Source: Micrococcales bacterium
GTDB taxonomy: Bacteria > Actinomycetota > Actinomycetes > Actinomycetales > Microbacteriaceae
Assembly: GCA_947489135.1 (NCBI GenBank)
Contig: CANLCU010000010.1
Coordinates: 1-32,139 of the forward strand
Direction: 5' to 3'
Length of the DNA: 32,139 nucleotides
Within the stretch, counting starts at the first letter, position 1, and the number at the start of each line of letters is the position of its first letter. The position numbers and the translations under genes are program-made. The notes beneath the pieces were generated by a model. It was not told the origin of the DNA. It did no database searches and saw nothing but the letters and a program-made list of their open reading frames with translations. Shown here in pieces: positions 1-32,139 of the stretch.

Positions 1-46
1 CTGACTCTTAATCAGTGGGTTCCGGGTTCGATTCCCGGGGAGCGCA
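1..46 (+). tRNA. tRNA-Lys (CTT), 3' part only
   Basis: The window opens inside the anticodon stem. Bases 1-4 (CTGA) pair with 12-15 (TCAG) around a seven-base loop whose anticodon, 7-9, is CTT (Lys). The T stem is 22-26 with 34-38 around the loop TTCGATT. The 3' acceptor strand is 39-45 and the discriminator A is 46; CCA is not encoded. The 5' acceptor strand and D arm lie before the window. Confidence 0.93.
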
Positions 47-48
47 CG

Positions 49-85
49 AAACCCCAGTTCCTTCTCACGAGGACTGGGGTTTCTT
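49..85 (+). terminator. Rho-independent terminator after tRNA-Lys
   Basis: A stem of ten consecutive pairs (49-58 with 73-82) plus two more pairs beyond a one-base bulge surrounds a loop of about nine bases. The 3' arm ends in GGGGTTT followed by CTTC. The 5' arm begins with AAAC, so on the minus strand the hairpin also ends in a short T run and can serve the convergent amidotransferase gene, whose stop is at 96-98. Confidence 0.85.
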
Positions 86-95
86 CAATATTGGC

Positions 96-827
96 TTAGC
101 GGTTATGGAAAGCAAGAACCTGCTTGGCAAATGCTGCAGACAGATCCCAAGCTTGTTTTCGGTAGCTTGCCGCAAGTTGGTGTGACTTGGCAATCTGTTC
201 ATCTAGATCAATGCCCTCGCGAAGAAATGCTCTACGGTAGGTGCTGAGCCAAGCTAACTGTTGAGAGAGCCCTACCTCTGGGTGGAACTGAGTTGCCCAA
301 GCGCTAGAACCAACTCTGAAGGCTTCGATGGTGCCATTGCTTTCGCCAAGTAGAACAGCGTTCTCTGGAAGTTCAAAAGTGTCGTAGTGAAATTGGAATG
401 CGTCTGCGGTTTCACCTAAAGAACCAATTACTGGATCGCTGGCGGCTTCTGGAAGCATATCAACTTTTGTCCAGGCAAATTCTCCTGCTTCGGCTTTATA
501 GACCCGAGCTCCTGCAGCGGAAGCAAGTAGTTGGGATCCGAAGCAAAGACCTAAAAGAGGGGTCTCGGTTTCTAGAGCCCACTCCATGATCTTGCGTTCA
601 TGACTCATCCAAGGATTTTCGGCTTCTTCCAAGACCCCAGCGTGAGCACCAAGGGAAATGATGCCTGAATACTGCTCAAGTTCATCTAAGTTAGGAAGCC
701 CGTCACCGTCGTTCTGGACATCCCAAGTGTTCATGAGAATGCCGGCCTCAGCAATCGGGTTAGCCATCTCGTTGAGGTGGTCATCGATATCGTGAACTAT
801 GACCAGAATCTTTGGCTGATTGCTCAT
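96..827 (-). CDS. Class I glutamine amidotransferase (GMP synthase-like GATase)
   Basis: A free-standing type 1 glutamine amidotransferase of 243 residues; the family takes ammonia from glutamine and passes it to an unknown acceptor. The nucleophile elbow GLCFG carries Cys95. The other two members of the triad sit in ATQFHPEVG as His182 and Glu184. There is no ATP-pyrophosphatase domain, so this is not a full GuaA; it resembles the short GMP synthase-like proteins. I start it at 827, not at the TTG at 848, because an AAAGGA ribosome site lies just before this ATG and the upstream extension reads through it. It points away from the SprT-like gene. The physiological substrate cannot be told from the sequence. 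Confidence 0.88.
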   Translation of the reverse strand: MSNQPKILVIVHDIDDHLNEMANPIAEAGILMNTWDVQNDGDGLPNLDELEQYSGIISLGAHAGVLEEAENPWMSHERKIMEWALETETPLLGLCFGSQLLASAAGARVYKAEAGEFAWTKVDMLPEAASDPVIGSLGETADAFQFHYDTFELPENAVLLGESNGTIEAFRVGSSAWATQFHPEVGLSQQLAWLSTYRRAFLREGIDLDEQIAKSHQLAASYRKQAWDLSAAFAKQVLAFHNR

Positions 828-847
828 GGTGTCCTTTCGCTGACACA

Positions 848-853
848 ATCCTA
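848..853 (-). promoter_or_regulatory. Putative -10 element of the amidotransferase gene
   Basis: On the minus strand this reads TAGGAT. Initiation about seven bases downstream would give a leader of roughly 14 bases that contains the AAAGGA ribosome site. No clear -35 box is visible. Confidence 0.4.
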
Positions 854-958
854 TTGCTCGGCAACTGCAACATCTCTAGGCGTAACTTGAAGTTTCTAGC
901 CGTAAAGAAACAACAGACCTCTGGTGGATAACTCCAACATCAAACACCCATTCAGGGT

Positions 959-964
959 TAGCCT
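959..964 (+). promoter_or_regulatory. Putative -10 element of the SprT-like gene (near-leaderless)
   Basis: TAGCCT lies nine bases before the ATG at 974, with no Shine-Dalgarno sequence between. This matches the TANNNT-to-start pattern seen before several other genes here. A second ATG at 986 would then sit within a short leader. Confidence 0.45.
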
Positions 965-973
965 GTCTTTGCG

Positions 974-1786
974 ATGATTGCGACAATGACTAAACCAACT
1001 GAGAGGCTAAGCCGAGCAGGGCTTGAGCTTGAGCCTATTGGTGAAAGCATGTGGGCGGTCACAAGATCTGGGGAACCTGTTGCTGAACTTGGGTTCGCAG
1101 AGTTTAAGGATCAAGGACCTTCTGCGTCTTTAGTTATTGGTAAGAGCCAGCAGGGGAGTATGGCTTGGGTGGCTGAGGGCATTCGAGTTCTTATGGATTA
1201 TGCCTTTGATGAATACAAATTAGGCAAGGTAACTGCAAGAGCAAATGTTGAGCAGCTGTCTTTACTTGCTTGTTTAGAAGACTTTGGCTTTGTTGAGAAA
1301 TCAAGAAGCAATGAAGGAAAGAAAATACGTCTCGTTGCTGATCGCTGGGATTACATCAGAGCATTAGCTGAAACCGAAATGCTAGAAAAGCTTGAAGATC
1401 GTGAATGGTCGTTTGGTTTTGATAGTGGTCGTAGAAGAGCAGGAATGTGTTCTTATAACGATAAGAAGATAACTGTGAGCAAGTATCTTGCTCTGGTTCA
1501 CTCAATAGATGATGTTATGCAGACCGTGCTTCATGAGATTGCTCATGCTCTTTGTGGCCCTAAAGAAGGACACAGTAAGAAGTGGTTAGCTACGGCTAAG
1601 AAGATTGGCTATCGAAACGATAAATACACCGGTCAAGAAATAGCCGCTGCTTATGCGCCTTATAAAGGGCTATGTCCTAATGGACATGAGCACTTTAGAT
1701 ACAGAAAACCATCTCGTTTATACAGCTGTCAGCACTGTAGCAATGGCTATAACAGCCGATACATGATTGATTGGTCAGCTAGATAA
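974..1786 (+). CDS. GNAT-like domain fused to SprT-like zinc metalloprotease
   Basis: A 270-residue protein in two parts. Residues about 135-270 are SprT-like: the zincin motif HEIAH (187-191), a third zinc ligand in GHSKKW (His200), and a C-terminal zinc ribbon with Cys234, Cys252 and Cys255. SprT/Spartan proteins cut DNA-protein crosslinks or act on other DNA-bound proteins; that role is inferred. Residues about 15-125 look like a GNAT acetyltransferase of the RimJ/RimL kind: an acidic/hydrophobic strand, a helix after QQGSMA, then TARANVEQLSLLACLEDFGF, which resembles the usual N..S..LE..GF segment. The acetyl-CoA loop is imperfect. The start may be 974 or 986; neither has a ribosome site. 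The 3' end overlaps convergent crtEb by 8 bases. Confidence 0.82.
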   Translation: MIATMTKPTERLSRAGLELEPIGESMWAVTRSGEPVAELGFAEFKDQGPSASLVIGKSQQGSMAWVAEGIRVLMDYAFDEYKLGKVTARANVEQLSLLACLEDFGFVEKSRSNEGKKIRLVADRWDYIRALAETEMLEKLEDREWSFGFDSGRRRAGMCSYNDKKITVSKYLALVHSIDDVMQTVLHEIAHALCGPKEGHSKKWLATAKKIGYRNDKYTGQEIAAAYAPYKGLCPNGHEHFRYRKPSRLYSCQHCSNGYNSRYMIDWSAR

Positions 1787-2627
1787 TAATCAAAGAAACA
1801 AGAGCACCAGCAAAGAAGTTCAACCAAATAAATTGACGCCAAGCTCTGTTTGCCTTCTCACAAGTCTCATCTGTGATTCGAAGATAAGGCGTAAGAATCA
1901 AAAGATATGGCAGTGCTCCGATAGCTGCTATTGGTCCTGGCCAGTTGGTGTTTAGAACCAAGACTCCAGCTAGTGCATAAGAGAAAAAAGCAAACCAAAC
2001 AGTTGCTCTTGCACCAATCATGGTTGCGATGCTTGAGATACCTGCTTCACGATCTGCTCTAACGTCCTGAACTGCGCCAAAGGCATGAGATGCCACTCCC
2101 CATAAAGTGAAGGCAAAGATGATGAACAGAACCTGAGGTTGAGACATGTCTAGACCTGTTAGGGACATGGCATAAATCATTGGGCCTACGAAGTGGCTGG
2201 CTGAAGTTATTGAATCTAGGAAACCACGCTCCTTGAAGCGAAGCTTCGGAGCGCTATAGGCGATAACAGTAAAGATGAAGAGAGTTAGCCAAGCGCTAGA
2301 AGCTAGATCTGAAACTGCGTAGAGGTAAGCCAGGAACGGAACACAGCTAAGTACTGCTGACCAGATAGTTAGCTTGTGGTACTTCTTGTTTAGAAGTGCT
2401 CCTTCAATGCCACCTTTACGAGGGTTTCTAAGATCACTCTCGTAGTCAAAGACATCGTTGATTCCATACATCAAGAGGTTGTATGGAATTAGAAAGAACA
2501 GGGTTCCAACAAAGAAGGTTAGATCCATCTCTTTGTTGATTAGAAGATAGGTTGATCCGAAAGGAAAAGCAGTGTTAATCCAGGAGATAGGTCTGGAAGA
2601 CCAGAAGAGTTGATTCAAAGCTTTCAT
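1779..2627 (-). CDS. crtEb: UbiA-family prenyltransferase, lycopene elongase
   Basis: A 282-residue polytopic membrane prenyltransferase. The first aspartate motif, NDVFDYESD (57-65), has the NDxxDxxxD form that binds the prenyl diphosphate, and a second aspartate-rich segment, QDVRADREAG, follows in the middle of the protein. Several hydrophobic helices fill the rest. Being last in a crtB-crtI-crtYe-crtYf operon, it most likely adds C5 units to both ends of lycopene, giving a C50 intermediate of the flavuxanthin type, as CrtEb does in corynebacteria and Micrococcus. The start overlaps the crtYf stop in an ATGA, so translation is probably coupled. UbiA enzymes for other pathways exist; the context decides here. 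Confidence 0.88.
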   Translation of the reverse strand: MKALNQLFWSSRPISWINTAFPFGSTYLLINKEMDLTFFVGTLFFLIPYNLLMYGINDVFDYESDLRNPRKGGIEGALLNKKYHKLTIWSAVLSCVPFLAYLYAVSDLASSAWLTLFIFTVIAYSAPKLRFKERGFLDSITSASHFVGPMIYAMSLTGLDMSQPQVLFIIFAFTLWGVASHAFGAVQDVRADREAGISSIATMIGARATVWFAFFSYALAGVLVLNTNWPGPIAAIGALPYLLILTPYLRITDETCEKANRAWRQFIWLNFFAGALVSLIII

Positions 2628-2923
2628 TTGGAAGACCTTGTCACTCTGGTCCAGATGATTGCTACAGCCAACACTGAAACAACTGTGTAGGCGAAGTCTT
2701 CAATAGGGGCTAAACCTAGCAGCAATCCACTGATTTTCGTTTCGTCATATCCAACTATGCCTAAAGCGATGATGACGTTATCGAATACCAAGGTGGTCAG
2801 AAGCATCCAGAACAATGTGAAACCTATTGTTCGCCAAGGACTCTTTCTGCTGAATAGATTCAGTGTCACAAAAGCAATGAGCATGAAGACAACATTTAGA
2901 GCAAGGTAAGTGAACTGATTCAT
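2624..2923 (-). CDS. crtYf: C50 carotenoid cyclase subunit (CrtYf type)
   Basis: A 99-residue, three-helix membrane protein of the heterodimeric lycopene cyclase family. It carries the signature APIEDFAY near residue 75, equivalent to the PxE(E/D) motif in the partner. Two such small subunits form one cyclase in actinobacteria. Whether the rings made are epsilon (decaprenoxanthin) or gamma (sarcinaxanthin, CrtYg/CrtYh) cannot be settled from this reading, so the letter is provisional. ATGA overlaps join it to crtYe upstream and crtEb downstream. Confidence 0.85.
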   Translation of the reverse strand: MNQFTYLALNVVFMLIAFVTLNLFSRKSPWRTIGFTLFWMLLTTLVFDNVIIALGIVGYDETKISGLLLGLAPIEDFAYTVVSVLAVAIIWTRVTRSSK

Positions 2924-3249
2924 TTAGCTGACCTCTTAGCGATTACTTTGCTCACTGTTGTGAAGATGGTTAGCGATGAGTAGTTCAATATAAGTAAGAA
3001 GAACAGTTCTTCAATAGGGAACTCAGGAGCTAGCAAGACCCCTGATAGGTGAGAGGTGTCTCCTCTAAAGAAGATGCCTGTTGCAATACCTGCAACATCC
3101 CAGATGATGAAGAACACCAGTGGAATAAAGATAGCTAGGCTAGCTGCCTTCTTGTTTATTGTGAAAGCAGTCTTGTGACGCCAATCCATTAGAGCTAATC
3201 CCATTAGAGAAAGGATTAGTCCTGCTAGATAGGTATACCCTTGGGCCAC
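2920..3249 (-). CDS. crtYe: C50 carotenoid cyclase subunit (CrtYe type)
   Basis: A 109-residue membrane protein with three predicted helices and the cyclase signature FPIEELFFL near residue 77. It starts with GTG, whose first base is the last base of the crtI stop (TAGTG), and its own stop overlaps crtYf. It is expected to pair with CrtYf to cyclise the ends of the C50 precursor in the membrane. Lengths of about 100-130 residues are normal for the family. The e/f naming follows gene order in corynebacteria. Confidence 0.85.
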   Translation of the reverse strand: MAQGYTYLAGLILSLMGLALMDWRHKTAFTINKKAASLAIFIPLVFFIIWDVAGIATGIFFRGDTSHLSGVLLAPEFPIEELFFLLILNYSSLTIFTTVSKVIAKRSAK

Positions 3250-4835
3250 TAGTTCAGGCCCTTCCAGCCACCTTCAGCAATAGGAGCAATTTCATTTACA
3301 GTAGGTCCACTTGATTTGTCATCAATCATGAGCTTGTAGACAAGCTCAGCACCGATAAGACACATAGGCAAACCAATTCCTGGGATTGAGTGGTGTCCTG
3401 CGTAGTAGAGACCCTTAACCTTCTTGCTCTTGTTCTTAGGTCTAAAGAAAGCACTCTGACGAAGAGTGTGTGCCATGCCTAGAGCAGTACCTGACCAAGC
3501 GTTTAGTTCTTCAACAAAGTTTGCTGGTCCCATGGTTCTTCTAACCACAATGCGGTCAGCTAGATCTGGAATCTCACACCAGTCTGCAATCTGTTCGATG
3601 ATGCGATCTGCTTCTGCTTCAAAAGCAGGATCTCCCGCTCTATCAATTCCACCTCTACCAATAGAAGGATCAGCAGCTGCTGGCACTAGAACGAATAGGT
3701 TTTCATAACCCTCCGGTGCAACAGATGGATCTGTCTTGCTAGGAGCACAGATATACAAGCTAGCTGGAGATGCAATCTTGCTCTTGCCATCTGCCTTCTT
3801 GAAAACCTGGGCAAAGTTCTTGCTCCAGTTATCTGTGTATAGAAGAGTGTGATGATCTAGGTTGTCTACCTTACCCTTGACACCTAAATACATAAGTAGG
3901 GCTGATGGTCCAGGAACTCTCTTGTCCCAGTACTTCTGTGGCATGCTCTGGTACTTAGGTTCTAGTAGTTGAGTTTCAACGAAGTGCAGGTCAGCATTAG
4001 CAACAACTACATCTGATTCATAAAGTGCATCACCAACACGAATACCCTTTACTTGCCCGAATGAGTCAACTTCAATCTTTGAAACAGGAGAGTTGGTGTG
4101 GATTTCAACACCGTGCTTTTTAGCGAGAGCTTCAATGGCTTCAATGATCTTGTAGAGACCGCCCTGAGGGTAGAACACTCCAACATTCATATCGATGTGG
4201 GTCATTAGGTGGTACATGCTTGGTGTCTCGTAAGGAGATGCTCCTAGGAACACGGCAGGGAAGTTCAGAACCTTGCGTAATCTTTCGTCTTTAACGTGCT
4301 TTGAAGAGAAGTCATACAGAGATGTGAGCAGGTGCTTTACAAATGTTCCAGCCTTCTTCACAACATCTGGATGTACGAAGGATTTGATGTTCTGGAAGTT
4401 TGTGTAGAGGAAGTGCTTATTGGCTAGTAGATAAGTCTCTTCAGCACTGGTTAGGTACTTCTGAACCTGCTTGGCTGCTCCTGGTTCTACTGCTTCAAAC
4501 TCAGCTAGGTTCAAAGCCAAGTTCTCGTGCATGACCATAGGTTCTTTCTGGCCTTCGAAGTAGGTCTTGTATGCAGGGTCTAGGCGAACTAGGTCTAGTT
4601 GTTCAGCTGCTGTTGTGCCCATTAGTTTGAAGAACTGATCAAAGGCATCTGGCATTAGATACCAAGAAGGACCCATGTCGAAAGTGAAACCATCTTTTTC
4701 CCAAATGTAAGCACGACCGCCAACTTTTTCTCTGGCTTCAAACAGTTGAACTTTCATTCCTGCTTTAGCAAGAATTGCTGCTGTTGCTAGTCCTGCGATG
4801 CCACCACCGACGATAATTGCGGTCTTCTGGGTCAT
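3249..4835 (-). CDS. crtI: Phytoene desaturase
   Basis: A 528-residue FAD-dependent desaturase taking phytoene to lycopene. The N terminus has the dinucleotide-binding segment VGGGIAG (9-15) followed by the acidic end of the second strand (FEARE). The C terminus has the carotenoid-oxidase signature running from YYAGHHSIPGIGLP into a hydrophobic helix. The length fits bacterial CrtI (about 490-550). It overlaps crtB by 4 bases upstream and shares one base with crtYe downstream. The window has no second desaturase gene, so all four desaturation steps would fall to this enzyme. Confidence 0.95.
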   Translation of the reverse strand: MTQKTAIIVGGGIAGLATAAILAKAGMKVQLFEAREKVGGRAYIWEKDGFTFDMGPSWYLMPDAFDQFFKLMGTTAAEQLDLVRLDPAYKTYFEGQKEPMVMHENLALNLAEFEAVEPGAAKQVQKYLTSAEETYLLANKHFLYTNFQNIKSFVHPDVVKKAGTFVKHLLTSLYDFSSKHVKDERLRKVLNFPAVFLGASPYETPSMYHLMTHIDMNVGVFYPQGGLYKIIEAIEALAKKHGVEIHTNSPVSKIEVDSFGQVKGIRVGDALYESDVVVANADLHFVETQLLEPKYQSMPQKYWDKRVPGPSALLMYLGVKGKVDNLDHHTLLYTDNWSKNFAQVFKKADGKSKIASPASLYICAPSKTDPSVAPEGYENLFVLVPAAADPSIGRGGIDRAGDPAFEAEADRIIEQIADWCEIPDLADRIVVRRTMGPANFVEELNAWSGTALGMAHTLRQSAFFRPKNKSKKVKGLYYAGHHSIPGIGLPMCLIGAELVYKLMIDDKSSGPTVNEIAPIAEGGWKGLN

Positions 4836-5728
4836 TTAGGTGTTACTCCGATCATTGCTTTAAAGAGAATGAAAAGTTTGTGAAGATCGTTGACTCTAAT
4901 CCGAGCACGAATAAGAGTCTCTGCAGGAGTCTTAGCAATCTTCTTGTTTAGTGCTGTGAACAAGAACTGAGCTGCAACTACTGCTCTTCTTGAAGATGTA
5001 GGAAGAAGTGGAATAGTCCTTGCTGAAAGAGCAAGGTCCTTGTTGATGTCTTCAACAAGTCTTACCTTGGTTTCTTCATTGAATGTAGTTACGTTCACAT
5101 CAGGGAAGTAGCTTCTACCTAATTGTTCAAAGTCAGCTGCTAAATCTCTTAGGAAGTTAACTTTTTGGAAAGCAGCTCCTAATGCTTGAGCACCTTTTCT
5201 AAGAGTTTCTTGTTCTGAAGGAGCAAAACTCTTTTCTTGGATGAAAGCCTGAAGACACATAAGCCCAATAACTTCAGCTGATCCGTAGACGTAGACATCA
5301 AATGCCTTCTGGTCGTATTTGGTCTTTTGAAGATCTAGTCTCATTGAGTAGAAGAAAGGTTCAACAATCTTTCTTGTGATTCCAGTTTCAATAGCGGTTG
5401 CTGCGAATGCATGAACTACAAGATTTGTGCTGAAACCTAGGTTCATGGCCTTATAGGTTTCTTGTTCTAGGTTATTAAGCTGTGAACCAGCTTCAATTCT
5501 GCTGTTTGGCCCTAATGCCCCGGCTGCTGCTCCATCAACAATCTCATCTGCTACTCGAACTAGAGCGTAGATGTTCTGAACATGAGTTCTAATTGGCTTA
5601 GCCAACAGGTTGGTGGCTAGACCAAATGAGGTTGAGTATGACCGGATTACTTCACGGCTGGAGACGATAGCAGCCAAGGTATATCTAGCAAGGCTCTCTT
5701 TGTCTAAGGTTTCTTGAGGTGTTGGCAC
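4832..5728 (-). CDS. crtB: Phytoene synthase
   Basis: A 298-residue squalene/phytoene synthase that joins two GGPP molecules to phytoene. Both Mg-diphosphate motifs are visible: DEIVD in the first third and NFLRDLAADFEQLGRSYFP in the second half. It is the first gene of the crt operon. The start is the GTG at 5728; an ATG two bases upstream is out of frame. TAGCCT lies six bases before the GTG, so the transcript is probably leaderless. No crtE (GGPP synthase) or idi lies upstream, where related actinobacteria often have them; instead divergent ilvD begins 67 bases away. Confidence 0.94.
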   Translation of the reverse strand: MPTPQETLDKESLARYTLAAIVSSREVIRSYSTSFGLATNLLAKPIRTHVQNIYALVRVADEIVDGAAAGALGPNSRIEAGSQLNNLEQETYKAMNLGFSTNLVVHAFAATAIETGITRKIVEPFFYSMRLDLQKTKYDQKAFDVYVYGSAEVIGLMCLQAFIQEKSFAPSEQETLRKGAQALGAAFQKVNFLRDLAADFEQLGRSYFPDVNVTTFNEETKVRLVEDINKDLALSARTIPLLPTSSRRAVVAAQFLFTALNKKIAKTPAETLIRARIRVNDLHKLFILFKAMIGVTPK

Positions 5729-5734
5729 ATCTCT

Positions 5735-5740
5735 AGGCTA
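5735..5740 (-). promoter_or_regulatory. Putative -10 element of the crt operon, leaderless
   Basis: Minus strand TAGCCT followed by six bases and then the GTG start of crtB. This spacing would place the transcription start at the start codon. No good -35 match is seen. Confidence 0.5.
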
Positions 5741-5783
5741 AACCACATAAAAGGCTCCCTTCTTATATGAGCGGATATTCGCC

Positions 5784-5789
5784 TAAACT
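5784..5789 (+). promoter_or_regulatory. Putative -10 element of the ilvD operon, leaderless
   Basis: TAAACT followed by six bases and the ATG of ilvD, with no Shine-Dalgarno sequence. The same hexamer lies before leuC. The 67-base gap holds two divergent promoters whose upstream halves overlap. A leaderless ilvD leaves no room for a leader-peptide attenuator. Confidence 0.5.
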
Positions 5790-5795
5790 TAGTAA

Positions 5796-7487
5796 ATGAC
5801 TAGAGATATGAAGCCTAGAAGCCGCATTGTTACCGAAGGTATCGAACGTGCGGCTGCCCGAGGAATGCTTAGAGCCGTTGGAATGGGCGATGAGGACTGG
5901 GAAAAGCCTCAAATTGGTGTTGCCTCCTCTTGGAATGAAGTAACTCCCTGCAACCTATCCCTTGATCGTCTAGCTGATGCAGCCAAGATGGGTGTTCACG
6001 CAGCTCACGGTTATCCACTTGAATTTGGCACTATTTCTGTTTCTGACGGTATTTCTATGGGCCATGAAGGCATGCACTTCTCTCTAGTTTCTAGAGAGGT
6101 TATTGCTGACTCAGTTGAAACAGTTATGCAGGCTGAAAGATTAGACGGTTCTGTATTGCTAGCTGGTTGTGACAAGTCACTGCCAGGTATGTTGATGGCT
6201 GCGGCTCGTCTAGACCTTGCTTCAGTGTTCCTATACGCAGGAACTATTGCTCCAGGCTGGGTAAAGCTTTCTGATGGAACTGAAAAAGAAGTAACAATCA
6301 TTGATGCTTTTGAAGCTGTTGGTGCTTGCAAGGCTGGAACTATGAGCCTTGAAGATCTAGATCGTATTGAAAGAGCTATCTGTCCAGGTGAAGGTGCCTG
6401 TGGTGGAATGTATACCGCTAACACAATGGCATGTGCTGCTGAAGCTATGGGTATGAGCCTTCCAGGTTCAGCATCACCTCCATCTGCAGATAGAAGAAGA
6501 GATGCTTGGGCTCACCGTTCAGGTGAAGCAGTAGTTAACCTAATTGCTCAGGGCATTACTGCAAGAGACATCATCACTAAGAAGGCACTAGAGAATGCAA
6601 TTGCTGTGACCATGGCTTTTGGTGGTTCAACTAACGCTGTTCTTCACTTCCTAGCTATTGCTAGAGAAGCAGAAGTGGATCTAACACTTGATGATTTCAA
6701 CCGCATTGCAGATAAGGTTCCACACCTAGGAGATCTAAAGCCTTTCGGTAGATACGTTATGGCTGATGTTGACCGTGTTGGTGGAGTTCCAGTTGTTATG
6801 AAGGCTCTACTAGATGCAGGTCTAATTCACGGAGATGCTCTAACTGTTACAGGTAAGACTGTTGCTGAGAACCTAGAAGGAATTAATCCTCCTGACCCAG
6901 ATGGCAAGATCATTAGAGCTCTAAACAACCCAATCCATAAGACCGGTGGTATCTCAATCCTTAAGGGTTCAATGGCTCCTCAAGGCGCTGTTGTGAAGAC
7001 TGCTGGCTTTGACCTAGAAGACTTTACTGGTCCTGCTCGTGTCTTTGATAGGGAAGCAGCTGCTATGGAAGCTCTTTCTGAAGGCAAGATCTCTAAGGGC
7101 GATGTAGTGGTTATCCGCTATGAGGGACCTAAGGGTGGCCCTGGTATGCGTGAGATGCTAGCCATCACAGCAGCTATCAAGGGTGCAGGTTTAGGTAAAG
7201 ATGTATTACTCTTGACTGACGGACGATTCTCAGGCGGCACAACCGGCTTATGTATCGGACACATTGCACCAGAGGCGACCGATGGCGGTCCAATTGCTCT
7301 AGTGCGCGATTCAGACTTGATAAGAGTTAACATCGCAGCTCGAACGCTCGAACTACTAGTTGAGCCGGAAGAGTTGGCAGCCCGGAAAACTCAATGGGTT
7401 CCTTTAGAACCCCGATATACCCGTGGAGTCTTAGCTAAATACTCGAAGCTGGTGCATTCAGCAGCCGAAGGTGCTTACACCGGATAA
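5796..7487 (+). CDS. ilvD: Dihydroxy-acid dehydratase
   Basis: A 563-residue dehydratase, the third common step of valine and isoleucine synthesis, using an iron-sulfur cluster. The three cluster cysteines are visible: TPCN (Cys52), GCDKSLPGM (Cys125) and [13 protein letters not shown] (Cys202). Length is normal. It is the first gene of ilvD-ilvB-ilvN-ilvC and probably leaderless. Codon choice changes along the gene: from about 6070 to 7190 leucine is mostly CTA or CTT and arginine mostly AGA or CGT, whereas the last 100 codons or so use CGA, CGG, TTG and CTC more freely. Confidence 0.97.
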
Positions 7488-7520
7488 CACAGGTTTGGTT
7501 TTACCAATCAAGGATGAATT

Positions 7521-9281
7521 ATGGCTAACGAAACGTTAACAGGTGCTCAAGCAATCGTAAGAAGTCTTGAGCTTCTAGGGGTAACCGACATTTTCGGTTT
7601 ACCTGGTGGAGCAATCCTGCCTACCTATGATCCACTAATGGATTCAACAAAGATTAGACACATCCTTGTTCGTCACGAACAAGGTGCAGGTCACGCAGCT
7701 GAAGGATATGCATCAGCATCAGGAAAACTTGGTGTCTGTATTGCAACCTCTGGGCCAGGGGCAACCAACCTGGTAACAGCTATTGCTGATGCACACATGG
7801 ACTCTGTTCCACTACTTGCAATCACTGGTCAAGTTAACTCAACTTCTATTGGTACCGATGCTTTTCAAGAAGCAGACATTGTTGGTATCACCATGCCAAT
7901 TACTAAGCACTCTTTCCTAGTAACTAAGGCACAAGATATTCCAGGTGTGTTAGCTGCTGCAGTTCTAATTGCAACTACTGGTAGACCAGGTCCTGTTCTT
8001 GTTGACATTGCTAAGGATGCTCAAGTTGGAAAGATGGAATTCATCTGGCCACCTAAGGTAGATCTGCCTGGCTATAAGCCGGTTACTAAGCCTCACGGCA
8101 AGCAGGTTCAAGCTGCTGCTCAACTAATCAAAGAAGCAAAGCGTCCTGTTTTGTATGTTGGTGGAGGAGTAATTAGAGCAGGAGCTTCTAAAGAACTTCT
8201 TGAGCTATCAAAGATTATTGGTGCACCGGTAGTAACAACACTTATGGCAAGAGGTGCTTTCCCAGATTCAAACGAGCAGAACCTTGGTATGCCGGGTATG
8301 CACGGAACTGTTCCTGCCGTTACTGCTCTGCAGAAAAGCGATCTACTAATTACTCTGGGTGCAAGATTTGATGACCGTGTTACAGGTCAGGTAAAGACAT
8401 TTGCTGTTGGAGCAAAAGTTATTCACGTTGATATTGATCCTGCCGAAATTGGCAAGATTCGTTTTGCTGATGTTCCTATCGTTGGTGATGTTAGAGAAGT
8501 TCTAACTGAACTAAATGCAGAACTTATTTCAGAACTAAAGGGAACTAAGCCAGACATTGCTGAGTGGTGGACATTCCTAAATGATTTGAGAACTCGCTAC
8601 CCACTTGGTTACACCCAGCCAGATGATGGCAAGATGTCACCGCAGTATGTAATTAGCCGTATTGGTGAGATCTCAGGACCAGAGGCAGTATTTGCCGCTG
8701 GTGTTGGTCAGCACCAGATGTGGTCAGCTCAGTTCATCAAGTATGAGCGTCCTAACTCATGGTTGAACTCAGGTGGAGCTGGAACTATGGGTTACTCAAT
8801 TCCTGCTGCTATGGGTGCAAAAGTTGCTGAACCAGAACGTCTAGTTTGGGCTATTGATGGCGATGGTTGTTTCCAGATGACTAACCAAGAGTTAGCAACC
8901 TGCACCATCAACAACATTCCAATCAAGGTAGCCATTATTAACAACTCTTCTCTTGGAATGGTTAGACAGTGGCAGACACTGTTCTATAACTCAAGGTATT
9001 CAAATACGGATCTAAACACTGGAACAGACACCATCATGGTTCCTGACTTTGTGAAGCTAGCTGAAGCATATGGCTGCCTTGGTATCAGAGTTGAAAAAGA
9101 AGAAGATGTTGATGCAGCAATCAAGCTAGCTATTGAAACTAACGACCGACCAGTAGTTATCGACTTCATTGTTGGTAGAGATGCAATGGTATGGCCAATG
9201 GTTCCTGCAGGTCTATCAAACGATGCAGTTCAGTTCGCTAGAGATACCAGACCCGTCTGGGAAGAAGGGGAGGAGGAGTAA
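7521..9281 (+). CDS. ilvB: Acetolactate synthase, large (catalytic) subunit
   Basis: A 586-residue thiamine-diphosphate enzyme making acetolactate from pyruvate, or acetohydroxybutyrate from pyruvate and 2-oxobutyrate. The catalytic Glu53 is in [14 protein letters not shown]. The cofactor motif begins at IDGDGCFQM and ends in IINN about 30 residues on. A ribosome site, AAGGATG, precedes the ATG, and only 33 bases separate it from ilvD. The last codons form a GGAGGAG stretch that also acts as the ribosome site for ilvN. Related enzymes (oxalyl-CoA decarboxylase, glyoxylate carboligase) are unlikely given ilvN and ilvC next door. Confidence 0.97.
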
Positions 9282-9788
9282 ATGTCACATCACGTACTAT
9301 CTCTTCTAGTAGAAGACCGTCCAGGTCTACTAACCCGTGTAGCGGGTCTATTCGCTCGTCGTGGATTCAACATTGAGTCTTTAGCTGTAGGAACTACCGA
9401 AGTTGAAGGCCTATCTCGCATTACAGTAGTTGTAAGTGTTGATGGACTGCCTTTGGAGCAGGTAACTAAGCAGCTGAACAAGCTGATTAACGTAATCAAG
9501 GTTGTTGAACTAGAGCCTGAGACCACTGTGCAGCGCGATCACATGCTTATCAAGGTGAGAACCGATGCTTCATCCAGATCTCAGGTGCTAGAAGCAGTAA
9601 CCTTATTCCGTGCTCGCGTCATCGATGTTGTGAGCGATTCTTTAATTATTGAAGTCACTGGCGAAACAGCAAAACTTCAAGCATTTCTTAAAGTTCTCGA
9701 GCCTTTCGGCATCAAGGAATTGGTGCAGTCAGGTGTATTGGCTATTGGACGAGGTTCAAAGTCAATTACTGAGAAGGTTCTTAAGTAA
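9282..9788 (+). CDS. ilvN: Acetolactate synthase, small (regulatory) subunit
   Basis: A 168-residue regulatory subunit with an N-terminal ACT domain (HVLSLLVEDRPGLLTRVAGL, then FNIESLAVG) and the usual C-terminal domain (about 80-160). It binds valine and controls IlvB. The ATG follows the ilvB stop with no gap, and its ribosome site GGAGGAG lies inside the ilvB coding sequence, which suggests coupled, balanced synthesis of the two subunits. The length matches actinobacterial IlvN/IlvH. Confidence 0.96.
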   Translation: MSHHVLSLLVEDRPGLLTRVAGLFARRGFNIESLAVGTTEVEGLSRITVVVSVDGLPLEQVTKQLNKLINVIKVVELEPETTVQRDHMLIKVRTDASSRSQVLEAVTLFRARVIDVVSDSLIIEVTGETAKLQAFLKVLEPFGIKELVQSGVLAIGRGSKSITEKVLK

Positions 9789-10844
<1,056 letters not shown>

Positions 10845-10857
10845 AGATCAACTAAGT

Positions 10858-10890
10858 AAGCCCTCGTCTTTCGACGGGGGCTTCTTTGTT
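10858..10890 (+). terminator. Rho-independent terminator of the ilvDBNC operon
   Basis: An 11-base-pair stem (10858-10868 with 10873-10883, one T-G pair) closes the loop TTTC and is followed by CTTTGTT. The tail touches the stop codon of the convergent reductase-like gene at 10890-10892, so it may work in both directions. Confidence 0.9.
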
Positions 10891-11426
10891 TAAGCCTTGA
10901 GGGTATAAACCTCTTCAATGATTCCTGAGGAATACTGCTTTTCATCGGAGAGTTTGAATTTGTCATATACAGATTCATCTTCAAAAGCTGGAGTTCCGTT
11001 CCCCAGTTCTTCAGGGCAAACAAACAATCTCATGGTGGTGATCAGGTTCGCTTTGAGTAGTTGTCTAACTACATCGGCTCCTCCCATAACAAAAAGCTTG
11101 CCTGGATGGTTTTCTTCAATGAGTTCAACTACTCGTTCTATTTCACCTCCGGTGAAATAGATGTTCTCTTGGACTACGTTTTCGTAGAGTTCTGGGATAT
11201 GCGTTAGGACGTAGGTGGGTAGGGGCCTAGGACCTTGAACTCCACTTTCGATCTCAAAGTCAAAGGTTGCCCTGCCCTGCAGGATTGCTGAGGAAGTGCT
11301 TACTAGGTTGAAATAGCCGTAGTCTTCCCCAGAAGATAGGTACTTTTCAGCCCAAGACATATCTCCATTAGGGCCTGATAGATAGCCATCGCTTGAGATA
11401 GCTGCGTAGAAGATACGTTCATTCAC
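10890..11426 (-). CDS. RibD C-terminal/dihydrofolate reductase-like protein
   Basis: A 178-residue protein of the RibD-C/DHFR-fold family, which uses NADPH on pterin- or pyrimidine-like substrates. The N terminus IFYAAISSDGYLSGPNG matches the family start (the aaSlDGyia type). LQGRATFDFE sits in the second strand-helix unit, and FVMGGADVVRQLL is the nucleotide-binding glycine pair. It lacks the deaminase half of true RibD. Isolated members of this group are usually annotated only as dihydrofolate reductase family protein, and their substrate is generally unknown. It stands alone between the ilv terminator and divergent serA. The start at 11426 has no obvious ribosome site. Confidence 0.82.
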   Translation of the reverse strand: MNERIFYAAISSDGYLSGPNGDMSWAEKYLSSGEDYGYFNLVSTSSAILQGRATFDFEIESGVQGPRPLPTYVLTHIPELYENVVQENIYFTGGEIERVVELIEENHPGKLFVMGGADVVRQLLKANLITTMRLFVCPEELGNGTPAFEDESVYDKFKLSDEKQYSSGIIEEVYTLKA

Positions 11427-11451
11427 AGTAAAAGACTAGTCATGGCTTGGG

Positions 11452-11457
11452 TAAGAT
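11452..11457 (+). promoter_or_regulatory. Putative -10 element of serA
   Basis: TAAGAT, which would give a leader of about 60 bases. Just downstream lies GAAGCACGCTTC (11459-11470), close to a perfect dyad, which could be an operator or chance. Confidence 0.35.
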
Positions 11458-11517
11458 TGAAGCACGCTTCGCTGTGGCAGCAAACATCCAACCCAACTAA
11501 CTTCGAGGATCTTTACC

Positions 11518-13110
11518 TTGGCTAAACCAATTGTTCTTATTGCTGAAGAGCTTTCACCTGCAACCGTTGAAGCTCTAGGGCCAGACTTTGAAGTGCGTAA
11601 CGTTGATGGCACTGACCGCAAAGCACTTCTTAAAGAGCTTGCTACCGCTAATGCAATCCTTGTTCGTTCAGCTACTCAGGTTGACGCGGAGGCTATCGCA
11701 GCTGCTCCTAACTTGAAGGTAATTGCTAGAGCAGGTGTTGGTCTAGACAACGTTGACATCAAGGCTGCTACTAATGCAGGTGTAATGGTTGTCAATGCTC
11801 CAACCTCAAACGTTATTTCAGCTGCTGAACTTGCTATTGCTCACATCTTCTCTCTTGCTCGCTTTGTTCCGGATGCTAATGCTTCGCTCAAGGCAGGAAA
11901 ATGGCAGAGATCTAAGTTCACCGGTATCGAACTGTATGAAAAGACCATCGGAATTGTTGGTCTTGGTCGTATTGGAACTCTAGTTGCTCAAAGACTAAGT
12001 GGTTTTGGAACAACTTTGATTGGCTATGACCCTTATGTAACTCAGGTAAGAGCAGAGCAGATGGGTGTTGAACTTGTTTCTCTAGAAGAACTAATGAAGA
12101 GATCTGATTTCATTACTATTCACATCCCTAAAACTCCTGAGACCACAGGTCTTATCAGTACAGAACAGTTTGCAATTGCTAAACCTAATCTTCGTATTGT
12201 CAACGCATCTCGCGGTGGCATCATCGATGAAGATGCTCTATATGCTGCATTGAAGTCAAACCGTATTGCTGGAGCAGGACTAGATGTGTTCGTGAATGAA
12301 CCTCCAACAGGTTCACCTCTACTAGAACTAGAAAACATTATTGTTACTCCTCACCTAGGTGCTTCTACTGATGAAGCTCAGGAGAAGGCAGGTATCTCTG
12401 TTGCTAAGAGCGTAAGACTTGCTCTTGCGGGAGATTTAGTTCCTGATGCAGTGAACGTTGCTGGTGGAGTTATTGACGCTGCTGTTAGACCAGGAATTGC
12501 ACTCATGGAAAATATGGGACAGCTGCTGTTTGCTATTTCAGGTGGCAACGTAGCTTCTATTGAAGTTGAAGTAAGAGGAGAGATTGCATCTCTTGATGTT
12601 TCAGTATTGAAACTTGCTGGTCTAAAGGGCTTCTATCAGAATGCTGTTACAGAGCAGGTTTCTTATGTGAATGCACCGCTAATGGCTGAATCTAGGGGAG
12701 TAGATGTAAAGCTCTCAGTTGATGCCAACAGTGATGAATACAGAAATGTAACAACCATTAGAGCAGTCCTTGCTGATGGAACAACCTCATCTGTTTCAGG
12801 AACAGTTATCGGACCTAAACTTCAGCAGAAGATCGTGAACCTAAACGGTTATGACGTTGAACTTGCTATGGCAGAGCACCTAGTAATGATGGTCTATGCA
12901 GATAGACCAGGAATCGTTGCTGTTTACGGAAAAGCATTTGCTGAGAACAACATCAACATTGCTGCAATGCAGATAGCTAGAAACTCTAAGGGCGGCAAAG
13001 CTCTATCTGTGATCACCGTTGACTCTAAGGTCGATGCTGAAGTACTAGAGGCAGTAAGAGTTGCTATTGAAGCAGATGTATTGAAGGCAATAGATCTAAA
13101 ACTTGACTAA
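11518..13110 (+). CDS. serA: D-3-phosphoglycerate dehydrogenase
   Basis: A 530-residue long-form enzyme catalysing the first step of serine synthesis. The NAD-binding motif is [13 protein letters not shown] near residue 145. Catalytic-domain signatures include [13 protein letters not shown] and the closing [13 protein letters not shown] near residue 280. An intervening domain and a C-terminal ACT domain (starting [14 protein letters not shown]) complete the actinobacterial architecture, in which serine usually inhibits through the ACT domain. The start is TTG with GAGG about eight bases upstream. It stands alone, without serB or serC. Confidence 0.95.
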
Positions 13111-13134
13111 TGTCTCCTAATGCGGACGTATACT
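13103..13134 (+). promoter_or_regulatory. Putative promoter of the secreted/membrane protein pair
   Basis: TTGACT (13103-13108) overlaps the end of serA, and TATACT (13129-13134) follows after a long 20-base spacer. The hexamers are good but the spacing is not, so TATACT is the safer half. A purine-rich ribosome site, GAGAAGGGGG, precedes the GTG at 13158. Confidence 0.4.
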
Positions 13135-13157
13135 GAAGATAACGAGAAGGGGGAATA

Positions 13158-14219
13158 GTGAAAAAAACTTTTTCAGTAGCATTAGTTAGCCTCACGCTAA
13201 TCGCGGGTGGATCGCCTATTTTGCAAATAGAAGCAGCTGTCGAAACGGTCGAAGTCGGAGAGGCCACGGTAGAAATTGAAAGACTTGGTTCGCAAGTATC
13301 AATTTACGTGGAGGACATGCCTGAGGGTGGCGAGCTAACTGTCGCTAGAGGGTCGGTCGAAGTTGAGGAGACCTCCGAGGGGGTGTACAAGGACAAGTTG
13401 CCCACAAACTCATCAACTGGACTCTACACTCTGTCACTAGAGACTCCGGTGACCTTGGACTCTGACCTTGTATCTAAAGGCGTTATTGACGCTAAGGATG
13501 TAGAGGCCTATGTCAATTTAGACGTCGTTACCACTTTCATTCCCACTTCAGAGGCAGACTCACAGGCCGCATTCGCAGCAACGGCTCTGCCTTCACGAAC
13601 AAGGTTTAGATATCAGACTTTCATCGCAGAAGCATTTGCCCCAGCGCCTCCACCTGCATGTGCTCCTGTTCCAACAAACAACATCCTAGTTTTCGCTAGA
13701 TTTCTAGGTGACAATAGAAGCTGGGATCCTGACTCAAATTCCTATAAGACTCGGTCTGACGTAGTGGTTGATTGGGGAGCAGGCGGCACAATTACACCTG
13801 AATTCTCTGTTGGCGAAACAACTCGGATAACGGACTACGTTTATTTACCTGTACCTGTTCCAGTCACCGTAGTCCATAAAAAAACTGCGAGCTCAGAAGG
13901 CATGAAGTTGATTAGAGGGGAAATGTCCTCCGACTACGTGTCATTCCGCATTACCAGCGAGGTGACTAATCCTCTTTGCATAGACTTGTTTACCAAAGGT
14001 ATAAGTTATTCTTTTTCGTTTTACGTCCAAAGAGAAGGCCGATTTGTTGTGAAAGGCACAATGCTGAGAGTGCCAAATCACGAACTCTACACAAGAAACA
14101 ACGTAGCTTCATCTTGGAGAAATCTCTTTCAGGTTACTAACCAAGGCTTCCAATGTCTCTTTGAATGGTCATGGGACTGTGACTACGAGAAGTACATCGC
14201 TGGGGATTTAGTCCCATGA
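13158..14219 (+). CDS. Secreted protein of unknown function
   Basis: A 353-residue protein that I do not recognise with confidence. Residues 1-26 form a Sec signal peptide: KK, a hydrophobic core, and probable cleavage after EA in QIEAAVET. Residues 30-145 are acidic and rich in beta-type sequence (EVGEATVEIERLGSQVSIYV). Residues 148-205 contain RYQTFIAEAF, a proline-rich turn with Cys168, and GDNRSWDPDSNSYKTR, which faintly recalls uncharacterised secreted actinobacterial proteins with GDnR-type motifs (possibly DUF3238-like; unverified). The rest is strand-rich, with Cys274, Cys333 and Cys341 and a Trp-rich end. The start is GTG. Codon choice is more mixed than in neighbouring metabolic genes. 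Its stop overlaps the next gene in ATGA, so the two are probably co-translated. Confidence 0.75.
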   Translation: MKKTFSVALVSLTLIAGGSPILQIEAAVETVEVGEATVEIERLGSQVSIYVEDMPEGGELTVARGSVEVEETSEGVYKDKLPTNSSTGLYTLSLETPVTLDSDLVSKGVIDAKDVEAYVNLDVVTTFIPTSEADSQAAFAATALPSRTRFRYQTFIAEAFAPAPPPACAPVPTNNILVFARFLGDNRSWDPDSNSYKTRSDVVVDWGAGGTITPEFSVGETTRITDYVYLPVPVPVTVVHKKTASSEGMKLIRGEMSSDYVSFRITSEVTNPLCIDLFTKGISYSFSFYVQREGRFVVKGTMLRVPNHELYTRNNVASSWRNLFQVTNQGFQCLFEWSWDCDYEKYIAGDLVP

Positions 14220-14749
14220 TTTTCGTAAAGTATTCAATGACTTTCAAAATACTGCTTGTCGGCACAGTTTTGGCAACAATCTTTGAAATCGGAGTCTTGA
14301 TTGAAGGCAAGGGAAACCCCTTTCCAGCGGTACTTGCCAGTTGGTTCAACCACATTATTAGCACCATTCCCTTTACACCCGGTGATCCTTATTCAGTTGC
14401 TTGGGCTCTAACCAACGGATTCTTCTTCTACGGGTCATTTGGTTGTTTGATTGTCATTCAGCGCTTCATTAGCAATGGCTCATTCGTCAAGACTGATTGG
14501 AAAACTGTTCTCGTTGTGCTTTTACTCTTAGCTTTTTCTATCGCTACCATTTGGCACTATGTGGACATGTTTGTGAACCAAGAGCGAAAGTGGTTTTATG
14601 AAAAAGGTAAAGTATTCGCTACCTCAAAGAGCCAATGGGCATTCAACGCCTACGACCACTTCATTGCAATTGCCATGCTGATTCAGATTGCTCAGGCGAC
14701 TGTACTTACGGCCCTAAAGGGAGGCTTCAAAAGACAGGTCTCGACCTGA
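14216..14749 (+). CDS. Four-helix membrane protein of unknown function
   Basis: A 177-residue protein with four likely transmembrane segments near residues 11-30, 62-82, 96-113 and 146-166. The first loop holds NPFPAVLASWFNHIISTIP. The loop between helices 3 and 4 is charged and aromatic (NQERKWFYEKGKVF). I recognise no family. The ATG overlaps the stop of the secreted-protein gene by 4 bases; an internal ATG at 14237 is a less likely start. The 3' end runs 36 bases into the convergent rhodanese gene. The context suggests it works with the secreted protein at the membrane, which is inference. Confidence 0.7.
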   Translation: MIFVKYSMTFKILLVGTVLATIFEIGVLIEGKGNPFPAVLASWFNHIISTIPFTPGDPYSVAWALTNGFFFYGSFGCLIVIQRFISNGSFVKTDWKTVLVVLLLLAFSIATIWHYVDMFVNQERKWFYEKGKVFATSKSQWAFNAYDHFIAIAMLIQIAQATVLTALKGGFKRQVST

Positions 14750-15031
14750 ATTAGCCCAACCATCTGTTCCACCAGCTACTGAAACTACGTCATAGCCTTG
14801 GGCTTCTAGGTAGTTGGCTACAGTCATAGATCTGCCGCCTGAACGACAGATGATGAAGATTCTTGCTCCATCATCTAGTTTGTCTAGGTTCTCTGCCACA
14901 TCATTCATAGGAATGTGGTGAGCATTAGGAACATGGCCTTCTTGCCATTCATGGTCTTCTCTAACGTCAAGGACAAAGCCTCCTCGATCAATAACATCGG
15001 CTAGTTCATCTAGTGTTACTTCGGTTGCCAT
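14714..15031 (-). CDS. Single-domain rhodanese (sulfurtransferase)
   Basis: A 105-residue single-domain rhodanese of the GlpE/PspE size class, which moves sulfane sulfur to thiol acceptors. FVLDVREDHEWQEGHVPNAHHIP is split over the usual strand-helix start, and the active-site loop is CRSGGRS with Cys62. A good ribosome site, AGGAGC, precedes the ATG. It is cytoplasmic, with no signal peptide. It lies back to back with a rhodanese-like lipoprotein gene lacking the cysteine. The last 36 bases overlap the convergent membrane-protein gene. Confidence 0.92.
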   Translation of the reverse strand: MATEVTLDELADVIDRGGFVLDVREDHEWQEGHVPNAHHIPMNDVAENLDKLDDGARIFIICRSGGRSMTVANYLEAQGYDVVSVAGGTDGWANSGRDLSFEASL

Positions 15032-15054
15032 TAGAGCTCCTGTTCTTTTCCTAT

Positions 15055-15060
15055 ATCTTA
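15055..15060 (-). promoter_or_regulatory. Putative -10 element of the rhodanese gene
   Basis: Minus strand TAAGAT, about 23 bases upstream of the ATG, leaving a short leader that holds AGGAGC. Confidence 0.35.
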
Positions 15061-15077
15061 ACTAAATCTGGTTGGAC

Positions 15078-15083
15078 TATTCT
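15078..15083 (+). promoter_or_regulatory. Putative -10 element of the lipoprotein/methyltransferase pair
   Basis: TATTCT, with a leader of about 20 bases containing GAAAGGG before the ATG at 15110. This position makes the upstream TTG at 15083 an unlikely start. Confidence 0.35.
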
Positions 15084-15109
15084 TGAAATACGTACTTGAA
15101 AGGGTTGAA

Positions 15110-15472
15110 ATGAAGAAATTGCAGGTTTCTATTGCTGCACTTTTAGCCTTAGTTTTACTAACTAGCTTGAGTGCATGTGCTCCAGCCAAACTCAGCATGG
15201 ATAACGTCACAGAGATTATTGATACTCGTACAGCCGAGGAATACAACAAGTCACACATCGTTGGGGCAATAAACATTGAGATGGCAACCGGGGGCTTCAT
15301 TGCTCAGGCTGTTGAAGTTGAAAACAAGGGAACCATCTATGTTTATGGAGAAACAGTAGAAGAAGCTGCAGAAGCAGTTGTAAACATGAGAGAACTTGGC
15401 TTCAAGAGCGTATTAAACATTGGCACATTCGCTGATGCTCAGAATGTTCTTCCACTCAAAGTGAATAAGTAA
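15110..15472 (+). CDS. Rhodanese-like lipoprotein lacking the catalytic cysteine
   Basis: A 120-residue lipoprotein. A type II signal peptide (MKKLQVS, hydrophobic core) ends in the lipobox LSAC with lipid-bearing Cys23. The mature part follows the rhodanese pattern: EIIDTRTAEEYNKSHIVGAI at the start, then the strand IYVYG where the active-site Cys loop should be, then LGFKSVLNIG. The loop reads YGETVEE, with no cysteine, so sulfur transfer by the usual mechanism is not expected; a binding role on the outer face of the membrane is possible. I start at 15110, not 15083, because GAAAGGG precedes this ATG and the signal peptide then begins normally. Its stop shares a base with the methyltransferase start. 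Confidence 0.82.
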   Translation: MKKLQVSIAALLALVLLTSLSACAPAKLSMDNVTEIIDTRTAEEYNKSHIVGAINIEMATGGFIAQAVEVENKGTIYVYGETVEEAAEAVVNMRELGFKSVLNIGTFADAQNVLPLKVNK

Positions 15473-16089
15473 TGGATTCAACTACCTGGGATCAGAAGTA
15501 TTCAACAGACGAGTTCATCTATACCAAGATTGAAAACAGATTCGTTGTTGAACTCTGCAAAGACCTAGATGGAACCAACAAGAAAGCTATTGATCTAGCC
15601 GGTGGTGAAGGTAGAAACAGCGTTTGGTTAGCGAAGCGTGGTTGGCAGGTAGAGAACATTGATTTCTCACAAGTGGCCTTAGATAAGTACTTTCAGTTCG
15701 CTAAAGAAGAGGGAGTTGAAGATAACTGTCTTGCTACCTGCTCAGCTGGAGAGTCTTTTGTTCCGAAACTAGATTCTGCTGAACTGGCTGTTATTGCCTA
15801 CTTGCAGATACCCGAAGCAAATCTAGAAGTTGCTATTCGAAGACTAAGTTCACATGTTGCCCCAGGCGGAAATCTGGTTGGAGTATGGCATTCAAGAGAG
15901 AATCTAGAAGGTGGTTTTGGTGGCCCTAGAGATCCTCAGGTCCTACCTAATGTTGAGACCATCACTAAAGCCTTGGAAGGAACTGGGCTTCAGATCGAGG
16001 TTCTAGAGAACCGAGATGGTCAAATCCAGACTAAAGAAGGCTTGAAGCCTTCAGTTACCTTAGTTTTATTGGCTCACAGACCCCTCTAG
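15472..16089 (+). CDS. SAM-dependent methyltransferase (class I)
   Basis: A 205-residue class I methyltransferase resembling TehB and related small enzymes. Motif I is DLAGGEGRNSVWLAKRGW (41-58), followed by the acidic end of strand 2 in VENIDFS (Asp64). The N-terminal WDQKYSTDEFIY is typical of this group. LAVIAYLQIPEANL is the motif IV region, and HVAPGGNLVGV closes the core. The ATG shares the last A of the lipoprotein stop (TAATG), so the two are co-translated. The substrate is unknown; tellurite/thiol and small-molecule methylation are known for relatives. Confidence 0.85.
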   Translation: MDSTTWDQKYSTDEFIYTKIENRFVVELCKDLDGTNKKAIDLAGGEGRNSVWLAKRGWQVENIDFSQVALDKYFQFAKEEGVEDNCLATCSAGESFVPKLDSAELAVIAYLQIPEANLEVAIRRLSSHVAPGGNLVGVWHSRENLEGGFGGPRDPQVLPNVETITKALEGTGLQIEVLENRDGQIQTKEGLKPSVTLVLLAHRPL

Positions 16090-16138
16090 GGATACTCCTC
16101 TCAAGTAAAGTTATAGAAAACGAGTAGGAATAAACCAA

Positions 16139-17176
16139 GTGTCTAAGCAAATAAACATAGGTGTCATCGGTGGGGACGGTATTGGTCCTGAGGTCACAGC
16201 AGTAGCTCTTGAGGCAATGAACCTGGCTACTCGCGGTTCAGGTGTTGAGTTTGTAACTACCGAATATGACCTTGGTGCTAAAAGATATGCAGCTACCGGT
16301 GAAATCCTTACCGATAAGGACATGGAGTCTCTAAAGAGCCATGATGCCATCTTGCTAGGAGCAATTGGTGATCCAAGTGTTCCATCAGGTGTTCTAGAGC
16401 GTGGACTACTTCTAAAACTTAGATTCAGCTTTGATCACTTCATCAACCTACGTCCAACCAAGTTATACCCAGGTGTTATTAGTCCATTGGCTGAGCCAGG
16501 CAACGTTGACTTTGTTGTTGTTCGTGAAGGCACCGAAGGTGCTTATGTTGGTAATGGTGGTTCTATTCGTGTTGGCACAGAAAATGAAGTTGCTAACGAG
16601 ACTTCAGTGAACACCAAGTTCGGCGTTGAGAGAACAGTTAGATATGCATTTGAGTTAGCTGCTAACCGTGAGCGTAAGAAGCTAACCCTTGTTCATAAGC
16701 ACAACGTATTAGTAAATGCTGGTTGGTTATGGCAGAGAACTGTTGATGAAGTTGCTCAAGAATTCCCTGCAGTAACAGTTGATTACCTACACATTGATGC
16801 TGCAACCATCTTCATGGTTACTGACCCTGAGAGATTTGATGTCATTGTCACAGACAACCTCTTTGGTGATATCTTGACTGACCTTGCTGCTGCTATTGGT
16901 GGAGGCATCGGTATTGCTGCTTCAGGAAACATTAACCCAACTGGAGCATTCCCTTCAATGTTTGAACCAGTTCATGGTTCAGCTCCTGACATTGCGGGTA
17001 AGGGTTTAGCAGATCCAACAGCTGCTGTTCTATCAGCAGCGATGCTTTTGGATTACCTAGGTAACCCGGTTGCTGCAGCAAGAATTGAAAGAGCTGTTGC
17101 AATTGATCTATCAACCCGTGGTGATGCAAAGAGGTCAACTGCTGAAATAGCTCAAAGTATTTTCGCTCAACTTTAG
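16139..17176 (+). CDS. leuB: 3-isopropylmalate dehydrogenase
   Basis: A 345-residue NAD-dependent beta-decarboxylating dehydrogenase of leucine synthesis. GGDGIGPEV is at the N terminus. The substrate and metal aspartates lie in [21 protein letters not shown], and the NAD-binding stretch [11 protein letters not shown] follows. Its length fits the IPMDH form of actinobacteria; isocitrate and tartrate dehydrogenases are close relatives, but ilvE downstream supports LeuB. The start is GTG with AGGA upstream. The 49-base gap before it is the only obvious site for its promoter. Confidence 0.93.
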
Positions 17177-17189
17177 AAAGAGTAGATAA

Positions 17190-18272
17190 ATGGAATTCAA
17201 GATCATCAAGTCTGAACATCCAATGCCTGATGCTGAGCGCGAAGCATTACTAGAAAACCCTGCTTTCGGTGTGAACTTTACTGACCACCAGGTAATCATT
17301 GAGTGGACAAAAGATTCTGGCTGGCAGAACGCCAGAGTAGAACCTTATGGCCCAATCATGATGGACCCATCAAGCGCTGTTCTTCACTATGGTCAAGAAA
17401 TCTTTGAAGGTATTAAAGGCTATAGACACCAAGACGGTTCAATCCACACCTTTAGACCAGAAGCTAACGGTGCAAGATTGCAAAAGTCTGCTCACCGCAT
17501 GGCACTACCTGAGCTACCTATCGAACTATTCGTTGAAAGCCTTAGAGCTCTAATCTCTGTTGATGCAGCATGGGTGCCAAAGCCAGTAAATGAAAAGACT
17601 CTTTACTTCAGACCATTTGAGATTGCAGCAGAGAACTTCCTAGGTGTTAGAGCAGCTCACAGAGCTGAGTACAGAGTTATTGCATCTCCTGTTGGTCCTT
17701 ACTTCACAGGAGGGCTAAAGCCAGTGAGTATCTGGATTGCTCTAGATTCAGCAAGAGCAGGACGATACGGAACAGGTGAAGCTAAGACTGGTGGAAACTA
17801 TGCAGCTAGCCTGCTAGCTCAAAATGAAGGCTATGAGAATGGTTGTTCTCAGGTGCTATTCCTAGATGCAGAATCTCACACCTATATCGAAGAACTAGGT
17901 GGCATGAACGTCTTCTTCGTATACAAAGACGGCCACGTGGTAACTCCATCTCTAGATGGAACCATCCTTAGAGGTATCACGAGAGACTCAATCATTCAGC
18001 TTCTCAAAGACAGAAACATAACTGTTGAAGAACGCGCAGTTACTTTGGATGAAGTTCGTGAAGGCTATAACTCAGGAGAGATCACTGAAGTCTTTGCTTG
18101 TGGCACTGCTGCTGTAATTACTCCAGTCGGCCAGTTCAAATCAAAGCAAGGCGTTATTGGTCCTGAGAACCCAGAACCAGGTGAGCTAACTACTTCTCTT
18201 CGTCAAGAACTAACTGGTATCCAATATGGTCTTATCGAAGATCGTCACAACTGGCTTGTAAAACTTAGCTAA
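17190..18272 (+). CDS. ilvE: Branched-chain amino acid aminotransferase
   Basis: A 360-residue fold-type IV PLP aminotransferase for the last step of leucine, isoleucine and valine synthesis. HYGQEIFEGIKGYRHQDGS marks the N-terminal domain. The PLP lysine is in GEAKTGGNYAAS near residue 200. EVFACGTAAVITPVG is the conserved C-terminal stretch. The length fits the bacterial group II BCAT. It begins 14 bases after leuB, and its stop shares a base with the next start (TAATG). D-amino acid aminotransferase is a less likely alternative. Confidence 0.94.
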   Translation: MEFKIIKSEHPMPDAEREALLENPAFGVNFTDHQVIIEWTKDSGWQNARVEPYGPIMMDPSSAVLHYGQEIFEGIKGYRHQDGSIHTFRPEANGARLQKSAHRMALPELPIELFVESLRALISVDAAWVPKPVNEKTLYFRPFEIAAENFLGVRAAHRAEYRVIASPVGPYFTGGLKPVSIWIALDSARAGRYGTGEAKTGGNYAASLLAQNEGYENGCSQVLFLDAESHTYIEELGGMNVFFVYKDGHVVTPSLDGTILRGITRDSIIQLLKDRNITVEERAVTLDEVREGYNSGEITEVFACGTAAVITPVGQFKSKQGVIGPENPEPGELTTSLRQELTGIQYGLIEDRHNWLVKLS

Positions 18273-19030
18273 TGAGAATTGCAAAGTTCATAGTTCAAGA
18301 CAAAGTGTCTTGGGGTGTGGTGGATGGTCCTGAGGTAGTTGTGTTCAGGGGTCATCCAATCTTCCAAGGCTATGAAACAACAGGGGAGAGAGTTCCCCTA
18401 AAGGATGTTCAACTACTTCCTCCAATTCTTCCAACCAGCAAGATCATCTGCATTGGTAAGAACTATGCAGATCACGCAGCTGAGATGGGTGGAGAGCTAC
18501 CTCCAGAACCACTTATCTTCATCAAACCACTGACCACAGTCATCGGTCCAGATGAGGCTATCGTCCTACCTAAGATTTCAGAGCGCGTAGATCACGAAGG
18601 TGAACTAGCTATTGTCATAGGTCAAGTTGCTAAAGATGTTTCAGAAGATAAAGCACTTGATTATGTCTGGGGTTTCACTATCGCTAATGATGTGACAGCA
18701 AGAGACATTCAAAATAAAGATGGGCAGTGGACTAGAGCTAAAAGCTTTGACACCTTCTGCCCAATAGGACCTTGGGTAGAAACAGAGTTCGTTGTTGATG
18801 GTCAATTACTAGAGACCCGTGTTGATGGTGAAGTTAGACAACATGCATCTATCGACATGCTGATTCATAAGGTTCCAAGGATCATTCAGCATGTATCTCA
18901 AGCCATGACCTTGCTACCTGGAGATGTCATTCTTACTGGAACACCAGCAGGCATTGGCCAGATAGAGTCTGGCCAATCTGTGGAGATAACCATTGAAGGC
19001 ATCGGGACTCTAACTAACCCAGTCGCCTAG
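18272..19030 (+). CDS. Fumarylacetoacetate hydrolase-family protein
   Basis: A 252-residue FAH-fold protein. Metal ligands are Glu109 and Glu111 in DHEGELAIVIG and Asp140 in IANDVTARD. LTGTPAGIG near the C terminus is the usual family ending, and IGKNYADHAAEM marks the N-terminal part of the catalytic core. The family includes acylpyruvases and oxaloacetate decarboxylases as well as hydratases and isomerases of aromatic breakdown. Lying between ilvE and gltX with no catabolic genes, it is more likely a housekeeping acylpyruvate hydrolase or oxaloacetate tautomerase/decarboxylase type; this is inference. It shares one base with ilvE. Confidence 0.88.
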   Translation: MRIAKFIVQDKVSWGVVDGPEVVVFRGHPIFQGYETTGERVPLKDVQLLPPILPTSKIICIGKNYADHAAEMGGELPPEPLIFIKPLTTVIGPDEAIVLPKISERVDHEGELAIVIGQVAKDVSEDKALDYVWGFTIANDVTARDIQNKDGQWTRAKSFDTFCPIGPWVETEFVVDGQLLETRVDGEVRQHASIDMLIHKVPRIIQHVSQAMTLLPGDVILTGTPAGIGQIESGQSVEITIEGIGTLTNPVA

Positions 19031-19033
19031 ACT
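19028..19033 (+). promoter_or_regulatory. Putative -10 element giving gltX a near-leaderless transcript
   Basis: TAGACT overlaps the FAH stop codon, and the gltX ATG follows nine bases later with no ribosome site between. Translation by read-through from the upstream operon is the alternative. Confidence 0.35.
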
Positions 19034-19042
19034 TGTCTAGTT

Positions 19043-20551
19043 ATGACAAACCTAATTACTGCACCTTTTACTACAGCCACTGGATCTGATATCAGGGTTC
19101 GTTTCTGCCCTTCTCCTACAGGTACTCCTCACGTTGGACTAGTTAGAACAGCCTTGTTTAACTGGGCTTATGCTCGTCACACCGGTGGAACCTTTGTCTT
19201 CCGTATTGAAGACACAGATGCAGAGCGAGACAGCGAAGAATCATTTGAAATGATTCTTGATGGTCTTCGTTGGTTAGGTTTGAACTGGGATGAAGGTGTT
19301 GGTGTTGGGGGACCTAATGAGCCTTATCGTCAATCAGAGCGAACAGACATCTATCTAGAAGTAATTGAGAAGCTAAAGACCACAGGACACATCTATGAGA
19401 GCTTCCTAACTGGTGAAGAAATTGATGAACGTAACAAAGCTAACGGCAGAGCCGTTCAGCTAGGTTATGACAACTCTGAAAGAGACCTATCTGAAGAAGC
19501 CAAGGCTGCTTATAAAGCAGAAGGCAGATCTCCTGCTCTTCGTCTACGTGTTCCAGATGTTGACATCACTTTCAATGACCTAGTTAGAGGAGAGATTACT
19601 TTCCCTCAAGGATCATTCCCTGACTTTGTTGTGGTGAGACCTAATGGTCAGCCTCTATACACTTTGGTAAACCCAGTTGATGATGCTCTTATGGGGATTA
19701 CCCATGTGCTTAGAGGAGAAGACCTTCTATCTTCAACTCCTAGACAGATTGCTTTGTACAACACGATGTATGAAGCAGGCATTACTAAGTTCATCCCTCA
19801 GTTTGGTCACCTGCCATTTGTTATGGGAGAGGGAAACAAGAAGCTCTCGAAGAGAGATCCTGAATCTAACCTCTTCCACCACAGAGACAGAGGCTTTATT
19901 CCTGAAGGTCTATTGAACTACCTAGCTCTTCTTGGTTGGAGCATCAGTGCTGATAGAGATGTCTTTAGCCTTGATGAAATGGTGAAGGCATTTGATGTGA
20001 AGGATGTGAACCCTAACCCTGCTCGCTTTGACCAGAAGAAGGCAGATTCCATCAACGCAAGCCACCTAAGACTTCTAAGCCTCGAAGATTTCACTAAGCG
20101 AATCATTCCTTATCTTCAGTCAGCTGGAGTTTTAGGTTCAACTGTTACTGATGCTGAGATCGACATTCTTACCAAGGCTGCACCTCTTATCCAGGAGAGA
20201 ATTGTTGTCCTAAGTGAAGCAGTTCCAATGCTTTCCTTCCTGTTTGTGAAGGCAACGGATATCACTATTGAAGATGATGCCAAGTCTGGATTACCTGAAA
20301 ACAGCAAGGAAATCACTGAGGCAGCTATCGCATCCCTTGAAGGATTAGCTGAGTTTGAAACAGCCAAGATCCAAGACGTTCTGAACCAGAAGCTAATTGA
20401 AGAGATGGCTCAGAAGCCTAGAAATGCCTTTGGTCCACTAAGAACAGCTATCTCAGGCAAGAGAATCTCACCTCCTTTGTTTGAATCTATGGAGATTCTG
20501 GGCAAAGAAGAGACCCTTGCTCGCTTGAGCCTGTTTGCTCGAGGTTTATAG
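19043..20551 (+). CDS. gltX: Glutamyl-tRNA synthetase
   Basis: A 502-residue class I synthetase. The HIGH-type motif is PHVGL in [20 protein letters not shown] (21-40), and the KMSKS-type motif is KKLSKRDPE near residue 265. [11 protein letters not shown] and the Rossmann insertion [20 protein letters not shown] are typical of GltX. Actinobacteria usually lack GlnRS and use a GltX that also charges tRNA-Gln, with GatCAB converting the product; whether that holds here cannot be read from this gene alone. A tRNA-Gln gene lies 47 bases downstream. No ribosome site precedes the ATG. Confidence 0.96.
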
Positions 20552-20564
20552 TCCTAGGTAGAAT
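20535..20564 (+). promoter_or_regulatory. Putative promoter of tRNA-Gln
   Basis: TTGCTC (20535-20540) and TAGAAT (20559-20564) with an 18-base spacer, beginning inside the end of gltX. Initiation near 20571 would place the hairpin at 20571-20586 in the pre-tRNA leader. Confidence 0.5.
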
Positions 20565-20570
20565 GGGGAG

Positions 20571-20586
20571 TCGAGCGAAAGCTCGA
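20571..20586 (+). other. GAAA-tetraloop hairpin in the tRNA-Gln leader
   Basis: TCGAGC, GAAA, GCTCGA: a perfect six-pair stem capped by a GNRA tetraloop, between the presumed promoter and the tRNA, 11 bases before it. No T tract follows, so it does not look like a terminator. It may shape the 5' leader for RNase P or mark the end of the gltX transcript. Confidence 0.6.
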
Positions 20587-20597
20587 AGCAAATCCCT

Positions 20598-20669
20598 TGG
20601 GGTATGGTGTAATTGGCAACACGAGTGATTCTGGTTCATTTGTTCTAGGTTCGAGTCCTGGTACCCCAG
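20598..20669 (+). tRNA. tRNA-Gln (CTG)
   Basis: Full cloverleaf. Acceptor TGGGGTA (20598-20604) pairs with TACCCCA (20662-20668), with discriminator G at 20669. The D stem is GTGT/ACAC, and the anticodon loop TTCTGGT has anticodon CTG at 20631-20633. The T stem CTAGG/CCTGG surrounds TTCGAGT. CCA is not encoded. The first acceptor pairs and discriminator G fit known tRNA-Gln. Confidence 0.97.
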
Positions 20670-20674
20670 CTTTT

Positions 20675-20708
20675 ACAGTCAGACTAAAAAGTCTGACTGT
20701 TTTGCTTT
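20675..20708 (+). terminator. Rho-independent terminator after tRNA-Gln
   Basis: A perfect 11-pair stem (20675-20685 with 20690-20700), loop AAAA, then TTTGCTTT. The tail is the same as that of the tRNA-Glu terminator. Confidence 0.95.
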
Positions 20709-20711
20709 AAT
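20706..20711 (+). promoter_or_regulatory. Putative -10 element of the DUF1801 gene inside the terminator tail
   Basis: TTTAAT lies six bases before the ATG at 20718 and overlaps the T-rich tail of the tRNA-Gln terminator. It departs from TANNNT at its second base. It would again give a leaderless transcript. Confidence 0.35.
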
Positions 20712-20717
20712 AGGGCT

Positions 20718-21089
20718 ATGCGAAAACTAGAGCGAGATGAAGCTGATCTCTACTTTGAACTCTTAGAGCCAGCTCAGGCCAAGGTTCTACTTGAGCTTAG
20801 AGACCGGATGGTCAGGCTTGCCAAGGCTGAGCCTGAGCTAATCATCAGCTACCAGTTACCTACTATTCGAGTGAAGGGCAAGAACTTCTTAGCCTTCGCA
20901 GCTTGGAAGAACTTCTATTCCATTTATCTACTTAGTGGTTCTCTAGGCAAAGTAGTTGAAGGTTCCCTTACTCAGGGCGATCTGGAAAAGTCGGCACTCA
21001 GATTTGCTTGGGATGAAAAGGTAACCGATAAGACACTAAAACTTCTTATTTCAGCAAAGACTAAAGAGTTGCTGGAGAGATCTCGCTAG
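20718..21089 (+). CDS. DUF1801 (YdhG-like) protein
   Basis: A 123-residue small protein of the DUF1801/YdhG-like group. The core IISYQLPTIRVKGKNFLAFAAWKNFYSIYLL matches the family pattern of a beta strand, a (K)GK turn and a cluster of aromatic residues, split here over residues about 42-73. The family's biochemical role is poorly defined; some members are described as iron chaperone-like by analogy with frataxin folds. No signal peptide or metal-binding cluster is visible. The start at 20718 has no ribosome site. The stop overlaps the convergent metallo-beta-lactamase-fold gene by 4 bases. Confidence 0.8.
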   Translation: MRKLERDEADLYFELLEPAQAKVLLELRDRMVRLAKAEPELIISYQLPTIRVKGKNFLAFAAWKNFYSIYLLSGSLGKVVEGSLTQGDLEKSALRFAWDEKVTDKTLKLLISAKTKELLERSR

Positions 21090-21721
21090 ATTTCTATTGA
21101 TTCACCGTTTAGTAAATAGGTGAATTCTCCACCTTGAGCTTCAGTTAGTTGCTTCACTCGACCATTGTTTAGAGCATGACCAAAATCACTGAGTAGAGCG
21201 TTATGGGTGGCGATGGATTTCTTGTGTTTGATGGCTGACACGAAATCCATCACTTCACCAATCTTGAGCCATGGGGCACTAGTTGGCACAGCTAGTAGTT
21301 CAACTTCACGGTCTGGAAGAGTGAAGGAATCTCCTGGGTAGAAGACCTTGTCATTGATAAGCACAGCTCTGTTTTCTATTACAGGAATACTGTGATGGAT
21401 TTGAGCATGAAGATCTCCCATGAACTCAATGGTGAATGGGCCAACCGGGTAATGATCACCATGATAAACAGCAGTTGTTTTGTAGTTAGCAAGACGAGTG
21501 CAAACCTGAGGGGGACCGAAGATCATTAGGTCTGGATTGGTTGCTAGTAGTCGGTCTAGCTGTGCTTCAAAGCAGTGGTCATCGTGAGCATGGGTAATCA
21601 CAACTGCCACAACATCAGTAAGCCCTACTTGAGGTTCACTATAGGAACCAGGGTCTAGAACCAGCTTCTTGCCTGACTCTTCAAAGATTAGACAGGCATG
21701 ACCTTGCTTTGTTATCTTCAT
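21086..21721 (-). CDS. Metallo-beta-lactamase-fold hydrolase (UlaG-like)
   Basis: A 211-residue stand-alone MBL-fold protein. The metal motif is THAHDDH with His44, His46, Asp48 and His49. Further ligands are likely the His in GDLHAQIHH, the Asp in YPGDSF and the His in IATHNA. KLVLDPGSY near residue 20 is typical of the UlaG/L-ascorbate-6-phosphate lactonase-like and YtkL-like group, in which real substrates are mostly unknown. TAAGGT lies six bases before the ATG on the minus strand, so the mRNA is probably leaderless. It is divergent from the degenerate ATPase gene with only 37 bases between the starts. Confidence 0.85.
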   Translation of the reverse strand: MKITKQGHACLIFEESGKKLVLDPGSYSEPQVGLTDVVAVVITHAHDDHCFEAQLDRLLATNPDLMIFGPPQVCTRLANYKTTAVYHGDHYPVGPFTIEFMGDLHAQIHHSIPVIENRAVLINDKVFYPGDSFTLPDREVELLAVPTSAPWLKIGEVMDFVSAIKHKKSIATHNALLSDFGHALNNGRVKQLTEAQGGEFTYLLNGESIEI

Positions 21722-21727
21722 GCTTTG

Positions 21728-21733
21728 ACCTTA
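21728..21733 (-). promoter_or_regulatory. Putative -10 element of the MBL-fold gene, leaderless
   Basis: Minus strand TAAGGT, six bases before the ATG. It is only ten bases from the -10 of the divergent ATPase-like gene, so the two promoters must overlap. Confidence 0.5.
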
Positions 21734-21743
21734 GTCGCTCAGG

Positions 21744-21749
21744 TAACCT
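21744..21749 (+). promoter_or_regulatory. Putative -10 element of the ATPase-like/lipid kinase pair
   Basis: TAACCT, nine bases before the ATG at 21759, with no ribosome site. It sits in AGGTAACCT, a near palindrome. Confidence 0.4.
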
Positions 21750-21758
21750 TGTAAGGTT

Positions 21759-23237
21759 ATGGACACCGAAACCAAAGAGCCTTCTAGGGCTATAGGCCTT
21801 CCAGCTACGGCACTTAGCCATACCGGAGTAAGCGTTATAGCCCTCTTAGCTCTATTGGTCGCAGCCATCTTGAATGTTGATCTATGGATTCAATTTGGAA
21901 GTGCATCAGCCTTTGTAGCCCTAAATATTCTTATTACCTCACGAGTCAACAGATTGATTACTGAACCGTTTGGCTCACCAGAAGAACAAGAGCTCGTAAA
22001 TCTAGCAACTCAAGAGGTCTCTGACAAAGAGAAGAGGATAGCTCTTCTAACCAAGTATTGGCCCGCAGCAACCCTAGTGTTCGCTATTGTCGCTGTGCTC
22101 TTATCGGCAGGTGGGCAGTTCAATTTTGTTTCTGCTCTATCTGTGTTTGCTGCTTGTCTACTTCTAACCAATAGCCATGCTTTGGCTTTGGTTATTCCAT
22201 TCGGGTTTTCAAGAACCATCAGATTGGCATTTACCTCGGGAGTTGTAATTCGAAGCAGAGTTGCTTTTGAGCAGTTAGCCAAGGTCAATCTTTTGCTGTT
22301 CACTAAAGGTGGAGTTCTTACGGACCTGCCTAAAGGTGTGAACTCTGTTCGACTTTCTACAAAGACTTCTTTCAAGGATGAGAGCAAGTTACTAGCCCTT
22401 GCAGCAAGCGTTGAATCTCTATCCCAGCATGCTTTCGCTAAGGCGATATCTAGGTCCGCTGAAAATTCAAATCTGAGAATTACAAAACCTAAGGACTTTA
22501 GAGAGTTTCCGGGCTTTGGTGTTGAAGGAGTTGTTTCGGGCAAGCGGGTTCTTGTTGGATCTACTGCTCTGTTGTTGCAGAGAAACATTCGAATGGAAGT
22601 TCAAGAACTTATTTATGCAGATGAAAGTACGAAGAGTGGCTACTCGATTGTTTGTGTAGTAGTTGAGGGTGTTCTAGAGGGAATCCTTAGATTCACTGAT
22701 GTAGTCAAGGAATCATCTGTTGATGCTGTATATCTAGTTGCTAGAGAGAGAATCAGGGTAGGACTCATTACAGGAGACTCTGCTGGCACTGCTCAACATA
22801 AAGCTGAGCAGCTAAACATCTCTGAGGTTTATGGAGAGCTATCGCCAGAACTAAAAACTATGTTCGTTGCAAGTCAGCAGGCTAAGGGTGCTTTGGTTGC
22901 AGTAATTGCTAACCCAGATACCGACAATGGTCTCCTTGATCAGGCTGATGTGAGCATCGCCCTAGGTGAGCACGGTTCAGATACTGCTGATGTTTCGGTT
23001 TCTAGTGATGACCCAGAAAAGGCGGCTGACGCTGTTGCTCTGAGCTCAAGGCTCAGAAAGAAGACGAGTCAAAGTCTTGCTGTTGGGCTTGGCTACAGCC
23101 TTGTATCTATGGGTGCTTTTGTTGCGATTGTGTCACCTTTGCAATTTGTTACACCTCCAGCGATAACTGCGATGCTAGGGTCACTTTCATTGATTGTTGT
23201 AACACTGAATACTTATTCACTTAGAAAGTTGAAATGA
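21759..23237 (+). CDS. Degenerate P1B-type ATPase homologue, probably inactive
   Basis: A 492-residue membrane protein related to heavy-metal P-type ATPases but stripped of catalytic parts. Helices lie near 24-40, 46-62, 103-120, 124-150, 437-460 and 466-485. Only about 40 residues separate helices 2 and 3, so the actuator domain with TGES is missing. The CPC metal motif is NSH (138-140, before ALALVIP). The DKTGT loop reads TKGGV (182-186), with Thr182 for the phosphorylated Asp. The HP motif is HA (224-225). GDGIND reads ANPDTD (384-389). Retained are GFGVEG, TGD (338-340) and QADVSIALG, which make the kinship clear. There are no stops or frameshifts, and hydrophobicity is intact. Transport is not expected. 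It overlaps the lipid kinase gene by 4 bases. Confidence 0.85.
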   Translation: MDTETKEPSRAIGLPATALSHTGVSVIALLALLVAAILNVDLWIQFGSASAFVALNILITSRVNRLITEPFGSPEEQELVNLATQEVSDKEKRIALLTKYWPAATLVFAIVAVLLSAGGQFNFVSALSVFAACLLLTNSHALALVIPFGFSRTIRLAFTSGVVIRSRVAFEQLAKVNLLLFTKGGVLTDLPKGVNSVRLSTKTSFKDESKLLALAASVESLSQHAFAKAISRSAENSNLRITKPKDFREFPGFGVEGVVSGKRVLVGSTALLLQRNIRMEVQELIYADESTKSGYSIVCVVVEGVLEGILRFTDVVKESSVDAVYLVARERIRVGLITGDSAGTAQHKAEQLNISEVYGELSPELKTMFVASQQAKGALVAVIANPDTDNGLLDQADVSIALGEHGSDTADVSVSSDDPEKAADAVALSSRLRKKTSQSLAVGLGYSLVSMGAFVAIVSPLQFVTPPAITAMLGSLSLIVVTLNTYSLRKLK

Positions 23238-24124
23238 CCACTTTAGGAATCGTTATTAACCCAACCTCAGGTAGAGGTAAGGGAAAGGTTTTTGGGGAAC
23301 AGGCACTAGCTGAATTTGCTAAGCACGCAATTGAGATTATTGATCTCTCTGCAGAGAACTTTAAGGCAGCAGCTAAGAATGCTAAAGATGCAGTTGAAAA
23401 GAAACTCATTGATGGTCTTGTTGTTGTCGGTGGCGATGGAATGTTCCATCTGGGTGTGAATGCTGTTGTGAAAAGCGATATTCCTGTTGGGCTTATTGCA
23501 GCTGGAACTGGAAATGATTCAGCTAGAGCACTAGGTCTACCTATCCACAATGTTGTTGATGGAGTAGCGGCTCTAGTTTCTAAGATTGGTAAGACTCGCA
23601 AAGTTGACTTGATTGAATCCAAGTCAAATGACAGAACCTTCTATTCTTTTGGAGCTGTTTCTGCCGGGTTTGATGCTCTTTGTAATGCACGTGCGAATAA
23701 GTGGAAGTGGATTACAGGTCCAATCAAATATCGCTTTGCTATGTATCGAGAGCTAGCGGCATTCAAGCCAATTCCTTATCGAGCAGTTGTTGATGGTGTT
23801 GAAAGAGTATTTGAAGCCATTCTCTGCACTGTCTCTAACTCGCCTTCATACGGTGGTGGATTACTAATCACTCCTGAAGCCAAGGTGGATGATGGCAAGC
23901 TGGATCTGTTTATCCTGAATGCCATTAGCCGGATAGAGCTCATCAGACTCTTCCCTAAGGTTTATTACGGTGGTCACGTTGGCCATCCAGCGGTAGAGAT
24001 CATCAGGGTGGAAAGCCTTCAACTTCACTCTCCAGGAATGCCTGCTTACTCCGATGGCGAGCATGTTGGAGCAGCCCCAGTTACCTGTGTGGTTTCTCCT
24101 AAATCCTTGAATGTAATGGCCTAA
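23234..24124 (+). CDS. Diacylglycerol kinase-family lipid kinase
   Basis: A 296-residue kinase of the DAGK/YegS/DgkB fold. The N terminus has NPTSGRGKGK (9-18), the nucleotide loop is VVGGDGM (64-70), with Met where Thr is more usual, and AAGTGNDSARALGLP (89-103) is the third signature. A beta-rich C-terminal domain follows. Family members phosphorylate diacylglycerol, sphingoid bases or related lipids at the membrane; the substrate here is not known. The ATG overlaps the stop of the ATPase-like gene (ATGA), so the two products are made together. Confidence 0.9.
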   Translation: MTTLGIVINPTSGRGKGKVFGEQALAEFAKHAIEIIDLSAENFKAAAKNAKDAVEKKLIDGLVVVGGDGMFHLGVNAVVKSDIPVGLIAAGTGNDSARALGLPIHNVVDGVAALVSKIGKTRKVDLIESKSNDRTFYSFGAVSAGFDALCNARANKWKWITGPIKYRFAMYRELAAFKPIPYRAVVDGVERVFEAILCTVSNSPSYGGGLLITPEAKVDDGKLDLFILNAISRIELIRLFPKVYYGGHVGHPAVEIIRVESLQLHSPGMPAYSDGEHVGAAPVTCVVSPKSLNVMA

Positions 24125-24136
24125 ATAGCCTTACTC

Positions 24137-24165
24137 TTCCAAGCCTTCAATCTCTCTGGCATAAT
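24137..24165 (+). promoter_or_regulatory. Putative promoter of tRNA-Glu
   Basis: CATAAT (24160-24165) as -10, with a weak TTCCAA (24137-24142) at a 17-base spacing. The tRNA starts 17 bases after the -10. Confidence 0.45.
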
Positions 24166-24181
24166 AGAGAAGTTGCTCTTC

Positions 24182-24254
24182 GGCCCCATCGTTTAGCGGC
24201 CTAGGACGCTGCCCTCTCACGGCAGTAGCGCGGGTTCGAATCCCGCTGGGGTCA
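24182..24254 (+). tRNA. tRNA-Glu (CTC)
   Basis: Full cloverleaf. Acceptor GGCCCCA (24182-24188) pairs with TGGGGTC (24247-24253), with discriminator A at 24254. The anticodon stem CTGCC/GGCAG encloses CTCTCAC with anticodon CTC at 24216-24218. The T stem GCGGG/CCCGC encloses TTCGAAT. CCA is not encoded. Confidence 0.97.
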
Positions 24255-24261
24255 CAAGTAT

Positions 24262-24293
24262 CGCCTCCAAGTATCTTGGAGGCGTTTTGCTTT
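24262..24293 (+). terminator. Rho-independent terminator after tRNA-Glu
   Basis: A perfect ten-pair stem (24262-24271 with 24275-24284), loop TAT, then TTTTGCTTT. The tail repeats the one after tRNA-Gln. Confidence 0.95.
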
Positions 24294-24304
24294 AAGGCAA
24301 AGGC

Positions 24305-24310
24305 TAGGCT
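24305..24310 (+). promoter_or_regulatory. Putative -10 element of the PfkB gene, leaderless
   Basis: TAGGCT, seven bases before the ATG at 24318, with no ribosome site. It sits just past the tRNA-Glu terminator. Confidence 0.5.
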
Positions 24311-24317
24311 AGAGACA

Positions 24318-25217
24318 ATGCAGTTAGATGAATTTCGCCCCTCACGTATCCTCTCTTTAGCCAGTGGGCTAGTAGATCAGGTTACTTATGTCCCGCACCT
24401 GCCTACCCCTGGCGGGGATGTGTTGGCAACTAGGACCTTCAGCCGTGTTGGTGGGGCTCTAAACCTTGAAGCCACAGCGGCAAGACTTGGAGTGGCTGTT
24501 TCACACTGCACACCAGTAGGACAAGGCCCTAGAGCAGACCTAATCAAAGCAGCCATGGCTAAAGAAGGCGTTGAAGCCCTGGGTGTTGAGGATTACTCAA
24601 CAGGGGACTCAGGTCTTTGCATTACTTTGGTGGAACCTAATGGGCAGAGAAGCTTTGTAACTCAGTCTGGTGCTGAAGGCATTAGAAGCTTTGATGAGCT
24701 CAAACAATACGACTATGCAGAAGATGCCTGGGTTGTTGTCTATGGTTATGAACTGGTTTATCCAACTTCTAAAGACGCATTTGAGAAATTGTTTGAGAGT
24801 GGCATTATCAAGAGCAAGATTGTCTTTGATCCAGGACCAACAACAGCAGAACTAACTGATGAGGTTCTAACTTGGCTTGGTAAGAATGCAAGTTTGATTT
24901 CATGTAATAGGAGCGAGTTTGAGAGACTCTCTGCTTTTGTCTCTGAGGACTGCTGGCTACTCCTTAGAAAAGGATCAGATGGAGCAGAGCTTCATCACAA
25001 AGGTAAAGCTGTAGCTGTTGCTCCTGGTAGAAGAGTTCCAGTTGTTGATACTAACGGTGCAGGAGATGTTCACACTGGAGCATTCCTAGCTGCGTTAGCA
25101 TCAGGCAATTCACTACAAGAGTCTTTAGAGCTAGCTTGTAGAGCTGCAGAGTTTTCTATTCAAAAAGAAGGCGGCTGTTCAGGTCCTACCTGGGATGAGC
25201 TTCTAGCTATTCGCTAG
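24318..25217 (+). CDS. PfkB-family carbohydrate kinase
   Basis: A 299-residue sugar or nucleoside kinase of the ribokinase/PfkB family. VGGALNLEATAARLG (44-58) is the N-terminal glycine-pair signature, and DTNGAGDVHTGAF (244-256) is the C-terminal one, with catalytic Asp250. Asn replaces the usual Thr or Ser just before GAGD, a tolerated change. The substrate cannot be named; the neighbouring MFS gene is convergent rather than in the same operon. I start at 24318, since an in-frame TTG at 24276 lies inside the tRNA-Glu terminator stem. The stop overlaps the MFS gene by 15 bases. Confidence 0.87.
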   Translation: MQLDEFRPSRILSLASGLVDQVTYVPHLPTPGGDVLATRTFSRVGGALNLEATAARLGVAVSHCTPVGQGPRADLIKAAMAKEGVEALGVEDYSTGDSGLCITLVEPNGQRSFVTQSGAEGIRSFDELKQYDYAEDAWVVVYGYELVYPTSKDAFEKLFESGIIKSKIVFDPGPTTAELTDEVLTWLGKNASLISCNRSEFERLSAFVSEDCWLLLRKGSDGAELHHKGKAVAVAPGRRVPVVDTNGAGDVHTGAFLAALASGNSLQESLELACRAAEFSIQKEGGCSGPTWDELLAIR

Positions 25218-26441
25218 TACTTTTTTCTTAGAGATAGCAAAAGCTAAAACTGTGATCACCGCAACTGGAATCAGTGCAATTGCGTTGAGTCCTTCAAATT
25301 GGAAACTTGCTAGCAGGACTCCAGCAATTGCTCCACCAAAAGCACCGCTTAGATTCATTACTGAATCGCTTAGCCCCTGCACATTTGTTTTCTCATCGGC
25401 TGGAAGTGTTGCTGAGAGAAGTGCAGATCCTGCAACAGTTGCTGCCGACCAACCAAGACCTAGAAGTGTAAGCCCGATGGTAACCATCAATCTGTCTGCA
25501 TGACCTAAGCCTGCGAACAGAAGTGCTGCTACAAAAAGTACTTGTCCTAAGAAGATTGTTTGCAGCTTTCCAAACTTGTCAGCGAGATATCCCATCAAAG
25601 GGGAAAGAGCATACATACCTGCGATGTGAAGACTGATGGTGAAACCAACCACCACAATGCCATAACCCATATGTTCCAGGTGAACGGGTGTCATCGCCAT
25701 CACTGAAACCATGACCATGTGGGACAGAGCGATAGCCATAACAGCAAATCTTGCTACAGGGTAAGCCTTGAGAGTTTCAACTGCTGACTTGAATGAGATC
25801 TTGTGTTTACCCTGACCAGCATCTTTTTGGAGCTGTTGAGCGTATTTCAATGGATCTGGCTTAAGTCCAAACCAGAAGATAAGTGTTGAAAGCGTTTGAG
25901 CAGCCACTGTGAATAGGAATGGCCCAGCTAAAGGTGCTAAACCTAATGCTCTGCCTAACTCTTCACCAGGACCAAAGAGGTTAGGGCCTGTAACAGCTCC
26001 AACAGTTGTTGCCCAGACAACTAGTCCAATAGATCTGCCTGTTTTGCCAGCAGAAGGGATGTCGGTAGCAGCGAATCTTGCCTGAAGGGAGGTAGCTGAT
26101 CCTGCTCCGAGCAGGAAAATGCCAACAAGTAGAAGCGGGAATGATCTAAGTCCTGCAGCGTTTATCACTGCGATAGCTCCAGTGATGGCAAAGCCAGCAC
26201 CCGTTGCAAGCGATACTCTTCTGCCTCTGCTGTAGGCCAATCTGGCAAGAGGAATGGCCCAAATAGCTGAACCTAGGGTGCTGAAGGTAGCCGCAGAGCC
26301 TGCCCAGGCCTCAGATCCGCTCAAGTCTTTAGCCAGGAGAGAGCCAATAGAAAGCACGGAACCGAGCCCGAATCCGCCTAAAACCTGGCCTAAAGCCAAT
26401 ACTTTGATGGTTCTACGCTGAATTTGCTCGATATCACTCAC
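25203..26441 (-). CDS. MFS transporter
   Basis: A 412-residue major facilitator with about 12 transmembrane helices in two halves joined by a charged loop (KPDPLKYAQQLQKDAGQGKH). The A-loop pattern between helices 2 and 3 reads RLAYSRGRRVSL, and GYLADKFGKLQTIF is the matching one in the second half. It resembles drug/multi-substrate exporters and YfcJ-like proteins of unknown substrate. The start is GTG at 26441, with TAGATT six bases upstream on the minus strand. It is divergent from leuC, 58 bases between the starts. Confidence 0.88.
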   Translation of the reverse strand: MSDIEQIQRRTIKVLALGQVLGGFGLGSVLSIGSLLAKDLSGSEAWAGSAATFSTLGSAIWAIPLARLAYSRGRRVSLATGAGFAITGAIAVINAAGLRSFPLLLVGIFLLGAGSATSLQARFAATDIPSAGKTGRSIGLVVWATTVGAVTGPNLFGPGEELGRALGLAPLAGPFLFTVAAQTLSTLIFWFGLKPDPLKYAQQLQKDAGQGKHKISFKSAVETLKAYPVARFAVMAIALSHMVMVSVMAMTPVHLEHMGYGIVVVGFTISLHIAGMYALSPLMGYLADKFGKLQTIFLGQVLFVAALLFAGLGHADRLMVTIGLTLLGLGWSAATVAGSALLSATLPADEKTNVQGLSDSVMNLSGAFGGAIAGVLLASFQFEGLNAIALIPVAVITVLAFAISKKKVLANS

Positions 26442-26447
26442 CTAGTC

Positions 26448-26453
26448 AATCTA
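26448..26453 (-). promoter_or_regulatory. Putative -10 element of the MFS gene, leaderless
   Basis: Minus strand TAGATT, six bases before the GTG start, the same layout as at crtB. Confidence 0.5.
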
Positions 26454-26464
26454 GCCCACGCTGG

Positions 26465-26470
26465 TAAACT
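26465..26470 (+). promoter_or_regulatory. Putative -10 element of the leuCD-murA operon
   Basis: TAAACT, identical to the ilvD hexamer. The leader would be about 23 bases and includes GAAGG before the GTG at 26500, too short for an attenuator or T-box. Confidence 0.4.
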
Positions 26471-26499
26471 TTGAGTTCAGGCATATTGAAGGTGTCAAA

Positions 26500-27918
26500 G
26501 TGACTAAAACGAACCTAACCCTCGCCGAAAAGGTGTGGAATGACCACGTTGTGGTCAAAGGGGAAAACGGCGCACCCGATTTATTGTTCATTGACCTCCA
26601 CCTTTTGCATGAGGTTACTAGCCCTCAGGCTTTTGATGGCCTTCGCTTAGCTGGCCGTCCGGTTAGAAGACCAGATCTAACAATCGCTACCGAAGACCAC
26701 AACACTCCAACCCTGGATATCGATAAGCCAATAGCTGATCCGACCAGCAGAACTCAGATTGAAGCACTTAGACACAACGCTAAAGAATTCGGTATTCGTA
26801 TTCACTCTCTAGGAGACATCGAGCAGGGTATTGTTCACGTAGTTGGACCTCAGCTTGGTTTGACCATGCCGGGTATCACTGTTGTTTGTGGCGATTCACA
26901 CACTTCAACCCATGGTGCTTTTGGAGCTCTGGCTCTAGGTATTGGAACGAGTGAAGTTGAACATGTTTTGGCCACCCAAACTTTGCCACTAAAGCCTTTC
27001 AAGACCATGGCTATCAATGTCGAAGGCAAGCTAAGAGCAGGTGTTACATCCAAGGACATCATCTTGGCTGTTATTGCCAAGATTGGTACCGGTGGTGGTC
27101 AAGGTTATGTTCTTGAATACCGTGGTTCAGCAATTAGAGATTTGTCTATGGAAGCTCGAATGACTATTTGTAACATGTCAATCGAAGCAGGAGCTAGAGC
27201 AGGTATGGTCGCTCCTGATCAAACTACCTATGACTACCTAAAGGGAAGAGTCCACGCACCAGAGGGTCAAGACTGGGATGAAGCAGTTAAGTACTGGGAT
27301 TCTTTAGCTACAGATGAAGATGCAGTATTTGATGCTGAAGTATTCCTAGATGCAAACACTTTGGATCCTTTTGTAACTTGGGGTACTAACCCAGGACAAG
27401 GTGTTTCACTAAATGATGTTGTTCCTTCACCTGATTCATTTGCTGACCCTAATGAAAAAGCAGCAGCGGTTAGAGCACTTGAATACATGGATCTAGTTGC
27501 TGGCACCAAGATGAAAGACATCAAGGTTGACACTGTCTTCCTAGGTTCATGCACTAACTCAAGAATTGAAGATCTACGGTCAGCTGCAGCAATCCTTAAC
27601 GGTAAAACTAAAGCGGACAACATTCGCATGCTTGTTGTTCCTGGTTCTGCCAGGGTTAGGTTGCAGGCTGAATCCGAAGGTTTGGACAAGATCTTTAAAG
27701 ACTTTGGTGCTGAGTGGCGATTTGCTGGTTGTTCAATGTGTTTGGGAATGAACCCAGATCAACTAGCCCCAGGGGAGAGAGCAGCCTCTACTTCAAACAG
27801 AAACTTTGAAGGTCGTCAAGGTAAGGGAGCTAGAACTCACCTTGTTTCTCCTTTAGTTGCTGCAGCAACTGCCATTCGTGGCACCCTGTCTGCTCCTGCA
27901 GATTTGGAGGACAACTAA
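26500..27918 (+). CDS. leuC: 3-isopropylmalate dehydratase, large subunit
   Basis: A 472-residue aconitase-family subunit of isopropylmalate isomerase in leucine synthesis. Iron-sulfur ligands are Cys in [15 protein letters not shown] and the CxxC in [34 protein letters not shown] is the N-terminal signature, and [18 protein letters not shown] is typical of bacterial LeuC. The start is GTG with GAAGG about eight bases upstream. Its stop shares a base with the leuD start (TAATG). Length is standard. Confidence 0.97.
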
Positions 27919-28517
27919 TGGAGAAGTTCACTACCTTCAGCGGTATCGCTGTTCCACTCAGAAGATCTAACGTGGACACTGACCAGATCATTCCTGCGGT
28001 TTATCTAAAGAGAATTACAAAGACTGGTTTTGAAGATGCACTGTTTTCATCTTGGCGAAACGATCCTGAATTTGTTCTAAACGATCCTGCTTATAAGCAT
28101 GGTTCTGTGTTAGTTGCAGGTCCTGACTTCGGCACTGGTTCTTCTAGAGAGCATGCTGTTTGGGCTCTTCGTGACTATGGCTTCAAAGCTGTTCTTTCTT
28201 CTAAGTTTGCAGATATCTTCAAGGGCAACTCAGGGAAGCAGGGTCTTATTGCTGGTGAGATTTCTGAAGAAGATACTGAGAAGCTTTGGGAAGCAATTCT
28301 GAATAACCCAGGAGTGGAAATCACTATCGACCTAGTCAATAGAACAGCTACTTTAGGGGAACTAACAGTTGAGTTCTCAATCGATGAATACACCAGGTGG
28401 CGTTTGCTAGAAGGACTTGACGATATCGGTCTTACTCTTAGAGATGAGAGTTCGATAACCGACTTCGAAGCCAGAAGACCTAATTGGATGCCTAAAACGT
28501 TACCAGCGAAGCAGTAG
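27918..28517 (+). CDS. leuD: 3-isopropylmalate dehydratase, small subunit
   Basis: A 199-residue swivel-domain subunit that completes the active site with Leu[17 protein letters not shown] near residue 20 and the substrate-binding [17 protein letters not shown] near residue 70 are the family hallmarks. Coupled by one shared base to leuC and followed 7 bases later by murA. The length fits the bacterial long LeuD. Confidence 0.97.
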
Positions 28518-28524
28518 GAGCAGC

Positions 28525-29838
28525 ATGAGTCAGATTCAAATACAAGGTGGCCGCCCACTCAACGGAAGAGTTGAGCTAAGCGGTGCTAAGAACCTTGTTA
28601 CCAAGGCCATGGTTGCTGCCCTACTAGGTGATACCCCGAGCGAGCTACGCGATGTTCCGAAGATTAGCGATGTTGAAGTTGTTCAGAGACTTCTAGAACT
28701 TCACGGTGTGAAGATTAACTTCAGCGATGACGGAGTCATGCAGTTAGACCCAACCAATGTGAAATCTGCTCGCATGGTTGATATTGATGCTCACGCAGGA
28801 TCTTCAAGAATTCCTATTTTGTTCTGTGGTCCGCTACTTCACCAACTAGGTGAAGCATTTATTCCAGATCTTGGTGGCTGCCACATTGGTGACAGGCCAG
28901 TTGACTTCCACCTAGAAGTTCTTCGTAACTTCGGAGCAGTAATTGAAAAGCTTCCTAATGGAACTCGCATGTCAGCTCCTCATGGTTTGAAGGGTGCGAA
29001 GATTTCTCTTCCATACCCAAGTGTTGGTGCAACCGAGCAAGTTCTTCTAACAGCAACTAGAGCAGAAGGTCTAACCGAACTTTCCGGAGCTGCAGTTGAA
29101 CCAGAGATTCTGGACCTAATTGCAATTTTGCAGAAGATGGGTTCAATCATCTCTGTTGACACAGATCGTGTAATCCGTATCGAAGGTGTTGCAACCCTAA
29201 ATGGCTATTCACACCGTGCACTATTTGATAGAAACGAAGCAGCCTCATGGGCTGCTGCTGCTCTAGCAACCGGTGGAGAGATTATGGTTGGCGGAGCACG
29301 TCAGCAAGAAATGACTACTTTCCTAAACGTGTTTAGAAAAATTGGTGGAGCATTCAAAATAGAAGATGACGGTATTCGCTTCTCTCACCCAGGTGGACAG
29401 TTACAGCCTGTAGTTATTGAAACCGACGTTCACCCAGGCTTTATGACTGACTGGCAGCAACCACTGGTTGTCGCTCTTACTCAGGCAACAGGTTTGTCTA
29501 TTGTTCACGAGACTGTTTATGAAAACAGATTTGGATTCACCGATGCTCTAGTCCAGATGGGTGCTCAGATTCAGATTTATCGTGAATGTCTAGGGGGTAA
29601 CCCATGTCGCTTCGGACAGAGAAACTTTAACCACTCAGCTGTTATCTCAGGTCCAACCAAGTTACATGGAGCAGACATTAGAGTTCCAGATCTTCGTGGT
29701 GGCTTTAGCCACATCGTTGCTGCCCTAGCTGCTGAAGGTATTTCAAACGTCAGCAACGTTCAACTAATCTCTAGAGGATATGAGCACTTCCTAGACAAGC
29801 TAACTGCCCTAGGTGCGCAGTTCACCTACTCGGAGTAA
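28525..29838 (+). CDS. murA: UDP-N-acetylglucosamine 1-carboxyvinyltransferase
   Basis: A 437-residue EPT-family enzyme for the first committed step of peptidoglycan synthesis in the cytoplasm. SGAKNLVTK (19-27) holds the conserved Lys-Asn pair. The active-site loop is LGGCHIGDRPVD with Cys119, the residue fosfomycin attacks; mycobacteria have Asp there instead. The C-terminal DLRGGFSHIVAALAAEG is also typical. AGGAGC precedes the ATG, 7 bases after leuD. An EPSP synthase is excluded by the Cys loop. Confidence 0.95.
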   Translation: MSQIQIQGGRPLNGRVELSGAKNLVTKAMVAALLGDTPSELRDVPKISDVEVVQRLLELHGVKINFSDDGVMQLDPTNVKSARMVDIDAHAGSSRIPILFCGPLLHQLGEAFIPDLGGCHIGDRPVDFHLEVLRNFGAVIEKLPNGTRMSAPHGLKGAKISLPYPSVGATEQVLLTATRAEGLTELSGAAVEPEILDLIAILQKMGSIISVDTDRVIRIEGVATLNGYSHRALFDRNEAASWAAAALATGGEIMVGGARQQEMTTFLNVFRKIGGAFKIEDDGIRFSHPGGQLQPVVIETDVHPGFMTDWQQPLVVALTQATGLSIVHETVYENRFGFTDALVQMGAQIQIYRECLGGNPCRFGQRNFNHSAVISGPTKLHGADIRVPDLRGGFSHIVAALAAEGISNVSNVQLISRGYEHFLDKLTALGAQFTYSE

Positions 29839-29841
29839 CAG

Positions 29842-30735
29842 ATGGCTAAGAAGAGTGCTGAATCTGTAAAGATGCCTGAGCTTCGCCCAGGGGTGGAGCG
29901 TACTTGGCAGATGTTCTTACTGGCTTGGTTTCTAAGACCAGCGGTCGCACTGTTATTCAGAATCAAAGTAACTGGCAAAGAGAACCTTCCTAAAACAGGT
30001 GGTTATGTTCTTGCAGCAAATCACGTAACAACTCTGGATGCGGTAGCTGTTGCATACATGATGTTCTTTAAACTAAAGCGTGCTCCACACTTTCTAGCCA
30101 AGGAGGGTTTGTTTAGAACGCCTCTTATTGGTCCTATCCTTTTGGCCTGTGGTCAGATTCCGGTGTTTAGAACAGGTCGTGGCAATAAGGACCCAATGGA
30201 ATCTGCATACAAGGTTCTTAGATCTGGTCACTGTATTGGTATCTTCCCTGAAGGTTCTCTAACTAGAGATCCAAACCAGTGGCCTATGCGAGCTAGAACT
30301 GGAGCCATTCGTTTAGCTCTAGAAACTGGTGTTCCGATTGTGCCTCTAGGTCAATGGGGAACCGAGAAGGTTATGGAAACCTATTCTTCAAAGATTAGAC
30401 CTAAGCCTTGGCATAAGGTCAACATGATTATTGGTAAACCAATCGACATGTCTGTTTATAAGGACAAGAAGATGGGTGTTGATGAATTAGTAGCACTTAG
30501 CGATGATGTGATGGTTGAAATCACGAAACTTGTTGAAGAACTTCGTGGAGAAAAAGCTCCAGATAAAAGATTTGTTCCATCAGAGCATGGGCTACCTGAG
30601 CACGGTAACTACAAGAAGTTCTTAGTTGTCAAAGCTGAGAATGACAGAAGAGCTGAACTAGGTCTTGAGCCGCTACCTGCTCATGCAAAGGTCACTAACG
30701 GCAAGATTGTTGTGAAGAAAGTAAAGGGCAAGTAA
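29842..30735 (+). CDS. plsC: 1-acylglycerol-3-phosphate acyltransferase
   Basis: A 297-residue PlsC-type acyltransferase making phosphatidic acid at the membrane. The catalytic NHVTTLD (60-66) is the NHx4D motif, and FPEGS (135-139) binds the glycerol phosphate. A single hydrophobic stretch near 24-40 may anchor it. After the domain, from about residue 235, a tail of some 60 residues ends in a lysine-rich stretch (KIVVKKVKGK). It starts 3 bases after the murA stop and is followed 2 bases later by gpsA, the enzyme supplying glycerol 3-phosphate. Confidence 0.92.
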   Translation: MAKKSAESVKMPELRPGVERTWQMFLLAWFLRPAVALLFRIKVTGKENLPKTGGYVLAANHVTTLDAVAVAYMMFFKLKRAPHFLAKEGLFRTPLIGPILLACGQIPVFRTGRGNKDPMESAYKVLRSGHCIGIFPEGSLTRDPNQWPMRARTGAIRLALETGVPIVPLGQWGTEKVMETYSSKIRPKPWHKVNMIIGKPIDMSVYKDKKMGVDELVALSDDVMVEITKLVEELRGEKAPDKRFVPSEHGLPEHGNYKKFLVVKAENDRRAELGLEPLPAHAKVTNGKIVVKKVKGK

Positions 30736-30737
30736 GT

Positions 30738-31739
30738 ATGGCTCAGATAGCTGTTATTGGTGCTGGTTCCTGGGGAACCACATTCGCCAAAGTATTAGTA
30801 GATGCAGGCAACGATGTAATGCTTTGGTCACGTCGCGAAGAGTTGACTGAAGAGATCAACAGCACTCACCGCAACGGTGACTACATGCCTGGCATCAACC
30901 TGCCTGAGGAGCTAGTAGCTTCATCAAATATTGAAGAAGTACTCAAAGGTGCTGAACAGATTTATATTGCTGTTCCATCACAAACTCTTAGAACAAACCT
31001 TCAAGATTGGGGAAAGTTCATTGAAGAGGATGCAATTGTTGTCTCTCTGATGAAGGGTGTTGAGCAGGGCTCATCACTTCGTATGAGCGAGGTAATTGCT
31101 GATGTTCTAAAGATTGATGAAGATCTAATCTGTGTTGTATCTGGACCTAACTTGTCCCTTGAGATTGCTAGTGAGCAGCCTGCTGCTTGTGTAGCTGCCT
31201 GTACTTCTAAAGAGAACGCAGCCAAAGTAGCTGCAGCTTCTACCAACAGTTACTTCACTACCTTCACAAACAAAGATGTGATTGGTACCGAGTTCGGTGG
31301 AATCCTAAAGAACCTGATTGCTGTTGCCATTGGAATCGTGAACGGTGTTGGCTATGGCCAGAACACCAAGGCTTCAATTATGACTAGAGGTCTTGCTGAG
31401 ATTTCTAGATTTGCAGTGGCTCACGGAGCCAAGAGGAAGACGATGGTTGGTCTTGCTGGCCTTGGAGACCTAATTGCTACCTCAGAATCTCCTCTTTCTA
31501 GAAACCACAAAGCTGGAGAGATGCTTGGTAAGGGCTACTCAAAGCGTGAAGTTCTAAAGCGTCTATCTCAGACAGCTGAAGGTCTAACCTCTGTTGCTCC
31601 TATTCTTCGTCTTGCTGCTCTAAAAGAAGTGAAGATGCCAATTGTTGAGCAGGTTCAACTTGTTATCGAAGGCAAGATGAGCCCTAAGGACATTGGACCA
31701 TCTCTTACTAGAGGCAATGATGCACCTGAGGCTGAGTAA
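30738..31739 (+). CDS. gpsA: Glycerol-3-phosphate dehydrogenase (NAD(P)+)
   Basis: A 333-residue cytoplasmic enzyme reducing dihydroxyacetone phosphate to sn-glycerol 3-phosphate for phospholipids. The Rossmann loop is GAGSWGTTFAKVL (8-20), the substrate lysine is in FGGILKNLIAVAIG, and GLAGLGDLIATSESPLSRN is the C-terminal signature. Length is standard. It lies 2 bases after plsC, and its stop shares a base with the ddl start (TAATG). Confidence 0.96.
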   Translation: MAQIAVIGAGSWGTTFAKVLVDAGNDVMLWSRREELTEEINSTHRNGDYMPGINLPEELVASSNIEEVLKGAEQIYIAVPSQTLRTNLQDWGKFIEEDAIVVSLMKGVEQGSSLRMSEVIADVLKIDEDLICVVSGPNLSLEIASEQPAACVAACTSKENAAKVAAASTNSYFTTFTNKDVIGTEFGGILKNLIAVAIGIVNGVGYGQNTKASIMTRGLAEISRFAVAHGAKRKTMVGLAGLGDLIATSESPLSRNHKAGEMLGKGYSKREVLKRLSQTAEGLTSVAPILRLAALKEVKMPIVEQVQLVIEGKMSPKDIGPSLTRGNDAPEAE

Positions 31740-32139
31740 TGGCTAAACAAAGAGTTGTAGTTCTATTTGGTGGAGCATCAAGTGAGCACTCTATATCTTG
31801 TGCTACAGCTGGTGGAGTTCTATCAGCTATCGATAGAGACAAGTACGAAGTTGTTCCGGTAGGAATCACACGTGATGGCATCTTTGTTCCAGCAGTAGAT
31901 GATTCAAGTAAATGGACTCTTACTGAAGGTGAACTACCTGAAGTTATCTTTGAAGGCAAAACAGTTATCTGGCCTACTGGATCTTCTAATGAACTAAAGA
32001 TTCAAGACGCAAGTGGTTCTTTGACTTCTCTAGGAAACGTTGACGTTGTCTTCCCAGTTCTTCATGGACCTAATGGTGAAGATGGCACCATGCAGGGTTT
32101 TCTAGAGCTACATAACCTTCCTTACGTTGGTAATGGAGT
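31739..32139 (+). CDS. ddl: D-alanine--D-alanine ligase, N-terminal part (cut by window edge)
   Basis: The first 133 codons of an ATP-grasp ligase for peptidoglycan precursors; the rest lies beyond the window. VVVLFGGASSEHSISCATA is the classic Ddl N terminus, and VFPVLHGPNGEDGTMQGFLELHNLPYVGNG covers the conserved GxxGEDGxxQG region, including the substrate Glu-Asp. Last visible gene of the leuC-leuD-murA-plsC-gpsA-ddl run, and translationally coupled to gpsA. Confidence 0.95.
   Translation, partial: MAKQRVVVLFGGASSEHSISCATAGGVLSAIDRDKYEVVPVGITRDGIFVPAVDDSSKWTLTEGELPEVIFEGKTVIWPTGSSNELKIQDASGSLTSLGNVDVVFPVLHGPNGEDGTMQGFLELHNLPYVGNG

Follow-up and report, generated by a model that had tools for sequence, protein, structure and literature searches.

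Pseudo-enzymes are well known among kinases and proteases, where pseudokinases and iRhoms have lost their catalytic residues with the fold and the selection on it kept, and proteins of this kind often regulate their active relatives. No family of P-type ATPase pseudo-enzymes was found described in the open-licence literature. The accessible part of a 2023 review (PMC10654040) contains no pseudo-pump, and the accessible part of another article (PMC3896382) counts 22 sequences without an intact DKTGT motif among 9,634 P-type ATPases, described there as single point mutations and regarded as possible errors, non-functional proteins or specialised pumps.

Here we analyse a locus within a stretch of 32,139 nucleotides (the window; contig CANLCU010000010.1 of assembly GCA_947489135.1, Microbacteriaceae) that encodes a degenerate metal pump. 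The 67 genomes compared here, that of the window among them, belong to a genus of tiny freshwater bacteria that we infer to be Rhodoluna. No relevant paper joining Rhodoluna and P-type ATPases was found in the open-licence literature; of two articles on these bacteria, the main text of PMC8591293 contains no ATPase, copper or lipid kinase, and PMC12422013 has nothing on the pump gene and one unrelated mention of an ATPase. Judged by its sequence, the window protein is real, selected and non-pumping, and it is part of a conversion that took place repeatedly at a single locus.

Architecture of the window protein

The pseudo-pump gene is flanked by two other genes, and the features needed below are the following (window coordinates).

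21086..21721, minus strand: divergent metallo-beta-lactamase-fold (MBL) hydrolase, left neighbour of the pseudo-pump
21759..23237, plus strand: degenerate P1B-type ATPase (pseudo-pump) of 492 aa, with six membrane helices, P and N domains and no actuator domain
21963..22022, plus strand: residues 69-88, a short loop joining membrane helices 2 and 3 at the place of the actuator domain in canonical pumps (AF2 model, no PF00122 match)
22170..22178, plus strand: N138-S139-H140, aligned with the CPH metal-site position
22302..22325, plus strand: T182-K-G-G-V-L-T-D, aligned with DKTGTLT; the phosphoacceptor Asp is lost, and Lys183 and Thr188 stay
22428..22430, plus strand: His224, the N-domain His of the HP motif, kept
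22512..22523, plus strand: G252-F-G254-V, the N-domain GxG, kept
22533..22661, plus strand: C-terminal part of the N domain (residues 259-301), with higher identity than TM3-4 and TM5-6 in 7/7 multi-member degenerate clades
22770..22778, plus strand: T338-G-D340 (TGD), kept
22908..22925, plus strand: A384-N-P-D-T-D389 at the GDGIND position, second Asp kept
23234..24124, plus strand: YegS/DgkB-type lipid (diacylglycerol) kinase, whose start overlaps the stop of the pseudo-pump by ATGA

The open frame starts with ATG and runs through its 492 codons with neither stop nor frameshift, as stated in the original prediction, and the residues listed there were found as described: Thr182 at the phosphoacceptor position, NSH at the metal motif and ANPDTD in place of GDGIND. 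The fold markers GFGVEG, TGD and QADVSIALG are all present, and sequence and model agree on the six remaining helices. The reading of the HP motif as H224-A was likewise right, but its interpretation as a loss was not, since locus pumps with otherwise complete motifs read HS, HV, HP or HA at this position (HA in G084, in which all other motifs are canonical). The ancestral metal motif, given as CPC, is CPH in the canonical pumps of the locus, a motif that we take to be the mark of class P1B-3. The statement that every catalytic signature had disappeared was too strong, as K183, T188, H224, the GxG, TGD, K366 and D389 all stay. Eleven of the columns invariant in a 40-row P-type alignment are kept in the window protein (K183, G185, T188, H224, G254, D314, G339, D340, K366, D389 and G403), so that much of the P/N machinery is retained; what the alignment shows as lost is chiefly D182, T184 and T186, together with the actuator, the metal motif and the greater part of GDGIND.

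Compared with the features that define a P-type ATPase, the protein has the TGD, the P-domain Lys (K366), a P domain with an inserted N domain and the six-helix core, and lacks the phosphorylated Asp of DKTGT, the TGE actuator (PF00122) and the GDGxND hinge; the CPx of helix 4 expected of a P1B pump is NSH. Among the NCBIfam models, the curated cut-off of TIGR01494 (P-type ATPase) was passed (69.3 vs 62.3 bits) and that of TIGR01525 (P1B heavy-metal ATPase) was not reached (204.7 vs 346.25 bits). The only Pfam match was the HAD hydrolase PF00702 (33.4 bits, cut-off 26.4, residues 204-383); PF00122 gave no match to the protein even at E up to 1, and none at E 0.001 across the window assembly, which is 79% complete.

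The AF2 model obtained from the 40-row alignment (in which 36 of 47 non-redundant viral-contig rows were used) has a mean pLDDT of 89.1, in comparison with 46.9 for an earlier 4-row input, and a pTM of 0.85, and shows the six membrane helices together with the P and N domains. A single 12-residue helix (74-85) lies between helix 2 (42-68) and helix 3 (89-116), and only residues 69-88 are available there, which bears out the prediction of a loop too short for an actuator domain; that domain is absent from the model. The best Foldseek match was a copper P1B-ATPase entry (7r0g, query TM 0.75), and the P/N part was matched to CopA with ADP-Mg (3a1d) with a target TM of 0.91, at 2.1 A and 30% identity. 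A first scan of viral contigs found no relative. An antisense open frame of 192 aa (window 22010-22588, minus strand) lies within the pseudo-pump gene.

Orthologues and selection

Close orthologues of the window protein were found in three of the 67 genus genomes (G080, G011 and G089; 495-500 aa, 59-61% identity), all with the same architecture: TK[GS]G at the phosphoacceptor motif and the TGE columns in none. PF00122 reached only sub-cut-off scores in these three (19.9-25.5 bits), over the C-terminal half of the model and without the TGE columns. Together with the window protein they form clade A, within which identity is 59-82%. The identity of the window genes to these orthologues is 59-61% for the pseudo-pump and 91-94% for the lipid kinase beside it.

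The NG86 dN/dS of the pump gene was 0.109-0.214 in five clade-A pairs, and that of the neighbouring genes in the same pairs 0.018-0.079, with dS values of 0.94-2.57 for these pairs that are partly saturated. Values near 1, the sign of relaxed selection, were not found. In all six clade-A pairs the 95% bootstrap ranges of the whole-gene pN/pS fall within 0.14-0.48, and the pN/pS values themselves are 0.18-0.41 in clade A (five pairs) vs 0.12-0.29 in the canonical pumps of the locus (four pairs). The clade-A genes are thus under purifying selection; the window gene evolves fast and is somewhat less constrained than the canonical locus pumps, yet it is far from neutral. No internal stop was seen in the orthologues despite a dS of about 1 to 2.6, and the stop-flagged matches G028, G019 and G067 are those in which the alignment extends beyond the stop codon of the frame itself. 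The expectation of a pseudo-ATPase kept for another purpose is therefore supported by the three orthologues of like architecture, the dN/dS values and the actuator-less model. An ordinary pseudogene is ruled out by the open frames, the dN/dS of 0.11-0.21 and the architecture shared by four species, and an assembly artefact by the four agreeing genomes and the degenerate forms present at the locus in the one-contig genomes G006, G017 and G059.

Synonymous divergence is uneven along this locus. In four of the five clade-A pairs (drawn from the window, L053, L054 and L055) the pump gene has 1.5-2.1 times the dS of the adjoining lipid kinase, for example 1.33 vs 0.77 in G011-G089, and in the pair G080-G011 it has a lower one (0.94 vs 1.49), a possible sign of recombination. 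At the 3' end of the pump gene (window 23064-23234, residues 436-492) the clade-A pS is 0.34, about half of that of the remaining gene, which perhaps reflects recombination or a constraint near the start of the kinase. A second kinase copy, 94% identical to that of the window, is found with downstream genes at the edge of contig C3 of G089 (L167), possibly from a strain mixture in the assembly.

States of the locus across the genus

The slot holds a canonical CPH pump in 20 of the 67 genus genomes (two of them, G072 and G004, partial genes scored on the part present) and a degenerate gene in 30, and is empty, with the MBL gene adjoining the kinase, in four (G032, G060, G003 and G076); the other 13, with for example the locus at contig ends, fall outside this count. 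All 30 degenerate genes are single open frames, 29 of them complete within their contig and one (G074) cut by the contig end. The phosphoacceptor Asp is lost in 22/30, the TGE-bearing part of the actuator in 19/30 and the CPH in 30/30. The degenerate forms are distributed as follows, where 'no actuator' denotes empty TGE columns.

Clade A (window clade, 4 genomes): Thr at the Asp position, no actuator
G074 (single genome): Asn at the Asp position
Clade B (3 genomes): Asn; actuator with TGE
Clade C (3 genomes): Asn; actuator with TGE
G081 (single genome): Asn; TGE lost
Clade D (3 genomes): Glu in G009, Asp kept in G017 and G059; TGE and CPH lost in 3/3
Clade E (4 genomes): Asn or Gly; 323-337 aa, essentially P/N domains
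Clade F (6 genomes): Asp (DKTGT) kept; TGE part of the actuator gone
Clade H (3 genomes): Asn; no actuator
Clade I (2 genomes): Ala or Pro; 379 aa; no actuator

The C-terminal half of PF00122 scores above the cut-off in 5/6 clade-F genes and below it in G002, G080, G011 and G089; in the canonical pump of G024 the whole model spans residues 225-410, the CPH stretch of helix 4 included. The gene of G009 (L067:6298-8331) encodes an otherwise nearly full-length protein with EKTGT, and the Glu in place of the catalytic Asp could mimic phosphorylation. The R. lacicola genome (G006) carries a P/N form of 325 aa at the locus and, at another site, a pump of 827 aa with the full set of motifs. A crude hydropathy scan showed one C-terminal membrane helix in G028 and G010 and flagged an additional internal stretch in the R. 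lacicola form, which we read as a strand of the N domain, given that residues 297-315 of the window protein were flagged as well and are modelled as strands.

Ancestry and number of conversions

A search of 249 genomes of the family with a canonical locus pump gave matches of which the best 30, not a random draw, were read; 29 of them come from outside the genus and represent 16 other genera. DKTGT is present in 30/30 of these best loci, and within 1.5 kb of the pump the MBL gene is found in 28/30, the lipid kinase in 26/30 and both in 24/30, so that the three genes stand together in at least 13 other genera. The ordinary pump is, from these loci, the older state of the slot, and an entry of the pump into the locus in the genus ancestor is ruled out by the 24/30 in which all three genes occur. 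A search of 398 genomes of the family with the short form of R. lacicola as query listed extra-genus matches that all have frames of at least 640 aa except G370, in which a 539-aa open frame is the sole shorter one among the matches listed; full-length degenerate forms may still occur beyond the genus. In the order-level kinase search no pump lay within 1.5 kb of 29 other kinases, nor was a pump found within 1.5 kb of the kinase at 17 loci of 14 small-genome relatives or at two loci of genus g23; the MBL gene stands alongside the kinase in 5/19 pump-less kinase loci of the family.

The gene tree unites the 50 genes of the locus in a single clade (100/99) that excludes 12 other P1B pumps, and the window gene lies inside this clade of CPH pumps from the same locus, as would be expected of a P1B-3 descendant. 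Between canonical and degenerate forms the gene tree requires at least 6 changes and the species tree, built from concatenated neighbours, at least 9, counts that by themselves do not tell gain from loss. The minimum for changes of the Asp is the same on each tree, and that for the actuator is 6 on both. The species tree, which leaves out G066, G072, G004 and G022, groups clade A with the canonical G024 (96/86), and the gene tree joins long branches; when G074 is omitted, or a mixture model is applied to 20 rows, clade A remains within the G024 group with its exact sister not fixed. On this phylogenetic evidence, conversion to the degenerate form happened repeatedly at one locus in the genus. 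The canonical G034 (L157) lies beside the degenerate G073 (L155) on the species tree and outside G021 (L156) and G073 on the gene tree, a conflict that may reflect a possible exchange of the locus between species.

Segments that remain constrained

A closer look at the degenerate genes showed that the losses are unevenly placed. Of the residues invariant in canonical pumps, the ten degenerate clades retain, weighted by clade, a fraction of 0.84 for residues 259-301 (8 columns), 0.75 each for the opening part of the N domain and for hinge-P2, 0.70 for the P1 motif and 0.59 for the stalk; the fraction falls to 0.45 near GDGIND and to 0.29-0.37 for the membrane helices. His224 is kept in 26/30 degenerate rows and Gly254 in 29/30; the N-domain His is lost in clade H and G081, so nucleotide binding may not be general. 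Within-clade identity is higher in 259-301 than in TM5-6 and TM3-4 in all seven multi-member degenerate clades and shows the reverse order in two canonical clades, the TM3-4 value of clade E resting on few columns. Some segments exceed 259-301 in identity: in F and H the P1 motif, in E the P1 motif and, by a small margin, the stalk, and in C the GDGIND end. As the segment was defined after inspection of clade A, only the other six clades are independent tests.

The pN/pS of 259-301 is 0.03-0.20 in six degenerate clades vs 0.27-0.50 in two canonical clades, and that of TM5-6 is 0.31-0.47 in six degenerate clades vs 0.07-0.19 in two canonical clades, the clade-A ratio for TM5-6 combining a modest pN (0.13) with a low pS (0.34) on which it partly rests. 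Relative to the kinase, TM5-6 evolves at a rate of 1.95-3.15 in the degenerate genes and 0.24-0.64 in the canonical ones, about 3-13-fold relaxed (seven clades). The corresponding rate of 259-301 is 0.22-0.52 in B, F and H, where it is tightened in comparison with the canonicals (1.21 and 1.75), and 1.12-1.94, much like the canonical values, in A, C, E and I; with 1.94 times the kinase rate, the segment is kept and not tightened in clade A. At the GDGIND end, relaxation is clear in A, F and I, and the rate is 0.86-0.99 times that of the kinase in B, C and H vs 0.40 and 0.83 in the canonicals. G068 was left out of clade F in the segment identity, pN/pS and kinase-normalised comparisons, and G019 out of clade E in the last two.

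Possible role of the pseudo-pump

These patterns suggest the following course. The gene descends from an ordinary CPH-type (P1B-3/CopB-like) metal pump, which stands between the MBL gene and the lipid kinase in many genera of the family, and in the clade of the window this pump lost the phosphoacceptor, the actuator domain and the metal site, so that, at the level of sequence and model, the phosphorylation-driven transport cycle should not run. What appears to remain under selection is a membrane-anchored P/N-domain module with the N-domain His, the GxG, the TGD and Lys366, which may bind a nucleotide or a partner through its N domain without phosphoryl transfer and may relay the bound state, as a regulator or sensor, to something in or at the membrane. 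We give nearly an even chance to the proposal that the window protein is such a module, anchored in the membrane, unable to pump and probably a nucleotide-binding regulator. The degenerate pumps of the genus keep much of the ATP-holding domain and probably do another job. The ancestral pump may already have had a second, N-domain role, in which case pumping could be dropped several times with that role kept. It is a serious possibility, though one held tentatively, that the locus pump was bifunctional, exporting metal and, as a distinct task of its N domain, signalling or binding a partner, and that pumping was discarded some six times or more in Rhodoluna with the N-domain role kept (tightened in three clades), down to P/N modules of 323-325 aa with a C-terminal membrane helix. 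Against the reading as a selected module stand the fast evolution, the loss of the gene at the locus in four genomes, the untightened 259-301 of clade A and the GDGIND end that is not relaxed in B, C and H.

The same observations can be read as those of a slowly decaying relic, a pump useless in streamlined plankton that is held by residual folding constraint and by undisturbed translation into the kinase. The fast evolution, the relaxed membrane parts, the clade-A pN/pS that tends above the canonical one and the absence of a pump in the four empty slots, and between MBL and kinase in G373 and G451 of a small-genome genus of the same family, would fit such a decay. We nevertheless consider it rather unlikely, as the orthologues have no internal stop at their large dS, 59-82% identity is kept inside clade A, and one and the same N-domain segment is constrained in seven clades and tightened in three. 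Another suggestion, made originally as a scaffold, is that the pseudo-pump is a regulatory or membrane-anchoring partner of the co-translated lipid kinase: the ATGA overlap of the window recurs as the same 4-bp overlap at the other three clade-A loci, and the kinase is beside the pump in 26 of the best 30 family loci. However, G017 (L068) and G059 (L069), one contig each and 99% complete, carry an intact degenerate gene (dN/dS 0.088) with the Asp kept and TGE and CPH lost, with no lipid kinase beside it and no match in the genome at E 1e-15, and the four genomes with an empty slot keep the kinase. By gene content, neither needs the other in general; a scaffold as the general explanation is unlikely in view of these six genomes, and a partnership of the proposed kind is improbable.

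A role as pseudo-paralogue, regulating or pairing with an active P1B pump still present in the same cell, would agree with the habit of pseudo-enzymes of acting on active relatives and with the further actuator-domain match present elsewhere in each of G080, G011 and G089. No actuator domain was found, though, in the assembly of the window genome, nor in the incomplete G010 and G019, and we think such a pairing quite improbable. Transport by an unconventional route, with another phosphoacceptor or an actuator acting in trans, could make use of the TGD, Lys366 and the six-helix core that remain, and clade F does combine DKTGT with the absence of the TGE part of the actuator; with phosphoacceptor, metal motif and actuator all missing, an assembly that shows no actuator domain and a relaxed TM3-6, it is the barest of chances.

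Comparison with known systems

One orthologous slot in related species thus ranges from working-type pumps through several kinds of partly stripped ones to minimal P/N modules and to sites without the gene, states whose comparison can reveal in which order parts were lost and which part matters. The surprise lies in the repeated conversion at one locus, with a mechanism that can be tested; were the bifunctional reading true, the genus would offer a series of natural intermediates from transporter to pseudo-enzyme. R. lacicola is available in culture, takes up DNA by natural transformation and allows gene replacement, according to the accessible part of PMC11577799, and since it also carries a minimal version, the purpose of the dead pump is open to experiment.

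The heavy-metal ATPases of class P1B-3 (CopB-like, with the CPH motif) are the ancestral group by gene tree and synteny, and have the P and N domains and the six-helix core in common with the window protein, which unlike them is without the phosphoacceptor Asp, the actuator domain, the CPH and the GDGxND. The P/N-domain fragments of CopA (3a1c, 3a1d, 3a1e and 2b8e) share with it the P/N fold, the N-domain His and the GxG, but they are pieces of an active pump, whereas the window protein is a natural protein with Thr for Asp. Pseudo-enzymes in general show the same loss of catalysis with fold and selection kept. The sequences without DKTGT in the accessible part of PMC3896382 are, like the window protein, natural sequences that lack the motif; they are described there as single point mutations, whereas at the locus of this genus several lineages have lost many motifs.
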